A DNA stretch of 64,000 nt from Belliella pelovolcani (GTDB lineage: Bacteria > Bacteroidota > Bacteroidia > Cytophagales > Cyclobacteriaceae), in assembly GCF_900156785.1 (NCBI RefSeq), contig NZ_FTOP01000001.1, positions 1-64,000 on the forward strand, written 5' to 3'. The first letter of the stretch is position 1. Each line of letters starts with the position of its first letter. Positions 1 through 64,000 of the stretch are shown here, piece by piece. The notes under the pieces were generated by a model. That model was not told the origin of the DNA. It was given only the letters and a program-made list of their open reading frames with translations, and searched no databases. The translations under genes were made by a program, and so were the position numbers.

Positions 1-59
1 TAGTCCGAGACACCCAAAAACACAAAATCAAATAATATAAGTCAATGAAATTCAATTAC

Positions 60-236
60 TTAATTTTCAACTAAAATATACCCGCACAAAACAGGTGGCG
101 TGAGGTCATAGTTGAAGTAATCCTCATCATCGGGCAAGTGATGTATTTTTTTGTTATTCAATTGATAAAAACAAATCATGCCCTTTTGCAGTAAGCCTGC
201 AATTTTTTCAATTTCTTGTCCGGTCAGGGTTAACAT
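60..236 (-). CDS. Small ORF resembling the N-terminus of UPF0158 proteins (possibly truncated)
   Basis: A 58-codon ORF with an ATG at 236 and a TAA at 60. The residues around positions 5-37 (LTGQEIEKIAGLLQKGMICF, then a Tyr and a charged stretch ending LPD) resemble the start of the UPF0158 family, whose members begin with a helix, a GM-C-F/Y segment and a conserved Pro-Asp. Full-length UPF0158 proteins are about 150 residues, so this would be only the first third. No function is known for the family. It could be an authentic short protein, a truncated relic, or a chance ORF. It lies 84 bp downstream of the esterase gene on the same strand and could be cotranscribed with it. The family match was made from memory, not by search. 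Confidence 0.4.
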   Translation of the reverse strand: MLTLTGQEIEKIAGLLQKGMICFYQLNNKKIHHLPDDEDYFNYDLTPPVLCGYILVEN

Positions 237-319
237 TATGGATTGGATGTAAAATTTTTAGAAAATTAAGTAACTGATGGTTAAAATCAAACTATTTAAG
301 ATGACCCTTTGATTAATTT

Positions 320-958
320 CTAATCGATAAGTTTTTTTAATGTAGGGTAATGCAAATCATGGCCTCCTGAATAGGTAACTTTCTCGACTTCTATGTTGAT
401 AACTCGAATGAGTTCTTCTTGTTTTTTAATACTTTCTGGGGTAATAAATTCATCTTGATTCCCTAACACAACATATAGCCTGGTCTGTTGAAATTTCTCT
501 TCAAAACCGTCCCACTTAAGATCATGTGCAAATCCTCCGCCCCACAAAATCAACTTGTCTACTGGGTATCCTATTTGACTTGCCCATCTACTTGCTGTGG
601 CTGCGCCCTGAGAGAATCCCAAGATCTTCAGTTTAGGCTCAGTAGTGAAACTTTCCAGCTGAGAATCAAGCAATGCGTTCAGATACCTGTGATTATTTTC
701 AATGGCTGTTTCTCTTTCATATTTGGTCATCCAATTGGCCCCAACTCTACCATGGAAGCCTTGCAAATAATTATAATTCGTCCCCTCAGGCGCGATAAAC
801 AAACGATCTTCTGAGAAAAAATCTTGGAATTTTCTGAGAAAGAATTCTGCCAATTGCCCATAGCCGTGAAAAATCACCCAAAGTTCACTCTCCTCTCCAT
901 TAGGCTGTTTTGAAAGGTGATAGAATGCTGTTGCCTGGTATGAGATCTGTTGCTTCAT
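320..958 (-). CDS. Alpha/beta hydrolase, phospholipase/carboxylesterase family
   Basis: A 212-residue cytoplasmic serine hydrolase with no signal peptide. The fold markers of the Abhydrolase_2 (phospholipase/carboxylesterase) group are visible: an HGYG oxyanion-type loop at residues 31-34, the nucleophile elbow GFSQG with Ser116, the acid residue Asp169 in GNQDEF, and His200 in SGGHDLH, giving a complete Ser-Asp-His triad. The natural substrate cannot be read from the sequence; relatives act on short acyl esters. The start codon shares one base with the stop codon of the cytidine deaminase gene upstream (TAATG arrangement), so the two are almost certainly cotranscribed and translationally coupled. 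The length fits the family. Confidence 0.85.
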   Translation of the reverse strand: MKQQISYQATAFYHLSKQPNGEESELWVIFHGYGQLAEFFLRKFQDFFSEDRLFIAPEGTNYNYLQGFHGRVGANWMTKYERETAIENNHRYLNALLDSQLESFTTEPKLKILGFSQGAATASRWASQIGYPVDKLILWGGGFAHDLKWDGFEEKFQQTRLYVVLGNQDEFITPESIKKQEELIRVINIEVEKVTYSGGHDLHYPTLKKLID

Positions 959-1440
959 TAGCTATTCAAATCATTGAATCTAAAAGGTAGCAATTGATCT
1001 ATCCCGGAAGCTTTGAGTATTTCTTGCGCAGGGTTGAGCATTAGAATTTCAATAGGGTGCCCAAACTTTATCTCGTATTCATTGATAGTCTGCCTACAGA
1101 GCCCACAGGGTGTCACCGTTGCCAATTGCGCATCTTGACGGCGCTTGGCTACAATGGCTAGCTTGACCGGACGTACGTTTGGCCTATTACCCATCGCATA
1201 GCTCAATACAGCTCGCTCAGCACAAACACCAACTGGAAAAGACACATTCTCTTGATTATTAGCAACAAAAGTCTCCCCATTCTCCAAAAGTAGTGCAGCT
1301 CCAACTAGAAAATTGGAATACGGAGCATGGGCATTTTCAAGAACTTGTTCAGCTTTGGTAATCAAATCACCATCTTCCGCTGTCCATTCTGACTTTGGAA
1401 AAACCTGTAAAGAGACTTTAATTTCTATCTTCTTCGTCAT
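958..1440 (-). CDS. cdd: Cytidine deaminase
   Basis: A 160-residue enzyme of pyrimidine salvage that hydrolytically deaminates cytidine and deoxycytidine to uridine forms. The substrate loop APYSNFLVGAAL lies at residues 39-50. The zinc site is complete: Cys73-Ala-Glu75 (catalytic Glu) in GVCAERA, and Cys112 and Cys115 in PCGLCRQ. Length and motif spacing fit the homotetrameric or dimeric small Cdd class. It is the first gene of a two-gene unit with the downstream esterase (one-base overlap) and is divergent from the saccharopine dehydrogenase-like gene; the 137 bp between them must hold both promoters. Confidence 0.95.
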   Translation of the reverse strand: MTKKIEIKVSLQVFPKSEWTAEDGDLITKAEQVLENAHAPYSNFLVGAALLLENGETFVANNQENVSFPVGVCAERAVLSYAMGNRPNVRPVKLAIVAKRRQDAQLATVTPCGLCRQTINEYEIKFGHPIEILMLNPAQEILKASGIDQLLPFRFNDLNS

Positions 1441-1508
1441 ATCAATTTTCTAAAAAGGGACTGAATTAACAAAAAAATATCCTCAAATGTTATTTTTCGT
1501 CGAAATAT

Positions 1509-1516
1509 TAGCTTTG
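1509..1516 (+). promoter_or_regulatory. Candidate -7 element (TAGCTTTG)
   Basis: TAGCTTTG matches the Bacteroidota -7 consensus TAnnTTTG and points towards the gene starting at 1578, giving a leader of about 55 nt. No clear TTG -33 element sits at the expected distance, so support is only partial. Confidence 0.35.
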
Positions 1517-1577
1517 ATTTTTTACAGTCGGCCATTTTTCACATCTTCGATCTGTACAATCCAAATACCTTTTTGCT

Positions 1578-2909
1578 ATGCATACGATCTTGATCATTGG
1601 CACTGGAAAATCCTCCACTTACCTGATAGACTACTTGGCCAAGACTACTGTTGAAAAAAACAGAAAGTTAATTCTAGCCGATCTTAGCAAGGATTTGGCT
1701 ATCCAAAAGGCAAAAATCAATCCTCAAATAGTGGCTACGGCCATTGATTTGAATAATATCTCAGAACGAAAAAAAATCGTTGCACAAGCTGATATAGTAA
1801 TTTCCATGCTGCCAGCCTTTTTGCATCCATTGATTGCAGAAGATTGCTTGGAGTTAGGAAAGCATTTTTTTACGGCTTCTTATGAATCTGAGCAATTGCG
1901 AAGCCTTTCCAATCAGATCAAAGAAAAAGACTTACTATTTCTCAATGAGTGTGGACTCGACCCTGGTATCGATCATATGTCTGCTATGAAAATCATCCAC
2001 CAAGAACAAGCTAAGGGCAATGAAATCATTGGCTTCAAATCTTTCACCGGGGGTGTATTGGCTCCTGAAAGTGAAGATAACCCTTGGAAGTATAAGTTTA
2101 CTTGGAACCCAAGAAATGTGGTCTTAGCTGGGCAGGGTGTGTCAAGATTTATTAGAAATGGAAAATACAAATACGTCCCCTATCACATGCTTTTCAAAAG
2201 GTTGGAAACGATTTCATTTGAAGATGTGGGAGATTTTGATGGATACCCCAATCGTGATTCACTGAGCTATAGGAAAATCTATGGGCTAGACAACATTCCC
2301 ACAATGCTGAGAGGCACTTTACGTAGAGCGGGGTTCTGCCAAAGCTGGGATGTCTTTGTACAATTGGGGATGACTGATGATAGCTTTGAAATGGATTTAC
2401 CGGCTGGATTTACCAAGCGGATGTTTGTCAATTCGTTTCTCCCCTACCATGATGAAAAATCAATCGAAACCAAAATCATGGAACTTCTCCCATGGGTAAC
2501 AGAGGAAATAATTGCTAAAATAGCTTGGCTGGGTATTTTGGATGAAGAAGAATTGCCAAAACTCAAAGGCAGCCCCGCAGCTATTTTACAAGTGATTTTA
2601 GAGGATAAATGGAGCTTAAAACCAAGTGATAAAGACATGATAGTGATGCAACACCTTGTAGAAATCAAAACTCCAATAGGAAATAAATCCATCAAGTCAA
2701 GTTTAGTCTGTAAGGGAGAGAACCAAACGTATACTGCTATGGCTAAGACTGTCGGGCTACCTTTGGCAATAGCTGTAGATTTATTTTTGGATGGAAAAAT
2801 CACATCAAGAGGGCTACAAATCCCCACTGTTCCTGAAATCTACCAACCTATCCTTGATACATTAGAGCAAGAGGATATTATTTTCAAAGAGCAGGAAATT
2901 AGAAAATGA
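1578..2909 (+). CDS. Saccharopine dehydrogenase family protein (LYS9-like reductase)
   Basis: A 443-residue oxidoreductase. Residues 4-20 form a Rossmann nucleotide-binding start (ILIIGTGKSSTYLIDYL), followed by a second strand ending in Asp (ILADLS), and the dimerisation/C-terminal domain typical of saccharopine reductases (FTGGVLAPESEDNPWKYKFTWNPRNVV segment around residue 155). Family enzymes interconvert saccharopine with glutamate and 2-aminoadipate semialdehyde using NAD(P). In Bacteroidota such genes usually belong to lysine degradation, but no partner is present here, so the exact reaction is inferred. Its 3' end overlaps that of the convergent methyltransferase gene by 11 bp. Confidence 0.8.
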   Translation: MHTILIIGTGKSSTYLIDYLAKTTVEKNRKLILADLSKDLAIQKAKINPQIVATAIDLNNISERKKIVAQADIVISMLPAFLHPLIAEDCLELGKHFFTASYESEQLRSLSNQIKEKDLLFLNECGLDPGIDHMSAMKIIHQEQAKGNEIIGFKSFTGGVLAPESEDNPWKYKFTWNPRNVVLAGQGVSRFIRNGKYKYVPYHMLFKRLETISFEDVGDFDGYPNRDSLSYRKIYGLDNIPTMLRGTLRRAGFCQSWDVFVQLGMTDDSFEMDLPAGFTKRMFVNSFLPYHDEKSIETKIMELLPWVTEEIIAKIAWLGILDEEELPKLKGSPAAILQVILEDKWSLKPSDKDMIVMQHLVEIKTPIGNKSIKSSLVCKGENQTYTAMAKTVGLPLAIAVDLFLDGKITSRGLQIPTVPEIYQPILDTLEQEDIIFKEQEIRK

Positions 2910-3612
2910 TCAAAAAGTCCTTCAACAATTTCTGATAATTGGAAGCAAAAGTACCATCGCTGTTTTTGATATATAGTTCTTGTTTCTCTACTTCTACTTG
3001 TTCAAAAGTAAAAGCTTGTACCTCTCTGATAACCTTAGAGGCTGTTTTATCCCTCAACTTCAAGTTGAACTTGGGAAATAATTGCATCCCAGCACATATG
3101 CTGGTAAAGTCCTCCATTTGTCTTGGAGGCAGGATCACCCAAAAGGAGCCTTTTTGATTCAATAATTTCACTACGCCTCTAGCCAGATCTTCAAATGAAA
3201 GCTTATCGTTGTGCAAGGCTTGGTTCCTTTGCAGGTCTTTGGACTTGAGGTGATCTGGGAAATAAGGTGGATTGCTTACAATCAGGTCATATTGAGTAGC
3301 GTTATTATGGGCAAAATCCTGAAAACTGTTTTGATGCACTTTGACCCTATCTGAAAAAGACGAGGATTTGACATTTTCTATTGATTGAGTGCATGCATGT
3401 TCATCTAATTCTACTGCATGAACCGAAGCCTCTACAAAACGCTGCGCAAGCATCAAGCTAATCACCCCAGTCCCCGATCCAATATCTAGTATAGACTTAG
3501 CTTCAACTTCATCAGCCATGGCACCTAGCACTACAGCATCTGTACTGATTTTCATCCCACAGCGATCTTGTCGCACTTCAAACTGCTTGAATTTAAAAAT
3601 AGCGTTACCCAT
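2899..3612 (-). CDS. trmN: tRNA1(Val) (adenine(37)-N6)-methyltransferase, TrmN6/YfiC type
   Basis: A 237-residue SAM-dependent methyltransferase. The N-terminal FKFKQFEVRQDRCGMKISTDA segment is diagnostic of the YfiC/TrmN6 group, followed by motif I LDIGSGTG at residues 42-49 and the amino-methyltransferase catalytic motif NPPY at 114-117. Known members methylate N6 of A37 in tRNA-Val. The gene ends 11 bp inside the convergent saccharopine dehydrogenase-like gene and starts 9 bp after the RNase HI stop codon, so it is probably transcribed with rnhA. Confidence 0.88.
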   Translation of the reverse strand: MGNAIFKFKQFEVRQDRCGMKISTDAVVLGAMADEVEAKSILDIGSGTGVISLMLAQRFVEASVHAVELDEHACTQSIENVKSSSFSDRVKVHQNSFQDFAHNNATQYDLIVSNPPYFPDHLKSKDLQRNQALHNDKLSFEDLARGVVKLLNQKGSFWVILPPRQMEDFTSICAGMQLFPKFNLKLRDKTASKVIREVQAFTFEQVEVEKQELYIKNSDGTFASNYQKLLKDFLIIF

Positions 3613-3621
3613 TTTTTTAAA

Positions 3622-4095
3622 TCAAAAAAGTCCTTTACCCTGATTCTTTTCCATTTCGTAGGCTTCGTCTGCTTGTAGTCTAGGTTGTTCTGAAGCCGCT
3701 ACTGCCAACTGATCACACCTTTCATTGAGTGGATTTCCAGCATGTCCTTTGACCCAAATAAACTTCGGCTTGAATTTCATGTGAAGTGGAATGTACCTTT
3801 TCCATAGGTCTACATTCTTTTTGTCTTTGAATCCTTTTTTCTGCCAAGACCAAATCCAGCCCTTCTCCACAGCATCTACGACGTATTTGCTATCTGAATA
3901 AATGGAGACGGGAATACCAGTCACCTTAAGCTCCTCAAGTCCTTTGATGACCGCCAAAAGCTCCATTCTGTTATTGGTAGTAAGCCTAAACCCTTCGGAG
4001 AGTTCTTTTCTATGTGCTTTATAAAGCAAGACCGTTCCATACCCCCCCGGACCAGGATTTCCTTTGGCAGCCCCATCTGTGTAGATCGTGATCAT
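3622..4095 (-). CDS. rnhA: Ribonuclease HI
   Basis: A 157-residue endonuclease that cleaves the RNA strand of RNA-DNA hybrids, acting in primer removal and R-loop resolution. All catalytic residues are visible: Asp7 (IYTDGA), Glu45 (NNRMEL), Asp68 (YSDS) and Asp128 (ERCDQL), with His118 (VKGHAG) in the flexible loop. A handle-like basic segment GWIWSWQKKGFKDKKN lies at residues 79-94. The short tail after residue 140 is not part of the catalytic fold. It is upstream of the trmN-type gene on the same strand and downstream of the terminator of the TonB-dependent receptor gene. Confidence 0.95.
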   Translation of the reverse strand: MITIYTDGAAKGNPGPGGYGTVLLYKAHRKELSEGFRLTTNNRMELLAVIKGLEELKVTGIPVSIYSDSKYVVDAVEKGWIWSWQKKGFKDKKNVDLWKRYIPLHMKFKPKFIWVKGHAGNPLNERCDQLAVAASEQPRLQADEAYEMEKNQGKGLF

Positions 4096-4145
4096 GGTAC
4101 AAAGAAAGGGAGTTCGAGAGAATTAATGGACTTAAAAAGAAAAAA

Positions 4146-4166
4146 TCCGAAAGCAAAGCCTTCGGA
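4146..4166 (-). terminator. Intrinsic terminator of the TonB-dependent receptor gene
   Basis: A 9-bp stem (TCCGAAAGC with GCCTTCGGA, one A-C mismatch on the plus strand that becomes a G-T pair on the minus-strand RNA) with a 3-nt loop, followed on the minus strand by a T-rich run. It lies just past the receptor stop codon at 4181. Confidence 0.7.
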
Positions 4167-4180
4167 ATGTATTTATCATC

Positions 4181-6616
4181 TTAAAAATCAGCATCATCAA
4201 AATCATCTCTCCCTCCTCCGTTTCTTCCATTATTCTTTTCTTTGAATCCTCCAAATCTATATGTGAAAGCCAATGTCCCAATTCTTGTTTCTCTGTTGAA
4301 CCAACGTTCTTGGGTGAATCTTTGATCTGCTGTCTGAATCCTAAATATTCTAGTATTGAAGATATCGCTGACATTTAGACTTACAGTTGCCTTTTTGTCT
4401 AGGACATCTTTTCTAATACCCACATTTACTCCCCATAACGGCTCTATCTCCCCCTGAGGCAATACGATTGGACCCCGGTAATCTCCTTGAATCTGAATGG
4501 TTGCAAACTTCGGTATTGCCATATTCAGTAAGGTATTGACTGTCCAAGAAAAGTTAGAATTATTAAATCCAGCCTCTATATTGTCTCCACGGATCTCCGA
4601 ATAGAAAAAATTACCTGAGATCGTCGCATCGAACCACTGTGTAAATTGAAACTGATTGATGACTTCTAACCCAGTGCTTGCTCTACTGCTGGCATTTTCA
4701 CGCAATTGAATGGCTACATTATCTTCATTTAATCGCACTACTCGTGTCTGCACATCAGTAGAATACCTGTGATAGACAGTTGCATTCATCAGGTATTTCT
4801 CCCATCCTTTCATGTAGCCCAATTCATAGGAATCCGTAAATTCAGGTTGCAGTTCCGGATTACCAATACTCAAGTTATAAAGATCACTTACACCATAGAT
4901 AGGGGCTAGAGCCCATATCCCCGGTCTATTTATCCTTCTACTATAATTAGCCGTAAATTCCTCTTCTTGACCAAGTTCATAGCTCAAATAAGCACTAGGA
5001 AAAAGATTGAAGTAATTGTTCACAAATGGGTCTGACGTACTAGCCAGCCTTGAAATTGTCTCTGTGTATTCCGCCCTCAGTCCTCCTTGATAGCCTAATT
5101 TTCCAAGTTTGTTCTTGTAGCTAAAGTAAGACGCATACACATCTTCTTTGAAGTTAAATGAATCACTGAAAAAGTCATTCAATTGTGGATTAAATGCATT
5201 GTCTTCATTTCCCTCCGAGAAAAACTGAGATCTATCCCATTCCCCAAAAGTACCTTTCAATCCAGCCTCCATCTTACCACCATTCAGAAATGGTTTTTCA
5301 TAATCGACTTGTATCACATATAGGTTACTTGTTTGTGGTCTTTCATTCAGCTGAAGGATTCTATTACTTGGAACTTCTTGATTGAACTGATTAAAAAACA
5401 ACTGATTGAATATCTCATCCTGTAAGCGCTCATCTCTTGAGAAGGAAGCTGAAGTGAAAAAACGCTGCCCTAAAGTATCTATGTCTACCGCATAATTTAT
5501 GCCCGTCTCAAAGTTGGTACTTGATCGATCTTGTTGGATATCTCGTACAAACAAGCTATCCAAATCTTGTGTCAAAGTAAGATTTCTTTGATTGAGTGTC
5601 TCCATTCCAGTTCTATCTCGAAAGTTACCTTGAGCATATATTCCCAATACTTTAGATTCTGACAAGTTCCAATCTACTCCACCTCGGATCAAATGATTGA
5701 TATCTCTATTCAACTGATAAGAGTCTTGATCGAGAATGGGAGAAACTCCAGCCAGATTGCTCTGTCTGAAACCTTCACTTTCTCTAAAAAGTCTCCTATC
5801 CTGCCAATTATACGATAAATAGTAGTTTGCTTTTTCGGTGCCATAATTCATATTGATTCCAACATTATACTTATCTCTAGTACCTACAGAAGCATTTACC
5901 TGACCATTGAAGCCTGTTCTTTGATTTTTTTTCAAAATAATATTGATAATACCACCGACCCCAGCAGCATCATACCTTGAAGAAGGATTAGTGATCAATT
6001 CTACTGATTTAATACTGTTGGCTGGAAACTGTGATAGCACACTTTCTGCATCGTCACCAGAAAGATTTGATGGGCGACCATTGATATAGATCAGAATATT
6101 ACCGCTTCCTCGCATAGAAATACCTCCTTCATCATCAACTTGTATTGAAGGCAATGTTCCAAGTAATTCTGATGCAGTAGCTCCTTCAGCTACAATACTA
6201 TTTTCTACATTGTATCTTCTCTTATCTATGTCACTTTCAAACATAGAAGTCACACCTTCTACTACTACTTCCTCAAGATTCTGGGCATCTTTTCTTAATC
6301 TTATATTCCCGACATTAAGTACATCTCTTTCCCCTATGGTAATAGCTCTAAATCTACTTTCATAGCCTATAAATCCAACTCTAAGTAAATACTCACCAGA
6401 CTGAGCTGTAAAGGAAAAAGTCCCATCCAGATCACTCATCCCTCCAGTGACCAATGCCGAATCTGTAGGGGACAATAAAGCTATGTTGGCAAATTCCAAT
6501 GGATCGGAACTCTCTGCCTCTATCACCCTACCCTTTACTTCAAATTCTTGCGCTTGAAGCTGCAATGAAGCCAAAAAAGTCAAAGGCACTAATAAATATT
6601 GTAAAATAAGTCTCAT
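4181..6616 (-). CDS. TonB-dependent outer-membrane receptor with CarboxypepD_reg-like N-domain
   Basis: An 811-residue outer-membrane protein. It has a signal peptide (residues 1-22, ending LQAQ), a CarboxypepD_reg-like beta-sandwich at about 25-105 (VKGRVIEAESSDPLEFANI), a TonB plug domain at about 120-215 with ISMRGSGNILIYINGRPSNL and the plug end SSRYDAAGVGGIINIILKK, and a long beta-barrel belonging to the outer membrane protein beta-barrel family (OMP_b-brl_3). No SusD-like partner is next to it, so this is not a classical Sus pair. The ligand is unknown; relatives import siderophores, peptides or other small compounds. The C-terminus is Asp/Gly-rich (GGGRDDFDDADF) rather than ending in the usual aromatic barrel residue. 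An inverted repeat lies 37-53 nt upstream of the start. Confidence 0.88.
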   Translation of the reverse strand: MRLILQYLLVPLTFLASLQLQAQEFEVKGRVIEAESSDPLEFANIALLSPTDSALVTGGMSDLDGTFSFTAQSGEYLLRVGFIGYESRFRAITIGERDVLNVGNIRLRKDAQNLEEVVVEGVTSMFESDIDKRRYNVENSIVAEGATASELLGTLPSIQVDDEGGISMRGSGNILIYINGRPSNLSGDDAESVLSQFPANSIKSVELITNPSSRYDAAGVGGIINIILKKNQRTGFNGQVNASVGTRDKYNVGINMNYGTEKANYYLSYNWQDRRLFRESEGFRQSNLAGVSPILDQDSYQLNRDINHLIRGGVDWNLSESKVLGIYAQGNFRDRTGMETLNQRNLTLTQDLDSLFVRDIQQDRSSTNFETGINYAVDIDTLGQRFFTSASFSRDERLQDEIFNQLFFNQFNQEVPSNRILQLNERPQTSNLYVIQVDYEKPFLNGGKMEAGLKGTFGEWDRSQFFSEGNEDNAFNPQLNDFFSDSFNFKEDVYASYFSYKNKLGKLGYQGGLRAEYTETISRLASTSDPFVNNYFNLFPSAYLSYELGQEEEFTANYSRRINRPGIWALAPIYGVSDLYNLSIGNPELQPEFTDSYELGYMKGWEKYLMNATVYHRYSTDVQTRVVRLNEDNVAIQLRENASSRASTGLEVINQFQFTQWFDATISGNFFYSEIRGDNIEAGFNNSNFSWTVNTLLNMAIPKFATIQIQGDYRGPIVLPQGEIEPLWGVNVGIRKDVLDKKATVSLNVSDIFNTRIFRIQTADQRFTQERWFNRETRIGTLAFTYRFGGFKEKNNGRNGGGRDDFDDADF

Positions 6617-6985
6617 GATTTAGTATTTTTTATAGTTGGCTTTAATTTTATTAATAACAATATGTTATTTTGTTTATTGAAATTTTATTTATATATAAAT
6701 CATATAATTCAACAGACAAATCAAAATAACATCTTTAATTCTGATCCAAACATGTAAAACAATTATTGTTCCTATATGTTTTTTTCTACTATTTAAAGGA
6801 ATAAGTAAAATGACCCTATATTATAAAACGACCCACAGCAGACATTGTTCTCAAAATCAATGTATATACATATATGGTCAAATATGAGGCTGTCCTGAAA
6901 TATTCTTATGTGAAGGGAGCTAGCTCAATCTTAAAAAACTATGGTATTTATATTGATTAGCCTAAAAAATTAAAACCAAAAAAAA
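6617..6985. other. Intergenic region without a gene; AT-rich with two palindromes
   Basis: No credible ORF is present. Near the receptor start there is an inverted repeat AATAACA-ATA-TGTTATT at 6653-6669 and a 12-bp AT palindrome TTTATATATAAA at 6688-6699. Either could be part of the control region of the TonB-dependent receptor gene. Nothing else recognisable was found. Confidence 0.5.
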
Positions 6986-7008
6986 ATAGCGGAAAATCAT
7001 TCCGCTAT
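6986..7008 (-). terminator. Intrinsic terminator overlapping the nucleoside phosphorylase stop codon
   Basis: A perfect 9-bp stem ATAGCGGAA / TTCCGCTAT with a 5-nt loop, followed on the minus strand by nine T residues. The stop codon (6997-6999) lies in the loop of this hairpin, so the last codons form one arm of the terminator. Confidence 0.88.
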
Positions 7009-7863
7009 CTTATCCAGAGTATGTTTAATCAATTGATCAACAATAGCATATGAATCCTTCGCGAATTCATGTGTAATCCTATTAGCTACGATGGCATTGA
7101 GACTAAGTACTTCGTGACCGAGTAGTCTGCCCATTGCATAGTAACCAGCCGTTTCCATTTCGAAATTAGTCATCTTGAAATCCCCCACAGAAATTGTAGA
7201 CAGTCGTTCTATGATGTCAGGAATAGCTGGTTTCAGCCTTACTTCTCTCCCTTGAGGGGCGAAAAAACCCGGACAGGTTGCAGTATTTCCAATTAAAAGC
7301 CCATTACCAAGTCTTTTTAACAATACTTTTGACCCTTCTATACAATATGGAAGAAAGGATACTCCTAGTTTTTTTTGGATGGCTTTAGCTACATTGGCTT
7401 CTAAGTCTGTGTAATCAGTAGTATAATAGGCCATCAAAGTATCCAAACCAACACCATACCTAGAAGCTAACATAGACCCGGCAGGAATATCCGCTTGCAT
7501 ACTCCCAGAAGTCCCTACTCTGATGATATTCAAGCTAGTGTGGCTTTCTTTGGGCATTCTAGTCTCAAGATCAATGTTGACCAAGGCATCTAGCTCAGTC
7601 ATAAAAATCTCAATATTATCAGTACCCATACCAGTACTGATAGCTGTGATTCTTTTTCCTTTGTATGTACCTGTGTGAGTCACAAATTCTCTTTTTGACA
7701 TTTTGAATTCAATGGTGTCAAAATACTGAGAGACTTTCTCCACCCTGTCTGGATCACCGACAGCAATAATAGTTGAAGCCAGATGTTCTGGCTTCAAATT
7801 GAGGTGATATATACTTCCATCTGAATTGATGATCAATTCAGACTCAGGAATTCGCTTGCTCAT
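6997..7863 (-). CDS. Nucleoside phosphorylase, uridine phosphorylase-like
   Basis: A 288-residue member of the NP-I (PNP/UDP) family, which splits nucleosides with phosphate into base and ribose-1-phosphate. Visible markers are VGDPDRVEKV near residue 34, the phosphate/ribose loop ISTGMGTDNIEI, RVGTSGSMQADIPAGSMLAS, and the purine/pyrimidine-site segment FEMETAGYYAMGRL. The sequence favours uridine phosphorylase, but purine specificity cannot be excluded. An open frame continues upstream to 8010, but the ATG at 7863 is chosen because it starts at the conserved N-terminus and overlaps the trhO stop by 20 nt, a normal coupling arrangement. It follows trhO and ends in a strong terminator. Confidence 0.88.
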   Translation of the reverse strand: MSKRIPESELIINSDGSIYHLNLKPEHLASTIIAVGDPDRVEKVSQYFDTIEFKMSKREFVTHTGTYKGKRITAISTGMGTDNIEIFMTELDALVNIDLETRMPKESHTSLNIIRVGTSGSMQADIPAGSMLASRYGVGLDTLMAYYTTDYTDLEANVAKAIQKKLGVSFLPYCIEGSKVLLKRLGNGLLIGNTATCPGFFAPQGREVRLKPAIPDIIERLSTISVGDFKMTNFEMETAGYYAMGRLLGHEVLSLNAIVANRITHEFAKDSYAIVDQLIKHTLDKIAE

Positions 7864-8839
7864 GGGCCGCTTGTTTAATTTTTTCTTTATTTGGCTTGCG
7901 CTGCAATCCCTTGTACGGATTATAGCCATTGCTTTGTTTTTGATAGTATCCTGTGCCATCATAAGGTCGCTTATCTGGATGCTCTTTGCATTCCACAGAG
8001 CAGGCGCCATCTAGTTCCCAACCACAATTTTCGCAAATTGCCAAATGCTCATTACAAGTAGGATTGGCACAATTGACCATACGATCTGAGGCAGTCCCGC
8101 AAACATGGCACTTTGAGATCACTTTGGGATTTACCTTATTGACATCTACAGCAATTCTATTGTCAAAGACATAGCATTTCCCTTCAAAGTCTTCTCCTCC
8201 AGCTTCTAGACCATACTTAATAATACCTCCATGAAGCTGATAGACATCCTCAAAACCCTGCTCTAGCAAGAAGGCAGAGGCCTTCTCACACTTGATTCCT
8301 CCTGTGCAATAAGTCAGTACTTTCTTGTTTTTCAAGTGCTCCAACTCTTTGACCTTTTCAGGAAAATCTCTGAAGTTATCAATATCTAAAGTGATGGCAT
8401 TTTTGAAATGACCCAACTCATGCTCGTAATTGGACCTAACATCTAAGATCACTACGTCTTCTTGATCTTTTAATTTTTTGAATTCCTCAGGTTCAAGATG
8501 CTTGCCTGTCTTTACATTTGGATTGATATGTCTCAGGCTACTGTGGACAATCTCAGGTTTTACACGAACATGAATCTTTGCAAAAGCATGTTTATCATGC
8601 CCTTCTACTTTGAATTCAGTTTTGGCAAATCTTGGGTCGCTGTGGATGTAGGCCATGTACTTCTCGCAGTCTTCTTTCAATCCTGAGACAGTGCCATTGA
8701 GCCCTTCCGATGAAATGATAATTCTACCTCTGATATTGTTCTCTATACAAAAGAGGTGATGCTCTTCCCTGTATGTTTCGGTATCCTCGATATCCGCATA
8801 GCAATAGTAGAGCAGGATGCTGTGTGTTTGTGTTTCCAT
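7844..8839 (-). CDS. trhO: tRNA uridine(34) hydroxylase, rhodanese-related (UPF0176/YceA)
   Basis: A 331-residue protein that by family hydroxylates U34 in tRNA anticodons, an oxygen-dependent step towards 5-methoxy- or carboxymethoxyuridine. It has an N-terminal YceA acylphosphatase-like domain (IRGRIIISSEGLNGTVSG), a rhodanese domain (ILDVRSNYEHELGHFKNA) with the active-site loop CTGGIKCE (catalytic Cys178), and a C-terminal cysteine cluster (CHVCG, then five or six more Cys) that looks like a zinc site. A reading frame extends to a TTG at 8893, but the ATG at 8839 is preferred because homologous sequence starts there. The end overlaps the nucleoside phosphorylase start by 20 nt. Confidence 0.88.
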   Translation of the reverse strand: METQTHSILLYYCYADIEDTETYREEHHLFCIENNIRGRIIISSEGLNGTVSGLKEDCEKYMAYIHSDPRFAKTEFKVEGHDKHAFAKIHVRVKPEIVHSSLRHINPNVKTGKHLEPEEFKKLKDQEDVVILDVRSNYEHELGHFKNAITLDIDNFRDFPEKVKELEHLKNKKVLTYCTGGIKCEKASAFLLEQGFEDVYQLHGGIIKYGLEAGGEDFEGKCYVFDNRIAVDVNKVNPKVISKCHVCGTASDRMVNCANPTCNEHLAICENCGWELDGACSVECKEHPDKRPYDGTGYYQKQSNGYNPYKGLQRKPNKEKIKQAAHEQANS

Positions 8840-8925
8840 AACTGAAGCCTTGTTTCCGACAAGGTGTTTTGGTTTTTTACTTAAATATGACAACTATTAA
8901 TAAAGCTCTAATAGCTTTAACTTTT

Positions 8926-9564
8926 TTATTTTTTGATTGGAGCAGCTGGATTTCCAAAAACCGTATCATTGGCTTTGACATCTGAAATCACTACCGAACC
9001 TGCACCAATTCTGGCATTTCTACCAATTGTTATACCAGATACGAGTACCACACCTGAACCTACAAATGCACCTTCCTCTATCGTCACATTCGCGTTGACA
9101 ATTGAGCCAGCGCCGATTTGAACAAAGTCACCTATTTTAGATCCGTGATCTACAATAGCCCCAGAATTGAAAATACAGTGGTTTCCTACAGTAGCCGCAG
9201 CACCTACAGTCACATTGGCATTGACAAAATTACCATGACCAATCACTGCATCAGTTGAAATATAGGCTCTTTCGTGAATCGCATTGATCGGTTGAACTTT
9301 CCTTCTTTCATTGAGCATTTTTACCAAAAACTGTCGGTACTTATTGTCATCCACTGCAACAAAAGCCTCACATTTCTTGCCGATGAGTTTCAAGAATCCA
9401 TCATCTTCGGGATTACCAAGTACAGGAACTACATTGATTTCTTGCCCATGAAGCTTTTCGTCTTCGTCCAAAAATCCGTACACCACTACATTATTGCTAT
9501 TGAAAATCTCCAATGCTGGGTGTGCGATTCCTTTTGCTCCTAAAATAATTACTGGTTTCTCCAT
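8926..9564 (-). CDS. NeuD-type acetyltransferase with left-handed beta-helix
   Basis: A 212-residue hexapeptide-repeat acyltransferase. Residues 1-80 form a small Rossmann-like domain (PVIILGAKGIAHPALEIF) as in the sialic-acid O-acetyltransferase NeuD / PglD family. Residues from about 100 onwards carry repeated [LIV]-G-x4 hexapeptides (VIGHGNFVNANVTVGAAATV and so on), which fold into a left-handed beta-helix that binds acetyl-CoA. The acceptor is unknown; relatives acetylate sugar nucleotides or sialic acids. It is not inside a polysaccharide cluster here, so a housekeeping role in this lineage is likely. It is followed 86 nt later by trhO and has its own promoter at 9587-9617. Confidence 0.85.
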   Translation of the reverse strand: MEKPVIILGAKGIAHPALEIFNSNNVVVYGFLDEDEKLHGQEINVVPVLGNPEDDGFLKLIGKKCEAFVAVDDNKYRQFLVKMLNERRKVQPINAIHERAYISTDAVIGHGNFVNANVTVGAAATVGNHCIFNSGAIVDHGSKIGDFVQIGAGSIVNANVTIEEGAFVGSGVVLVSGITIGRNARIGAGSVVISDVKANDTVFGNPAAPIKK

Positions 9565-9586
9565 GGTTCTTTTTCTATTCGGATGG

Positions 9587-9617
9587 CAAAAGTACTGCTA
9601 ATTGACCTTTTATACAA
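9587..9617 (-). promoter_or_regulatory. Promoter of the NeuD-type acetyltransferase gene
   Basis: On the minus strand, a -7 element TACTTTTG (9594-9587, consensus TAnnTTTG) is preceded 20 nt upstream by TTG (9617-9615). Transcription would start near 9580, giving a leader of about 16 nt before the ATG at 9564. Confidence 0.5.
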
Positions 9618-9620
9618 AAA

Positions 9621-10916
9621 TCATTTCAAAGCTGGCTTGAGGAGGTTTTGTCCTACTTTGCAATCGAGACATCTTTTCTGATGACAATAATTGTGATACA
9701 TGCCCAGCATACCTTGGGCATCAAAAGCATTTTGAGGAATCCAGTCTGAATTTCTGAATTTTCTAATGATGTAATTTTCTTCTGCATTCATGGCTTGCAA
9801 AAGGTCAAAACATCGTTCTTGCAAAGTACTATCTTGCAAATATTTTCCATATGCAAACCAAATCGGCACTACAAAATTGATCAGTAAAAGATTGAATGTC
9901 ATAGAACTTAAAGCTGAGGACATGGGCTTAACCGCCGTCTTATCTACTTGGTGATGATGTCTCCAATATTCAGGAACTTGAATAGAGAATAGTCTTTTCA
10001 ATGCTTTGAAATCTGCTGAATCATGTAGCAAACTTCCAAGTAGATTGGGATTTTTTCTGATGACCTCGGCCAATTGAACCAATCGAATTGTAGGAAAATT
10101 CGCAGGTCTAACACCCATGAATTTCCATTCAGCCACATGCATAGGTATCGGCCAAGTATATTTTTGCTGATAAAAATCATGCTCCCGTTTCAAAATTTTC
10201 CCATACTCATCTTCTGGCCTTTCCGGAATCAATCCAGCTTGCCCTAGCAGGAGCGCTTGTATCACGAGAGGATTACTACTATGCTTTTTGAGTGTCTTGA
10301 AGTCAAGCAGCTTGCCTAGTCTTTCCATCGCTTCGGCATTGGTCTTAAACCCAAAACCTATCAAAAGCCATCGAAAACAAGTTTCTTCCCAATCTGAATT
10401 GGTTTCTTCTAAGATTTTCAAAACTCTGGAAGACTTAATTTCTAGACGCTCAACCAATGCTTTTTCCAAAGCAGAAAAACGGATGATTTCTGGAACGTTT
10501 TGTAAGCCATTGTTACATAGCAAATCTCCCTTTCCTGCAATAAGCCTCTCATAATTTCTGACTACATCAAGCAGGATTCTGCCTTTGAGAACTAGGGTGG
10601 GTATCAGAGTACCATCTTTTCTCAAAATGGCCTTATCATCTTCATATACCACATGAAGCACCACACTATTGTATCTTGGATCGGCATCATGGTCATGATT
10701 TTTCCAATCAGAGGACTTTCTATGTACTTCCACATGTCCAAAATAAGCCACCTCGCCAAGTTGAATATGTGCCTCAAGAAAATCTGGTCCCTCGTGAAAA
10801 TTATGAAAGCCAATCTTTCTAATTGTCAGTGGCTCTCCACTTGTGGTTTGCAAGCCATTTTTGTCAAAATACTGATACTTCCAGACAGAATGTAGAAAAT
10901 CCTCTTTGAAATCCAT
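9621..10916 (-). CDS. DUF2851 family protein
   Basis: A 431-residue cytoplasmic protein with the features of DUF2851, a family almost confined to Bacteroidota: the N-terminal segment IRKIGFHNFHEGPDFLEAHIQLGEVAYFGHVEVHRKSSDW at about 32-72, then DPRYNSVVLHVVYEDD. The charged His/Glu/Asp/Lys-rich N-terminal part looks like an enzyme core of the PD-(D/E)XK nuclease type (Glu-x-H, D-x-H positions), but this is inference. The C-terminus holds a cysteine/histidine cluster (YCHQKRCLDCKVG) that could bind a metal. No function is established. The gene stands alone between pyrF and the NeuD-type gene. Confidence 0.8.
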   Translation of the reverse strand: MDFKEDFLHSVWKYQYFDKNGLQTTSGEPLTIRKIGFHNFHEGPDFLEAHIQLGEVAYFGHVEVHRKSSDWKNHDHDADPRYNSVVLHVVYEDDKAILRKDGTLIPTLVLKGRILLDVVRNYERLIAGKGDLLCNNGLQNVPEIIRFSALEKALVERLEIKSSRVLKILEETNSDWEETCFRWLLIGFGFKTNAEAMERLGKLLDFKTLKKHSSNPLVIQALLLGQAGLIPERPEDEYGKILKREHDFYQQKYTWPIPMHVAEWKFMGVRPANFPTIRLVQLAEVIRKNPNLLGSLLHDSADFKALKRLFSIQVPEYWRHHHQVDKTAVKPMSSALSSMTFNLLLINFVVPIWFAYGKYLQDSTLQERCFDLLQAMNAEENYIIRKFRNSDWIPQNAFDAQGMLGMYHNYCHQKRCLDCKVGQNLLKPALK

Positions 10917-10998
10917 AGCGAAAAATATTTATGTAAAACAATCATTATCAATAGATAACCTTGATAAATTTAAGTTAAAAAAATCAAAGAATAAAATC

Positions 10999-11817
10999 TC
11001 AGTGGCAATACTGCGCAAGCAACTCTTTCATTTCTTGTTGTAGTTTTTTGGCCTCCTCACGGGCTGCATTTGCAAAATCTTGACCTTTGCTAGCATAAAT
11101 TATCCCCCTTGATGAATTGACAAGCAACCCACAACTAGCATTCATACCATATTTAGCTACCTCTTCCAAGCTCCCACCTTGCGCTCCCACGCCTGGCACG
11201 AGAAAGAAATGATCAGGGACAATTGCCCTAACTTCTGCAATTTTTTCTCCGCGAGTAGCTCCTACTACATACATCATGTTATCAGTATTCCCCCAGCTTT
11301 GACTTTTCTCTAAGACTTCTTGAAAGAGTGGCTTTCCAGATTTGGATTCAGTCAATTGAAAATCAGCACTACCTTCATTGGAGGTCAAGGCTAATAGTAT
11401 CACCCACTTGTCTTCAAAAGCTAGAAATGGCTTGACACTATCAATGCCCATATACGGCGCTACTGTAATAGAATCAAAGTCCATCTGTTCAAAAAATGCC
11501 TTGGCATAAAGGCCAGATGTATTCCCTATATCGCCTCTTTTGGCATCCGCAATGGTAAATATCTCCTGTGGGATATAGTCCAAGGTTTTCTTCAAGCTTT
11601 CCCAACCCTTGGCTCCTAGTGCTTCATAGAAGGCAATATTAGGCTTATAGGCAACAGCAAGGTCTGCTGTAGCATCAATGATTTGCTTATTGAATTCAAA
11701 AATTGGATCATTTAAAACTAAAAGGTGAGCTGGAATTTTACTTAGATCTGTGTCTAATCCAACACATAAAAATGATTGCTTCTTTTGAATCTGCTGAAAT
11801 AGGGCTGCTTTATTCAT
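10999..11817 (-). CDS. pyrF: Orotidine 5'-phosphate decarboxylase
   Basis: A 272-residue enzyme that converts OMP to UMP, the last step of de novo pyrimidine synthesis. It is of the longer type-2 class. The catalytic tetrad core is visible as Asp91-Ala-Lys93-Arg-Gly-Asp96 ([14 protein letters not shown]), with LCVGLDTD at 18-24 and the phosphate loop VPGVGAQGG. An upstream TTG at 11838 is in frame, but it lies inside a probable -7 element (11836-11843), so the ATG at 11817 is the better start. pyrD lies 3.3 kb upstream on the same strand, separated by ftsK and the LolA-like gene. Confidence 0.95.
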
Positions 11818-11835
11818 GCTTTTGCTCGGTTTGGG

Positions 11836-11843
11836 CAAAAGTA
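11836..11843 (-). promoter_or_regulatory. Candidate -7 element of pyrF (TACTTTTG)
   Basis: TACTTTTG on the minus strand matches TAnnTTTG and is identical to the element ahead of the NeuD-type gene. It would start transcription about 12 nt before the pyrF ATG at 11817. No TTG is seen at -33. Confidence 0.45.
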
Positions 11844-11871
11844 GGGATTTTTTGAGTTTAAAAATAAAAAA

Positions 11872-11894
11872 GCGTTGAGGAGATTCCTCAACGC
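11872..11894 (-). terminator. Intrinsic terminator overlapping the stop of the LolA-like gene
   Basis: A perfect 10-bp stem GCGTTGAGGA / TCCTCAACGC with a 3-nt loop, followed on the minus strand by six T residues. The TGA stop (11888-11890) lies inside the stem, so the last codons double as terminator. Confidence 0.9.
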
Positions 11895-12547
11895 AAGTCT
11901 ATAATTTCAACTTTCCCGTATTTCTGCGGATTGAATACAAAGTAGTCATCTGCTAACTTTATACCGGTATCTACGGACTTGAAGGTATATTTCAATACAC
12001 CTCCCTGGTCATCTGTGATTTCCCATCCCAGTAAGTCTTTCCTGTTTTTATCTACTTTTAGGATGACTTTTTTGAAGGGCTCCCCCGTTCGCTCAGCAGT
12101 CAGCTCGATTTCTTGGGTTAGTATTCCATTGATCGACTTTTCACCTAGCAATTTGTAATTGTACCCTTTTTTATAAATCGTATAAACAGATGATGGCTTC
12201 AATTCATCCTCCATATCGGAAGCATTATTGATCGTGACTTCTTTGTAAGTTCCTGAATTAATAAAAGTCCAAACCGTCTTACCATTATTGAAGATTTCCT
12301 GTCCTTGCTCAGGAAGCACTAGGTGATACTTTTCTCCTTTGATCGCAATCTCACCTACTTGAACTTGAGGAGTAGACTCTCCTGCCATGCTGTAAGCGTA
12401 CTCAAAAGTAGCCTTCATGCCAGCTAACGACTGGTATTTTTGACTCACTGCATCTAAGACCTCTTTGGCCTTCGGGTCTTTTTGAGCAAATACCCCTCCT
12501 GCTATCCCAGCAGTAAATAAAACTATAAAAGCAATTTTCTTAAACAT
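11888..12547 (-). CDS. Outer-membrane lipoprotein carrier LolA-like protein
   Basis: A 219-residue periplasmic protein with a clear signal peptide ([22 protein letters not shown]). The mature part shows the LolA pattern: a start helix with [21 protein letters not shown], a strand [22 protein letters not shown], and alternating strands through to the C-terminus. LolA binds the acyl chains of lipoproteins leaving the inner membrane and carries them to the outer membrane. Bacteroidota have divergent LolA proteins, and pairing with ftsK as here (41 nt apart) is common in the phylum. The ATG at 12547 is chosen over a TTG at 12577 because the signal peptide begins there. Confidence 0.85.
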
Positions 12548-12588
12548 GATTATCTCAAATCTATAATGATAGCCCAAAATTCAGGACA

Positions 12589-15069
12589 TCAGAGGCTACT
12601 CAACAACCGTTCCAAAGTTGCCTCATCTTGAATCAATACTTCTCTTGCTTTGCTTCCTTCAAAAGGTCCCACAACTCCAGCTGCCTCCAACTGATCTACA
12701 ATTCTACCAGCTCTGTTGTAGCCCAATTTTAATTTCCGTTGAATCAAGGATGTACTTCCCTGTTGGTGCATTACTATTAGTCTTGCCGCATCATCAAAAA
12801 GTGGGTCTCTATCTGCTAAGTCCACATCCAATGAACTGCCATCCCCATCTTCTCCTTCAAACTCTGGCAATAAGTACGCGTCTGGATAACCTTTCTGCTC
12901 TCCAATCCAATCACATATGGCATCGACCTCTGGGGTATCCAAGAATGCACACTGCAATCGGGTCATTTCTGACCCAGAAGATAGCAACATATCCCCCATA
13001 CCGATCAATTGATCTGCACCTCCTGCATCTAGGATAGTCCTACTATCAATCTTCGAAGTCACTCTAAATGACAACCTCGCTGGGAAGTTGGCTTTGATAA
13101 TCCCAGTGATTACATTCACAGAAGGCCTCTGAGTAGCGACAACCAAGTGTATTCCAATCGCTCTAGCTAGCTGAGCCAACCTCGCAATAGGACCTTCTAT
13201 TTCCTTACCCGCAGTCATCATCAAATCAGCCAACTCATCAATCACCAACACAATGTAAGGCATAAATCGATGACCTTTTTCTGGGTTCAATTTGCGCGCT
13301 ACAAACTTGGCATTGTATTCTTTAAGGTTTCTACAGCCTGCATCCTTGAGCAAATCGTAGCGATTGTCCATCTCAATACAAAGTGAATTCAAAGTGTAGA
13401 TCACTTTCTTAGTATCTGTAATAATCGCCTCCTCAGCTCCTGGAAGCTTCGCAAGAAAATGCCGCTCAATCTTATTGAAAAGTGTCAATTCCACTTTTTT
13501 CGGATCTACCAAGACAAATTTCAGCTGAGAAGGGTGCTTCTTGTAAACCAAGGAGGCCAAAATCATATTCAAACCAACTGACTTTCCTTGACCAGTAGCA
13601 CCTGCCATCAGCAAGTGAGGCATTTTGGCCAAATCCATCACAAATACTTCATTGGAAATGGTCTTACCCAATGCAACCGGCAGATCTTTGTCGCTATGCA
13701 TAAACTTCTCAGTTCCCAATACTGCTCTTGCAGGGACGAGCTCTCTGTTTTTATTAGGAACTTCTATACCTATGGTACCTTTACCTGGAATAGGAGCAAT
13801 GATCCTGATGCCCAAAGCTGCCAAACTCAAGGCTATGTCGTCTTCTAAATTCTTGATTTTGGAAATCTTGACCCCTGGATCTGGAACGATTTCATACAAC
13901 GTAACTGTAGGACCAATTGTCGCCTTGATTTCTTGAATTCCTATCTTGAAATTGACTAGTGTCTCTACGATCTTATTTTTGTTCTCTTCTAGCTCTTGCC
14001 TCGTTACTGTCACCTTTTTGACATCGTACTCATTGAGCAAATCGAGTGTTGGGTACTGGTATTTTGGAAGGTCTAGGGTAGGGTCGTAAGGATCTAGATT
14101 GCTTACTTGATCTGCTGTCCTTTCTTCCACAGCCACATTGGTGACAGAAAATTTCTTTTCTTCCTCAACAAGAGCTTCTAACGACTCTTCTTCATCTGGA
14201 AGCTCGTCCATTCCTTCGATATTAAAAGCAGGATCTGGCGCTGGTGTTTTGCTTTGCTGTTCTTCTTTGTTGATCGTCCAAGAGCTACCATCATCCTCTA
14301 AAGCTTCCTCGCTAAACTCCTCCTCTTCAAGAACCTCTTCCTGCTCTTCTATCATTTTCTTGAATAAGTCATCGGCATCATCGTCTAAATCACCCTCATC
14401 TGATCCCAGCTGGTCTTGATCAGAACGGCTAGAAGTAAGCCAATCCAGCTGATCTATGTTGAAGAAAAAGACCACAAAAATCAATAATGCGCCACCAATC
14501 AAAACGAAGGTTCCCCACCCTAAAAAATCATTGGCTAATCTCCCTAATTCGTAACCAAATCCACCACTGAGGTTATTGAAGGCTGAATACCCCTCTACCA
14601 GCTGAATGATGTAGCCAGTAAACAGACCCAACCAAAAGGTGAAGAAAATCGCGAAGATACTATACCGTGATAAAGAAAAAAGACTGACTTTGAAGGAAAG
14701 CTTAACTCCCAACAAAAACAAAAAAGGTGGCAATAAAAAAGCCGCTATTCCAAACCATCTTTTGATAAAGACTTCTGCTAAATAAGCCCCAAAGTATCCT
14801 TGCCAATTTTTGGTCTGTGAGGCATTTTCACGGATGCTATTTTCTACTTCTGACAAAGTGCTTTGATCAGCCTCTCCTGTAAATAAGTAACTCACAAAGG
14901 CAAAAAACATCACGATCGCTAAAATAATCAGGACTATCCCGATAGTAATAGGGATTTTCTTATCCTGAAGAAAAGTCAAAGAAAACTTCTTCTTGCGCTT
15001 CTCTCCAGCCTTAGCTCTGGTTTCGCTCTTCTTCCTAAAAGTATTTGTTCTGGGTGCTTCTGAAGCCAT
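12589..15069 (-). CDS. ftsK: DNA translocase FtsK/SpoIIIE family
   Basis: An 826-residue septal DNA translocase that pumps chromosome termini and activates XerCD recombination at dif. Four or five membrane helices occupy residues 39-205, then a short acidic linker (about 215-310, rich in Asp/Glu), much shorter than in E. coli. The alpha/beta motor follows, with Walker A GATGQGKS at 490-497 and Walker B around IVLVIDELADLMM. The DNA-reading gamma winged helix is at about 755-826 (ARLIVMHQQGSTSLIQRKL, GYNRAGRIVDQLEAAGVVGP). It precedes the LolA-like gene and follows pyrD by 59 bp; xerD lies 2.2 kb upstream on the same strand, a functional partner. Confidence 0.96.
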   Translation of the reverse strand: MASEAPRTNTFRKKSETRAKAGEKRKKKFSLTFLQDKKIPITIGIVLIILAIVMFFAFVSYLFTGEADQSTLSEVENSIRENASQTKNWQGYFGAYLAEVFIKRWFGIAAFLLPPFLFLLGVKLSFKVSLFSLSRYSIFAIFFTFWLGLFTGYIIQLVEGYSAFNNLSGGFGYELGRLANDFLGWGTFVLIGGALLIFVVFFFNIDQLDWLTSSRSDQDQLGSDEGDLDDDADDLFKKMIEEQEEVLEEEEFSEEALEDDGSSWTINKEEQQSKTPAPDPAFNIEGMDELPDEEESLEALVEEEKKFSVTNVAVEERTADQVSNLDPYDPTLDLPKYQYPTLDLLNEYDVKKVTVTRQELEENKNKIVETLVNFKIGIQEIKATIGPTVTLYEIVPDPGVKISKIKNLEDDIALSLAALGIRIIAPIPGKGTIGIEVPNKNRELVPARAVLGTEKFMHSDKDLPVALGKTISNEVFVMDLAKMPHLLMAGATGQGKSVGLNMILASLVYKKHPSQLKFVLVDPKKVELTLFNKIERHFLAKLPGAEEAIITDTKKVIYTLNSLCIEMDNRYDLLKDAGCRNLKEYNAKFVARKLNPEKGHRFMPYIVLVIDELADLMMTAGKEIEGPIARLAQLARAIGIHLVVATQRPSVNVITGIIKANFPARLSFRVTSKIDSRTILDAGGADQLIGMGDMLLSSGSEMTRLQCAFLDTPEVDAICDWIGEQKGYPDAYLLPEFEGEDGDGSSLDVDLADRDPLFDDAARLIVMHQQGSTSLIQRKLKLGYNRAGRIVDQLEAAGVVGPFEGSKAREVLIQDEATLERLLSSL

Positions 15070-15128
15070 ATGAATATTTTGCTACTGAATATTAGAATCG
15101 AATTAATCGAAATATACAGAATTCTATT

Positions 15129-16172
15129 TTATTGATTTTTGAAATGTGACAGAAGTCCTTTTTTGATTGCTTTGATCATCCCAGGACCTTCATAAATCAT
15201 GCCTGAGTAGACCTGTACCAAGCTAGCTCCAGCTTCCAGTTTATCTATTGCATCTTGTGCCGTGAAAATCCCCCCAACACCTATGATAGGAAATGCGCGA
15301 TTGGATTTTTCGGCCAAATATCGAATCACTTCAGTACTCCGCTGGGCCAATACCTTACCGCTCACTCCTCCGGCACCGATTGCCTCCACTTTATTGGCAT
15401 CTGTCTTCAGTTGACTCCTGTCTATAGTCGTATTGGTAGCGATGACTCCATCGATTCCTGTCTCTTGGACGATATCAACAATATCATCCAGCTGCCCACC
15501 AGTCAAATCTGGAGCTATTTTCAATAATATTGGTTTTGGGTTTTCCTTGGACTCATTCGCCTCCTTTACTGCTGAAAGGAGTTTTTTCAAAGGTTCTTTT
15601 TCCTGAAGATCTCTGAGGTTAGGTGTGTTGGGAGAACTCACATTGACTACAAAATAATCTACAAAAGGATGCAAGGCTTCTAGACAAATCAAATAGTCAT
15701 CCACTGCATTTTCATTTGGAGTGACTTTATTTTTACCAATATTACCACCTATGATGACATTCGATTTCCTTTTCTTTAGCCTTTCTACCGCTGCTGCCAC
15801 CCCCCCATTGTTAAAGCCCATTCTATTGATCAAGGCTTCATCTTCTGGTAGCCTGAAAAGCCTAGGAAGTGGATTGCCGTCTTGTGGTTTTGGGGTGAGC
15901 GTTCCGATTTCTATATAGCCAAAGCCCAATAAAGCCATCTCATCAATCAGCTTAGCATCCTTATCAAATCCCGCAGCCAAACCCACTGGGTTTTTAAATT
16001 TCAACCCAAAAACTTCTCTTTCCAATCGCGGATCATCTAAGCTAAATTGGTTCGCTATCAGGCCCTTGACCAATGGAAGATTGAAAGTTTTCTTGATCCA
16101 AGCAAATGTAAAATGATGGGCAGACTCTGGGTTCTTTTTGAAAAGAAGGGGTTTGATGATGGACTTGTACAC
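15129..16172 (-). CDS. pyrD: Dihydroorotate dehydrogenase (quinone), class 2
   Basis: A 347-residue FMN enzyme of the inner membrane that oxidises dihydroorotate to orotate with quinone. The N-terminal helix extension ([23 protein letters not shown]), typical of the class 2 membrane-associated form, is present. The FMN barrel shows [12 protein letters not shown], the substrate loop [23 protein letters not shown] with the class 2 catalytic serine, and the C-terminal phosphate loop GVGGI and VQVYSG. The start codon is GTG. It shares the strand with ftsK and pyrF. Confidence 0.95.
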
Positions 16173-16330
16173 AGAATTTGAGGTTTTCTTTCGGGTGCTA
16201 AATTACAGGAATTAAAAGTCTTTTGCGAAGATATTCCTTAATCTATTTGATTCAGTCGATTTCAAAAACTAAACATACAGCTTTATACTTCGTATCTATC
16301 AGCAGACTTTCATTCTTAAACTTCCTATTT

Positions 16331-17011
16331 ATGAAAAATTTACTCACAGCACTGTTTCTTTTTCTAGCTGTTTCTTTTTCTTCATATGCTCAAGATGGAT
16401 TAGGAGGGATTCAATTCAATGGAGGCATTCCCGTTGGAGGCTTTCAACCCGAAGTAGGCAATATCTTATTTCCTTCCATAAGCATTAGCGGACTTTATCA
16501 ATTGCCCAAAACCCCATTTTTTGTCGGAGGAGAACTGGGTTATGGCCGCTATGGTACAGCTATGACAAGAAGTCGCGACATCATCAATGGTACAGACCAA
16601 AGGTTCAGAATCCGTAGGAATAATAATGCCATCAACCTTACAGGAGTAGTCAGGGTCATGCCTGAGACACCCTTTTGGGTTAGACCCTTTGTAGAAGGAC
16701 AGTTTGGAGGTATTCATACCTATACAAGATCCAAAGTCAGGGAAAATAGATTAGCGGATCCGCTTTCCTCAGGCACAGAAGTCTACGATTGGGGATGGAT
16801 CTATCAGCTGGGAGGAGGCTTGATGATTCCCTTGGAAAAAAGTAAAGAGACCTTCTTAGAGCTAAGGGTAAATTATGTCCAGACTAGCGAAATGGATTTC
16901 CTCACTAAAAGAGACGCTAGCTACAATGACCAAGGTCAAGTAACACTCAGCCCAAGAACAGCCACATTTCAAATGATCCAACCAAGTATTGGGGTGAAGT
17001 TTGCATTTTAA
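16331..17011 (+). CDS. Outer-membrane beta-barrel protein (porin-like)
   Basis: A 226-residue protein with a strong signal peptide (MKNLLTALFLFLAVSFSSYAQ) and a mature region of short amphipathic strands with repeated Gly-x-Gly and aromatic residues, ending in a terminal Phe (GVKFAF), the classic outer-membrane barrel C-terminus. It fits the outer membrane beta-barrel (OmpA-like transmembrane) class of Bacteroidota of about 200 residues. The role is unknown. The frame is open upstream to 16223, but the signal peptide defines the ATG at 16331. It is divergent from pyrD with no operon partner. Confidence 0.82.
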   Translation: MKNLLTALFLFLAVSFSSYAQDGLGGIQFNGGIPVGGFQPEVGNILFPSISISGLYQLPKTPFFVGGELGYGRYGTAMTRSRDIINGTDQRFRIRRNNNAINLTGVVRVMPETPFWVRPFVEGQFGGIHTYTRSKVRENRLADPLSSGTEVYDWGWIYQLGGGLMIPLEKSKETFLELRVNYVQTSEMDFLTKRDASYNDQGQVTLSPRTATFQMIQPSIGVKFAF

Positions 17012-17051
17012 TGGGTTATTAGTTGAAAGTACAGGTCTACAAATCAGAATT

Positions 17052-17092
17052 AATTTGATATTAATTGATATTGGATATTGATAGATATTGGG
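17052..17092. repeat. Short intergenic tandem GATATT-type repeat
   Basis: About 40 bp made of repeats of the hexamer GATATT with small variations, in the region between the barrel gene and xerD. A related sequence (on the other strand) occurs at about 48093-48111. Confidence 0.4.
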
Positions 17093-17259
17093 TTTGGTAA
17101 GCTATTTTTGTGAATAGATAACCTTATGAAGTATATCCACTTTTCACCTCAAATCATATAACAAAATATTGGTTAAATCTACTGATCCACTGATAACCTA
17201 ATAACTTTTTTACGCTCACGTGAATCATAATCCATAAACAAGCCCACATTAGCGGATAA

Positions 17260-18162
17260 TCACTTTCTGGGATGAAATTCATTCAACACTTGTCTCAAAT
17301 AATCTCTATCTAGGTGTGTATAGATCTCTGTGGTGGTGATGCTTTCATGACCGAGCATCTCTTGGACGGCACGGAGGTCTGCCCCTCCCTCTATTAGGTG
17401 TGTCGCAAAACTATGCCTGAAAGTATGCGGGCTTACATTTTTCTGAATTCCCGCTAATTCCACTTGCTTCTTGATAATCAAAAAAACCATCACTCTAGAG
17501 AGCTTTTTCCCTCTTCTATTCAAGAAAACAAACTCTTCATGGCCTTTGGCTATGGTCTGGTGGACACGAACCTCATCAAGGTAAAGTTTGAGATACTTCA
17601 ATGCATCTGAGCCTACAGGAACCAAACGTTCTTTGTTGCCTTTTCCAATCACTCTGAGGAAACCAATATCTGCATAGACATTGCCCAGCTTCAAATCTAG
17701 TAGTTCTGAAACCCTCAAGCCCGAACTATACAGCATCTCCAGCATCGCCCTATTTCTGTGACCTTCTGCCTCTCCTAACTGCACGCTTTCCAAGATCTGT
17801 GTAATTTCCTCGTAGCTGAGGGTATCAGGAAGCTTCCTGCCAAGCTTGGGCGACTCCAGTAGCTGAGCAGGGTCTTCTTGAATCAAATCTTCGTACATTA
17901 GAAATCTATAAAATGCCTTGATCCCTGAGATGATCCTTGCTTGGGTATATTCAGAAATCTCCAAGTCAGCGAGTCCATTGACAAATCCACGCAAGTGTGT
18001 AAGCTTGACTTCCAAAGGAGATATTGTCGGAAATTGCTTTTCCATATAATTACTCAGCTTGGATACATCCTGCTGGTATGCCAACAAGGAATTTTTGCTC
18101 AGAGACCTTTCGAGTTTGAGGTAATGTTGGAATTGCTTCTGATAGGAGACCCAAGTGGACAT
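17260..18162 (-). CDS. xerD: Tyrosine recombinase XerD
   Basis: A 300-residue site-specific recombinase that resolves chromosome dimers at dif together with XerC and FtsK. An N-terminal SAM-like core-binding domain (residues 1-90) is followed by the catalytic domain with the full active-site set: Arg150 (SSGLRVSEL), Lys174 (GKGNKERLVP), His246 and Arg249 (SPHTFRHSFATHL), His272 (LGHES) and the nucleophile Tyr281 (IYTH). The length is that of XerC/XerD rather than of phage or conjugative integrases. It is the gene downstream of a small two-helix membrane protein. Confidence 0.94.
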   Translation of the reverse strand: MSTWVSYQKQFQHYLKLERSLSKNSLLAYQQDVSKLSNYMEKQFPTISPLEVKLTHLRGFVNGLADLEISEYTQARIISGIKAFYRFLMYEDLIQEDPAQLLESPKLGRKLPDTLSYEEITQILESVQLGEAEGHRNRAMLEMLYSSGLRVSELLDLKLGNVYADIGFLRVIGKGNKERLVPVGSDALKYLKLYLDEVRVHQTIAKGHEEFVFLNRRGKKLSRVMVFLIIKKQVELAGIQKNVSPHTFRHSFATHLIEGGADLRAVQEMLGHESITTTEIYTHLDRDYLRQVLNEFHPRK

Positions 18163-18198
18163 AGCGCGTTAATTATTTTTTGAATAAAACTGATAAAA

Positions 18199-18399
18199 TC
18201 ATCCCTTCTTCTTTGGAATCAGACCATGTACCCAGCACATGAATGCGAAATAAACGATAAAAAAAATCACCCCACCTAAAATTGTCATCCAGACATTTTG
18301 CCCTTTATTTAACCAGAATTGCTCTACAAGCATGAAAACAACGACTATTGGCAGACTTTGAATGAACAATTTCCTAAATGTCATATCTAGTTTATTCAT
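18199..18399 (-). CDS. Small two-helix membrane protein
   Basis: A 66-residue protein with two hydrophobic helices at about 12-26 and 37-55, separated by a short polar loop with NKGQNVWMT, ending in Lys-Lys-Lys-Gly. The N-terminus is basic and cytoplasmic. I do not recognise a named family. It is likely expressed: it sits upstream of xerD in the same direction with a 36-bp gap, and its hydropathy is well formed. No function can be inferred. Confidence 0.6.
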   Translation of the reverse strand: MNKLDMTFRKLFIQSLPIVVVFMLVEQFWLNKGQNVWMTILGGVIFFIVYFAFMCWVHGLIPKKKG

Positions 18400-18657
18400 A
18401 ATTGCTTTTTAAGATTAGAGTTCTATTGGTCAGGTTAAAGGTATTCGGAGAGAGCTGCCAGATTTTGAATTAAAGCTGATTTAAAATTAAATAACTTCTT
18501 CAAAAAAACTGACAGGTTTATGCAAGTCTCCATTAAATTTAAAAATAATAAAATTGATTTATTGATTAAGTAAGAAATCGGAACTGTAAAGTTTGGCTTG
18601 GTTGGCAAACATATAGCAATATTCCACCATTCTCTGTGTAATCTCTTTTTTATCAAA

Positions 18658-18665
18658 TAACTTTG
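18658..18665 (+). promoter_or_regulatory. Candidate -7 element of aroQ (TAACTTTG)
   Basis: TAACTTTG matches TAnnTTTG exactly. A TGTG about 20 nt upstream (18635-18638) may stand in for -33. Transcription would start near 18672, 27 nt before the TTG start chosen for aroQ. The in-frame TTG at 18663 falls inside this element and so cannot be the start. Confidence 0.5.
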
Positions 18666-18698
18666 TTTGCTCAAATACAACCACTAACCAAAGACATT

Positions 18699-19118
18699 TT
18701 GAAAATCATCATCATCAACGGACCCAACCTCAATTTACTGGGCAAGCGTGAACCAGAAATCTATGGCAGCCAGTCATTTGAGGAATTCTTCGAGCAACTC
18801 AAGCAAAAATACAACTCCATTCACCTCGATTACTTTCAAAGTAATGTTGAAGGAGAGATCATCAATAAAATTCACGAAGTAGGGTTTTCATATGACGCCA
18901 TCCTCCTCAATGCGGGTGGCTATACTCATACGTCCGTGGCCATCTCGGACGCCATAGCGGGGGTAAAGACGCCTACTCTTGAAATTCATATATCCAACAT
19001 CTACAAGCGAGAGGAATTCAGACACAAGAGTATCATCACTAAAGAGTGTGTAGGCATGATTTCTGGCCTTGGACTCAGAGGATACGAACTTGGAATCCAA
19101 TACTTTATCACAACCTAA
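18699..19118 (+). CDS. aroQ: Type II 3-dehydroquinate dehydratase
   Basis: A 139-residue shikimate-pathway enzyme that dehydrates 3-dehydroquinate to 3-dehydroshikimate (trans elimination, class II). Conserved marks are IIINGPNLNLLGKREPEIYG with catalytic Tyr22, the Asn of LNAGGYTHTSVAISDA with its His, and the C-terminal EVHISN-like segment EIHISNIYKREEFRHKS. Translation is placed at a TTG at 18699, because homologues start with MKI(I/L)IINGPN and the frame upstream runs through a promoter. It is followed by the aminotransferase gene, 7 bp after the stop. Confidence 0.93.
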   Translation: MKIIIINGPNLNLLGKREPEIYGSQSFEEFFEQLKQKYNSIHLDYFQSNVEGEIINKIHEVGFSYDAILLNAGGYTHTSVAISDAIAGVKTPTLEIHISNIYKREEFRHKSIITKECVGMISGLGLRGYELGIQYFITT

Positions 19119-19125
19119 CAAACCT

Positions 19126-20181
19126 ATGACCACATTTTCACCAGGACCTTCCAAGGTCTATGATACCCTACCGGGATATTTGCAGGATGCTTATGATGCT
19201 GGTATTTTGAGCGCTAGTCATAGGAGTGCGGCTTTTATGAACCTTTATAAGGAAACTGAAACCTTGATGAAGGAAAAGCTACACATGCCTGATGATTACA
19301 AGCTTTTGTTCACCTCCTCTGCAACAGAAAACTGGGAAATCATCACACAGTCTGTTGTGCAAGATGCCAGTTTCCATATTTTCTCTGGCTCATTTGGTAA
19401 GAAATGGTACGAATATGCCAAATACATCGAGTCCAAAACAGACCTTCTAAAACTAGATCCTAACGATACCATCTACGTAGAAAGCCTTCAAGTGCCAAAT
19501 CACTGTGACCTGATCGCCATCACGCAGAATGAAACCTCCAATGCTACTCAGGTAAGTATGGACACGATTAAGGCAATAGGTTCGAAGTTTCCCGAGAAAA
19601 TGATTGCCGTAGATACGACTTCCTCCATGGGGGGCATAGCGCTGGATTTTTCAGTAGCAGATATTTGGTATGCATCAGTTCAGAAATGCTTTGGGCTTCC
19701 TGCAGGCCTAGGTGTGCTGATACTCTCTCCAAAAGCCATCCAAAAAGCCAAAGACAAGGGTGAAAAAGGCCGATACAATAGTCTGAACTTCATGCTCGAA
19801 AATGCTGAAAATTACCAAACACATTATACACCAAATGTATTTGGCATCTACTTGCTCAATAGAGTGCTGCAAGATATCCCAGAGATCCAGCACATTGATG
19901 AGGTGATCAGGACTAGAATGCAGCAATTGGAGTATGCTGTGGCCATGACTTCCCAAATGAGCCTGCTGATCAGCAATGAAGCTGCAAGGAGTTCCACAGT
20001 ACTGGCTGTATCAGGGAAAGAGGAGTTTATCAAAACTATCAAGAAATCTGCCGAACAAGTAGGTTTGCAGCTTGGTGGTGGCTATGGGCCATTGAAGGCT
20101 ACGAGTTTTAGGATCGCCAACTTTCCAGCCATCACTGATGAAGAATTCCAACAATTAATCAACTTTATCAAACAATACTAA
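19126..20181 (+). CDS. Class V aminotransferase, phosphoserine aminotransferase-like (SerC)
   Basis: A 351-residue PLP enzyme of the SerC / alanine-glyoxylate aminotransferase class. It starts FSPGPSKVYDTLPGYLQDAYDAG, and has SHRSAAFMNLYKETE, the cofactor loop SSATENWEII and the Asp of VDTTSSMGGI. The PLP lysine is in ASVQKCFGLPAGLG. SerC-type function (3-phosphohydroxypyruvate to phosphoserine) is the best guess from the FSPGPS start and the HR-G/S motif. Residues that distinguish the phosphate-binding site were not checked. It is preceded by aroQ and followed by the MarC gene with a 1-nt overlap, so three genes form an operon. Confidence 0.82.
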   Translation: MTTFSPGPSKVYDTLPGYLQDAYDAGILSASHRSAAFMNLYKETETLMKEKLHMPDDYKLLFTSSATENWEIITQSVVQDASFHIFSGSFGKKWYEYAKYIESKTDLLKLDPNDTIYVESLQVPNHCDLIAITQNETSNATQVSMDTIKAIGSKFPEKMIAVDTTSSMGGIALDFSVADIWYASVQKCFGLPAGLGVLILSPKAIQKAKDKGEKGRYNSLNFMLENAENYQTHYTPNVFGIYLLNRVLQDIPEIQHIDEVIRTRMQQLEYAVAMTSQMSLLISNEAARSSTVLAVSGKEEFIKTIKKSAEQVGLQLGGGYGPLKATSFRIANFPAITDEEFQQLINFIKQY

Positions 20182-20768
20182 TGGGTACATTCGATCTTAA
20201 AGAAGTATTATCGGTCACCTTGATCCTCTTTTCTGTGATAGACATATTGGGATCAATCCCCATCGTAATCAACCTCAGAAAGAAAGTAGGGCATATTGAG
20301 TCTGAGAAAGCTACCTTAGCTGCGGGCGTATTGATGATTCTTTTCTTGTTTTTGGGAAAATCTATTCTCAACCTATTTGGAATTGGCGTAGAGGATTTTG
20401 CCATAGCTGGTGCATTGATCATATTTGCCTTAGGTGCAGAGATGATACTAGGCATTGAGCTTTTCAAACCAGATCCCGATGCAAGTGGTGGGGCATCTAT
20501 CGTACCGATAGCTTTTCCCCTGATCGCGGGTGCTGGCACATTGACTACGATTTTGACTTTAAAGGCAGAGTTTGATCAGATCAATATTGGGATAGGCATC
20601 ATCATCAATCTTGTCATCGTCTATGTAGTGCTCAAAAGTACCACATGGCTAGAGCGAAAACTTGGGAAAACTGGTTTGGATGTACTCAGAAGGATTTTTG
20701 GAATTATCCTATTGTCGATTGCGATAAAAATATTTAAGACAGCACTGACTTCTGGAGACCTGGTGTAG
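20181..20768 (+). CDS. MarC family integral membrane protein
   Basis: A 195-residue protein with six predicted helices and the MarC (UPF0056) signature: DILGSIPIVINL in the first part, and IVPIAFPLIAGAGTLTTIL in the fourth segment. The role of the family is not settled; it was once linked to multiple antibiotic resistance. The gene starts on the last base of the preceding aminotransferase stop codon (TAATG) and is the last gene before the IS remnant. Frame and length match the family (about 200 residues). Confidence 0.85.
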   Translation: MGTFDLKEVLSVTLILFSVIDILGSIPIVINLRKKVGHIESEKATLAAGVLMILFLFLGKSILNLFGIGVEDFAIAGALIIFALGAEMILGIELFKPDPDASGGASIVPIAFPLIAGAGTLTTILTLKAEFDQINIGIGIIINLVIVYVVLKSTTWLERKLGKTGLDVLRRIFGIILLSIAIKIFKTALTSGDLV

Positions 20769-20981
20769 TAGGATCGAGAGCAGCTTTATATAAAAATCAA
20801 TAAACTCTACCTGCTCTTTAAGCTGAATCGATTTATTATTTACAAACGTAAAATTAGGAATTAATTTGAGCTAATACTTAAGATAAAAGCTGACTAATCA
20901 TCAAGAGGATTATAACACTCCCCATTTGTTGGACCAAAAGTATCAGTTGCTAAGTTAATTTATTTATTTGTTAATATATCC

Positions 20982-21029
20982 TTAGTTGTCCTATTTCCCA
21001 AAGGTACCCTTGGGAAATAGGACAACTAA
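20982..21029. repeat. 48-bp near-perfect palindrome at the IS deletion junction
   Basis: Two 24-nt arms facing each other without a spacer, with one mismatched pair; the outermost 20 bp of each arm match perfectly (left arm starts TTAGTTGTCCTATTTCCCAA). It contains the end of the truncated orfB reading frame. Confidence 0.85.
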
Positions 21030-21212
21030 CTTTTGCTTTATGCTGCTTTTTGGGTTGGCCCAAAATATCTTTCTCTGGACTTCTCCCTTGTGGTATGATG
21101 AACCTTTTGGTTTGTAATATAGACTGCTTCGGGGAACCTCCAATACTTCACACTGTTTCCTTATAGAAAGCCCCTTATAATCGGAACAAACCAATGTCGC
21201 CCGGTCATTCAT
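20991..21212 (-). pseudogene. IS3-family transposase orfB, 5' fragment
   Basis: A 73-codon frame. The N-terminus (SIRKQCEVLEVPRSSLYYKPKG) is that of IS3-family OrfB, whose full form is about 280-300 residues and carries a DDE integrase core. Everything after about residue 45 diverges and no DDE residue is left; the end runs into the 48-bp palindrome. Its start overlaps the end of orfA (ATGA). A run of eight A followed by G on the coding strand (minus, near 21232-21240) inside the end of orfA is a likely slippery site for programmed -1 frameshifting to OrfAB. Confidence 0.75.
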
Positions 21213-21502
21213 ATCCCCAGTTTCTTGCAGCTTTTTTTTAAAAAGTCATTCTCTACTTTTAGCTCTCCGATCTGGGCATAGAGCTGCTCAAGGGCAGGGC
21301 CTTCTTCCTTTTTCTTTGAATGATTCTTTTCAAATACAGCTGACATATTATCCAAAAACTCACCCTTCCACTTGGAGATAATCACAGGTCTAACATCGAA
21401 CTTCTTGGACAATTCAGCCAACGTAAACTGATTCTTGATTGCTTCAAGGGCCACTTTTGCCTTGAACTCAGGAGAAAACTTTCGTCTTGTTTGCTTATTC
21501 AT
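21209..21502 (-). CDS. IS3-family transposase OrfA (helix-turn-helix)
   Basis: A 97-residue protein. RRKFSPEFKAKVALEAI at residues 5-21 is the IS3/IS911 helix-turn-helix start, followed by FTLAELSKKFDVRPVIISKWKGEFL and a leucine-zipper-like C-terminus used for dimerisation (LEQLYAQIGELKVENDFL). OrfA binds the terminal repeats. It is intact, but its partner OrfB is truncated, so the element is probably dead. Confidence 0.85.
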   Translation of the reverse strand: MNKQTRRKFSPEFKAKVALEAIKNQFTLAELSKKFDVRPVIISKWKGEFLDNMSAVFEKNHSKKKEEGPALEQLYAQIGELKVENDFLKKSCKKLGI

Positions 21503-21531
21503 AAGGTTAAATTTAAACGGATTTTTTTAAC

Positions 21532-21792
21532 TTAACCTCTGGTCTCAATTTTGGGGAATATTATATAAGAACAAGTTTTAAAATTACTTCCAAAATTGTT
21601 TAATTTAACTTTTGATCTAGAAATAGCCACAGGGGAAATTTTATATTTATAAAGAAATGGAGATAAATTAGAAAACTCATTGTAGCAAACAGGGCAATCA
21701 TCTAGAAGTACGAAAAGAAATCCTTCATATTCGCCTATATCAAATTCTTCAACAAGTTCATATAATCTATTATTCATCACAATATCATACAT
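21532..21792 (-). pseudogene. Truncated redoxin-like gene joined to the tail of a CarboxypepD-like gene
   Basis: The 86-codon frame is not an ordinary gene. Codons 1-8 and the 70 bp before them (to about 21860) encode the sequence HEHSYEKSEKKKKVRISF and MYDIVM. This matches the C-terminal tail QEHTNEKPDKKKKVGIDF, then IDAVVM, of the CarboxypepD-like protein at 26839-27984. Codons from about 17 onwards give EGFLFVLLDDCPVCYNEF, a CxxC redoxin-like strand-and-loop, related in layout to the CQGC of the lipoprotein at 24460. The frame ends inside the inverted repeat of the IS remnant, so the 3' part of the redoxin-like gene was removed by the insertion. Probably a broken end of the second peptide cassette. 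Confidence 0.6.
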
Positions 21793-21920
21793 AAAACTAA
21801 TTCTAACCTTCTTCTTCTTTTCAGATTTTTCATAGCTGTGTTCATGAAAAAGATGCTTCCCGTTTATCCTATTACATGTAAAAGAGATACAAAAGCAATA
21901 AAAACATAGGCTAATAATGC

Positions 21921-24467
21921 TTATTTCACAACAAACTCAAAGTTCACTTTACCCATTTTTCCATCTGCACTTAGGACTTCAAAATTGCCTGCAAATATGG
22001 ATCGAATGTCTGAAGTATAAAGCTCAATCTCCGCTTTTCCATTGGAATCTGTAAAAAGATAAGGATACCATCCCAACGTATTTCTATAATCAGCCTCAGG
22101 ATCATTTTTTGATTCATGATCAGGATATTCTTTGGCTTGGAATCCTGCCCCTACAAAAAATCCCTTCGTCCTTGTCATATTATACAACTTCATCAATTCT
22201 TCATCCGTGTATTTTGGGTATTTGTAAATTACTCTTCTCCAGTTTCCTAGACTCAAATCATAATGTTTACTTGCATTACCAAAAACTTTTTCTCTATCAC
22301 TATCAAAAACCTCTATATATTCACCTCCTTCAACTGGCTTAATGTTCTTATCAGCGCAATAATAGCAGTTTAAAACACTCCATACATGTCCAAATCCATT
22401 ACACAAAAAATCATCATTAAAATCTAATTTTGCTCTTTCAGCTAATTCACCAATGAATTTTTCTCTTTCTTGCTCAATACGCTTTCCCCTGACTACAAAC
22501 TCACTGAGCAGAATCATATTCCTATCAAAAGCAGGGAGATCTAATTTTTGCTCTGAACTACCATAATCTATACTTGGATAGTTAAAATTTGCAGTTTTTA
22601 GAACCGATTCTAAGTCATCAAAGGGGTCTTTTATTGTAAGAATTATTTCACTTGATCCTTTTGGTAGGGCTTTTATGTAGAGGTATTCATCTTTTCCAAA
22701 GTCTAATTCTTCCGGATAGATTTCAAAATTCCCCTCTCGATCCAATGGAATAAATGCTGTGTTACCTTCATTATCTCCCCTAAATAAAAGCCCATAATTG
22801 GAATCATTCTCTTTGCTAGAATTCCTATATTTTATCTGGCCAGTAAGCTTATTTCCTAGAGGGTATTCTACTGTTCTATAGTTTTCAAATTTTTGTTCCA
22901 ACCAAATGTATTTTTCAATATTGCTCGATTCTAGAATATTATTGATTTTTCTAAAATCATTTTCCTCTGATAAACCTAGTATTGATTCAAGATTTGGATT
23001 CGTCCCCATTTGTGTAATTATATGGGCAAAGGTATATAAGCTTCTATTGTATCTAGAATTCTGGTAAAGCTTGTCCGATACAGTTCCTCCTATTTGTACA
23101 CCTTCAAGCGGGGTGCCTTTTGAATCTTTCACTGTAAAGGTGACTTTAACTTTTTCTCTGCTTCCGTACTCCTGTTGATTGAGCTTGGCTTCAACAATCA
23201 GTTTTCCATTATTCTCTATCCATGTTAATCTTTCCCCAAGTGGTTCAGCTTGATCATTGAATATCGCGATCTCTGCTATTCCTGAGGGAATATTTGTCAA
23301 TGGAATCTTAATTTGGGAATTGTCTTCAAGTATCAATTCATGGAAAACATGCACGATACCCCTCACTTGTAGCCTCAAAAAGTGTTTTTGACCAGGCCAA
23401 GAGGTTTGTATTGTCATCAGGAGGGTGTCAGCCAAAGTATTTAGGTTAATGGTGACCCCGCGATCCTCGATCTGATCAAATACGGTCATTGTATCTGAGG
23501 GTGTATCATTCCATAAAATTCTGTAAGATGACCCTTTCTCTGGCTTTACTTTAAATTTACCCAATCCTTCACTTCCCATATTGATGAATTGAAGTATTTC
23601 TCCATCTTTCAACAATACTCCCTGCCTTGATTGATTTTCATTATTATCCCCAGCAGCTGACAGCATTACAAAGCTTTCTTGATTATGAATTAATTTTCCA
23701 CTTTCTGGGTGAAAGGTTATCTCTTTGGGATTTGTGATGTCTTTCAGCTCTATTCTTTGGAAAACATGCTTATTTCCTAAAGTAACATCCAGGTCAATCC
23801 ATTGACTTCCTGTTCTATTGAGAGGAATTTCTAATCTTCCTTCAAGATTTGACTGAAAGGTGGTTTCATGTATTGATTTCCTTTTTGAGTTGAGCCAAGT
23901 AATTTGAATTTTAGCATCTGACAATCTATTACCCTGCTTATCAGATACGATCAGGCTTAAAGTGTCAGAATAATCATCTTGATCAGATAAATTGTGTCTG
24001 ATGATGATCTCTGGATTGATAAACTGTCTGATCTCTATCTCCTTAAAAGCATGGTAGTCTTTCATTTCATGATAGACGGATGAAGGCGAATAGGCTTCCA
24101 AATTGTAAATACCGGGATTTAGGTTTTCATTTAAGAGAACCATACCATCTGTGAATCCTGAGTAAATGCCATACTTCTCTTCCCAAAAAACTTCCCTACT
24201 TATTTGATTCACTAATCTTAGATACAAGATGCTATCTCCTTGGTATGGACTTAAAAATTGCCCATCAAGTTGCAAAAATTTGAACCAAAGCTGCTCTCCA
24301 GTCTCGTATATATCTTTGTCTGTCTGCAAATACTCAATAGGTCTGGCATTTTTCCTTGCTTTTTCTTCAAATTCTGCAACCAATACTTTCTCGTACAAAG
24401 TTTGGCTTTGAACAAAATTGCTCAAGCTTAAAAAAATTAAATGTAAAATAAGGCGGTATTTAATCAT
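21921..24467 (-). CDS. MG2-domain (macroglobulin-like) cell-envelope protein
   Basis: An 848-residue protein exported by a signal peptide (residues 1-22). After a short linker, YLQTDKDIYETGEQLWFKFLQLDGQ at about 45-69 is the MG2-type entry strand seen in alpha-2-macroglobulin-like proteins of Bacteroidota, followed by many Ig/MG-like beta domains (GSSYRILW; TFTVKDSKGTPLEG). Its C-terminus aligns with that of the protein at 58944-61640, with TLGWYPYLFTDSNGKAEIELYTSDI. Where that protein has a TonB plug-like segment, this one has a cysteine cluster (CNGFGHVWSVLNCYYC, about residues 688-703). It follows the thioredoxin-like lipoprotein gene with an 8-nt overlap. The function is unknown; an outer-membrane or periplasmic scaffold is inferred. 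Confidence 0.65.
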   Translation of the reverse strand: MIKYRLILHLIFLSLSNFVQSQTLYEKVLVAEFEEKARKNARPIEYLQTDKDIYETGEQLWFKFLQLDGQFLSPYQGDSILYLRLVNQISREVFWEEKYGIYSGFTDGMVLLNENLNPGIYNLEAYSPSSVYHEMKDYHAFKEIEIRQFINPEIIIRHNLSDQDDYSDTLSLIVSDKQGNRLSDAKIQITWLNSKRKSIHETTFQSNLEGRLEIPLNRTGSQWIDLDVTLGNKHVFQRIELKDITNPKEITFHPESGKLIHNQESFVMLSAAGDNNENQSRQGVLLKDGEILQFINMGSEGLGKFKVKPEKGSSYRILWNDTPSDTMTVFDQIEDRGVTINLNTLADTLLMTIQTSWPGQKHFLRLQVRGIVHVFHELILEDNSQIKIPLTNIPSGIAEIAIFNDQAEPLGERLTWIENNGKLIVEAKLNQQEYGSREKVKVTFTVKDSKGTPLEGVQIGGTVSDKLYQNSRYNRSLYTFAHIITQMGTNPNLESILGLSEENDFRKINNILESSNIEKYIWLEQKFENYRTVEYPLGNKLTGQIKYRNSSKENDSNYGLLFRGDNEGNTAFIPLDREGNFEIYPEELDFGKDEYLYIKALPKGSSEIILTIKDPFDDLESVLKTANFNYPSIDYGSSEQKLDLPAFDRNMILLSEFVVRGKRIEQEREKFIGELAERAKLDFNDDFLCNGFGHVWSVLNCYYCADKNIKPVEGGEYIEVFDSDREKVFGNASKHYDLSLGNWRRVIYKYPKYTDEELMKLYNMTRTKGFFVGAGFQAKEYPDHESKNDPEADYRNTLGWYPYLFTDSNGKAEIELYTSDIRSIFAGNFEVLSADGKMGKVNFEFVVK

Positions 24468-24921
24468 CCCAAGTTACTTTATCTACTAATGTTTTGTCTG
24501 TTTCTGGTGATATATAATCCAATGCTTTGATATGTGACCCTTCCAACCTCAATACAATGGGGTAAATACTTTTATTTGAAGTTAATAAAAACTCATTATC
24601 TAAATCAATCAATACATTATCTCTATTTCTTAAATCAACACCTATTTTATTTTGTAACATTTTCAATGATTCAATAGCTGTGAGTATAAAAAAAATATCA
24701 TTTCTCTCAATGTTATTTTTAATGTATTCTTCTACACCTGAGATACACCCTTGACAACCTAGTCCCGGGAGTATTATCACATATTTATAGGACGAAATTC
24801 CATCCAGCTTTGTTAATTGTTGTTCGTAATAAACTTTGCCTTCGTCTTTACTTTCACAAGAAAATAAAAAACAAATTGAGGCACAGATAATGAATACTGA
24901 ACTTAATAACCTAATTTTCAT
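24460..24921 (-). CDS. Thioredoxin-like lipoprotein with CQGC motif
   Basis: A 153-residue lipoprotein. The lipobox FLFSC places the lipidated Cys at about residue 21. The mature part has a predicted strand YKYVIILPGLG followed by a CQGC motif (a CxxC redox pair at the usual thioredoxin position) and a helix (GVEEYIKNNI). The rest does not match classical thioredoxins, which is typical of the diverged redoxin lipoproteins of Bacteroidota peptide loci. It is translationally coupled on both sides: it overlaps the MG2 gene by 8 nt and the beta-propeller lipoprotein gene by 11 nt. An oxidoreductase acting on the cysteines of the secreted peptide is an attractive inference. Confidence 0.7.
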   Translation of the reverse strand: MKIRLLSSVFIICASICFLFSCESKDEGKVYYEQQLTKLDGISSYKYVIILPGLGCQGCISGVEEYIKNNIERNDIFFILTAIESLKMLQNKIGVDLRNRDNVLIDLDNEFLLTSNKSIYPIVLRLEGSHIKALDYISPETDKTLVDKVTWDD

Positions 24922-26086
24922 TCTCTATTAGCTTAAATAGTTTAAAAATCATATAATCTTCATTGCTTGATTGAAAATCAATGTACTCTATAAGAAGTCC
25001 ATCTTGAGACACCATCATATTATCAACATTCCAGTTTTTTAATGTCCCAATATTCGTTTTTCCCAATAAATTGAACTTGTGATCATAAATGATGATGCTG
25101 ATCGACTTTCCAGATAAATCTTTAAAACCTCCAGTATCTGACAATCCATTCATCAAAACCCGATAATATACATTTTTATATTTATCAAATTTGATCCCTG
25201 CATAGATATCTGATTCGATCAAGTGATTGAGCATCATTTCTCTAGTAGGTCTCTTATTTGAGATGGGCTTTACCGTTTTTGAACCACTTTCAAGCGCCTT
25301 GATTTCATTCAAATCTTCACTTTCAAGGGAAGCAGTGAATAGGCTATTGGATATCGGAAAACTATAGACCATTAATTTTTCAATTGGGTTCCAATCATAA
25401 TGTACGGTGGTATAGTAAGGATCATCCCAATTGAACTTGCTACCATATATAGTTTTTGGATAAGAGTGGTTATAAACTATTTCATTGTTGTCTAAACTCA
25501 AAGAAGCCGTGAATTTGAAAGAATTCAAGATATTATCAGGAATAGCCCACATGAAACTACCCGAAAAAACCAATTTGTTATCGACCTTAATGAATGGGGT
25601 AACGGTTTTAGGGAAAAACTGCGGATAAGATAATATCCAATTATTATCATTCATTGGTGCATTGTTTATCAGCGAAGTTACACTTAACTTTTTTCCTTTA
25701 TCATTTAACAAAACCAAGTCATTCTTGAGCATATCGAAGACAAATATTGAATCTCTATTCAAGATATGGTATCCCACTGGTCTTAGTACTTGATTCTCTC
25801 CCTCAGATGTAAGAACCGTTCTTTCCAGGTATTCATTTTGACTTAAATCGTACCAATAAATTGAGGCGTTGTAGGCATTGAAAAAAGTTAGGATATTATC
25901 TTCTTCTAATAATTGAATAAAAGGAGCTTTGGGTGGGCTGACACTATCTAATGGGATGACTAGTCCGTCTTCTTCAGTTAGGGCAAACCTGTCTTGGAAA
26001 TCACTACTATCAATAGATTTTTGATTACAATAAACCAAAATCAAACATGAAAGCAATAGAATAATTAGTTTAGTAAATTTAAACAT
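24911..26086 (-). CDS. DUF4221 / 6-bladed beta-propeller lipoprotein (cassette A)
   Basis: A 391-residue lipoprotein. The signal peptide ends in a lipobox (LILVYC) at about residue 20. The mature region has repeated strands with hydrophobic-aromatic pairs (FVFDMLKNDLVLLNDKGKKL; VIPLDSVSPPKAPFIQLL) fitting the DUF4221 / 6-bladed beta-propeller families of Bacteroidota. It is exposed at the outer membrane or periplasm and binds an unknown ligand. It is the second gene after the peptide gene of cassette A, following an intrinsic terminator at 26110-26144, and it overlaps the thioredoxin-like lipoprotein gene by 11 nt. Confidence 0.7.
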   Translation of the reverse strand: MFKFTKLIILLLSCLILVYCNQKSIDSSDFQDRFALTEEDGLVIPLDSVSPPKAPFIQLLEEDNILTFFNAYNASIYWYDLSQNEYLERTVLTSEGENQVLRPVGYHILNRDSIFVFDMLKNDLVLLNDKGKKLSVTSLINNAPMNDNNWILSYPQFFPKTVTPFIKVDNKLVFSGSFMWAIPDNILNSFKFTASLSLDNNEIVYNHSYPKTIYGSKFNWDDPYYTTVHYDWNPIEKLMVYSFPISNSLFTASLESEDLNEIKALESGSKTVKPISNKRPTREMMLNHLIESDIYAGIKFDKYKNVYYRVLMNGLSDTGGFKDLSGKSISIIIYDHKFNLLGKTNIGTLKNWNVDNMMVSQDGLLIEYIDFQSSNEDYMIFKLFKLIENEN

Positions 26087-26109
26087 GTAGATAGAATAAA
26101 GAATTTAAA

Positions 26110-26144
26110 AAAGAGGCTGTCGTCAAAATTAGATCAGCCTCTTT
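26110..26144 (-). terminator. Intrinsic terminator/attenuator between peptide gene A and the propeller lipoprotein
   Basis: A perfect 10-bp stem AAAGAGGCTG / CAGCCTCTTT with a 15-nt loop. On the minus strand it is followed by six T. It sits 82 bp after the peptide A stop and 24 bp before the lipoprotein gene, so part of the transcript should end here and part read through. Confidence 0.85.
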
Positions 26145-26226
26145 ATATTTAGAAAGTTTTACAAGTCAGATTTCATTAAACTAAGTTTTTTTGAACTATC
26201 ATTGACTAATAAAAAATATTATCCTC

Positions 26227-26466
26227 TTACGGCTCTAAGGTAGGAGGTGGCGGAAGTTCAGAACCTCCTCCAGTACCGGGCTGACCATTTTGTGGAGTTG
26301 TTGGATCACATTCAGTATAACCAATAGCAGCAAAGCACATTTTCGATAATGAACATTTCCCATTCATTATAACCCCTGGAGGACATTCTGCATGAGTTGG
26401 ATTTATCCCACTGAACGCAATCAGTAAGGAAAAAGCTGCGATAAAGTTTAAACATTTTCTCATCAT
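26227..26466 (-). CDS. Short secreted cysteine-containing peptide A
   Basis: A 79-residue precursor. The basic start and hydrophobic core (residues 5-22) end in NPTHA, a type I signal peptidase site before Glu-Cys. The mature peptide has four cysteines in the first 27 residues (C-x9-C-x5-C-x8-C) and a Gly/Pro-rich tail with a run of four prolines. No catalytic domain is visible. The general make-up (short secreted peptide next to DUF4221/beta-propeller lipoproteins) resembles the NVEALA-type peptides of Bacteroidota, but the sequences are too short to assign. The ATG pair at 26466/26463 sits directly after the duplicated leader, as does peptide B. Confidence 0.7.
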   Translation of the reverse strand: MMRKCLNFIAAFSLLIAFSGINPTHAECPPGVIMNGKCSLSKMCFAAIGYTECDPTTPQNGQPGTGGGSELPPPPTLEP

Positions 26467-26768
26467 AACAATTTTTGTTTTGGTTAAAATATGATTTTCA
26501 ATGACTCTAAAAGTTTGACCACTAATAAAGCTGTTTACAAGAAAGAAAGAAGCAATTTTTAGTTTAAAATATTTTGAATAATTTAAGTTTATAAAAATAA
26601 CAAAATGAAAGTTATTTACACATTAAATCTGTTTAAATCACAATTCTATATGTTCATACTAGATATCTTTAGTTTAAGAAAAGTTATCAGTTTTGTGATT
26701 TTTTAATTGGAATGAAGGCAGGTATCGAAGTATTTAGGTATTTATTTCGTCCGTCCCGAAGGGACTTT
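26467..26768 (-). repeat. Duplicated leader, copy A (upstream of peptide A)
   Basis: About 300 bp immediately upstream of the peptide A start codon. It is nearly identical to the leader at 29420-29726, with a few substitutions and indels in its outer half. It ends in a small hairpin GTCCC-GAA-GGGAC at 26753-26765. It should contain the promoter and 5' leader of the peptide gene. No TAnnTTTG element was found on the minus strand. Confidence 0.9.
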
Positions 26769-26838
26769 TGGGGATTTTTTTCACCACGTACCTTTATACT
26801 TTGCGAATACATACCTCAAATAAATATTGTTAAAACAT

Positions 26839-27984
26839 TCAATCCCCCTTCTTCATCACAACAGCGTCAATAAAATCAATACCAACCTTCTTCTTTTTAT
26901 CAGGCTTTTCATTGGTATGTTCTTGGAAAACTAGTTTACCTTTAATCATTTTTGTACCAAGCTCTGGAGAATTGCCTATCCTTTTCAGTTCAATTATTTC
27001 AACCTGCTTTACGTAAGATAACCCATCTACCTTAAAGTAATCAATTCTAAAATCAAGTTCTCCGTTCAAGTAAAACTCCATAACATTTCGATGAGTAGAA
27101 GGCACTTTAAGAATTTTTGCTTGAATAGAATTAACATGATAAGAATCAATATTAACCAAATAAACAATCTCTGATTGGCTTCCTCTTCTAGCCAGTTTGA
27201 CAAATTTCTCACCATCCTTTTCTAGTAAATCTTCAAATATCCAATTAGAAGTAGCATTAATTTCAGGCATATACAGTGTAAGTCTTTCAAACCAATTCTT
27301 TTTTGATAAAAACTCGTCGATAAAAGCATCATGTTGCTGATCAGGTGGTCCAAATTGGAAATCAAAGCCAACAAGTTCACCAGCTTTAGCATAGGAATAT
27401 TTTTGCTCACCATCTACATTGATAAGTTTTTTAAAATATACATCATCATTGTTGACAAACTGATTTTTCCCAGTAGCCCTTCTGAATCCTTGAGCATCGT
27501 ATAAAATCTCCATCTCATAATTGAATGTCGGCTCACCATCTTCAATTACTCGTTCTGAATAACTTGCTAGTCCTGTATAACTTTTGGTATAGAATGTTTT
27601 TTCTACCATTTCCATAGTCTTGAGATAAAAATCAGATGGGCTGATACCAATATCCACAACTGAGACTCCGCTCAGCTCAATATCATTCTCTTCTAATAAA
27701 ACCTCATTGATTTGATCTCTTTTAAGTTGACTAATTTGTAGTGTTTTGACCTCGTACCCCATGAATGACACCTTGATCTCCTCATCTGAGTATTTGGAAG
27801 GAATAGTCAAGGAACCCATTCCGTCTACATTCGTTACCACCCCTTGAAGAGAATTGCCGATTTGAATATGAGCATAACTTACTGGTGCAGCATCAGCTGC
27901 TCGCTTGACAGCAAAAGTATATGTCTGCCCAATCGCTCCCCAACAAAACAACATCAATCCGAGCAACGTAAAAAAACTCCTCAT
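26839..27984 (-). CDS. CarboxypepD_reg-like protein (cassette B)
   Basis: A 381-residue exported protein. A signal peptide (about residues 1-19) is followed by a carboxypeptidase regulatory-like beta-sandwich at about 20-110 (YTFAVKRAADAAPVSYAHIQIG; VSFMGYEVKTLQIS). The remaining 270 residues are a separate conserved region, with QKYSYAKAGELVGFDFQFGP and a basic tail EKPDKKKKVGIDFIDAVVM. I do not know the function of the second region. A tail with the same sequence is found broken at 21780-21860, showing that a second copy existed. It follows the propeller lipoprotein gene after only 2 bp and precedes peptide A's leader. Confidence 0.68.
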   Translation of the reverse strand: MRSFFTLLGLMLFCWGAIGQTYTFAVKRAADAAPVSYAHIQIGNSLQGVVTNVDGMGSLTIPSKYSDEEIKVSFMGYEVKTLQISQLKRDQINEVLLEENDIELSGVSVVDIGISPSDFYLKTMEMVEKTFYTKSYTGLASYSERVIEDGEPTFNYEMEILYDAQGFRRATGKNQFVNNDDVYFKKLINVDGEQKYSYAKAGELVGFDFQFGPPDQQHDAFIDEFLSKKNWFERLTLYMPEINATSNWIFEDLLEKDGEKFVKLARRGSQSEIVYLVNIDSYHVNSIQAKILKVPSTHRNVMEFYLNGELDFRIDYFKVDGLSYVKQVEIIELKRIGNSPELGTKMIKGKLVFQEHTNEKPDKKKKVGIDFIDAVVMKKGD

Positions 27985-27986
27985 AA

Positions 27987-29135
27987 CTATTCCAATTTAA
28001 ATTTATAGACTACAATCTCTTCATTATTAGGGTTTCCACCAGAACCATCAGCAAAATAATAATCACCTATTTTTCCTATGATTGCAAAAGAAGTGGGGAC
28101 TTCTACATCACCAATCAGCACCTTCCTCTTATAAATCTGCATTCGTTGAGGGTTATCTGCATAGTCAAAGCTAGTTCTATCGGCAACACCTTCTGTATAT
28201 GTTCTAAAAACCATATCATCTTCAGGAATATATTTAATATGCCTGTAAAAACCCTTTTGTGCTCTATTTGGCCTCCAGTAGGTATCATAGTCTTCCAAAT
28301 TATTGACTTGAACGTAGTCCTGAAGCATCCCTTTTCCACTTACTCCAAATGCTTCTTTAAAATTAAAATCCCTATCGGCTATATAGATCAAAGAGTCTGG
28401 CTCAAAGCTAAGATAGATATCTTCGCCTGTTATATCATGATAGTAGAAATCAAAATGTGGTATATATTTATAATTGAGATAAATAGCTGGCTTCTTTCCA
28501 AGTATTCTTAGAATCTTGCCAGTCTTCAAGTCAAACTCTCCATAATTGGCTGTTTCTTGATAATATTTGTCATGCATCAGAAAATTCAGCTTTGGGTTTG
28601 AGGTCTCTATTTTCGTATAAAATTTCCCTTCTCGTACAAATATTTCATTGTTTACATATTTGACTTCATAGATACCAGGATCATCAGGTCGCGGGTTGGA
28701 TTCAATCTCCTTCATAGAGCTGTTGTGGTAAAAGTCCAAGACGGTTCTCTGTGAAAGCTCATTATTCCTATCAAATTCATAGATGGTATATCCACTCAAA
28801 AAATATTTGATATCACCATTCATGCTAAAACTCTCAAATCTTTGTATTTCAGAAGGACCTTCTCCTTTGGTAATAGGTGCATCAATAAAATGACCCTCAG
28901 AATCGAATCTCAGTAGTTGAGAATTGAGTTTGTCAAGAAAAAATAGCTCACCATTTTGTAGAAATGAATTCCCTTTGCCTATCAAAAAATCTGATGAAAA
29001 ATCAATTTTCAACAAAGAAACTGTATTAATAATATCAGGACTCTTTATCGAAGTTATTGATAAGTCTAAAGAGTTTTGATCTCTTGTATCATTACAGGCT
29101 AAAATTATAAATATTAAAATAAATAGTTTTTTCAT
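27987..29135 (-). CDS. 6-bladed beta-propeller lipoprotein (cassette B)
   Basis: A 382-residue lipoprotein. The lipobox IILAC places the lipidated Cys at about residue 14. The sequence contains repeated propeller strands (GELFFLDKLNSQLLRFDSEGHF, SFSMNGDIKYFLSGYTIYEFD), typical of the 6-bladed beta-propeller / DUF4221 lipoproteins of Bacteroidota. It probably faces the periplasm or cell surface and is the structural counterpart of the protein at 24911-26086, although the two sequences are diverged. It follows peptide B and its hairpin, and is 2 bp from the CarboxypepD-like gene. Confidence 0.68.
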   Translation of the reverse strand: MKKLFILIFIILACNDTRDQNSLDLSITSIKSPDIINTVSLLKIDFSSDFLIGKGNSFLQNGELFFLDKLNSQLLRFDSEGHFIDAPITKGEGPSEIQRFESFSMNGDIKYFLSGYTIYEFDRNNELSQRTVLDFYHNSSMKEIESNPRPDDPGIYEVKYVNNEIFVREGKFYTKIETSNPKLNFLMHDKYYQETANYGEFDLKTGKILRILGKKPAIYLNYKYIPHFDFYYHDITGEDIYLSFEPDSLIYIADRDFNFKEAFGVSGKGMLQDYVQVNNLEDYDTYWRPNRAQKGFYRHIKYIPEDDMVFRTYTEGVADRTSFDYADNPQRMQIYKRKVLIGDVEVPTSFAIIGKIGDYYFADGSGGNPNNEEIVVYKFKLE

Positions 29136-29148
29136 AGTATAAAGAAGT

Positions 29149-29174
29149 TCCCCCCTAGTAAAAACCAGAGGGGA
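29149..29174 (-). terminator. Hairpin between peptide gene B and the propeller lipoprotein
   Basis: An 8-bp stem with one mismatch (TCCCCCCT with AGAGGGGA) and a 10-nt loop, GC-rich, just after the peptide B stop codon. There is no long T run on the minus strand, so it may be a weak terminator, an attenuator or an RNA-stability element. Its place matches that of the terminator in cassette A. Confidence 0.5.
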
Positions 29175-29182
29175 GATTTAAC

Positions 29183-29419
29183 TTAATTCATTTCTGGCTC
29201 TTCAATGATAATTTCAAAAGGTTCACAATCAGCTGTGGCTTTACACTTAAGGTAATCACAAGATGCTCTTAGACTAATTTTATGACCAGGTAAACAATAT
29301 CCCATTCCAACAGAATGGCATTTTGCATTGTCACAACTGGCTTCTGCGGATGATTCAATAGGATTCCATGTAAGCGCCATCACTCCTGCTAACAAACTGA
29401 ATAAAATTTTCTTCTTCAT
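29183..29419 (-). CDS. Short secreted cysteine-rich peptide B
   Basis: A 78-residue precursor. The start MKKKILFSLLAGVMALTW is a signal peptide, probably cleaved after ESSA (residue 25). The mature peptide has six cysteines at residues 29, 34, 42, 54, 59 and 65, enough for three disulphides, and an acidic tail (EIIIEEPEMN). It begins directly after the duplicated leader (29420 onwards). A longer frame to 29512 exists, but it would read through the leader and lacks a signal peptide at its start. The function is unknown; signalling, toxin or matrix roles are all possible. It looks like a NVEALA-type small peptide in context, not in proven homology. Confidence 0.7.
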   Translation of the reverse strand: MKKKILFSLLAGVMALTWNPIESSAEASCDNAKCHSVGMGYCLPGHKISLRASCDYLKCKATADCEPFEIIIEEPEMN

Positions 29420-29726
29420 AACAATTTTTGTTTTGGTTAAAATATGATTTTCTTTGACTCTAAAAGTTTGACTACTAATAAAGCTGTTTACAAGAAAGAA
29501 AGAAAGAAGCAAATTTTTAGTTTAAAATATTTTGAATAATTTAAGTTTATAAAAATAACAAAACAACAGTTATTTACACATTTTATCTGTTTAAATCACA
29601 ATTCTATATGTTCATACTAGATATCTTTAGTTTAAGAAAAGTTAAAAGTTTTTGTGATTTTTCAATTGAATAGAAGGTTAGTATCGGAGTATTAGGCAAT
29701 TATATCGTCCGTCCCGATGGGACTTT
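29420..29726 (-). repeat. Duplicated leader, copy B (upstream of peptide B)
   Basis: About 305 bp upstream of peptide B, nearly identical to 26467-26768 with a 4-nt expansion of a GAAA run and a few substitutions. It ends in GTCCC-GAT-GGGAC at 29711-29723. A degenerate third copy of just this end motif is at about 29773-29795. Confidence 0.9.
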
Positions 29727-29987
29727 AGGGTGGTGTTCGCCTTTTTATTTGTGGATGAAACCTAACATTAGGATATCGGTCGTCACGAGGGGACTATTTG
29801 AGATTTGGATACATATTTTTTTTCTTTGCGTCACTTTGTGTTTCTCTGTGGCTAAAAGAAAAAGAAAACCACAGAGAAAAGTTTTGAAAGGAATTAATCT
29901 TACTGTTTTTAAATCCTATTCGTACGCTTTTCTGTGGTAAAAGAAAAACTGTGTTCATCTGTGTTAATCCGTGGTAAAATCCCCCTT
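29727..29987. other. Intergenic region with degenerate repeat motifs
   Basis: No gene. The stretch holds a degenerate copy of the leader end motif, and then sequence such as CTTTGCGTCACTTTGTG, GTTTCTCTGTGGC, and near 29945-29975 a run of CTGTGTTCATCTGTG and TTAATCCGTGG. These word-like motifs recall dispersed intergenic repeats found in many bacterial genomes. Nothing coding is seen. Confidence 0.45.
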
Positions 29988-31223
29988 TCAGAATCCAAAG
30001 ATCAAAGGGAACATGAACACCACTAGGATTACCCAAATCACATAGATTGGCAAGTAGTCAACAATACTTTTCCCTATTTTGGAAATAGACTCTTTATCTC
30101 GAATCACTTGTATTAAGGTCTTGGAAACACGAAGCAGATGAATGAGCATTAAGATATTGATTCCCAAAACGGCAGTTCTGTTTGGCGTGAAACCCCAAGT
30201 AGATATTCTAAATGCGATGGCAGACAATGCCACCGCATTGACTACAACAGTCACCCAAGAAAGTAAAGTAAGCACCCAGATTGCTGAGCGACTCTTTTCT
30301 TGAGCAGAAGTTTCTGCTACTGAGAAGAAAATCAAGCCCATCACTCCTATCAACAAGACGTTGAATAACAAAAGGAATTCCCTGTCATTGTATGGGTCTT
30401 TTCCTGACAAAACAATCGCCCCAAGGTAAATCACCAACATCACCAAAACCAAAGGACTGAAAATTCTGGCGATGACAGGGGATACTTTATTAATCAGCTG
30501 AGGATTGCTTTGGGTGAGTTGCGTAGCAACAAGCGGAGCTGCGGCCAAGCCAAACACAGCTATATAGTTCATATAAAATTCTCCGATATTCAAGCCTACC
30601 AAACCAAATAAGCCTAAAGTCACTCCAGTCAATATCCCTCCACCTATCAGCAAAAGTCCTCCCATAATGACTGTATCTCCATTGTATCTCAAAAAGGCCA
30701 ACCTTCCCGAAATTGACGATTTTCCTACAAAAGAATAACCCAAAATAGCCCATAATAAAATAGGCAAATGCATACACACCAAAACCCAGGTATCACTTGT
30801 TTCATCCGCGGGAAGGACATTGATATACAGCAACAAAATTCCCAAGATGACAGCTAATATGGCTATAATTTTTTCACTGAGTTGATTTTTCCAAGCGAAG
30901 TATGCGGTCAAAAATGGAAAGACTATAAAGCCAATGTTTCTAGGATAAAAGAGGTCTTCTTTCAAATCAAAGATGACTGGAAACTTCGCATAAATTCCTG
31001 CAATCAATGCAGCTATAACTATAAATCTCCATTCCTTAAAACTCCCCCAAGTAATGGACTCCGCGTCATAGCTCAATCTTTCATGCCAAAATTCCGCCCA
31101 AGGCTGATCTTTGATCTGTTCATAAATAGCAGTAAACTCTTGACGAAATGCTGCTTTATTTTTTCTGTACAATTTCTCCAATTCAGCCGGCTGATCTTGA
31201 AGTGAAATAATGGATTGCTTCAT
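29988..31223 (-). CDS. DUF4153 family multi-pass membrane protein
   Basis: A 411-residue inner-membrane protein with about ten hydrophobic helices. An N-terminal soluble, charged segment (1-60) is followed by the helices, with conserved WVLVCMHLPILLWAILGYSF and RLAFLRYNGDTVIMGGLLLIGGG. This corresponds to DUF4153, common in Bacteroidota and Firmicutes; no function has been established. It has no lipobox or signal peptide. It is preceded by the DoxX-like gene by 55 bp and may be the last gene of the regulated group starting at 32347. Confidence 0.75.
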   Translation of the reverse strand: MKQSIISLQDQPAELEKLYRKNKAAFRQEFTAIYEQIKDQPWAEFWHERLSYDAESITWGSFKEWRFIVIAALIAGIYAKFPVIFDLKEDLFYPRNIGFIVFPFLTAYFAWKNQLSEKIIAILAVILGILLLYINVLPADETSDTWVLVCMHLPILLWAILGYSFVGKSSISGRLAFLRYNGDTVIMGGLLLIGGGILTGVTLGLFGLVGLNIGEFYMNYIAVFGLAAAPLVATQLTQSNPQLINKVSPVIARIFSPLVLVMLVIYLGAIVLSGKDPYNDREFLLLFNVLLIGVMGLIFFSVAETSAQEKSRSAIWVLTLLSWVTVVVNAVALSAIAFRISTWGFTPNRTAVLGINILMLIHLLRVSKTLIQVIRDKESISKIGKSIVDYLPIYVIWVILVVFMFPLIFGF

Positions 31224-31278
31224 GGTGTATGTCTTAACTTTTGGTTGTTAGTTTATATCAAAGTTTAAAGTGATTTAT

Positions 31279-32001
31279 TTAGTTTGATTTGACTTTGGAC
31301 ATGATTTCAAATTGTTCTATACACAAATCCAAAGGACTTCCCATTCTATGCACGCATTCACAGAATTGGAATCCAATTTCCTCATTTTCTTTGTTGACAA
31401 ACTGTTTTTTACAATCAGCTAGGGAGTTTCTAGGCATAATCTCAAAACTCCAGAGAAAGACCACTATTACCAAAGCAATGGTGATAATCACTCCGCTGAA
31501 AAAGTAGATTGGAAATTTTTTAGCTTCAGGAGTACAAAGCTTTGGTTTATTGGCTTTTGTGGAGATTAGGAGATATTTAACCCTATCAAAATTCCAACAA
31601 ATCAGATAGCAGTTTGCCAATACCATCAATGTTGATGAAACCAAAGAACCTTCAAACCTCACAGCCAAGGACAAAATCCAGATATTGACTATGATAGAAA
31701 GATAGATCAATGCACCTATCAAGACTGTCCTGTTCCAAAGTAATAGCAAAGCCGCCACAACTTGTGCAATACCAATAAATGTGTAGTAATAGCCAGTATG
31801 ATGCAGCGCTTCCAAATATGCCCCCATTGGATGAACTTCGGACAAACCGCTAGCAAATCTCTCACCCATTATCTTTACCATGCCAGCTATAAAAAATCCT
31901 AATGCAAGGGTAACTCGGCAGAAAATATAAAAATATTTATGCCATCGGTTAGCTTGAACACGCAAATGTATTTGCTCAATATCAAATATTGGATTGATCA
32001 T
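31279..32001 (-). CDS. DoxX-like membrane protein
   Basis: A 240-residue protein with about five membrane helices. The core VTLALGFFIAGMVKIMGERFASGL and GIAQVVAALLLLWNRTVLIGALIYLSIIVNIWILSLAVRF carry the DoxX family pattern; DoxX proteins associate with redox or quinone-linked membrane systems. The C-terminal 60 residues have a single helix and then a soluble Cys-containing tail (KKQFVNKENEEIGFQFCECVHRMG), an extra piece not usual for DoxX. It lies between the DUF4153 gene and a small membrane protein, all on the same strand, and probably belongs to the operon starting at 32347. Confidence 0.72.
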   Translation of the reverse strand: MINPIFDIEQIHLRVQANRWHKYFYIFCRVTLALGFFIAGMVKIMGERFASGLSEVHPMGAYLEALHHTGYYYTFIGIAQVVAALLLLWNRTVLIGALIYLSIIVNIWILSLAVRFEGSLVSSTLMVLANCYLICWNFDRVKYLLISTKANKPKLCTPEAKKFPIYFFSGVIITIALVIVVFLWSFEIMPRNSLADCKKQFVNKENEEIGFQFCECVHRMGSPLDLCIEQFEIMSKVKSN

Positions 32002-32023
32002 GATAGGCTAAGTTTGACAGTTA

Positions 32024-32347
32024 TTAATCCCAATGACCTGTAATCGAAAATGCCAAAACTGCACTGATCCAAAGAATTACAAAATAGAATAGCGTACTAA
32101 AAATTACAGCGATCAGCTTACGGTTTCCTTTCGGAAACCATTGGAAACCCATCAGATAGAAAAACAGCCCTCCAAAAGCTCCCCCTGCTGGGATGATGGT
32201 GAGCGGAAATAGCATCCATGTTTCAAAAACGTCTTCTTTGGTCAGAATGATAATTGCCAAAATTGCGAATGGCAAGAAAGCTCCCAATAGCGCTGCTAGC
32301 ACGAGATTTTTAGATTTTATCTCTTTAGAGAATTGTTGATTTTCCAT
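32024..32347 (-). CDS. Small three-helix membrane protein
   Basis: A 107-residue protein with three hydrophobic segments at about 14-34, 42-65 and 78-100. I do not recognise a named family. Its promoter region carries the first copy of the inverted repeat AAAGTACTTTG-N5-CAAAGTA (32362-32384), 15 nt before the start codon. It is probably the first gene of an operon with the DoxX-like and DUF4153 genes. Regulation by the winged-helix protein encoded next to it is inferred. Confidence 0.65.
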   Translation of the reverse strand: MENQQFSKEIKSKNLVLAALLGAFLPFAILAIIILTKEDVFETWMLFPLTIIPAGGAFGGLFFYLMGFQWFPKGNRKLIAVIFSTLFYFVILWISAVLAFSITGHWD

Positions 32348-32361
32348 ATTCTATTTAGTCT

Positions 32362-32384
32362 AAAGTACTTTGTTTTTCAAAGTA
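32362..32384 (-). promoter_or_regulatory. Probable operator 1: AAAGTACTTTG-N5-CAAAGTA
   Basis: An inverted repeat TACTTTG-TTTTT-CAAAGTA (32366-32384) with an extra AAAG, directly upstream (15 nt) of the small membrane protein gene. It is identical in layout to operator 2 at 33317-33339. Confidence 0.7.
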
Positions 32385-32399
32385 TATTTTTAATTTTTT

Positions 32400-32693
32400 T
32401 TACTCTTTATTTTGGTTAATTAAATTTTCAAGATAATCGAGATGTCTTTGAAAGGCTTCCCTTCCTGCTGGAGTAGCACTATAGTTACTTTGTGGCTTAC
32501 GTCCGACAAATGACTTTTCGACCACCACATAACCTTGCTTCTCCAAAGTTCGCAAGTGTGAAGAAAGATTACCATCAGTTACCTCCATCAATTCCTTGAA
32601 GCCATTGAAATCATATTGCTCATTGGCCATCAAGACAGACATCACACGTAGCCTGACAATATTCTCAAAAGCTTTGTCAAAATTTCCTTTCAC
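32400..32693 (-). CDS. Winged-helix transcriptional regulator
   Basis: A 97-residue DNA-binding protein. NIVRLRVMSVLMANEQYDFNGFKELMEVTDGNLSSHLRTLEKQGYVVVEK forms a winged-helix domain (ArsR/MarR-like, PF13601 type) with recognition helix DGNLSSHLRTLE, and a basic wing (FVGRKPQSNYSATPAG). The start codon is GTG at 32693, one base after the stop codon of the preceding membrane protein gene, so the two are coupled. Such pairs recur in Bacteroidota. It is the most likely protein to bind the inverted repeats found at both flanking promoters (32362 and 33317), which would give autoregulation. Confidence 0.82.
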   Translation of the reverse strand: MKGNFDKAFENIVRLRVMSVLMANEQYDFNGFKELMEVTDGNLSSHLRTLEKQGYVVVEKSFVGRKPQSNYSATPAGREAFQRHLDYLENLINQNKE

Positions 32694-32694
32694 C

Positions 32695-33309
32695 TTATCG
32701 CTCGTATTTGTAATACATCATCGTTCCATAGATCACATGAAGTACGCCAAACCCTGCTGCCCAACAAAGCAAGCCATAAGCTGGAAAGTAAGCCGCAATC
32801 AAACCCAAGATCAATTGCCCAAATCCAAGATTATTGATCTCGTTTAAGGTATAATGTGATGCACTGATCAACCCTAATCCATAAAAAATCAATGTAGTAG
32901 CAGCGATCAAATCAAACTGCCCTTCGTGCAAGAGTGCAAATGCAAAAAGTCCCCCACTGATCACAGGGACAAACAAAGCTTTCATAAAACGCTTGCTGGC
33001 GGAACTCCAAAATTGACTAGCTGTCTTAGCGCTCCTTTTTTGGCTGAGTAAACCTGCTGTTCCTATCGCCAGGATCAATACTGCTAATGCTACAATTAAA
33101 AGTCTTTGAAAAATCACACTTGAATCCAAAACTTCCACTCCATCGCCCCATGAAGATGACGGGAAATAAATCCAATAATAAGCTAGCCCTGCGCCAATAA
33201 AGGCATAGATTCCAGCCAATACCCCAGACAAACCACTCAATGATAAAAAGCGAGTACTCCGCTCCATCATCGCTTTGATTTCAGCCAACTCTTGTTCAGG
33301 TTTTTTCAT
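32695..33309 (-). CDS. Multi-pass membrane protein paired with the winged-helix regulator
   Basis: A 204-residue protein with about six hydrophobic helices (LSGVLAGIYAFIGAGLAYYWI; LLIVALAVLILAIGTAGLL; and so on) after a charged N-terminal 20 residues. I do not recognise a characterised family, but genes of this type are repeatedly found directly before small winged-helix regulators in Bacteroidota, where they are thought to be sensors or controlled membrane proteins. Its start codon at 33309 is 8 nt from operator 2 (33317-33339), so it is probably the first gene of an autoregulated pair. Confidence 0.7.
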   Translation of the reverse strand: MKKPEQELAEIKAMMERSTRFLSLSGLSGVLAGIYAFIGAGLAYYWIYFPSSSWGDGVEVLDSSVIFQRLLIVALAVLILAIGTAGLLSQKRSAKTASQFWSSASKRFMKALFVPVISGGLFAFALLHEGQFDLIAATTLIFYGLGLISASHYTLNEINNLGFGQLILGLIAAYFPAYGLLCWAAGFGVLHVIYGTMMYYKYER

Positions 33310-33316
33310 TATTTAT

Positions 33317-33339
33317 AAAGTACTTTGAATTACAAAGTA
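33317..33339 (-). promoter_or_regulatory. Probable operator 2: AAAGTACTTTG-N5-CAAAGTA
   Basis: The same inverted repeat as at 32362-32384, TACTTTG-AATTA-CAAAGTA at 33321-33339 with AAAG before it. It lies 8 nt upstream of the start codon of the membrane protein/regulator pair. Confidence 0.7.
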
Positions 33340-33395
33340 AATGAAAAGATTTGAATGTGTGAGATTTTATTTTGATTTATTTTTGAAACTCTTAT

Positions 33396-33492
33396 AGGTG
33401 TAGTTTGCAACTACACTTGAATATCTTAGGCAAGTAGGTTTATTTTAGAGTGGAATTACAAATTCCTTGTATAGAAAAGCATAGATGAAATC
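33396..33492. repeat. Palindromic interspersed repeat, copy 1
   Basis: A copy of about 97 bp with GTGTAGTTTGCAACTACAC (a perfect 8-bp arm palindrome at 33398-33416) and a second palindrome GGAATTACAAATTCC, ending in a short shared tail AAGCATAGATG. It is repeated at 33511-33612. The form resembles REP-like repeats mobilised by RAYT-type transposases (inferred). No transposase is present here. Confidence 0.75.
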
Positions 33493-33510
33493 TCACGCTT
33501 AGGGTCATCT

Positions 33511-33612
33511 AGGTGTAGTTTGCAACTACACCTGAATATCTTTAGCGAATGAATTTGGCTTATTTTAAAATGGAACTACAAATTCCAAGAATACTAAAGC
33601 ATAGATGCAATC
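33511..33612. repeat. Palindromic interspersed repeat, copy 2
   Basis: A second copy (period 115 bp) with the same GTGTAGTTTGCAACTACAC at 33513-33531, GGAACTACAAATTCC and AAGCATAGATG tail. The two copies differ by point changes in the middle. Confidence 0.75.
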
Positions 33613-33653
33613 AATGCTTATGATCACTTTTGAAACACAAAACAAAAACTCCC

Positions 33654-34628
33654 TTACTTCTTCCTTTCAATAGTATATCTTACCAATCCTTCTAGAGAAG
33701 TTTTGTATTCGGAATCAGGGAATTCATTGAGCAATGCGAGAGCTTCTTCAAAATATGTATTCATAACCTGATTGGCATAGTCAAGTCCCCCTGATTTTTT
33801 AACAAAATCTATGACTTCATTGACCGCTTTCTTGTCTTCATTCTTGTTTCGAATCATATAAATGATCCTTTTCTTGTCAAACCATGAAGCATTGTTCAAA
33901 GCGTAGATAAGAGGTAGGGTCATTTTCTTTTCTTTGATATCAATCCCCACTGGTTTGCCTATTTCATCTTCACCATAATCAAAAAGGTCATCTTTGATTT
34001 GGAAAGCCATCCCAACTTTCTCTCCGAAGTCACGCATCTTCTCCACCAAAGCAGGAGACGCACCAGAAGTAGCAGCACCTACAGCACAACAAGAAGCGAT
34101 CAAACTAGCAGTTTTCTGACGAATAATGGTGTAATATACTTCTTCGGTGATATCAAGCTTCCTAGCTTTAGCGATCTGTAGCAATTCCCCCTCGGACATC
34201 TCTCTGACTGCATGTGAGACGATTCGGAGCAATTCGAAATCACCATTATCCACACTGAGTAATAAGCCCCGAGACAAAAGATAATCACCTACCAAAACAG
34301 CGATTTTGTTCTTCCAAAGCGCATTCACAGAAAAGAATCCGCGACGATAATTGGCATCATCTACAACATCATCATGAACCAGTGTAGCAGTATGCAGTAG
34401 TTCAATCAAAGCTGCTCCTCTGTAGGTAGATTCGGCGATTTGGCCACTTACCCCAGCAGTCAAAAAAACAAACATGGGACGCATTTGCTTTCCCTTCCTC
34501 TTTACAATGTAATTGGTGATATGATCGAGTAGCTTGACCTTACTTTTCATAAAGTCACGGAATTTCTTCTCGAACTCCACCATTTCGGTGGCTATGGGTG
34601 CTTGTATATGCTTGAGGTCGGGCTTCAT
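33654..34628 (-). CDS. Polyprenyl diphosphate synthase (octaprenyl/solanesyl type)
   Basis: A 324-residue trans-isoprenyl diphosphate synthase. It has both Asp-rich motifs: first (DDVVD at 86-90, in LVHDDVVDDANYRRG) and second (QIKDDLFDYGEDEIGKPVG). The residues before the first motif (LLHTATLVH) carry no bulky aromatic gate of the FPP-synthase type, consistent with a long-chain product such as octaprenyl or solanesyl diphosphate for quinone synthesis. The frame extends to a TTG at 34673, but the ATG at 34628 matches the family start. It is divergent from the acyltransferase gene. Confidence 0.87.
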   Translation of the reverse strand: MKPDLKHIQAPIATEMVEFEKKFRDFMKSKVKLLDHITNYIVKRKGKQMRPMFVFLTAGVSGQIAESTYRGAALIELLHTATLVHDDVVDDANYRRGFFSVNALWKNKIAVLVGDYLLSRGLLLSVDNGDFELLRIVSHAVREMSEGELLQIAKARKLDITEEVYYTIIRQKTASLIASCCAVGAATSGASPALVEKMRDFGEKVGMAFQIKDDLFDYGEDEIGKPVGIDIKEKKMTLPLIYALNNASWFDKKRIIYMIRNKNEDKKAVNEVIDFVKKSGGLDYANQVMNTYFEEALALLNEFPDSEYKTSLEGLVRYTIERKK

Positions 34629-34826
34629 GGCTCTTAGAAGGTGCAATAATACAACGGATTCCAGTTGAGACAAAACCGTTGTTCTAATAATTCCTTATTG
34701 AAACAGGTTTAGAGAAAAAACGTTTGCCAAATAAAGCCCATTCAAATCAATTTCGTCAGTTTCAAAAGATAAAAAAACATTCGAAAGGCTAAATCCCGAT
34801 AGCCTCTCCAATCTTTCAATTTTTGT

Positions 34827-34834
34827 TATCTTTG
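34827..34834 (+). promoter_or_regulatory. Candidate -7 element of the acyltransferase operon (TATCTTTG)
   Basis: TATCTTTG matches TAnnTTTG. Transcription would start near 34841, leaving about 17 nt before the TTG start at 34858. Confidence 0.45.
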
Positions 34835-34857
34835 TTTTTGTCTTAAACCCGAATCCC

Positions 34858-36555
34858 TTGACTGACGACTATATCAAACATAAATACGACCCCATCCTTC
34901 CCCAAAAGGATGAATGGCCTGTGGTAAAATTGAGCAAAAGCAGGAAGGAGTTTGTGAAAAAAGTGGCCGAAGCTGCTAAAAAGAGAATTTTGGAGCAAAT
35001 TGGGGGTAAAATGGAGGTTTTGAAAGAAGAATTAGAAACCACCCACTACAGAGAAAAGCTCCGCATCAAGCAAAATCCATGGGCTGTCGACCCAGATGAT
35101 GATTACGAATTTTGGAACAAAGTCAAATCAGCACTGGTGCATCTTAGCGCAGACAGCACGCTCAACAAGACTGAAAAAAAGAAAAAATACACGGAGATTT
35201 TAGATGACATCACCATGCGCTATGCAGAAGAGATCGCTAGTAATTTCCAACATACACACTACAAGGTCACCAGGTCCATTGTGACCACTGGATTTGCGAG
35301 GCTTTTGAATGCCGCTAGGGTAAAGGGGTTCAAGAGACTTTTTAGTAATCAGTACACCCTTCAAGACAAAATCCAAATCATTGGGGAGACAGAGCAATTG
35401 AGAGATTTAGCCTCAAAGGGTACAATTATCATGGTTCCTACGCACTTTTCTAATCTGGACTCCATTCTGATTGGCTGGATAATTTCAGTCTTGGGCTTAC
35501 CTCCTTTTATCTATGGGGCAGGATTGAACCTTTTTAATATTGAGATTTTCGCCTATTTCATGAATTCATTGGGTGCTTATAAGGTAGATCGAAGAAAAAA
35601 GAACCTTGTCTATATAGAAACACTCAAAACATACAGTTCAGAAGCTATACAGTTTGGTGTTCACAGTTTGTTTTTTCCTGGAGGGACTAGGTCTCGCAGT
35701 GGAAAAATCGAATCCAAACTCAAACTTGGCCTCCTGAGTACAGCTGTAGAAGCCCAAAGAGCAAATTACCAAAAGGGCATGAATGATATAAGTGGTAAAG
35801 TATTTATCGTCCCGGTGACAATCAATTACCATTTTGTACTAGAGGCACCTAGCTTGATCAAAGAACACTTGAGCATCACTGGACAAGAACGCTACTATCA
35901 AGAAGCCGATGAATTCTCTACCTCTTTGAAGATTTCTAAGTTTCTAGTCAAGTTCTTTACCAAAGGATCTGATATATCTGTCTCCGTAGGTAAAGCCATG
36001 GATGTACTCGGCCACTATGTGGACCAAGATGGCAATAGTATGGACAAAAATGGAAGAGTCATAGACACCAGAGACTATTTCATGTCCAACGGAAAAATTA
36101 ATGTAGATACGCAAAGAGAAGAGGAGTACACTAACAGACTAGGTGAGCGGATCGTTCAGGAGTTTCACATCATCAATCGTGTATTTAGTTCTCATCTGGT
36201 GGCTTTTACTGCATTTCAACTGATCAAGGGGGAAAATAAAAAAATGGACTTGTTCAATTTGCTGAGACTCCCTGAAGAAGATATTATCATTCCGTACGAG
36301 ACCTTCAAGTCAGCTTGCCAACGTGTACTTGATAAAATCTTTGAACTGAAAGAAAAAGGTAAAGTTCATGTCGCACCACACTTACGTCAAGATATGGATC
36401 GAATTATCGCCCATGGTCTTGACAATGTAGGCATGTATCATGCAAAAAGACCGCTAGTGCAAGACAAAGATGGGAACATCATCACAGAAGACTTAAACCT
36501 ACTTTATTTTTACCACAACAGACTGGATGGATATGACCTCGAAAAACTCATCTAA
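34858..36555 (+). CDS. Glycerolipid 1-acyltransferase (PlsB/PlsC-type)
   Basis: A 565-residue acyltransferase. Its N-terminal 180 residues are helical and charged. The catalytic motif HxxxxD is visible as His196-x4-Asp201 (PTHFSNLD), followed by FPGGTRSRSG, the conserved G3P-binding block, and PVTINYHFV. This is the LPLAT superfamily and probably acylates glycerol-3-phosphate or lysophosphatidate. The start codon is TTG, as no ATG is near. The next gene, gpsA, makes its likely substrate and overlaps the end by 29 nt, so coupling supports a role in phospholipid synthesis. Confidence 0.85.
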   Translation: MTDDYIKHKYDPILPQKDEWPVVKLSKSRKEFVKKVAEAAKKRILEQIGGKMEVLKEELETTHYREKLRIKQNPWAVDPDDDYEFWNKVKSALVHLSADSTLNKTEKKKKYTEILDDITMRYAEEIASNFQHTHYKVTRSIVTTGFARLLNAARVKGFKRLFSNQYTLQDKIQIIGETEQLRDLASKGTIIMVPTHFSNLDSILIGWIISVLGLPPFIYGAGLNLFNIEIFAYFMNSLGAYKVDRRKKNLVYIETLKTYSSEAIQFGVHSLFFPGGTRSRSGKIESKLKLGLLSTAVEAQRANYQKGMNDISGKVFIVPVTINYHFVLEAPSLIKEHLSITGQERYYQEADEFSTSLKISKFLVKFFTKGSDISVSVGKAMDVLGHYVDQDGNSMDKNGRVIDTRDYFMSNGKINVDTQREEEYTNRLGERIVQEFHIINRVFSSHLVAFTAFQLIKGENKKMDLFNLLRLPEEDIIIPYETFKSACQRVLDKIFELKEKGKVHVAPHLRQDMDRIIAHGLDNVGMYHAKRPLVQDKDGNIITEDLNLLYFYHNRLDGYDLEKLI

Positions 36556-37591
36556 AAATAAATCGATAGGCGTAGTAGGCATGGGAAGCTTTGGAACAGC
36601 CATTGCCAATATTCTTGCTTCCAAAAATCCTGTGATCGCTTATGCCAGGAGGGCTGAGTTAGTCACCGAAATCAACGATAAGCATAGCGTAGACGGTAAT
36701 CCAATCCATGAAAATATACTGGCAACCCAAGACCCGGAATTATTATGTCAATCCTGTGATGTGATTTTTTTTATGGTTCCATCCAGTGCTTTCATGGACG
36801 TGACAAGGTTATTCTCCCCTTTCCTCTACCCTTATCACATGATCATCCATGGTACAAAAGGCTTGTGTTTGAACCTTCCAAAAGGCAAAAAACTTGAAGA
36901 TCTTCCAGATATAAGGAGAGAAAATATCTTGACCATGTCTGAAGTAATCCTCAAAGAAACTGTCGTGGTCAGGGTAGGATGTCTAGCAGGGCCAAATCTC
37001 GCCAAAGAACTTTCAGCAGGATTACCTGCCGCCACCGTAGTAGCGAGTAAGTTCAACGAGGTAATATTACAAGGACAAAACCTACTTAGATCAGATAAAT
37101 TTCAAGTCTACGGGAATTCCGATATTATTGGCGTTGAGTTAAGTGGGGTTTTGAAAAACATCATTGCCATTGCTGCTGGCGCCTTAGCGGGTCTAGGGCT
37201 TGGGGAGAATGCCAAAGGATTGCTGATCTCCAGGGGTATGGTAGAACTAATTTACATGGGCAATGCACTTGGAGGGAGCTTAAAATCTTTTATTGGATTG
37301 GCCGGAATTGGAGACTTAGTGACCACCTGCAATTCAACATTGTCCAGAAATTACACAGTAGGCTACCGTCTTGCCAAAGGAGAAACGCTAGAGCAAATAC
37401 AAGCAACTATGGAAGAGGTCGCAGAAGGAATCAATACTGTCAAACTGATGAAAAACTTTATGGAAAGCACAAAAAATAGAGCTCCTATCACAGAGAATCT
37501 ATACAAGGTACTTTTCGAAGATCTGACCATCGAGGAGGCTGTACAATACCTGATGAAATATCCATTTAATGTGGATGTAGACTTTTTATAA
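36527..37591 (+). CDS. gpsA: NAD(P)-dependent glycerol-3-phosphate dehydrogenase
   Basis: A 354-residue enzyme that reduces dihydroxyacetone phosphate to sn-glycerol-3-phosphate for phospholipids. It has the Rossmann motif GVVGMGSFGTAIA at about 15-27, the GpsA catalytic lysine in GVELSGVLKNIIAIAAGALAG, and the LVTTCNSTLSRNYTVGYRLAKGE segment. The start at 36527 overlaps the acyltransferase by 29 nt. It is a little longer than E. coli GpsA at the N-terminus. Confidence 0.93.
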   Translation: MDMTSKNSSKNKSIGVVGMGSFGTAIANILASKNPVIAYARRAELVTEINDKHSVDGNPIHENILATQDPELLCQSCDVIFFMVPSSAFMDVTRLFSPFLYPYHMIIHGTKGLCLNLPKGKKLEDLPDIRRENILTMSEVILKETVVVRVGCLAGPNLAKELSAGLPAATVVASKFNEVILQGQNLLRSDKFQVYGNSDIIGVELSGVLKNIIAIAAGALAGLGLGENAKGLLISRGMVELIYMGNALGGSLKSFIGLAGIGDLVTTCNSTLSRNYTVGYRLAKGETLEQIQATMEEVAEGINTVKLMKNFMESTKNRAPITENLYKVLFEDLTIEEAVQYLMKYPFNVDVDFL

Positions 37592-37679
37592 TGTCGTATC
37601 AACCATAATTGGATTTTGATTTGGAAATGGGAGATTTTTTAAGCTGATTGGAAGTTAAACCCAATTAGCTTAACCCATT

Positions 37680-38972
37680 TTGGAAAATAAACGCTCACTC
37701 AAAAGAGGGATTCAGAGATGGGACCTCGTATTTCTGATCATCAACTCAGTCATTGGTGCTGGCATCTTTGCACTTCCAGCAAAAGTTTTTGCCCTATCAG
37801 GCGTGTACTCTATTGCTGCATTTTTGGTTTGCGCACTGGTCATGATGGTCTTAATCCTCGTTTTTGCAGAAGTAAGCTCAAGATTTGAGCGTACGGGTGG
37901 GCCATACCTATATGTACACCAAGCATTTGGTCCGCTTCCAGCTTTTATTATTGGATGGCTGCTGATGTTGACAAGGCTCTTCAGCTATGCCACGCTGATC
38001 AACTTGATGGTCTTGTACCTCTCCTTCTTCTCTGAAGCATTCAACGAACCAACCATAAGAATACTGATCATCTTATCCATCACAGGATTGATCACATACT
38101 TCAATTGGATTGGGGTAAAAAATACAGCTCGAGTGAGTAACTTTCTCACCGTTGCCAAGCTGTTTCCCTTAGCAGTTTTTATCCTAGTCGGCTTGTTTTT
38201 TATTGATTTCAATAATTTCCAAAGTGGCGAATTACCAAGTCTTGCAGACTTTTCTGCCTCTACATTGCTATTGATTTTTGCTTTTGGAGGTTTTGAGGCA
38301 GGACTAGTCAATAGTGGAGAAATCGTAGAGCCCAAGAAAAATCTACCTTTTGGACTTATAACTGCAGCAGCAGTGATTGCAGGCTTTTATGTTTTGATCC
38401 AATTTGTCTCAATTGGTACTTTGCCAGACTTGGCCAATTCGGACAAACCACTAGCTGATGCCGCAACTGGTTTTATGGGTTGGTGGGGAGGTATGTTTAT
38501 CACCATAGGTGCGGTAGTTTCTATCATGGGGACATTGAATGTTCAAATCCTAAGCGGTTCGAGGTTACCCTTTGCACTCAGTGAAGAAAATCAACTGCCA
38601 AGGTTCTTTGGTAAGATCCATCCAAAATTCTCCACGCCTTGGGTCTCTATACTTTTCTTTGCCAGTCTAGTAGCTTTTGTGGCGATATTCTGGGGCTTTA
38701 TGAATTCTTTGGCCGTATCGGTGATCTCACGATTGGTCTTATATGCACTAGTCTGTGCATCCTTGATCAAACTGAGAAAAAGCGAGCCCAAAAGCAACAA
38801 TTTCTTCAAAATACCATTTGGTAATTACTTTGCAATTGCTGGCATATTACTGACAATTTGGCTACTCTCAGGAACACGGTCAGAAGAAATTATAGATACA
38901 CTCATCTGGACTGGTGGTGGATTATTGATTTTTGGGATACATCATTTCTCAAATGTGAAGAATTTGAATTAG
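37680..38972 (+). CDS. APC superfamily amino acid permease
   Basis: A 430-residue inner-membrane transporter with about 12 helices. The first helix LVFLIINSVIGAGIFALPAKVF has the GxGIF substrate-binding signature of the APC superfamily, followed by GPYLYVHQAFGPLPAFIIGWL. The substrate is unknown; related members take up amino acids, polyamines or organic cations. The start codon is TTG (no ATG nearby). It ends 88 bp after gpsA's stop and runs into the DUF3368 remnant. Cotranscription with gpsA is possible. Confidence 0.83.
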   Translation: MENKRSLKRGIQRWDLVFLIINSVIGAGIFALPAKVFALSGVYSIAAFLVCALVMMVLILVFAEVSSRFERTGGPYLYVHQAFGPLPAFIIGWLLMLTRLFSYATLINLMVLYLSFFSEAFNEPTIRILIILSITGLITYFNWIGVKNTARVSNFLTVAKLFPLAVFILVGLFFIDFNNFQSGELPSLADFSASTLLLIFAFGGFEAGLVNSGEIVEPKKNLPFGLITAAAVIAGFYVLIQFVSIGTLPDLANSDKPLADAATGFMGWWGGMFITIGAVVSIMGTLNVQILSGSRLPFALSEENQLPRFFGKIHPKFSTPWVSILFFASLVAFVAIFWGFMNSLAVSVISRLVLYALVCASLIKLRKSEPKSNNFFKIPFGNYFAIAGILLTIWLLSGTRSEEIIDTLIWTGGGLLIFGIHHFSNVKNLN

Positions 38973-39148
38973 AACTCCCTAATTGGATTCACATTAAAAG
39001 CTCAGTTGACCAGAGCGTACAAAAAAATTTAGAAATAGATTTAGATATTGGGAAAGCTAGCGCTATTGCTCTTGAATCAGAAAACCCTCTATTAATCATA
39101 GACGAACTTAAAGGGAGAAAAACATCAGTCAAACTAAGCTACCCCTAA
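38969..39148 (+). pseudogene. Remnant of a DUF3368/PIN-like toxin gene
   Basis: After the permease stop, another frame gives LPNWIHIKSSVDQSV, then LDIGKASAIALESEN, LLIIDELKGRK. This is the C-terminal half of a DUF3368 (PIN-like) protein: LP-W, the GEAEAIALA-like helix and the catalytic LLIDD-KGR block. The N-terminal part with the first PIN acidic residue is missing, and so is the end. DUF3368 proteins are the toxin-like partners of UPF0175 antitoxins; no partner lies here. The ORF that reaches upstream to 38858 is a shadow of the permease gene and not a real extension. Confidence 0.6.
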
Positions 39149-40122
39149 TCTATATTCTTTTGTTTTTCCAATATATGCCCTACTATATGCTCCGCGTGAA
39201 CAATAGAATTCTCTATAAAAAACTCTCTGGTATTCAATCCTCCACAAACTACTCCAGCCAAGTACACGCCCGGAATATTTGATTCCTGATTGGTCTGATC
39301 GTAGCAAGGCTGGCGCTTTTCGTCTAAGGTCAAAGCTATGCCCAGTTGATCTAGCAAGGCAAAATTGGGGACGTAACCAGTCATCGCCAAAACAAAGTCG
39401 TTCTCAACTGTCGCCACCCCATCTGGCGTCTGGATGATCACCTCATGCGCTTTAATTTCCTTGACCAATGAATTGGTAAAAGCCTTGATACTTCCTTCCT
39501 TGATCCGATTTTCGATATCGGGCTTGACCCAATATTTCACATTGGGATCCACACCATCTCCCTTGAGTACCATGGTTACTTCGGCTCCTTTTCTCCAAGT
39601 CTCTAGCGCAACATCCACTGCTGAGTTGCCACCGCCTACGACGATAATTTTCTGCCCAATGTAAGGCCAAGGCTCCTTGTAATAATGACTTACTTTTGGA
39701 AGATCTTCCCCAGGCACATTCATCAGGTTGGGAAGATCATAAAAACCCGTTGCCAAAATAATATTGCTAGCAAGGTATGTTGCTTTAGATGTCTTGATTT
39801 CAAAAATATCCTTCTCCTTTTTCATGGCCTCCACTTTTTCGTAGAGGTTTACTTTGAGTTTCCATTTGGCCGCAACACGCCTGTAATACTCTAGCGCCTC
39901 AGTTCTTGTGGGTTTGTGGGCAACTGACATAAATGGAACCTCTCCCATTTCTAATTTTTCTGAAGTGGAAAAGAAAGTCATATTCAGAGGATAGTTGTAT
40001 AGTGAATTAGTCAATACACCTTTCTCAACGATGACATAATTCAGATTGGACTTTTCACATTCAATTCCACATGCCAAGCCTATAGGCCCTCCTCCAATGA
40101 TGAATACATCTAAAACTTTCAT
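39145..40122 (-). CDS. ypdA: YpdA-type putative bacillithiol disulphide reductase
   Basis: A 325-residue FAD-dependent oxidoreductase. FAD motif GGGPIGLACGIE at 10-21 and NAD(P)H motif VVGGGNSAVDVALE. It has the TrxR-like fold without a CxxC, which is the feature that separates YpdA (Bdr) from thioredoxin reductases. Other YpdA marks are FSTSEKLEMG, LATGFYDLPN and the C-terminal GVYLAGVVCGG. By family it reduces oxidised bacillithiol with NADPH. bshA, a bacillithiol synthesis gene, is also in this window, 9.7 kb away. Confidence 0.85.
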   Translation of the reverse strand: MKVLDVFIIGGGPIGLACGIECEKSNLNYVIVEKGVLTNSLYNYPLNMTFFSTSEKLEMGEVPFMSVAHKPTRTEALEYYRRVAAKWKLKVNLYEKVEAMKKEKDIFEIKTSKATYLASNIILATGFYDLPNLMNVPGEDLPKVSHYYKEPWPYIGQKIIVVGGGNSAVDVALETWRKGAEVTMVLKGDGVDPNVKYWVKPDIENRIKEGSIKAFTNSLVKEIKAHEVIIQTPDGVATVENDFVLAMTGYVPNFALLDQLGIALTLDEKRQPCYDQTNQESNIPGVYLAGVVCGGLNTREFFIENSIVHAEHIVGHILEKQKNID

Positions 40123-40253
40123 GACTATAATTATCTTTGCTGTAAGATGGAATACCTTTGAAAACCATGGACTTGATTACACCTTTATCTCCAAGGCAGT
40201 ACCTTACTCATTTATTTTTTATCAAGTATAAAACAGCCCAAATCACTTACTGT

Positions 40254-41018
40254 TTATTTCTCAATTTGAAAATCTATTTGCGTGTCAAAATATGAATCTT
40301 TCAATTGCTCAAAAGATCTTTCTAATATTTCAACATAGCCAGAATGCTCCCATCTCAACACAGTAGAATTCACAGTACCATAATAATCATCAATTCTTAT
40401 AAACTGTGCCGAAAGATGCTTTTCCTGATACAAAGTAGCCCCAGTGTCTGGAAGTAACTCTTCCGGATCTTGCTTCCTCGAGTGGATAGCGTCAAAATAT
40501 GCCTCTAGTCTTGATTCACCGTTTTCTATGATTTCCGAAAACTTATCCTTGGCTCTATTCAGCTTTGTCCAAGGCGTATCCAAAAGAGCATTGCTTAATC
40601 CATAAATCCCAGGACTAATCTCTTCTATTCCCTCTTTGTAATTAGATAGATAAAACATAGACTCCCCGTCGCTGACAAGCAGATTAAATCCTTCATACCT
40701 ATCTTTCTCTTCATTGATGGCTTGAAGGTATTCATAAGGATGCATGTCTCCTTCGAGGAAGTTTTTGACCAAATCGCCCCTGGTCTTCGGGTCCTTCTTG
40801 GGATTTTTCAAGTCTCGGTAATTCGTCAAGGTAGCAAACCTCCCATTGGGATGAATTCCAAGCCAAGTCCCCCCTGCTTTCAAATCTTTACCCGCATAGA
40901 AGCCTGCTTCCCATTGTTGTATGGGCGCGGAGGGTCGCTCAAAGAATTCGTCTCTATTTCCTACCAAGACGAGTTTATAGGCTGGGTGATTTTTCCAGCT
41001 AAATGCTATCAAACACAT
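40254..41018 (-). CDS. NRDE family protein (TANGO2-like)
   Basis: A 254-residue protein with the NRDE start MCLIAFSWKNHPAYKLVLVGNRDEFFERP (NRDE at about 21-24). The Cys2 at the N-terminus is typical of these Ntn-hydrolase-like proteins. Further marks are GGTWLGIHPNGRFATLTN and YRDL near residue 70. The eukaryotic homologue TANGO2 has a role in metabolism and haem or lipid handling that is not well defined. It lies downstream of the old yellow enzyme gene but after a strong terminator, so it probably has its own promoter. Confidence 0.85.
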   Translation of the reverse strand: MCLIAFSWKNHPAYKLVLVGNRDEFFERPSAPIQQWEAGFYAGKDLKAGGTWLGIHPNGRFATLTNYRDLKNPKKDPKTRGDLVKNFLEGDMHPYEYLQAINEEKDRYEGFNLLVSDGESMFYLSNYKEGIEEISPGIYGLSNALLDTPWTKLNRAKDKFSEIIENGESRLEAYFDAIHSRKQDPEELLPDTGATLYQEKHLSAQFIRIDDYYGTVNSTVLRWEHSGYVEILERSFEQLKDSYFDTQIDFQIEK

Positions 41019-41035
41019 AAGCGCAAAATAGAAAA

Positions 41036-41056
41036 AAGGCCAGAAAGTCTGGCCTT
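41036..41056 (-). terminator. Intrinsic terminator of the alkene reductase gene
   Basis: A perfect 9-bp stem AAGGCCAGA / TCTGGCCTT with a 3-nt loop, followed on the minus strand by a run of six T, just after the stop codon at 41067. Confidence 0.88.
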
Positions 41057-41066
41057 CAATGATAGA

Positions 41067-42173
41067 TTATATCGATTTTGAAACCGTTAATTTAGGGTAA
41101 TCTGTAAAACCTTTCTCGCCTGGGGTATAAAATGTATCAGTATCCCAGTCTGCTAGTGGAGCATTTTCAGCAAATCTTTCGACAAGATCAGGGTTTGATA
41201 TAAAAGGTTTGCCATAGGCCACTGCGTCAGCCAATCCTTCTAAGATATATTGATTTCCTCTTTCTTGGTCGAAACTAGCATTGATGATCAATGTGCCTTT
41301 GTATACTGGCCTATACCTGTGTGCAATCTGAGTAACCGCATGGGGTATATCAGACACATCATTGAATGGCTCAGATAAGTGGAGATAAGAAAGTTTATAA
41401 TCATTCAACTTCTCAATGATATAGTCAAAAGTTGGAATGGTCTCCTCATCCATGGTCATTCCAAAAATCCCATGCAAAGATGGATTGAGCCTAACACCTA
41501 TACGATCTTCCGGCATGACTTCCTTGATCGCATCGATCACTTCAAATAGAATCTTTGCTCTATTTTCAATGCTACCGCCGTATTCATCTGTTCGGATATT
41601 GGAAGTCCTATTGAAGAATTGGTGAAGTAGGTACCCATTGGAAGAATGGATTTCTACACCATCAAATCCCGCTTCCATGGCATTCTTTGCAGCCTTTTGA
41701 TAATCTAGTATAGTCTGCTTGATCTCTTCGATTGTCATTTCTTTAGGTGTCACTGTCTCTTTGAAGCCTTGTGGTGTAAATGACTTAGAATGTGGGTTGA
41801 TAGCTGATGGAGCATGAGGAAGTTCACCTCCATGAAAGTCAGGATGTGACATTCTTCCAACATGCCATAGCTGAATGAAAATCTTCCCTCCTTCTTCATG
41901 GACAGCTTGGGTGACCTTTTTCCAGCCTTCCACTTGTGCCGCTGTATGAATCCCCGGTGTATTGATATATCCTACTGCCTTGGTGGATATCTGTGAACCC
42001 TCCGAAATAATCAAACCTGCAGAAGCTCTTTGACGATAATACTCCACATGGATATCAAATGGAGTTTTTTCAGGATTGTTTGCCCTGCTACGGGTCATAG
42101 GCGCCATCACTACACGGTTATTCAATTCGATTGGACCTAATTGTAATTTCTCTAAAAGTGGTTGCTTATTCAT
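41067..42173 (-). CDS. Alkene reductase, old yellow enzyme family
   Basis: A 368-residue FMN oxidoreductase of the OYE/NemA class, which reduces activated C=C bonds (enoates, maleimides, nitroesters). Marks are NRVVMAPMTRSRANN at 19-33, QLWHVGRMSHPDF at 101-113, His176-x2-Asn179 in EIHSSNGYLLHQF, and EYGGSIENRAK. The frame extends to a TTG at 42179; the ATG at 42173 is chosen. It ends in a terminator. The physiological substrate is unknown. Confidence 0.9.
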   Translation of the reverse strand: MNKQPLLEKLQLGPIELNNRVVMAPMTRSRANNPEKTPFDIHVEYYRQRASAGLIISEGSQISTKAVGYINTPGIHTAAQVEGWKKVTQAVHEEGGKIFIQLWHVGRMSHPDFHGGELPHAPSAINPHSKSFTPQGFKETVTPKEMTIEEIKQTILDYQKAAKNAMEAGFDGVEIHSSNGYLLHQFFNRTSNIRTDEYGGSIENRAKILFEVIDAIKEVMPEDRIGVRLNPSLHGIFGMTMDEETIPTFDYIIEKLNDYKLSYLHLSEPFNDVSDIPHAVTQIAHRYRPVYKGTLIINASFDQERGNQYILEGLADAVAYGKPFISNPDLVERFAENAPLADWDTDTFYTPGEKGFTDYPKLTVSKSI

Positions 42174-42298
42174 TCTCAATAGTTGGTTTACTTTATTTAA
42201 TGTCTATACAACTATTGTGAAGCAAGCTTCGTTCCAAGAGTCCGATTTACAAATAGAAACCAAGGTCTAAGTACTTATTTTTGTGATAATTAATTTAA

Positions 42299-42316
42299 AT
42301 ACGAAAATAATCGTAT
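42299..42316. promoter_or_regulatory. BlaI-type operator 1 (ATACGA-N6-TCGTAT)
   Basis: A perfect inverted repeat of 6-bp arms, 53 bp centre to centre from operator 2. It is probably a binding site for the BlaI-type repressor encoded downstream. Confidence 0.65.
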
Positions 42317-42322
42317 AAAAAC

Positions 42323-42352
42323 TTGGTTGTGAATTTACTTCTAATAACTTTG
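42323..42352 (+). promoter_or_regulatory. Promoter of the blaI-blaR1-like operon
   Basis: A -33 TTG (42323-42325) and a -7 TAACTTTG (42345-42352, consensus TAnnTTTG) are separated by 19 bp, the ideal Bacteroidota spacing. Transcription would begin near 42359, 20 nt before the ATG at 42379, within operator 2. Confidence 0.6.
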
Positions 42353-42368
42353 TACGAAGATAATCGTA
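42353..42368. promoter_or_regulatory. BlaI-type operator 2 (TACGA-N6-TCGTA)
   Basis: A perfect inverted repeat of 5-bp arms directly after the -7 element, covering the presumed transcription start. A repressor bound here would block initiation. Confidence 0.65.
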
Positions 42369-42378
42369 TATCAGTAAT

Positions 42379-42753
42379 ATGAAAGCAAAACCAACTGAGT
42401 CAGAATTAGAAATCCTTCAGGTCATTTGGCAAAAAGGAAAAGCTACGGTGAGAGAAGTTCATGAAGCGCTATCCATCAGCAAGGATACTGGCTACACCAC
42501 TACCTTAAAGCAGATGCAGATCATGCATACAAAAGGACTCCTGAATAGAAATGAAGACAGTCGTACTCATATCTATTCGGCTGGAATAAATGAAAAAGAT
42601 ACTCAAAACAGCTTATTGAAAAATTTTGTAGCCACTGCCTTTGGTGGTTCTTCTAAAAACTTGGTAATGCAGGCCTTGGGCCAAGGCACTCCTTCTAAAG
42701 AGGAGTTGGATGAAATTCGCGCTTTTTTAGATCAAATAGAAAATGAAAAATAA
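42379..42753 (+). CDS. BlaI/MecI/CopY family transcriptional repressor
   Basis: A 124-residue repressor. The family winged helix is plain: PTESELEILQVIWQKGKATVREVHEAL at residues 5-31, with recognition helix GYTTTLKQMQIMHTKGLLNR. The C-terminal part (NSLLKNFVATAFGGSSKNLVMQALG) matches the dimerisation domain, which in family members is cleaved in response to the partner sensor protease. Two inverted repeats flank its promoter (42299-42368). The next gene overlaps by one base (TAATG) and encodes the M56-family sensor, so the pair is coupled. The signal is unknown; a beta-lactam response is not implied, as the sensor lacks a penicillin-binding domain. Confidence 0.9.
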   Translation: MKAKPTESELEILQVIWQKGKATVREVHEALSISKDTGYTTTLKQMQIMHTKGLLNRNEDSRTHIYSAGINEKDTQNSLLKNFVATAFGGSSKNLVMQALGQGTPSKEELDEIRAFLDQIENEK

Positions 42754-45344
42754 TGGAATGGATGAATCAATGGATACCTAATGGCTATCTATATGCATTA
42801 GGATGGATGCTTGTGCATTCACTTTGGCAGATCGCTGGACTGGGTTTAGTGTTGTGGCTACTGCTGAAATTCTTTAAAGATCGCTCAGCAGCTTTCAAAT
42901 ATCATCTGGGTACATTTACGTTACTTTTAATGCTTGCCGGCAGCATAACTACAGCTGTCATTTCTTTTGAAAAGTACACACCTTCTCCAGAAACATTAAA
43001 TTCAAATATTGAACCCCAACTAGATTTGACTTATCCCATTGAGCCCTTTGAAATAATGGCTCATCTTGGAAATGATACACCTCAGGTGTCTATTTACAGC
43101 TCCATAGAAAAGAGAATACCAATTTTGGTTAACCTCTGGCTGGTCGGTGCAATACTATTTTTGATCAAATTTGGAGGATCAATAATTGATCTTGGCAGAT
43201 TATACAAAAGTCCTAAAAATCCAATTGGAGCAGCATGGCAAGAGATTCTAAACAGTTGTTCTAAGAAACTTGGGATCAAAAATAGGATCGGATTATTTGA
43301 AAGTAGTTTTGTCAATACACCTTTGACATTTGGGTTGATCAAGCCAGTCATCTTGATTCCAGCGGGCTTGATTTTCCAGCTAACACCAAGTCAGCTAGAG
43401 GCCATTATTGCCCACGAGTTAGCCCATATCAAAAGGCAAGATTTTTTGGTGAACTTCATTCAGTCAGCCTTAGAAGTTATCTTCTTCTTTCATCCTGTAT
43501 TCTGGTGGATCAATGGTGTCATCCGAACAGAGCGAGAGCATGCTTGTGATGACATTGCCATCAACCTAGGTACAAACCCTAAAGATCTTGCCAATGCATT
43601 GGCCATCAGCACCAATTATAGCATGGAAATAGCTCCCGAGCTCACCCTCGCTGCTTCATCCAGCAAAAATCCCACGCTCAATCGCATCCGAAGGATCATG
43701 GGGCTCAACCCCACTTCTAACAAAACATCAACTTTAACCAGCTATACCATGATGATCACATTAATTTTAGGCGCCACTTTGATTTTTGGTGCACATGCAG
43801 ACAAACCGATTGAATCAAGCACAGCTCAATTACTTACACAAGTTCAAAGTGAAGTCCAACTTTCTGACGATTTTTGGCAAAATTTCGAAATCAATGAAGA
43901 TTTTGCAGTGCAATACGAGCAGCGAGTACCTGAAGCCTTGAAAAAAGAAATGGCAGAGATGCTAGTTCCTGTTGGAGAGGCTTTGGTTCATTTGAAAAAT
44001 TCTCTGGCAACTCTTCAAAGAAAGACTAAATCCTATGATTTTGAGGTAACTATTTTTGATGAAAATGAAAAAGTTATCGCATTAGAAGATCTATCAAATG
44101 ACATCAAAAATGACTTGAAGGCGAGCTTTGACAATATTGAGGCCAGTGGAGATAAAATTCATTTTTGGTCCAATCTAGTTTTACAAAATCAAGACTCAAT
44201 CAGATTGAAAAAGCCTGTAAGCTCAGTCTTTATGAGTGATTCAACACTTATTAAAAAAATCAATAGCGATGGGTTATTAATTCAAGATAGTGGTAAACAA
44301 ACTGTTAAAATCAAGGGAGTCAGTGGGGTTACTGGAATTAACCCCATAAATATAAAATTTAACGAAAGCCAATCTACTGTAGCACCAAATGCTAGGATGG
44401 GTGTAAGGTCCATAAGAGGGGTAAGTGCTTATCAATTTCAGCCCATTCAATTTGCAGCCACCAAAGATCAAAGTGAAGCTAAACTTCAACAAGCCAAAGA
44501 TGAGCAAGAAATGAATCTAGCCTCAGTCAATCTTCAACGAGAATCTATGATTGCGGAAGCTAAACTCAAACAGGAAATCATGATCAGTGAAGCAAAGCTA
44601 AAACAAGAGATGGCGATCGCTGAAGCTAAGCTCAATCACGAAATGAAGGTCAATGAGGCAAAATTGAACGCTGAGATTACCAAGCAAAATACTAATCTTG
44701 CTACCACTAATTCAAGATCAGTTAGAGTCAATCAAAATAATTTGGCTAAAGTCAGTGGAAGAGTCCAGAAGGATTCTGCGGATTTGATCAAACAATTGAG
44801 ATTAGCAGTAGAGAAACTTCAAAAATCAAATTCAGAGGAAGAGAAAGCAGCGGCGCTCAAAAAAATTACCGAAATCACTATTTACCTAGATGAATATAAT
44901 GTAGGAAGGGTTCAACCTCCAATGGAAGTAGGTTCGGAAGCTCACAATCGCCTGTTGCTTGGACCTGCATACTCCACTTCTCCAAATTATTTTGAATCAA
45001 GGAAATTGACAGAAGCTGAGCAAAAAGAAAAGAAAGAACTAGAAGAAGCATACACAAAGGAGTTTGAAAAGTACCGTAAAGAATTTGAGGTGTTTATGAA
45101 AGAATACCAAACTCAACTCAATGCTTGGCAAAAAGAGCAGGAGCCACTTATGAAAGCTTATCAAGAAAAGATGGCAAAACTCGAAGAGGAAGCCAAGCCC
45201 ATGATGGAAGAGTTTCAGCAAAAGATGAATCAATGGATGAAAGAAAATGAAGGCAAATTCAAGCTTTATCAAGACAGGATGACTGAGTTACAAAAAGAAT
45301 ATGCCATCAAAATGAAAGAGCTTGAAGCTAGACCAAAAAACTGA
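42753..45344 (+). CDS. BlaR1/MecR1-like M56 metalloprotease sensor with coiled-coil tail
   Basis: An 863-residue membrane protease. Four or so helices in the first 330 residues enclose an M56 zinc site: His221-Glu222-x2-His225 (HELAHIKRQDF) and a third ligand region REHACDDIAI. After the last helix (about 330-345), the C-terminal extracytoplasmic part is not a penicillin-binding domain: it is a mostly helical region with four 11-residue repeats (about residues 598-641, core EAKLKQE) and long Lys/Glu-rich helices from 745 to the end (KEYQTQLNAWQKEQEPL). The signal it senses is unknown. It overlaps the repressor gene by one base. Confidence 0.85.
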   Translation: MEWMNQWIPNGYLYALGWMLVHSLWQIAGLGLVLWLLLKFFKDRSAAFKYHLGTFTLLLMLAGSITTAVISFEKYTPSPETLNSNIEPQLDLTYPIEPFEIMAHLGNDTPQVSIYSSIEKRIPILVNLWLVGAILFLIKFGGSIIDLGRLYKSPKNPIGAAWQEILNSCSKKLGIKNRIGLFESSFVNTPLTFGLIKPVILIPAGLIFQLTPSQLEAIIAHELAHIKRQDFLVNFIQSALEVIFFFHPVFWWINGVIRTEREHACDDIAINLGTNPKDLANALAISTNYSMEIAPELTLAASSSKNPTLNRIRRIMGLNPTSNKTSTLTSYTMMITLILGATLIFGAHADKPIESSTAQLLTQVQSEVQLSDDFWQNFEINEDFAVQYEQRVPEALKKEMAEMLVPVGEALVHLKNSLATLQRKTKSYDFEVTIFDENEKVIALEDLSNDIKNDLKASFDNIEASGDKIHFWSNLVLQNQDSIRLKKPVSSVFMSDSTLIKKINSDGLLIQDSGKQTVKIKGVSGVTGINPINIKFNESQSTVAPNARMGVRSIRGVSAYQFQPIQFAATKDQSEAKLQQAKDEQEMNLASVNLQRESMIAEAKLKQEIMISEAKLKQEMAIAEAKLNHEMKVNEAKLNAEITKQNTNLATTNSRSVRVNQNNLAKVSGRVQKDSADLIKQLRLAVEKLQKSNSEEEKAAALKKITEITIYLDEYNVGRVQPPMEVGSEAHNRLLLGPAYSTSPNYFESRKLTEAEQKEKKELEEAYTKEFEKYRKEFEVFMKEYQTQLNAWQKEQEPLMKAYQEKMAKLEEEAKPMMEEFQQKMNQWMKENEGKFKLYQDRMTELQKEYAIKMKELEARPKN
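44544..44675 (+). repeat. Four tandem 33-bp repeats in the M56 sensor gene
   Basis: Four consecutive 33-nt units encode the 11-residue motif (A/S)EAKLxxE with small changes. It is a coding repeat forming an alpha-helical coiled coil. Confidence 0.7.
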
Positions 45345-45564
45345 TCTAATAAATACCTCTGAAAATCCATTCCCGCTGCTTGGACTTTCATAGCCGATAA
45401 AACTCTAAGCTTCTCCACGATAGACAAGCATGATTTTGTTAATCGAATTTATCAAATTAAAATTATTTATGTTAATCATACTTAACATTATTGACTATAC
45501 ATTGAAAATCATAAATAACATTAATTTTAAAATAAGCGATTTTCATCATCATCCGTGAATAAAA

Positions 45565-46689
45565 TTACGACAAGTTATCTATAGTCGTGATCGGAATATC
45601 TTTTCGATTCAATTTCTGCAAAGGCTGTATGGCAGACTTAGGATAAGTGTATCCTTCTTCTTTCAAAGACCACAGCAATGGAGCAAGATTCTGTACCGCA
45701 GCCTTACAGCCTTGCACAATCGCTCCTAGATTACCCGTTTGCTTTGAAAGCTTGGCTTCGTTTTCAATTTCGAATGGTCCAGAAAAACCCTTATCTCTTA
45801 ATGCATCGACAAATTTCCTCCAATCTATTGAGTCTCCCAATCCAAATCCTGGAAGTGTAGCTTCATAATGATGCCTGTCCCATTCATTGGTACTAGATGG
45901 AACACCTGCCATTTCAGCCCATTCAGCTTTTACTTTTTGCATGGGATACATATTCCCCCAAAAGGGGTCAGAAACATTTCTAGTCGATTTGACATGGATT
46001 CTTTTTAGTCTTGACAAATCTGTATGCTTGATGACTTCAACAGGGTCGGTATTTTGCCAAATATCATGCGATGGATCGTAGATTTCTCCATGGGCAGGGC
46101 TTGGAATCAGCTCGTACATGATTTTTCTAGCCGCCAAAACACCTGTAAGATTATTAAAGGTAGAAGTGTATCCAGAAGAGCGCCAACCTTCCATCGGGCA
46201 ATTTTCATAGAGTACTGTCACACCCAAATCTTCCGCATACTTGATGATGGGAGTAAAGACTCTTTGATACTCCTCTAAATTTTTCTCAAACCCATTTTCC
46301 TGAATCCCCAATTCATGATTATAACCTACAAAAGTCCCAACTATCACATCATTTTCATCTCCACCTAATAAATAGGCCATCCTTATCAGCTTCAGCAAGT
46401 GATTCTGGTTAAGCTTCCTATGAGCAGCGTCACCACCTATCAAATTATCAAAAGCACCGAGAGAAAGTCTGAGGTTAGCGGTATTGAATTGATCGATTAG
46501 CTTTTTTGATTCCTCCAGACCAAAATGATCATAATCCAAATGGGTAGCTACAAAATCATCCCGGGTTCCATCTTTCCTGAATACACAAAGATCCAAGCCT
46601 TGCACGCCTATTTCATGCGCTTTCTCAATGACAGCCTCCAAGCCAAGCTGATCAAATGCCGAGGTCATGATCCAAATCTGATTATCCAT
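45565..46689 (-). CDS. Sugar phosphate isomerase/epimerase family protein (TIM barrel)
   Basis: A 374-residue AP-endonuclease/xylose-isomerase-like barrel protein. Visible markers are AHEIGVQGLDLCVFRKD, VLYENCPMEGW (metal-ligand Glu), YDPSHDIWQN (metal-ligand Asp/His) and IHVKSTRNVSDPFW, and a final GFSGPFEIENE with the catalytic Glu. These metal-ligand positions (Glu, Asp, His, Glu) are the usual set for this superfamily. No signal peptide is seen, so it is cytoplasmic. The substrate is not known. It is divergent from the PQQ-dependent sugar dehydrogenase gene, which suggests but does not prove a role in the same sugar pathway. Confidence 0.83.
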   Translation of the reverse strand: MDNQIWIMTSAFDQLGLEAVIEKAHEIGVQGLDLCVFRKDGTRDDFVATHLDYDHFGLEESKKLIDQFNTANLRLSLGAFDNLIGGDAAHRKLNQNHLLKLIRMAYLLGGDENDVIVGTFVGYNHELGIQENGFEKNLEEYQRVFTPIIKYAEDLGVTVLYENCPMEGWRSSGYTSTFNNLTGVLAARKIMYELIPSPAHGEIYDPSHDIWQNTDPVEVIKHTDLSRLKRIHVKSTRNVSDPFWGNMYPMQKVKAEWAEMAGVPSSTNEWDRHHYEATLPGFGLGDSIDWRKFVDALRDKGFSGPFEIENEAKLSKQTGNLGAIVQGCKAAVQNLAPLLWSLKEEGYTYPKSAIQPLQKLNRKDIPITTIDNLS

Positions 46690-46804
46690 AAGTCATTATT
46701 TTAGTAAAGCCTAAGATAGTATTTAAAGAGAAGCTTTCTGAGGAAAACTTGATTGATGGAATACCATTTGCGGAATTCAAAAAACAATTCACCTGAAAAT
46801 TGAT

Positions 46805-46812
46805 TAAATTTG
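46805..46812 (+). promoter_or_regulatory. Candidate -7 element (TAAATTTG)
   Basis: TAAATTTG matches TAnnTTTG, 20 nt before the ATG of the sugar dehydrogenase gene. No clear TTG at -33. Confidence 0.4.
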
Positions 46813-46831
46813 TATTCAAACCAACTGAAAC

Positions 46832-47992
46832 ATGATGAAAATTCGTAAAAACTTATCTTTTATTTTAGGTGCTCTTATCCTATTTGGGTTGGCATCTTGC
46901 TCAGAACCTAATGAAAACGGGGCTATCCAAGAAAACGATCCTTTTGCAGTAGTATCAGAGAAAATGACCTTCTCCGTAGATACACTGTTCACGGATTTTG
47001 AAAATCCTTGGGGCATGACTTGGCTTCCTGATGGAAGGATGCTTGTCACCGAGAGAAAAGGCGAAATTCTCGTCTTCAAGGATGATAAATTCACTGGCGA
47101 AAAGCTTACAGGCGTACCAGCTGTGCATGAAGTCAATCAAGCAGGTCTCTTAGATATAGCAATTCACCCTGATTATGCCAATAATGGATGGATTTATTTA
47201 GCCTATGCCAAAGACATGGGTGAAGGCGGTGTTTTGGTAATTTCTCGTGCAAAGCTTCAAGGCAATGCCTTGGTAGATTTAGAAGAACTTATTGTAAATA
47301 TGCCTGAATGGAAAGGAGGAAGACACTTCGGGACCCGTATCGTTTTTGACAAAGACAATTACCTTTACTACTCTAATGGGGACAAAGGAAGTAGACCACA
47401 GAATGCACAAGAACTTGATAATGCACATGGCAAAATCCATAGAATCCATGATGATGGTAGCATCCCAAGTGACAATCCTTTTGTAGACGTGGAAGGTGCA
47501 GTGACTTCAATCTGGACTTATGGTAATAGAAACCCACAGGGAATCATCTATGATGCAGAAAATGATAGATTATGGTCAGTAGAACATGGGCCAAAAGGCG
47601 GTGATGAGCTAAACCTCATAGAAAAAGGCAAAAATTATGGTTGGCCAGAGATCACCTATGGCATTGACTATGATGGATCAATCATCACTGAGGATACAGA
47701 AAAAGAAGGAATGGAACAACCTATAACCTACTGGGTTCCCTCTATTGCGACTTGTGGAATGACTTTGGTCACATCAGACAAATATCCAGCTTGGAAAGGA
47801 AATATTCTTGTAGCAGGTCTTGCAGGTCAGCAAGTAGCAAGAGTTGAATTGGATGGGACATCCTATGTGGGGGAAGAGAAATTACTAGATGGTATCGGCA
47901 GAGTGAGACAAGTCTCTCAAAGCCCTGATGGATTCATATATGTCATCACTGAAGCTACTGGACTGATGGTGAAATTGATTCCAAGAAATTAA
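46832..47992 (+). CDS. PQQ-dependent sugar dehydrogenase lipoprotein
   Basis: A 386-residue outer-membrane or periplasmic lipoprotein. The signal ends in the lipobox LASC (lipid Cys at about residue 25). The barrel-like propeller region has the soluble aldose sugar dehydrogenase hallmarks: FENPWGMTWLPDGRMLVTERKGEI, GRHFGTRIVFDKDNYLYYSNGDKGSRP, NRNPQGIIYDAENDRLWSVEHGPKGGDELNLIEKGKNYGWPEITYG. These include the catalytic His and the Gln/Arg residues that hold PQQ. PQQ synthesis genes are not in the window, so the cofactor must come from elsewhere. The enzyme oxidises aldoses to lactones. Confidence 0.88.
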   Translation: MMKIRKNLSFILGALILFGLASCSEPNENGAIQENDPFAVVSEKMTFSVDTLFTDFENPWGMTWLPDGRMLVTERKGEILVFKDDKFTGEKLTGVPAVHEVNQAGLLDIAIHPDYANNGWIYLAYAKDMGEGGVLVISRAKLQGNALVDLEELIVNMPEWKGGRHFGTRIVFDKDNYLYYSNGDKGSRPQNAQELDNAHGKIHRIHDDGSIPSDNPFVDVEGAVTSIWTYGNRNPQGIIYDAENDRLWSVEHGPKGGDELNLIEKGKNYGWPEITYGIDYDGSIITEDTEKEGMEQPITYWVPSIATCGMTLVTSDKYPAWKGNILVAGLAGQQVARVELDGTSYVGEEKLLDGIGRVRQVSQSPDGFIYVITEATGLMVKLIPRN

Positions 47993-48078
47993 AAAACATG
48001 ATTATCTGCTTTCTTACCAGTGGAACTTTAAGAGTAGTATAAACCGATGATTTCAAGCCAATATCAATAAATAACTTG

Positions 48079-48092
48079 TCCGCCGAGGCGGA
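48079..48092. repeat. Small GC-rich hairpin (TCCGCC-GA-GGCGGA)
   Basis: A perfect 6-bp stem with a 2-nt loop in the intergenic region after the sugar dehydrogenase gene. No T run; it may be a fragment of an intergenic repeat. Confidence 0.45.
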
Positions 48093-48187
48093 TCCAATAT
48101 CTATTAATATCGGGTTAATCTGGGTTCTTATTTAACTTAGTTAGTGGTATACTTGCAGATATACATATTAAGATATTCAATCTACTT

Positions 48188-48217
48188 AAAAATCCCGCTC
48201 GAAAAAGCGGGATTTTT
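48188..48217. terminator. Bidirectional terminator next to the SDR gene stop
   Basis: A 12-bp stem AAAAATCCCGCT / AGCGGGATTTTT with a short loop and T runs on both strands. It lies directly against the stop codon of the minus-strand gene (48218) and could also end the plus-strand sugar dehydrogenase transcript. Confidence 0.88.
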
Positions 48218-49033
48218 TCACTTCTGATACCAAAAATCGAGCGGATTCGACATCGTAAAATTAAAACCAGTAGCTAATATTTTATCAGCAGAGATCTCCT
48301 TCCATGGATTTTTATCAGGTTCTTGATATGAAACAGGAGGATCAAAACCTAGATCTGCCGCATTCTTTTCGTACACTTCTTTCCTTTTTGGATGCAATGG
48401 AGCAACACCATTGTAGGTCTCATTCCAAAGTCCCTTTTCGATGATCCAGATCATCAGATCAACAGCATCATCCCTGTGTATATAATTGACAGGAGAATCT
48501 CCTACGACTTGTTCCTTACCTGAAAAATATCTCCCTGGAATACGATCAACTCCCAATAAGCCTCCAAATCTCACAATAGTCAAATCATAAGTTTTGTCCT
48601 GACCTAAAATTCGCTCTGCTTCAAAAAGAGCAGGATTTCCTGTGCTTCCCTTCGTTAATTTATCAGACTCTCTCGCTACCTGATTTTGATCAGGATAGAC
48701 TGATGTAGCTGAGATGTAAATGATTTTGGGAACATTCCCAAGTTTGGCCAACTCCTTAAGATATTTGATTTGTTCTGGATGAAATGTCGGAGCAGCAGAT
48801 TTTGTCCTCGGTGGCACATTGATAATCAAGACATCGGTATCAAAAATTGATTGAAAACCCAAACCCTCAGGGTGAGGATTCAAATTAAACAATACCGTAT
48901 CTAGTCCATCTTGATTCAGTTTGGCTACTTTATCTTCAGAAGTAGCACTCCCTTGTACCTGATAGCCTTTAGCTAGAAGTTTTTCAGCTAATGGCTTTCC
49001 AAGCCACCCAAATCCTATAATTGAAATTTTCAT
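48218..49033 (-). CDS. SDR family NAD(P)-binding epimerase-like protein
   Basis: A 271-residue protein with an N-terminal Rossmann fold (ISIIGFGWLGKPLAEKLLAKGY at 3-24), the strand-end SATSED, and the YISATSVYPDQNQ region where extended-SDR proteins place the Ser of the active site. The Tyr-x3-Lys motif of active SDRs is not clear, so catalytic activity is uncertain. It is related to YeeZ-like proteins, which have no settled function. The start at ATG 49033 is preferred over an upstream in-frame start at 49042. It is cytoplasmic. Confidence 0.72.
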   Translation of the reverse strand: MKISIIGFGWLGKPLAEKLLAKGYQVQGSATSEDKVAKLNQDGLDTVLFNLNPHPEGLGFQSIFDTDVLIINVPPRTKSAAPTFHPEQIKYLKELAKLGNVPKIIYISATSVYPDQNQVARESDKLTKGSTGNPALFEAERILGQDKTYDLTIVRFGGLLGVDRIPGRYFSGKEQVVGDSPVNYIHRDDAVDLMIWIIEKGLWNETYNGVAPLHPKRKEVYEKNAADLGFDPPVSYQEPDKNPWKEISADKILATGFNFTMSNPLDFWYQK

Positions 49034-49056
49034 GTAACTCAAATGTTAAAAACAAA

Positions 49057-49076
49057 AAACCCTCAAAAGAGGGTTT
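49057..49076 (-). terminator. Intrinsic terminator of the fatty-acid hydroxylase gene
   Basis: An 8-bp stem AAACCCTC / GAGGGTTT with a 4-nt loop, followed on the minus strand by T residues. It lies right after the stop codon at 49082. Confidence 0.82.
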
Positions 49077-49081
49077 AAAAT

Positions 49082-49723
49082 TTATTTATCCTTTTTTGGC
49101 ATAGTCCCTAGGATGTAGTCCCACAATGGAGAGCTCACCCCAAATGCCACATCTGGGTCTTTGTAATGATGCACTGCATGATTAACCCATAGTACCTTTA
49201 GAAAATTCTTGGGCGGCTGATAGGCATGTACAATGTAATGTACGCCTAGGTAGGCTGCATATCCAAACAAAAACCCAGGTAAAAAGTAAAGCGCATAGCT
49301 ACCCATCACTAAGGTAAACACTAAGTAAAAAATCAAAGCATAGAACGCGCTTACAAATGGCGGCATCGCTAATCTATCCTTATCTTTTGGATAATCGTGA
49401 TGAACACCATGCACGGTGTATTGGAGCTTGTCTTTTGTAGGAGTATCTGGCTCCATGTGGAAAAAATGCTTATGCATCATATATTCCACAAAAGTAAATG
49501 CCAAAAACCCTAACAATAATACTGGAATCCCAATCGAAAGTCCTATTTCAGTAGTAGTGTAAGCATAATAGAATGACACAGAACTGATGGTCAGGAACAT
49601 AATAATTGGTATGCTAATATGCGTTCTGGATATTTTTTCCAAAACTGGGTTTTTAAACATGGTGGCAGAGCCGTTATTATCGGGTCTGTCCAACCTGCCG
49701 ATTTTTTTTAAAGTAACGCTCAT
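49082..49723 (-). CDS. Fatty acid hydroxylase / sterol desaturase family membrane protein
   Basis: A 213-residue protein with about four membrane helices and the histidine-rich di-iron clusters of the fatty acid hydroxylase superfamily: HKHFFH (residues about 86-91), HGVHHDYP and, near the C-terminus, HAVHHYKDPD with HYIVHAYQP before it. Family members hydroxylate sterols, carotenoids or fatty acyl chains in the membrane. A hydroxylated fatty acid or lipid is the likely product, but this is not determined. The ATG at 49723 is chosen over a TTG at 49744. Confidence 0.83.
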   Translation of the reverse strand: MSVTLKKIGRLDRPDNNGSATMFKNPVLEKISRTHISIPIIMFLTISSVSFYYAYTTTEIGLSIGIPVLLLGFLAFTFVEYMMHKHFFHMEPDTPTKDKLQYTVHGVHHDYPKDKDRLAMPPFVSAFYALIFYLVFTLVMGSYALYFLPGFLFGYAAYLGVHYIVHAYQPPKNFLKVLWVNHAVHHYKDPDVAFGVSSPLWDYILGTMPKKDK

Positions 49724-49859
49724 TTCTATATGGTTTAGTCTCAATATACGAAGAAATAATAACTTGACTAGATAGTCAATAGTTTACAAATTCGGTGCAA
49801 ATCTAAGCCGGATGGTTTTAATTACGAATGTATTTGTAAATAGTTGAGAAAAATTAAAA

Positions 49860-51005
49860 CTAGATTTTCTCAAAATAAAACTTCGTCGACTCTATGGTTT
49901 CGCGATAGTAAGATTCATATAGAGGCAGGATATTGGTGACGTCAAATTCCTTAGCTCTTTTCAAAGCTCTCTCCTTAAAACCTGGTAGATTTTCATCTTT
50001 AAGGATCTCAAGGGCTTTCGTTGTCATGGTTGTAATATCTCCTACATTACACACAAAACCCGTTTGCCCATCTATATTTAATTCTGGGATTCCCCCTGCA
50101 TTAGAGGTCAAAATAGGCACTTCACAGGCCATAGCTTCTAAGGCTGCCAATCCAAAGCTCTCTTTTTCTGAAGGCATCATAAAAAGGTCTGCAACAGATA
50201 GAACTTCCTCAACAGCCTCAAGTTTTCCTAAAAATCTGATATCATCACATGTACCTAAGTCTCTACACAATCTTTCCATCTTATCTCGCTCAGGCCCATC
50301 CCCTACCAAAAGTAATTTTGCAGGAATTTGCTTTCTCACTTCATAGAAGACCCTAATCACGTCTTCCACCCTTTTGACTTTTCTGAAGTTCGAAGTATGG
50401 ACTATCAACTTTTCTCCATGCGGACAAATTGCCAATTTGAAATGTTCCTTTTTCTGTTTTTTAAAACGCTCTAAGTCTATGAAATTTGGGATTACTCTAA
50501 TATCTCTCTTAATCTCAAAATGCTCAACAGTAGCTTTTCTCAGGTCTTCGGAAACAGCGGTCACACCATCTGATTGGTTGATACTAAAGGTAACTACAGG
50601 CTCATAGCTAGGATCTTTACCTACCAAAGTAATGTCTGTTCCATGCAAAGTGGTCACAACAGGGATATAAATACCTCGCTCTTTCAAGATTTGCTTGGCC
50701 ATATAGGCAGCGGAAGCATGCGGAATGGCATAATGAACATGCAAGAGGTCTAGTTGCTCGTATTTCACTACGTTGACCATCTTACTTGCTAGTGCCAGTT
50801 CATAAGGAGCATGCTCAAACAAGGGGTAGCTTTTGATATCAACTTCGTGATAGAATAAGTTTTCGCTAAAAAAATCAAGACGAGTAGGCTGTCTATATGT
50901 GATAAAGTGAATTTGATGGCCCTCTTTTGCAAGGGCTTTTCCTAACTCAGTCGCGACTACTCCACTACCTCCAAAGGTAGGGTAACAGACTATACCTATT
51001 TTCAT
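49860..51005 (-). CDS. bshA: N-acetyl-alpha-D-glucosaminyl L-malate synthase
   Basis: A 381-residue GT4 glycosyltransferase catalysing the first step of bacillithiol synthesis, from UDP-GlcNAc and L-malate. It has the BshA start MKIGIVCYPTFGGSGVVATELGKALAKEGHQIHFITYRQP, the LLHVHYAIPHASAAYMAKQ segment, and the GT4 donor-binding motif EKESFGLAALEAMACEVPI with its Glu-x7-Glu. The frame continues upstream with other starts (51026, 51053), but homologues begin at the ATG 51005. ypdA in this window would act downstream in bacillithiol recycling. Confidence 0.92.
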   Translation of the reverse strand: MKIGIVCYPTFGGSGVVATELGKALAKEGHQIHFITYRQPTRLDFFSENLFYHEVDIKSYPLFEHAPYELALASKMVNVVKYEQLDLLHVHYAIPHASAAYMAKQILKERGIYIPVVTTLHGTDITLVGKDPSYEPVVTFSINQSDGVTAVSEDLRKATVEHFEIKRDIRVIPNFIDLERFKKQKKEHFKLAICPHGEKLIVHTSNFRKVKRVEDVIRVFYEVRKQIPAKLLLVGDGPERDKMERLCRDLGTCDDIRFLGKLEAVEEVLSVADLFMMPSEKESFGLAALEAMACEVPILTSNAGGIPELNIDGQTGFVCNVGDITTMTTKALEILKDENLPGFKERALKRAKEFDVTNILPLYESYYRETIESTKFYFEKI

Positions 51006-51130
51006 CAGTTTAAATTTGTTTTTCATTGGTAATCCCAACGTACCGGGACACAAGGTATGAAATCTTCATTTGTAGAAATCAATAGCCACTAAACATCATA
51101 ACTACTGTTAATTGTTCAAATAAATGAATT

Positions 51131-54100
51131 TTATTCAGCTCTTTTGACTGATGACTTTTCTGATTTGCCCATGGACCTGTAGATAATATCATGAATCTCA
51201 GTACGAACGCCATCCTTCAAAAGCGTATTGTTGTTGGCATCAGGGTGAACTCTATTGGATAAAAACACATAAATCAAGTCATTGTCAGGATCAGCCCAAA
51301 CACATGTCCCTGTGAAGCCAGTATGACCGAAAGTGCCTTTGGGAGCTAATGCACCCGCACTTCCTCCTTTACCTCTTTCTGGTTCTGGCTTGTCCCAGCC
51401 CCAGCCTCTTCTACTTTGGCTTGACTGTCTTTTGGTAAACTCTTTGATTGTCTTTTCATCCAAAAGGTGAACATCTCCATAATGACCACCATTGAGCATC
51501 AGCTGCATCATGACTGCAAGGTCATTGGCCGTACCAAATAAGCCCGCATGTCCCGCGACACCTCCATACATGGCTGCTCCCGGATCGTGCACATAGCCGT
51601 GAACCAATCTTTTTCTAAAAGTTATATCATCTTCAGTAGGCGCAATCCTATTCAAATCCATTTTCTTGGATGGATTGAAGGTCAAAGTATTAAGCCCTAA
51701 AGGTGTATAAAATATCTGCTCCATAAATTCATCCAATGGCTGATTGACAACACGCTCTACCACAGCTTGCATCAAATACATGGTCAAGTCTGAGTAAAGA
51801 TAGCTGTGTTTCCTTCTATTTGGGTCAGGTTTCCTGAGGTCTGACTTGATAGTCCAATGCCAAATACTGTCTTTTAGACTTTGTGAAGCATACATCTCAT
51901 TGGCTACTGGTACCGTAAAATCACCAATTGGAGAAGAGCTGTAGAACTCTGATTTCCAAGAACCTGCTTGTACTGTTTTTGCATAATAAGGGATAAAGGC
52001 AGGTAAACCGGCTTCGTGAGCCATGATATCACTCAAAATTAGATTGCCCTTGTTCGTATTTTTCAGTTCAGGTAGATACCTTGAAATAGGTTGGTTCATA
52101 TCAATGATATCTCTGCTCGCTAAGAACATCACAGCTTGGGTAGTGGATAGCACTTTGGTAATAGAGGCCAAATCGTAAACCGTCTGTACCGTCACCGGCT
52201 TTTTCTTACTATAATCATAGTGACCATAAGCTTTTTCAAAAACCACTTGGCCGTTTTTAGCAATCAAGACCACAGCTCCAGGAGTAGCTTTTTTACGAAT
52301 ACTAATCTCCATCACTTGGTCTATTTCGCTTAGGATCTCACTATCTAAACCCTGACTTTCTGGAATACTATAAGATAATCTCCCCAAGCCAGGTAGATAA
52401 CCACCACTTCCTACTGTAATGATCTCACTAATAGAGACAGGCATCATTCCTTGTGCATCCCTGCCTCCAAAAATGATTTCAGGCACCAAGTTCTGCGTGT
52501 ATTCATTATTCTCAAAAGCTAAAATATTGTGTGGTAGACCATTCAAATATTTTGCGGCATAAGCATTCCCAAAAACGGTAACAATTACAGACTTTTCTTT
52601 GCTAAGTTCCTTTATAAAATTGATATCAGACTGATTGATCCCAAAAGAACGACTTGGGCTATTTGTTAATCCCATCAAACCCACGATGATCGTATTGTAT
52701 GGTTCAAGTTGCTTTTTGAGATTGGCATGCGAGGTCCCATTGGCTCCTTTGTCCAGCTTGAAATGATCCGCTTTGATATACTTATCCACTTTATCTTTGA
52801 AAATTTTCCCATCATCGCCTATCGTAATGGTGGCGATATCAAGCAAATCAAGGTTTCTCAATGGTAAGAAGTTATTCTTATTGGATGTAACTGTGATCGA
52901 ATTTGCATGCAAACGTTCTACCAGTAGCTCAGTTTCTTTGGTATTCAAGCGCTCAACAAGCCCTTTGGTATTGATCGAAGGAGTCTTGTCAAGTCCAGCC
53001 CAGTACTTTGCCTTGAGTACTTTGGTCACCCTATCATCTACTTCTTGTCTGGATAGCTTCCCTTCTTCCACTGCTTGCAAAATCATCTGCTTAGCCTTAG
53101 GTACATCTTGGGAATAGAGTAAAATATCATTACCTGCAAGTAGCGCTAATAGATCCACCTCCCCAGGCTTATAATAGTTACTCACTCCCTTCATATTCAA
53201 TGCATCGGTAAAAATAAGCCCACTGAAATTCATTTGATTTTGTAAAAGGTCTGTGACCACATATTTTGAAAGTGTTGTGGCTTTATTTTTTTCAGCATCC
53301 AAGCTTGGGATATGAAGATGGGCAACCATCACAGACATCAAATCCTCGTCAATCAACTCTCTGTATGGATATAAATCAATATCCTTGATACGATTTTCAG
53401 AATGCCTGATGACTGGTAATGAATAATGCGAATCAGATTCTGTATCTCCATGGCCAGGGAAATGCTTGGCATTTGCAAGAACTCCATTGTCCTGTAAACC
53501 CTTCATATAGGCTTTGGATTTCTTCGCAACCAATCTCTTTTCTTCTCCAAAGGCCCTAAATCCAATAACAGGATTCTCAGGATTAGAATTTACATCCACT
53601 ACAGGAGCAAAATTGATATGCATCCCCAATTCTTTAAACTGACGAGCAATCTCTTTTCCCATATCGTAAATCAACCTCTCGTCTGGCAATGCACCCAGGG
53701 TCATAGCCTTAGGAAAAGTTAGGACAGAATCTAGTCTCATATTGACCCCCCACTCAGCATCCATGGCTATAAAGAGTGGTGTCTTGGAAATCGACTGATA
53801 GTAATTAGTCAAATTTGCCTGTCTTACTGGACCTCCCTGAAAAAATATTAAGCCCCCAAGGTTCTCCTCTTTGATCAATTTGGCAATCTCTTGCTTGTGT
53901 TGCTCGCCCTTGTTGGAATAAGCAGCTACCATAAAAAGCTGACCTAGACGCTCCTCAAAAGTCTGGGAGTTGAATACTGAATCTACCCATTCCATCTGCT
54001 TACGGTAGTCCTTCGCAGCTAATGGATCTCTCTTCTTTCGCGCTACGATTAGGGTTGAGTCTGTATCATTTATAGCAATACCCGTTTCGGAGGAGTCAGC

Positions 54101-54193
54101 CAATACTGCCAAAGGCAGCTCCAAACTCCGTGCAGCATCGGTATGAAATATCACCACCAAGCCTAAAAGTGCGCTCCAAACTTTTATTCGCAT
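51131..54193 (-). CDS. GH3 beta-N-acetylglucosaminidase fused to a serine beta-lactamase-type domain
   Basis: A 1020-residue exported protein with a signal peptide at 1-20. Residues about 60-430 are a NagZ-like GH3 domain: KHFPGHGDTESDSHYSLP near 240 and the nucleophile Asp in TDALNMKG near 328. The C-terminal part from about 620 is a class C beta-lactamase/PBP-type domain: SxxK in LASITKVLST (near 673), the Tyr in YSDLTMYL and the HTG triad in GHTGFTGTC. The GH3 half would release GlcNAc from peptidoglycan fragments; the second half could be a peptidase or esterase acting on the same material. Fusions like this are known in Bacteroidota. Confidence 0.85.
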   Translation of the reverse strand: MRIKVWSALLGLVVIFHTDAARSLELPLAVLADSSETGIAINDTDSTLIVARKKRDPLAAKDYRKQMEWVDSVFNSQTFEERLGQLFMVAAYSNKGEQHKQEIAKLIKEENLGGLIFFQGGPVRQANLTNYYQSISKTPLFIAMDAEWGVNMRLDSVLTFPKAMTLGALPDERLIYDMGKEIARQFKELGMHINFAPVVDVNSNPENPVIGFRAFGEEKRLVAKKSKAYMKGLQDNGVLANAKHFPGHGDTESDSHYSLPVIRHSENRIKDIDLYPYRELIDEDLMSVMVAHLHIPSLDAEKNKATTLSKYVVTDLLQNQMNFSGLIFTDALNMKGVSNYYKPGEVDLLALLAGNDILLYSQDVPKAKQMILQAVEEGKLSRQEVDDRVTKVLKAKYWAGLDKTPSINTKGLVERLNTKETELLVERLHANSITVTSNKNNFLPLRNLDLLDIATITIGDDGKIFKDKVDKYIKADHFKLDKGANGTSHANLKKQLEPYNTIIVGLMGLTNSPSRSFGINQSDINFIKELSKEKSVIVTVFGNAYAAKYLNGLPHNILAFENNEYTQNLVPEIIFGGRDAQGMMPVSISEIITVGSGGYLPGLGRLSYSIPESQGLDSEILSEIDQVMEISIRKKATPGAVVLIAKNGQVVFEKAYGHYDYSKKKPVTVQTVYDLASITKVLSTTQAVMFLASRDIIDMNQPISRYLPELKNTNKGNLILSDIMAHEAGLPAFIPYYAKTVQAGSWKSEFYSSSPIGDFTVPVANEMYASQSLKDSIWHWTIKSDLRKPDPNRRKHSYLYSDLTMYLMQAVVERVVNQPLDEFMEQIFYTPLGLNTLTFNPSKKMDLNRIAPTEDDITFRKRLVHGYVHDPGAAMYGGVAGHAGLFGTANDLAVMMQLMLNGGHYGDVHLLDEKTIKEFTKRQSSQSRRGWGWDKPEPERGKGGSAGALAPKGTFGHTGFTGTCVWADPDNDLIYVFLSNRVHPDANNNTLLKDGVRTEIHDIIYRSMGKSEKSSVKRAE

Positions 54194-54228
54194 GCTTATG
54201 TTTAATTTTTATTGCTTAATATTTAAAA

Positions 54229-54236
54229 TAACTTTG
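54229..54236 (+). promoter_or_regulatory. Candidate -7 element (TAACTTTG)
   Basis: TAACTTTG matches TAnnTTTG on the plus strand, 123 nt before the ATG at 54359. Directly after it is an inverted repeat ATGAATA-N7-TATTCAT (54238-54258) at the presumed start site. Confidence 0.35.
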
Positions 54237-54358
54237 TATGAATATACAATGTATTCATCAAACATACCTCAACTTCATCATTAGAAATATCCAATTTTGA
54301 TAGAAGGTGATATATATTGAATACAACGTAATAAAGTACAAAAGAATCTAAACTGAGT

Positions 54359-54769
54359 ATGAAATTTCCATCGATCTTCAAAACGGCAAGACCCATGAGC
54401 TTTGACATCAAGCCAAGGTATTATGATCCTGTCAAAGAAGAAATAGACCAAAGAACACAAAGGATCAAGAGACAGCTACAGGCTGACGGTAAGCTCAAAT
54501 CTGATGAGGAAATTACTGATGCTTTCAGAAGTGACTATGGATCCCCTATCAGAGGAGCTTTTGCTCAGGGTGGGCCAATCAAAGGAAGGCAGAGTTCTAT
54601 TGTAACTTCAGCAGGAATGCTTCGCCTTTTTATCTTTATGCTCTTGATTGGAGGCATGATGGGCTACATTTACTTCGGATCGATTGTCCTATACATTGTT
54701 CTCTATCTCTCAATTGGCGGAGGCTTGGCAGGCCTCTTTTTCAGACTGAAAGCAAGTAGGAGGAAATGA
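54359..54769 (+). CDS. Small membrane protein preceding mutL
   Basis: A 136-residue protein. The first 80 residues are polar and basic (RYYDPVKEEIDQRTQRIKRQL, an N-terminal helix), and the last 55 contain two hydrophobic helices. No known family is recognised. It overlaps mutL by 4 nt (ATGA), so it is almost certainly translated in the same operon. The same arrangement in other Cytophagales would be worth checking. A role in repair is not implied by the sequence. Confidence 0.7.
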   Translation: MKFPSIFKTARPMSFDIKPRYYDPVKEEIDQRTQRIKRQLQADGKLKSDEEITDAFRSDYGSPIRGAFAQGGPIKGRQSSIVTSAGMLRLFIFMLLIGGMMGYIYFGSIVLYIVLYLSIGGGLAGLFFRLKASRRK

Positions 54770-56646
54770 ACAATATCATTCAACTCCTTCCTGACGCCAT
54801 TGCCAATCAGATCGCAGCCGGTGAGGTGGTACAAAGACCAGCTTCTGCACTCAAAGAAATGCTCGAAAATGCAGTAGACGCAGAGGCCAAACAAATCCAA
54901 GTCATTGTCAAAGATGCAGGGAAAGCCTTGATGCAAGTCATCGATGATGGAAAAGGTATGAGCCTGACCGATGCTAGGATGTGCTTTGAAAGACATGCAA
55001 CCTCAAAAATCAGAACTTCTGAAGATCTTTTTGCCATTAGAACATTTGGTTTCAGAGGTGAGGCCATGGCATCTATCGCTGCAGTAGCGCAGGTTGAAAT
55101 GAAAACTCGTCAACAAGGGGAAGAATTAGGCACTTTGATTCAAATTGAGGGGTCTGAATTCAAAAAACAAGAACCAATCTCTTGTCCAGAAGGTACATCT
55201 ATCGCGGTCAAAAATCTTTTTTTCAATGTCCCTGCGAGAAGAAACTTCCTCAAATCCAATCCAGTGGAGATGAAACACTTGGTAGAAGAGTTTCAAAGAG
55301 TAGCATTATCCTATCCAGAAATTGGGTTCACCTTCCATCAAAACGACATGGAGCTATTCAACCTTACTCCAGGAAAACTCAGTCAACGCATCGTAGGGAT
55401 CTTTGGAAAAAACCATCAAACTCAACTTGTCAGCTGCAAAGAAGATACACCACATTTGAATGTAAAAGGCTATATAGGTAAACCAGAAAATGCCAAAAAA
55501 ACACGCGGTGAACAATATTTCTTTGTCAACAATAGATACATTAAAAGCAACTACCTACATCATGCCGTAGCCAATGCTTTCGAAGGGCTGATGCCTGCTG
55601 ATATGCATCCCTTTTATGTTTTGTTCTTAGAAATCGATCCATCGCATATCGATATCAATGTGCATCCTACCAAAACAGAAATCAAGTTTGACGACGAAAG
55701 AACAGTCTATGCTGTAATTCGCTCTGCGGTAAAACAAGCTTTGGGAGCGCACAATGTCGTCCCCACCTTGGATTTCAACATGGATGTAAATTTTGCTGAA
55801 AACTGGGGCAAAGACGAAAATCGCAAAGCCGCCGTGGGTTTAGAAAATAGCTATAAACCTGACGAGCCTTACAAAGATAATGCTTACAAAAGCTTTCAGA
55901 CCCCAACCTTCAAAAGGCAGGATGTATCAGGTTGGGAGAAGCTTTTTGAGGGGGCAGAACAAAACAAAAACTGGGAAAGAAAAACTCCTGAAAGAGAGGA
56001 AGAAAGAGATTTTCTAACATTTTCATCAAAAGCAAATGAAGATGACTTGAAGGAAAGTATTTTTCCGAAAGATCAAGAAAATACAGGAGCAACTTTCCAA
56101 GTGGAGCAGAGTTATATCATTGCTCAGATGTCATCCGGACTTTTGATATTGGATCAGCAAGCATCCCATGAAAGAATTCTCTATGAAAGGTACAGCAGGC
56201 AACTCAATAACAATGCAGGGGTATCTCAGCAGTGCTTGTTCCCACAGCATATCCAATTGAGCCCAGCTGATTTTGCATTGGTCTTAGATATCAAAGAGGA
56301 ACTTCATAGCTTAGGCTTCGTAATAGATGTATTTGGAAAAGAGACCATCCTGATCCAAGGAACACCAGCAGATGTACAGATGACCAACGAGAAAATCCTT
56401 TTTGAAGGATTATTGGAGCAGTTCAAGCATTTCAAATCTGAATTATCCTTGGACAATAGGGAAAACCTAGCGCGGTCACTTGCCAAAAGATCATCCATCA
56501 AAAAAGGGAAAAAGCTAGATCCCTCAGAAATGGAAACCTTGGTTGGTCAATTATTTGCCTGCCAAAATCCAAATTATGGGCTTGCTGGGAACAAAACCTT
56601 CGTCAAACTAGATTTAAATAAAATACACGCTTTTTTCAATAGATAA
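54766..56646 (+). CDS. mutL: DNA mismatch repair protein MutL
   Basis: A 626-residue ATPase of mismatch repair, which links MutS recognition to strand removal. The GHKL ATPase shows LPDAIANQIAAGEVVQRPASALKEMLENAVDA (motif I with Glu33-Asn), IDDGKGM (motif II) and RGEA near 100. The dimerisation C-terminal domain has QASHERILYERY and the end segment LVGQLFACQNPNYGLAGNKTFV. There is no obvious DQHA(x)2E(x)4E endonuclease motif: at that position it reads DQQASHERILYE, which keeps part of it, so endonuclease activity remains possible. It is coupled to the small membrane protein gene upstream and followed by two rhomboid genes. Confidence 0.95.
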   Translation: MNNIIQLLPDAIANQIAAGEVVQRPASALKEMLENAVDAEAKQIQVIVKDAGKALMQVIDDGKGMSLTDARMCFERHATSKIRTSEDLFAIRTFGFRGEAMASIAAVAQVEMKTRQQGEELGTLIQIEGSEFKKQEPISCPEGTSIAVKNLFFNVPARRNFLKSNPVEMKHLVEEFQRVALSYPEIGFTFHQNDMELFNLTPGKLSQRIVGIFGKNHQTQLVSCKEDTPHLNVKGYIGKPENAKKTRGEQYFFVNNRYIKSNYLHHAVANAFEGLMPADMHPFYVLFLEIDPSHIDINVHPTKTEIKFDDERTVYAVIRSAVKQALGAHNVVPTLDFNMDVNFAENWGKDENRKAAVGLENSYKPDEPYKDNAYKSFQTPTFKRQDVSGWEKLFEGAEQNKNWERKTPEREEERDFLTFSSKANEDDLKESIFPKDQENTGATFQVEQSYIIAQMSSGLLILDQQASHERILYERYSRQLNNNAGVSQQCLFPQHIQLSPADFALVLDIKEELHSLGFVIDVFGKETILIQGTPADVQMTNEKILFEGLLEQFKHFKSELSLDNRENLARSLAKRSSIKKGKKLDPSEMETLVGQLFACQNPNYGLAGNKTFVKLDLNKIHAFFNR

Positions 56647-56650
56647 GCTC

Positions 56651-57442
56651 ATGTTCAGAAACCTCACACCAGTAGTCAAGAACCTTCTGCTAATCAATAT
56701 CGCCATGTTTGTTGTGGCTAGTTATTTCATGCCGCAGCTAGAAAGGATGTTTGCGCTATACTATGTCCAAAGCCCTAGGTTCATGCCTACCCAGTTTTTG
56801 ACTTACATGTTCATGCATGCCAACTTCTGGCATTTGTTCAGCAATATGTTTGGTCTATTCATTTTTGGACCATTACTGGAGCAATTTCTAGGACCAAAAA
56901 AACTTCTCACGCTCTGGATGGTATGTGGTGTAGGTAGTGGTTTACTTTACTCTGGATACAATGCTTACAGAATTGGGCAGTTAGACAATCAAATTGAAGC
57001 ATTCTACGCTAACCCAAGTCCTGAAAGATTCAATGATTTTGTCAAAGATAACCGACATTTATTCAAGTCAGGAGTTTATGACTTCATCGATGATTACACC
57101 AAAAACCCAGAGAGTAAAACTATGATTCAAAGGGCTAAGGAAAATTACATGGGAATCAGAGACATTCAGATCAATATTCCTATGGTAGGAGCATCTGGTG
57201 CATTATTTGGGATCCTGATTGCTTTTGCGATGTTTTTCCCAAACACTGAATTACTCTTGTTATTTCCTCCTATGCCTGTGAAAGCGAAGTATTTGGTGTT
57301 ATTTTATGGTCTATACACAGTGTATAATATCATCAATAACAGTCCGACTGATAATGTGGCACATTTCGCGCATTTGAGCGGATTGATAATAGGGGTAGGT
57401 TTAGTATATTATTGGAAGAAAAACAGAAATAACTTTTACTAA
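56651..57442 (+). CDS. Rhomboid family intramembrane serine protease
   Basis: A 263-residue six-helix membrane protein. The rhomboid fold is shown by MFMHANFWHLFSNMFGLFIFGPLLEQFLG (HxxxN region in helix 2), GASGALFGIL with the catalytic Ser, and the last-helix His in NVAHFAHLSGLIIG. Between helices 3 and 4 is a large polar insert (about residues 110-170) absent from GlpG. It lies 4 bp after mutL. The substrate is unknown. Confidence 0.88.
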   Translation: MFRNLTPVVKNLLLINIAMFVVASYFMPQLERMFALYYVQSPRFMPTQFLTYMFMHANFWHLFSNMFGLFIFGPLLEQFLGPKKLLTLWMVCGVGSGLLYSGYNAYRIGQLDNQIEAFYANPSPERFNDFVKDNRHLFKSGVYDFIDDYTKNPESKTMIQRAKENYMGIRDIQINIPMVGASGALFGILIAFAMFFPNTELLLLFPPMPVKAKYLVLFYGLYTVYNIINNSPTDNVAHFAHLSGLIIGVGLVYYWKKNRNNFY

Positions 57443-57453
57443 AAGAAAAGGCT

Positions 57454-58383
57454 ATGTACGGAGGATTTTGGGATAATTTGAGGAATGCGTTTCGACACAG
57501 CAATAACAGCCTGTATAAGTTGATTGCCATCAATCTCTTGGTGTTTGTGTCTGTGCTGGTAGTCAGGATCGTTCTGAGCTTCTCTGGTGCAGGTGCGCTT
57601 TATAAGACACTGTTGGGGTATTTGATGATGCCTGCTGATCTTGGACAATTTATATTCCAGCCTTGGTCTATTTTGACATACATGTTCCTTCACGAGGGCA
57701 TATTTCACATTCTTTTCAATATGCTATTTCTATTTTGGTTTGGCATGTTGGTCAATGAATACTTGGGAAGTAGAAAGCTTGCTAATATTTATATTTTAGG
57801 AGGACTTGCAGGGGCTGCTTTATACGTATTGATGTATAACATTTCACCTATGTTCACAGAAGTACTACCAGCAGCTAAAATGCTAGGTGCTAGTGCGGGA
57901 GTATATGCCATCGTTGTGGCAGCAGCCACCTTGGCTCCTAATACCACTTTTCGCTTAATCCTTATAGGACCAGTAAAAATCAAATACATCGCTATATTCT
58001 ATGTGTTCATTGCTTTTGCAAATTCAGCTGGAAGCAATGCCGGAGGTGAGCTGGCACATTTAGGAGGCGCTGCGATGGGTTTTTGGTATATTCTGCAACT
58101 CAAAAAAGGGAATGACTGGGGTAGGCCTATTCAAGCAGTAGGTCAATTTTTTGAAGGACTGCTTTCAAATAGGAGTAAAATCAAAGTTACTTACAAGAAA
58201 AAAACTTACTCTAGCCAAGAAACAAAAAGCAGCAGAACAAATCGCTCTACTGCTTCTTTCTCAAATTCTTCCGAGACTACACAAGAAGAAATTGATATGA
58301 TTTTGGATAAAATTGCCGAAAAAGGCTACGAAGCCCTTAGTAAAGACGAAAAGAGAAAACTTTTCGAATTCAGTAAGAAATAA
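57454..58383 (+). CDS. Rhomboid family intramembrane serine protease
   Basis: A 309-residue rhomboid relative. Markers are LTYMFLHEGIFHILFNMLFLFWFG (HxxxN), GASAGVYAIVV with the catalytic Ser, and AHLGGAAMGF with the catalytic His. The C-terminal 100 residues are cytosolic, polar and rich in Ser/Thr/Lys, ending in a helix EEIDMILDKIAEKGYEALSKDEKRKL that is typical of many Bacteroidota rhomboids (the DUF6576 type). It follows the first rhomboid gene after 11 bp, so both are in the mutL operon. Confidence 0.88.
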   Translation: MYGGFWDNLRNAFRHSNNSLYKLIAINLLVFVSVLVVRIVLSFSGAGALYKTLLGYLMMPADLGQFIFQPWSILTYMFLHEGIFHILFNMLFLFWFGMLVNEYLGSRKLANIYILGGLAGAALYVLMYNISPMFTEVLPAAKMLGASAGVYAIVVAAATLAPNTTFRLILIGPVKIKYIAIFYVFIAFANSAGSNAGGELAHLGGAAMGFWYILQLKKGNDWGRPIQAVGQFFEGLLSNRSKIKVTYKKKTYSSQETKSSRTNRSTASFSNSSETTQEEIDMILDKIAEKGYEALSKDEKRKLFEFSKK

Positions 58384-58384
58384 T

Positions 58385-58855
58385 TCAGTTCAGATTTAAA
58401 ACTGCCCCTACCCTCAATACTGGCCATCTGGTATTCTGGCTCTGCATTTTCACTTCGGTGATAAAACCGAATTTCTCTGTAGCAGCAAGATAAGCTCCAA
58501 CACCAAGGTTTCCTCCTGGTCTCGTCTGTAATAATCCTGGATCTCCTTGTTGCGTATTGATCCAGTAATTACTGTATCCTGCGAGTACATATACTTGAGA
58601 TACCCCTTCAGTCAAATAATACTTCAAATCCGCATTCAGATTAAAGGAGTTTCCGATATCTGGAAACCACACTGTGAATGTCGGAGCCAAAGAAAGTCTA
58701 TCTGCAAAAAAATACTCTACGCCTATGAAAGTCCCTAGGTCTTTGATGGTAAGACGATAATCACCACCTGCCATCAATCGAGCTTCCCCATGTTGTTGTG
58801 CAAAAACTCCAGCAGTCAAAAAACTTAGAAATAGAATCAATATTATTTTTTTCAT
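58385..58855 (-). CDS. Outer-membrane beta-barrel protein
   Basis: A 156-residue protein. The signal peptide is MKKIILILFLSFLTAGVFAQ, then about eight amphipathic strands (GDYRLTIKDLGTFIGVEYFF; SQVYVLAGYSNYWIN; GNLGVGAYLAA), and the end RVGAVLNLN. This is a small 8-strand barrel of unknown role. Upstream in-frame ATGs at 58861 and 58876 exist; the signal peptide favours 58855. It is convergent with the rhomboid gene (1 bp apart). Confidence 0.7.
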   Translation of the reverse strand: MKKIILILFLSFLTAGVFAQQHGEARLMAGGDYRLTIKDLGTFIGVEYFFADRLSLAPTFTVWFPDIGNSFNLNADLKYYLTEGVSQVYVLAGYSNYWINTQQGDPGLLQTRPGGNLGVGAYLAATEKFGFITEVKMQSQNTRWPVLRVGAVLNLN

Positions 58856-58943
58856 CCCCATATAATTAAGAATCATTGATAAAACCTGATTTCAGGGTAG
58901 AAATTAAGTGGCTTTACCAAGGATTCAAAGGTAATGTAGGATT

Positions 58944-61640
58944 TCATTCTAATATTTTCTCAAATCTGGCCAAGCGGCCCTGAGCATCCATGCCTTCGAT
59001 GACAATTAGATGTTTTTTAGCGATATCAGTATTGTAATACTTAATCTTCGCTTTTCCTGATTCATCAATTTTCAAATTTGGATTCCAATAGATGGTACTT
59101 CTCTTATCAGGGATTGCGTTTTCAGCTGTCTTTGTCTCGTAATTTGGCTGATAGAATTCCCGAGCAGCTGAGTAGCCAGAAATATTAGATACTAGGCTTC
59201 CAGTTGATTCACCAACATACCTATCCCCTATTTTTGTGTAAACAGCTATTATGCCATTTGAACCTTGTGAACCAAAAATTGCTGTACTTGCAGGATCTTT
59301 AAAAACATCAATAGTTGAAACATCTCTAGGATTTACTTGCATTAAAGTAAATGCATCAACTTGAATATTATTTAATAAGTATAATGGTTCTGAACTTGAA
59401 CTGATTGTTCCCACTCCTCTAATCAACACAGAAGCATTCATTCCTGAAATTGTTACTTGAACACCAGCAACTCTTCCTTGAATCATTTGAAAAATGTTTA
59501 CAAATCCATCTGAACCAACAATATTTTCTGGTTTTAAAACTGCATCTCCTTCCCCATATATTTTCACTTGACGCATTTTTTCTTCCACTAAAGATTGATC
59601 CTTTATTTCAAAAACATCCAATTCCATTTCCAGCTCATCATCAAACATTCGTGTCATTATTCTTCTTGCTGGAAATGATTCTAAAAGTCCTTGCGGTGCT
59701 TTAAGCCCTTCTAATGACTTCACTTTGATTTTTTCAAAAAATTTCTTTTCCTCAAAAATCTCAATATCCAAATAATCCTTTAACCTTTCATCTTTCGCAG
59801 ATACATTTAGACTCTTACTGTCGAAAAACAAAAGATCAGAGACAATAAATCTGCCATTCTCTCCAAAGTTTGTCTTGATTATTTCTTCACCATTCCCAAC
59901 CATGAAGGTTACCTCACCTCCCTTAAGGCCTCTTTTCGTACTTCCTTTATCCTTTACTATGCCTTCTAAAGTCAACCCTTGCTCAATAGTTCTATTATTA
60001 GGAGGATACTTTGTAGCATTTACATCAGCCCAATCTATTCTTCTCCAGCCGTTGGTCATCATCACTAAGTCCAAGGCTAATAAAGTATCTTCTTCTCTAT
60101 CTTTAAAATAATATTGAGGCTTATAAATTGCTCCTTTTAAGTCTGAATTCAACAAAAGCTCACTTACGATCCCTTTAGTTGAAAGTGTTTCAATAGGTAC
60201 TTGATCCATGTCAACTATACTTACCGAAAACCTTCCCCCCGAAAATATTTCCTGAACCTTTGTAGTAATATCTAGAGATGCTTGCGAACGAGGGCTGTAA
60301 CTACTGGTCGCAGACACATCAATATTAATCAGCAAGGATTCATCATAATGAAAAAACAACCGCTCTAAAAGTGGCTTACCTTCAGAAGACAATACAGTAA
60401 CATGATTTATACCTGGTAGTATATTAGCCTTCGGAAGCCTAACTCCCCATATCCCATTATTGAGGCCTCCAGCTATCATATAGTTAATCATCCCTCTTGT
60501 ATGACTTACTAGAACCATATCCTCCCCTAACTCATTCCCTTGAATAAAAACAGTAATATAAGCAAGCTCAGGGTTATTGATCACCTGCATTACAAGCCCT
60601 TTTGATTCAATTTTTGGTAAAGCTACTTCTCTAACTTCATTTGAATGAAGCTCTTTTAACTTCACTTTATAAGAAGTCCCGTATTCAGGCTTAAGCTCAA
60701 ACTTACCCATGCCTCCAAAAAATGTACTAAATTTAATTTCCTGACTTTCATCTAGAAGTTCCCCTTCAAAATCAACAGGGCTTCCATCTGGAAATAAACC
60801 TTTGAATGCAACTTGACTTTTATAACCAGACACTAAATGTCCTCCCTCCGGCAAGAACTGAACATCTGCTAATAAAAAAGAATATGGAATTTTCTGACTC
60901 TTTTTCACTTTATAACTATCATTTTCCAAATAGCTCAACTCAATGAATTGATTTGAAAAAGGTTTCAATGGAAAATTAAAAGATAGGGAAGCCTGTCCTA
61001 GAGCATTCAGTTCTATACTTCTCTCTGCAAACTCCTCTCCATCCCCTATCGCCTTGAGAGTTATTTGCTTATTTGACAATGCTCTCCCTTGGGCATCAAT
61101 CACGTCTACATTAATATTGTACCTAACCTGATCTCCTACTACTTCTCTGCCTTCAAAATCTACTCGAGGAAAAAACACCATATTCTGTGCATCAAATACC
61201 TCTATGGCTGAACTGTAAAAATATTCAGCTCCAAAATTTTCCATCCAAGCAGTGTAGGCCTTGATTTGAAATACTCCCTCTTTTCCAAAATCTGGCAACT
61301 TGAAGTCTCCATTTCCAAATCCTTCTTCAATTAGTACTTTCTTTTGAATGACTAATTCCCCATTACTATCAAACAAGTCGACATATAAGGTTTTACTAAG
61401 CGGGCTGGGAACTTGAGTTCCTCCAGCTGTCAAGTATGCACTAAACCAAATATCCTCTCCAAATGTATAAACACTTTTGTCCAAGTGAAGGTGAACCTTT
61501 TCCGTAGGGAACTCAGCTTGAAGGTTGGTAAAGTATTCTAAAATTTTTTTTGTCAATGGCTCATTTTGTTGAAATGACAGGAAAACAAAACCAGTAATAA
61601 AAATCAGAAGCGGTGTACTTCTTTTGTAAAAAGATCTCAT
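58944..61640 (-). CDS. MG2-domain protein with TonB plug-like domain
   Basis: An 898-residue exported protein (signal at 1-24). It begins like the protein at 21921-24467 with YTFGEDIWFSAYLTAGG around residue 60 (MG2 entry), then repeated Ig/MG domains. At about 700-800 there is a TonB-dependent-receptor plug-type domain: GFVNIFQMIQGRVAGVQV, SVLIRGVGTISSSSEPLYLL and DVFKDPASTAIFGSQGSNGIIAVYTK. It has no beta-barrel. A last beta domain (WNPNLKIDESGKAKIKYYNT) follows. Such proteins recur in Bacteroidota outer membranes. The plug without a barrel suggests interaction with TonB or with another receptor (inference). Confidence 0.72.
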   Translation of the reverse strand: MRSFYKRSTPLLIFITGFVFLSFQQNEPLTKKILEYFTNLQAEFPTEKVHLHLDKSVYTFGEDIWFSAYLTAGGTQVPSPLSKTLYVDLFDSNGELVIQKKVLIEEGFGNGDFKLPDFGKEGVFQIKAYTAWMENFGAEYFYSSAIEVFDAQNMVFFPRVDFEGREVVGDQVRYNINVDVIDAQGRALSNKQITLKAIGDGEEFAERSIELNALGQASLSFNFPLKPFSNQFIELSYLENDSYKVKKSQKIPYSFLLADVQFLPEGGHLVSGYKSQVAFKGLFPDGSPVDFEGELLDESQEIKFSTFFGGMGKFELKPEYGTSYKVKLKELHSNEVREVALPKIESKGLVMQVINNPELAYITVFIQGNELGEDMVLVSHTRGMINYMIAGGLNNGIWGVRLPKANILPGINHVTVLSSEGKPLLERLFFHYDESLLINIDVSATSSYSPRSQASLDITTKVQEIFSGGRFSVSIVDMDQVPIETLSTKGIVSELLLNSDLKGAIYKPQYYFKDREEDTLLALDLVMMTNGWRRIDWADVNATKYPPNNRTIEQGLTLEGIVKDKGSTKRGLKGGEVTFMVGNGEEIIKTNFGENGRFIVSDLLFFDSKSLNVSAKDERLKDYLDIEIFEEKKFFEKIKVKSLEGLKAPQGLLESFPARRIMTRMFDDELEMELDVFEIKDQSLVEEKMRQVKIYGEGDAVLKPENIVGSDGFVNIFQMIQGRVAGVQVTISGMNASVLIRGVGTISSSSEPLYLLNNIQVDAFTLMQVNPRDVSTIDVFKDPASTAIFGSQGSNGIIAVYTKIGDRYVGESTGSLVSNISGYSAAREFYQPNYETKTAENAIPDKRSTIYWNPNLKIDESGKAKIKYYNTDIAKKHLIVIEGMDAQGRLARFEKILE

Positions 61641-61811
61641 AACATTGATTATTTAATTAGTTTTTAAATATAAGAGAAAAATGAACTGCCAACCAAATCC
61701 TTTTAAACTTGATTAAGAATTATTCAGGAGTTTTTAACAAAATCATACTTTTACAAACGGAATACTGGTAATGTTGTTCTACCCAAACTCTGATATTCCC
61801 ATATTAACCAA

Positions 61812-62876
61812 TCACTCCCCAAGCTCACCAACTTCATTCTTATTGGCCAACTGCCCACAGGCTGCATCTATGTCCTGACCTCTAGATTTCCTAACTTTTG
61901 CAATGATCCCTTGGCCCTCCAATATCCTGATATACATTTCTACAGCTTCTTGAGAGGCTTGCCTAAATTCTCCTTCATCTATAGGATTGTATTGAATGAT
62001 ATTGACTTTCGAAGGAATAAGCTTACAAAATTTGGCCAATGCCTTTGCGTGTGCTTCATCATCATTGATCCCATCCCATATGACATATTCATAAGTAACT
62101 TTCCTTTTGGTCTTCTGATACCAATATTTGAGCGACTCAGCGAGGTCTTCTAGTGGGTTGACATCATTTATCGGCATCAAGCGACTTCTTGTTTCATTAA
62201 TCGCTGAATGTAAAGAAATGGCCAAATTGAACTTCACTTCATCATCTGCCATTTTTTTGATCATCTTGGGAATCCCTACAGTGGAAAGCGTAATCCTCCT
62301 AGGCGCCATTCCAAGTCCCTCTGGAGAAGTGATTTTATCAATCGCCTCTATCACATTATTGTAATTCAACAAAGGCTCACCCATACCCATAAACACTATA
62401 TTGGTCAATGGCCTGCTAAAGTATGTCTCAGCTTCATCTTTGATCGCCACCACCTGATCGTAAATTTCGTCAGGGTTAAGATTACGCATGCGCTTTAACC
62501 TGGCTGTTGCACAGAAATTACAATCCAGACTACATCCTACTTGAGAAGACACACAAGCTGTTATTCTTTTGGAGGTAGGTATCAATACGGATTCGACTAT
62601 CTTATTGTCATATAATTTGACTGCATTCTTGATGGTGCCATCAGAAGAATGCTGCATTAAGTCTACTAAAATATGATTGATGGTGAAATTAGCTTTTAAC
62701 ATCTCCCTAGTCTCCTTGGAAATATTACTCATGTCATCAAAATTCTTCAAGGACTTATTCCAAAGCCAATCATAAACCTGCTTGGCTCGAAATTTCTTGT
62801 CCCCTTGATTGACAAAAAACTCTTCTAACTGTTCCAGTGAAAACTTTCTGATATCTTTTTTTAAGCTACTCTCCAT
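61812..62876 (-). CDS. rlmN: 23S rRNA (adenine(2503)-C(2))-methyltransferase RlmN
   Basis: A 354-residue radical SAM enzyme that methylates C2 of A2503 in 23S rRNA and A37 in some tRNAs. The Fe-S cluster motif is Cys115-x3-Cys119-x2-Cys122 (GCSLDCNFC). The methyl-carrying and catalytic pair is completed by the Cys near 340 (DIDAACGQLANK). Other marks are the ISLHSAINETR and NVNPIEDL-type segments and the accessory N-domain EQLEEFFVNQGDKKFRAKQVYDWLW. A TAACTTTG element ends 4 nt before the start codon, so the leader may be very short. Confidence 0.93.
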   Translation of the reverse strand: MESSLKKDIRKFSLEQLEEFFVNQGDKKFRAKQVYDWLWNKSLKNFDDMSNISKETREMLKANFTINHILVDLMQHSSDGTIKNAVKLYDNKIVESVLIPTSKRITACVSSQVGCSLDCNFCATARLKRMRNLNPDEIYDQVVAIKDEAETYFSRPLTNIVFMGMGEPLLNYNNVIEAIDKITSPEGLGMAPRRITLSTVGIPKMIKKMADDEVKFNLAISLHSAINETRSRLMPINDVNPLEDLAESLKYWYQKTKRKVTYEYVIWDGINDDEAHAKALAKFCKLIPSKVNIIQYNPIDEGEFRQASQEAVEMYIRILEGQGIIAKVRKSRGQDIDAACGQLANKNEVGELGE

Positions 62877-62973
62877 TTTGCAAAGTTAATCAAAATCAAA
62901 GAGCTTTGACTAATTCGAAATTTGGATAGCGTTACCAAATGATTTTTTTAACTTGAGGTGATAAATCTAATCC

Positions 62974-64000
62974 ATGATCAATAAAATACTTCTTGAAATT
63001 CTGTATCGCTTTAAGCTAACTTTTTCGAAAATCAAACTGAAATTCGGGATTAAAACAGGTTTTGTAAAATCCCTTATGATCGCTCCATACAAAGGGTTTG
63101 GCAGTAGAGAAAAAGTCTATTTGATAGGAAGGGTGCTAAAAGATCGCGGCATAGGGCTTTCTGAGATAAGTGATAGCCGATGGAAGAATTTCTCAAAGAT
63201 GTACAAGCGTTTTATGTCCTGGGAAATCCCAAATGTAAAAGTGAAGGCAACTATTAACGGAGATTCTTGGATAGCTGAAACAGATGACGAAGGCTATTTC
63301 GAGTTTTTCATCAATCCCAAGCAGCCCCTTCAAAATACCACACCTTGGGTTAGTTTGGAATTAGAACTTATTGATCAAATAGTACCCAACCAAGGTAAAG
63401 TAAATACTAAAGCTAGGGTGATTATCCCTACAAAGGATGTGGAATATGGCATCATCTCTGATATTGACGATACGATTGTCCCTACTGGTGCTACTAGAAT
63501 CTGGGAAATGCTCAAGACGACTTTTCTTGGTAATGCTCACAGAAGAATTCCTTTCCCTGGTGTAGCTGCATTTTATCAGGCTTTAGAAAAGGGAACCGAT
63601 GGAAAAGAAAACAACCCTTTATTTTATGTCTCGAGCAGTCCTTGGAACTTATATGATTTTCTGACTGAAATGATGTCTGTGCACGGCATTCCTTTGGGAC
63701 CATTAATGCTACGAGACTTAGGGTTATCCAGAGAGCAACTCATCGCTGGGAGTCATTTTGATCATAAGCTTTCCCAAGTAGAAAAAATTTTTGAACTGGT
63801 TCCTGACATACCTTTTATCTTGATAGGAGATTCTGGCCAATATGATCCTGAAATCTACCTCCAAGTGATCAAAGACTATCCTGGAAGGGTGAAGATGATC
63901 TATATCCGTCATGTTTCCGAAAAAAGAAAAGAAACTGTATTGCACGTCAAAAATAAAATGAAATCACTAGGCGTAGATATGCTGCTCATCGAAGATACCT
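62974..64000 (+). CDS. App1-type phosphatidate phosphatase family protein (DUF2183), incomplete at window end
   Basis: The gene starts with ATG at 62974 and runs off the right edge after about 342 codons. The N-terminal region carries APYKGFGSREKVYLIGRVLKD, a hallmark of the DUF2183/App1 group, then beta strands. The HAD-like phosphatase site is SDIDDTI (Asp163-x-Asp165-x-Thr167), with a later PLFYVSSSPWNLYDFL and ILIGDSGQYDPEIYLQ (acidic motif). Yeast App1 dephosphorylates phosphatidate; a bacterial substrate is not known. The gene is divergent from rlmN. Confidence 0.85.
   Translation, partial: MINKILLEILYRFKLTFSKIKLKFGIKTGFVKSLMIAPYKGFGSREKVYLIGRVLKDRGIGLSEISDSRWKNFSKMYKRFMSWEIPNVKVKATINGDSWIAETDDEGYFEFFINPKQPLQNTTPWVSLELELIDQIVPNQGKVNTKARVIIPTKDVEYGIISDIDDTIVPTGATRIWEMLKTTFLGNAHRRIPFPGVAAFYQALEKGTDGKENNPLFYVSSSPWNLYDFLTEMMSVHGIPLGPLMLRDLGLSREQLIAGSHFDHKLSQVEKIFELVPDIPFILIGDSGQYDPEIYLQVIKDYPGRVKMIYIRHVSEKRKETVLHVKNKMKSLGVDMLLIEDT

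Follow-up and report, generated by a model that had tools for sequence, protein, structure and literature searches.

Exchangeable leader, peptide and propeller cassettes with a variable CTTT tract in Belliella, probably built around a disulphide-bonded peptide

Two tandem units on the minus strand of a 64,000-nt stretch of Belliella pelovolcani DNA (the window) are members of a set of cassettes in which a common non-coding leader is followed by a small exported Cys peptide and a propeller-type lipoprotein. Comparison of related genomes shows this module, the matching of its close peptide and lipoprotein types, variation of a leader repeat between species and exchange of cassettes. The best explanation of the whole, to which we give a probability of roughly 0.6, would be a disulphide peptide and its cognate propeller, tuned by repeat slippage and used for competition or self-recognition; that the module contains a bound disulphide peptide we consider quite likely. 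The order of peptide then propeller is conserved in other genomes, and the same gene pairing, as read from their DNA, recurs in related bacteria.

The ORF listing returned both units with the ORFs and coordinates given in the preliminary description, and all their features lie on the minus strand. Unit B begins with leader B (29420..29726), the common non-coding region 5′ of peptide B, which is indeed shared with unit A (91% identity over 302 nt) and holds element E1, ACTAAAAATTTG (29510..29521; almost invariant across 35 copies), and the repeat tract CTTTCTTTCTTTCTT (29492..29506; n = 3 by repeat-tract search). Peptide B follows (29183..29419; 78 aa, signal-type N-terminus; G002 relative 78% identical), with all six of its Cys in the mature part as described, then an 11-bp hairpin (29148..29175), propeller-type lipoprotein B (27987..29135; 382 aa; DUF5128 just below cut-off, 22.2 versus 22.9 bits) and a CarboxypepD_reg-like protein (26839..27984; 381 aa; PF13715, E = 1.1e-8) whose gene is present in the G002 unit B too. 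Unit A begins with leader A (26467..26768), in which E1 (26553..26563) is one T shorter than in other copies and the repeat tract (26539..26552) has n = 2, against n = 7 in the orthologous G003 cassette. Its peptide A (26227..26466; 79 aa, signal-type N-terminus; G003 orthologue 92% identical) has the four Cys ascribed to it in the mature part and five in all, and a terminator-like hairpin (26108..26146) separates it from propeller lipoprotein A (24911..26086; 391 aa; DUF4221, PF13970, E = 2.9e-31), so hairpins lie 3′ of both peptides as reported. Next come a CxxC thioredoxin-like lipoprotein (24460..24921; 153 aa; lipobox Cys and CxxC; AF2 pLDDT 89.7) and an MG2-like protein (21921..24467; 848 aa; PF01835 just below cut-off, E = 1.2e-7, 32.4 versus 32.8 bits). 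The broken CarboxypepD tail assigned to unit A comes down to a 104-nt remnant (21770..21873), 73% identical to 26849-26952. By eye, an 86-aa ORF with CPVC (21532..21792) may be the relic of an additional unit, and it gave no match to the CxxC-lipoprotein profile; the array ends in an insertion-sequence relic (20991..21502) with an HTH_Tnp_1 ORF (PF01527, E = 3.6e-10) plus a second, short ORF that matched nothing. The claim that both units have the same order therefore stands for leader, peptide, hairpin and propeller-type lipoprotein and fails beyond them: unit B has neither a CxxC lipoprotein nor an MG2 protein, an MG2-like gene was seen in the unit A type alone, and neither MG2 nor CarboxypepD belongs to cassettes in general.

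The cassette set is larger than the two units first noted, and the CTTT repeat of the leader was absent from the preliminary description. The window genome has six leader copies, five of them with a peptide and the sixth more diverged and traced via its repeat tract (BLAST gave five strong copies and an extra row at E = 0.007 without a cassette). Seven of the eight Belliella genomes examined carry the leader, in 37 copies: 29 precede an intact exported Cys peptide (followed by a propeller-size lipoprotein in 28 and by a 269-aa protein in one), two a broken peptide gene ahead of a lipoprotein, and six a lipoprotein without a peptide. A propeller-like partner persists without an intact peptide in 5/37 copies (the peptide gene is broken in two of these, and in three the lipoprotein stands alone). 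The leader-core pattern gave 32 matches in six of the eight genomes, and none when reversed. From 31 of these matches, window copy A, two tract finds and the G006 BLAST match we compiled 35 copies by hand, and the set of 37 adds L291 (the last pattern match) and L294; BLAST rows overlapping others were dropped, and L006, L292 and L293 have no cassette, the latter two lying outside the 37. A peptide with its partner was found by reading in 29/35 and by script in 30/35, a figure that we cut to 29 because in L058 the ORF taken is only the end of a broken gene. Core-pattern matches in other genera led to full cassettes plus one without an intact peptide (G102), a peptide with a different partner (G027), a lipoprotein without a Cys peptide (G076) and nothing recognisable (G100). 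As a structured RNA or riboswitch the leader was rejected, since RNAalifold on the 35 copies with the repeat collapsed gave a weak hairpin (-1.7 kcal/mol) and no conserved fold. Palindromes 5′ of the leader are REP-like, and the leader as a mobile-element end was considered and set aside.

The Cys count was even in 57 of 59 non-redundant mature peptides (44 with four; p = 3e-15), in a set of 67 before redundancy filtering that excluded the truncated L058 ORF, had been preselected throughout for at least two Cys and had its cleavage sites placed by a simple rule rather than SignalP, wrongly in some rows. Because of this even number disulphides are likely, in agreement with the disulphide-bearing secreted peptide first proposed, and the peptides would be exported via Sec and become disulphide-bonded. 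Mature peptides within types are under purifying selection (dN/dS 0-0.35 in nine pairs); the rapid diversification suggested before, taken as positive selection, was not seen inside types in these pairs, and given the low values peptide diversity lies instead between discrete, exchangeable types. Chance ORFs are ruled out by conservation, by the even Cys counts and by the matching of close types. A hairpin of at least 10 bp separates the peptide and partner genes in 21/30 cassettes, and cassette hairpins were better than at least 19/20 shuffles in 19/30; such a hairpin may cause the peptide to be produced in excess over its partner.

Lipoprotein A proved DUF4221-like as described (109.7 bits against a PF13970 cut-off of 23.4), and its AF2 model (pLDDT 82.9), with 3s9j as top PDB match (E = 2.9e-23), has a predicted propeller fold. 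Lipoprotein B gave no match to PF13970, and its relative in G002 likewise falls just below the DUF5128 cut-off; partners C and D of the window genome fit no Pfam family and both match a broader in-house profile. Three six-bladed-propeller families (DUF4221, DUF5128 and TolB_like) take in most cassette partners, a propeller family being matched by eight of the ten cassette lipoproteins scanned (two of the eight below cut-off), and a lipobox-like Cys is present in 32/35 first partners by a loose pattern and in two more by eye. Wherever two lipoproteins were at least 63% identical and peptides were present, the peptide type was identical (11/11 pairs, in a comparison that took in the truncated L058 ORF), although mere linkage would give such matching as well as cognate pairing. 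Weaker peptide likeness occurs with unrelated lipoproteins (J versus G005_3, 51% over 86 aa; G001_C17 versus the H peptides, 32-35% identity), and in types A and J the dS of peptide and propeller of one cassette is very different between species. The propeller is not obligatory, because in G002 the C2b peptide type precedes a non-lipoprotein of ~270 aa, as does a look-alike in G027. Propellers with no Cys peptide upstream, which the preliminary description had regarded as speaking against its scheme, do occur: among 17 full-length DUF4221 genes in the window genome, 15 lack a credible peptide, which means that only some propellers are marked by one.

We propose that the cognate six-bladed-propeller lipoprotein binds its peptide in the cell envelope, and that the most likely use would be competition or self-recognition among close relatives, in which the peptide would be the effector and its matched propeller a protector or receptor. 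Against this, we recognised no gene for antagonism or signalling. The specific assignment of effector to the peptide and protector to the propeller is tentative, at about one chance in three by our estimate, which we lowered slightly because one peptide type has a different partner. Alternatively the pairs could serve signalling, with the peptide as a species- or strain-specific pheromone, the propeller as its outer-membrane receptor or carrier, and exchange shifting the pherotype. That reading would suit the matched close types, the many discrete types per genus and the purifying selection inside them, and would make the lone lipoproteins eavesdropping receptors, but by eye no regulator, kinase or anti-sigma gene was noticed within the units (the Pfam scan covered the window neighbours), and a single genome may hold several different cassettes (the window genome has five with peptides), so we judge it unlikely.

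The CxxC lipoprotein, here called the redoxin, has only its lipobox Cys and CxxC as invariant columns among 18 relatives. Its predicted element order and CxxC position fit a thioredoxin fold (AF2), its PDB matches are weak and to thioredoxin-fold proteins (one at E < 0.001; TM 0.3-0.5), and it matched no Pfam family; by these comparisons it represents a new, putatively thioredoxin-like family that marks the module across the order. The redoxin profile gave at least 59 matches at E up to 1.3e-9, of which eight had built the profile and one lacked upstream DNA; among the 50 examined, 46 follow a propeller ORF, all 46 fitting the in-house DUF4221 profile (one with just 31 nt upstream). A Cys peptide stands ahead of the propeller in 38/46 of these loci versus 28/197 other large ORFs, a background that includes some cassettes whose partner the in-house profile misses, and under a peptide rule that, in this survey and that of propellers, admits some false ORFs (e.g. 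L010, L132, L151 and L171 in the latter). Pooled over 68 loci (70 looked at, two without a full propeller ORF), peptide and redoxin were both present in 17, one of them in 11 and in 2, and neither in 38 (p = 5e-7, loci not independent); the link also holds in relatives of propeller A (p = 2e-4, loci again not independent), and was not found when the phylum draw was taken by itself (5, 8, 1, 12; p = 0.16). The redoxin lipoprotein thus accompanies the peptide across many genomes, as the preliminary description had anticipated, and where present it would make or repair the disulphides. In longer stretches it comes directly after only 4/25 Belliella leader copies, so disulphides in Belliella must often form otherwise.

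Envelope redox or metal handling could also be imagined, in which the Cys peptide is a thiol-stress substrate or sensor, with the redoxin as its repair enzyme and a scaffolding role for the propeller like that in NHLRC2. The frequent adjacency of redoxin and propeller would fit this, and NHLRC2 fuses thioredoxin-like and NHL propeller domains that form one cleft (PMC6107167), so that a thioredoxin-like part lies beside a propeller in both, in one polypeptide there and in separate lipoproteins in Belliella. However, the rarity of the redoxin directly behind Belliella leaders tells against it, and neither the multitude of peptide types nor the exchange of cassettes would be explained; we consider it improbable. 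We know of no peptide gene that accompanies NHLRC2-like proteins.

The leader tract (CTTT)n ranges from n = 1 to n = 7 across 35 copies, with n ≥ 2 in 32 and changes by whole units. Among distinct longer CTTTCTTTCTTTCTT tracts in the eight genomes, 27/29 fall inside the leader (the reversed pattern, nearly identical in sequence, was unusable as a control). With the search expression used, the spacing of two conserved leader elements was measurable in 29 of the 35 copies; 24 of them gave 19, 23, 27, 31, 35, 39 or 43 nt, and the remaining five 20, 24, 30, 34 and 69 nt. Repeat number varies inside six of the ten peptide/cassette types with at least two close members (A, 2 versus 7; F, 2 versus 4; C, 4 and 4 versus 2; J, 4 versus 3; C13/C5b, 3 versus 6; C2/G006, 4 versus 1) and is constant inside four (B, E, H and G000_6/C40d); unit number therefore differs between lineages as in phase-variable promoters, here between species with one genome per species. 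On balance we favour the repeat as an expression switch: the leader would control expression, and slippage of its tract would tune or switch each cassette, so that clone-mates may express different sets. In Neisseria meningitidis the nadA gene has an upstream TAAA tract whose unit number alters spacing and expression, as measured (PMC2791445); both have an upstream tetranucleotide tract, that of Belliella being known from between-species sequence variation alone. The tract might instead be an inert slippage by-product in a conserved leader, without expression control. This is a serious possibility at somewhat more than one chance in three, and the three copies with n = 1, two of them (G005_5 and G006) with intact-looking cassettes, would fit it, whereas the near confinement of long tracts to the leader and the whole-unit changes with n ≥ 2 in nearly all copies argue against it.

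In G004 both window flanks (94-96% and 84-90%) surround one unrelated cassette at the same site. Cassette A is 95.0% identical to its G003 counterpart over 4975 nt while the single matched flank is at 75%, and cassette E is 99.3% identical over 2796 nt between genomes. By these alignments, cassettes replace one another at a single chromosomal site and pass from species to species, and the homologous leaders may serve for exchange between sites as well as species. A repeat tract combined with cassette exchange is also typical of variable surface structures, and peptide and propeller could jointly build a coat or adhesive structure that varies by phase to evade phages or grazers, with no free effector. 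Behind three leader copies lies a large lipoprotein and no peptide (cassette E twice, G005_1), and lipid anchoring of some peptides is possible because a loose lipobox pattern fits 11/30, both of which would accord with a coat; 19/30 peptides are without an anchor by that pattern, and we regard this reading as rather unlikely.

Among known systems, the bacteroidetocins (class IIf peptide toxins) of the same phylum come close: they are small four-Cys peptides with a leader of 15-16 aa that is cleaved at GG, and beside them lie a thiol oxidoreductase and an ABC transporter/peptidase (PMC6671954). Small four-Cys peptides near a thiol oxidoreductase, in Belliella a predicted one, are common to both; unlike the bacteroidetocins, peptides A and B have longer, hydrophobic N-termini with A-x-A-like ends by eye in place of a GG leader, the Belliella peptides have a propeller partner, and no ABC transporter/peptidase was found among eight cassette proteins and ten window neighbours scanned. 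Known defence systems were set aside, since PADLOC gave no match on eight proteins. If neighbours prove to be their targets, the cassette peptides would constitute a new source of peptides with narrow range and a novel means by which close relatives tell each other apart.

In the open-licence PMC literature neither NVEALA nor DUF4221 was found as a word, and the parts of it seen describe no such system for propellers, NHL, DUF5128, DUF4934 or TolB-like proteins with small peptides, nor for Bacteroidota phase variation by tetranucleotide repeat or cysteine-rich peptides. The cassettes give a testable anatomy to genes known by labels alone in a highly abundant phylum, with a cognate peptide, along with a new redoxin family, appearing to tie DUF4221, DUF5128, TolB_like and NVEALA together. 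They also suggest repeat-based switching of exported peptides in Bacteroidota. More speculatively, and doubtful at present, there may be a phylum-wide class of unrelated disulphide peptides, each served by its own propeller as protector or receptor and frequently by a redoxin of its own, which in Belliella would form a combinatorial identity code of CTTT-switched exchangeable cassettes with lone propellers as acquired protection against foreign peptides; the NVEALA peptides found in gut-type Bacteroidia would then belong to one and the same system. The NVEALA profile (PF14055) differs in having no match in the window genome, including none to peptides A and B at E up to 1, and none to four further peptides, three of Belliella and one of a different genus. 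The co-occurrence of NVEALA peptides and propellers, called established in the preliminary description, is without that published standing in the literature searched and is nevertheless seen here: in three genomes of another family, 10/10 PF14055 matches are followed by a DUF4221, DUF5128 or TolB_like propeller, in one locus after a second NVEALA-like ORF. As in the Belliella cassettes, these are small exported Cys peptides with the same propeller families, and by eye CxxC proteins lie nearby.

The minus strand of the window carries two units, A and B, between 21.5 and 29.7 kb, which share in order a leader (91% identity between A and B), a short exported-type Cys peptide, a hairpin and a lipoprotein of ~385 aa. 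Both its profile match and its predicted fold identify lipoprotein A as a DUF4221 propeller, and lipoprotein B matches DUF5128 slightly below the cut-off. Downstream, unit A encodes a 153-aa CxxC lipoprotein and an MG2-like protein, and unit B a CarboxypepD-like protein; the array ends in the window in an insertion-sequence relic. GTCCC-TCGGGAC palindromes and GTAGGTTTCAACCTAC-like repeats, which look like REP elements, lie 5' of several leaders, in the window (26734-26772, 29692-29730, 29763-29801) and again 5' of leaders in stretch L007 (8340-8440, 10980-11080), where 14733-15278 presumably encodes a REP-associated transposase.

Three more strong leader copies (C, D and E) were found in the same genome on contig C27 (46.7-51.4 kb), and a sixth copy, which has diverged further, lies at C30:103.9 kb. 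A different Cys peptide and lipoprotein stand behind each of C, D and the C30 copy, while copy E is followed by a 522-aa lipoprotein, the peptide being absent. Cassette E (L007:11382-14208; also L090) additionally encodes 179-aa and 225-aa proteins, and a Pfam scan of all three proteins returned no matches. Leader DNA is present in 7/8 genus genomes, and its core pattern gave 32 matches in 6/8 (reversed pattern, 0). Among the 37 leader copies examined in the genus, the peptide is intact in 29, and a propeller-size lipoprotein is the next gene in 28 of these; in the other (C2b of genome G002) a 269-aa protein without Cys follows. This peptide type, with a ~270-aa protein as its next gene and no propeller lipoprotein, maps to L208:2621 onward in G002; a look-alike at L098:8251-12050 in G027 has the same arrangement, with a 907-aa protein further along. 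Two copies have a broken peptide gene upstream of an intact lipoprotein, one through an early in-frame stop and one through a lost start. The remaining six have a lipoprotein and no peptide: three (E twice, G005_1) encode large lipoproteins whose propeller nature is not evident, two a ~390-aa lipoprotein immediately after the leader (G001 C22; L291, DUF4221), and one (L294) a lipoprotein after an unrelated 405-aa ORF. In the wider family the core pattern occurs in 10/245 genomes and 4/84 genera, including Belliella itself. Full cassettes occur in genome G102, of a different genus; there, unit A is represented by its propeller, CxxC and MG2 genes, with no intact peptide.

As the peptides are too dissimilar for direct searching, we used their partner proteins as queries. 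Relatives of propeller A (29 matches in 25 of 240 family genomes) often have a Cys peptide upstream and a CxxC lipoprotein downstream. In 68 pooled DUF4221 loci, which are related to one another and not independent, peptide and redoxin (the CxxC lipoprotein) were both present in 17, peptide only in 11, redoxin only in 2 and neither in 38 (p = 5e-7); the association was not significant in the phylum draw alone (p = 0.16). Stronger weight attaches to the search that began from the redoxin. Its profile was built on 18 CxxC lipoproteins, whose only invariant columns are the lipobox Cys and the CxxC; the protein has a predicted thioredoxin-like fold with weak PDB matches, and no family match in a Pfam scan. 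The profile matched at least 51/291 genomes and 28/115 genera of the order. Of 50 new matches examined, 46 sit directly after a propeller-size gene, all 46 of which match the DUF4221 profile made here, and a Cys peptide lies ahead of the propeller in 38/46, against a background of 28/197 other large ORFs in the same stretches. Within Belliella, a CxxC gene immediately follows only 4/25 leader copies. The window genome holds a further module on contig C16 (L101: 58-aa peptide, DUF4221 gene, CxxC lipoprotein), where no CTTT-leader core was seen. Among 59 non-redundant peptides, drawn from Belliella and from the order, the mature Cys number is even in 57 (p = 3e-15) and exactly four in 44; we regard the even counts as strong evidence that the peptides form disulphides.

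We then compared these loci with those of NVEALA peptides (PF14055). The NVEALA profile matched neither the window genome nor five Belliella peptides. However, in three genomes (presumably Bacteroidales) from a different family of the class, each of the ten NVEALA matches precedes a propeller of TolB_like, DUF5128 or DUF4221, scored above cut-off, with a second NVEALA-like ORF intervening at one locus. By eye, CxxC proteins adjoin several of these pairs; within one such array of G476 a signal-peptidase-like gene (L116:13835-14725), also assigned by eye, adjoins a CxxC protein. Among ten Belliella partners, eight match TolB_like, DUF5128 or DUF4221 (two below cut-off) and two none; partners C and D gave no family match in the Pfam scan but do match our broader DUF4221 profile. 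We conclude that NVEALA and Belliella peptides belong to one kind of module, in which the partner fold is preferred and the peptide sequence free. Few genomes in our draws have NVEALA (3/41 genomes in the other family; 3/296 in the phylum draw at E 0.001, one above cut-off).

Comparison of 30 Belliella peptide ORFs gave 17 sequence clusters. Lipoprotein pairs at least 63% identical, both with peptides, share a peptide cluster in 11/11 cases. Against strict pairing, peptides J and G005_3 are 51% identical over 86 aa, and G001_C17 and H 32-35%, yet the lipoproteins show no similarity in either case. At the window's own site, the close relative G004 carries one different cassette between matching flanks (94-96% and 84-90%). 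In G003, cassette A is 95.0% identical over 4975 nt beside a single matched flank at 75%, and two further cassettes follow, one being cassette E at 99.3% over 2796 nt, which lies on another contig in the window genome. In type A the lipoprotein dS is 0 and the peptide dS 0.2-0.7, and type J shows the reverse contrast, so that the two genes of a cassette can differ in history. Together, these comparisons show recombinational exchange of cassettes, sometimes piecewise. The preliminary description had proposed rapid diversification of the peptides; this was not borne out within types, where dN/dS of the mature peptides (0 to 0.35, nine pairs) indicates purifying selection.

The peptide N-termini suggest export via Sec; since 11/30 peptides fit a loose lipobox pattern, some may be lipid-anchored. 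The redoxin would act on the peptide disulphides, in parallel with the bacteroidetocin thiol oxidoreductase, for which a disulphide role has been proposed, in bacteria described in the same source as without general disulphide machinery (PMC6671954). Hairpins of at least 10 bp, mostly unlike in sequence, occur in 21/30 cassettes and would keep the partner at a lower level than the peptide. A propeller-like partner without a working peptide was found in 5/37 leader copies and the converse in 1/37, so that losses, in small numbers, lean toward the peptide. Such one-sided loss fits a protector that must outlast its peptide. The window genome has 18 DUF4221 matches in total, including six neighbouring lipoprotein genes without credible peptides (C39:209829-217935; L009-L013, L015), which could be stored protection; both this group and the one-sided loss would also fit receptors. 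Competition or self-recognition is the most likely putative use of the cassettes.

There is precedent both for pairing a Cys peptide with a dedicated oxidoreductase and for a repeat-tuned promoter. Our literature search returned no description of such a peptide-propeller system and, to our knowledge and in the papers searched, there is no account of the propeller as partner, of the exchangeable types or of the redoxin family; there is a sizeable chance that these modules form a class of their own.

Within the leader, a CTTT tract separates a near-invariant element, ACTAAAAAYTTG, from a second, TTTATTAGTGG. In 35 copies the tract has one (3 copies), two (3), three (8), four (12), five (6), six (2) or seven (1) units, and the ACTAAAAAYTTG-TTTATTAGTGG spacing is 19, 23, 27, 31, 35, 39 or 43 nt in 24/29 measurable copies and outside this 4-nt series in 5/29. 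Compared between species, unit number varies within 6/10 types having at least two close members. By analogy with nadA (PMC2791445), the unit number may control expression. Searching the eight genus genomes for CTTTCTTTCTTTCTT gave 29 distinct tracts after merging rows belonging to one leader, 27 of them inside a leader. The other two (L209, L210), with near-identical surroundings in two species, apparently sit in a coding sequence and, by eye, may fall within the start of a regulator gene.
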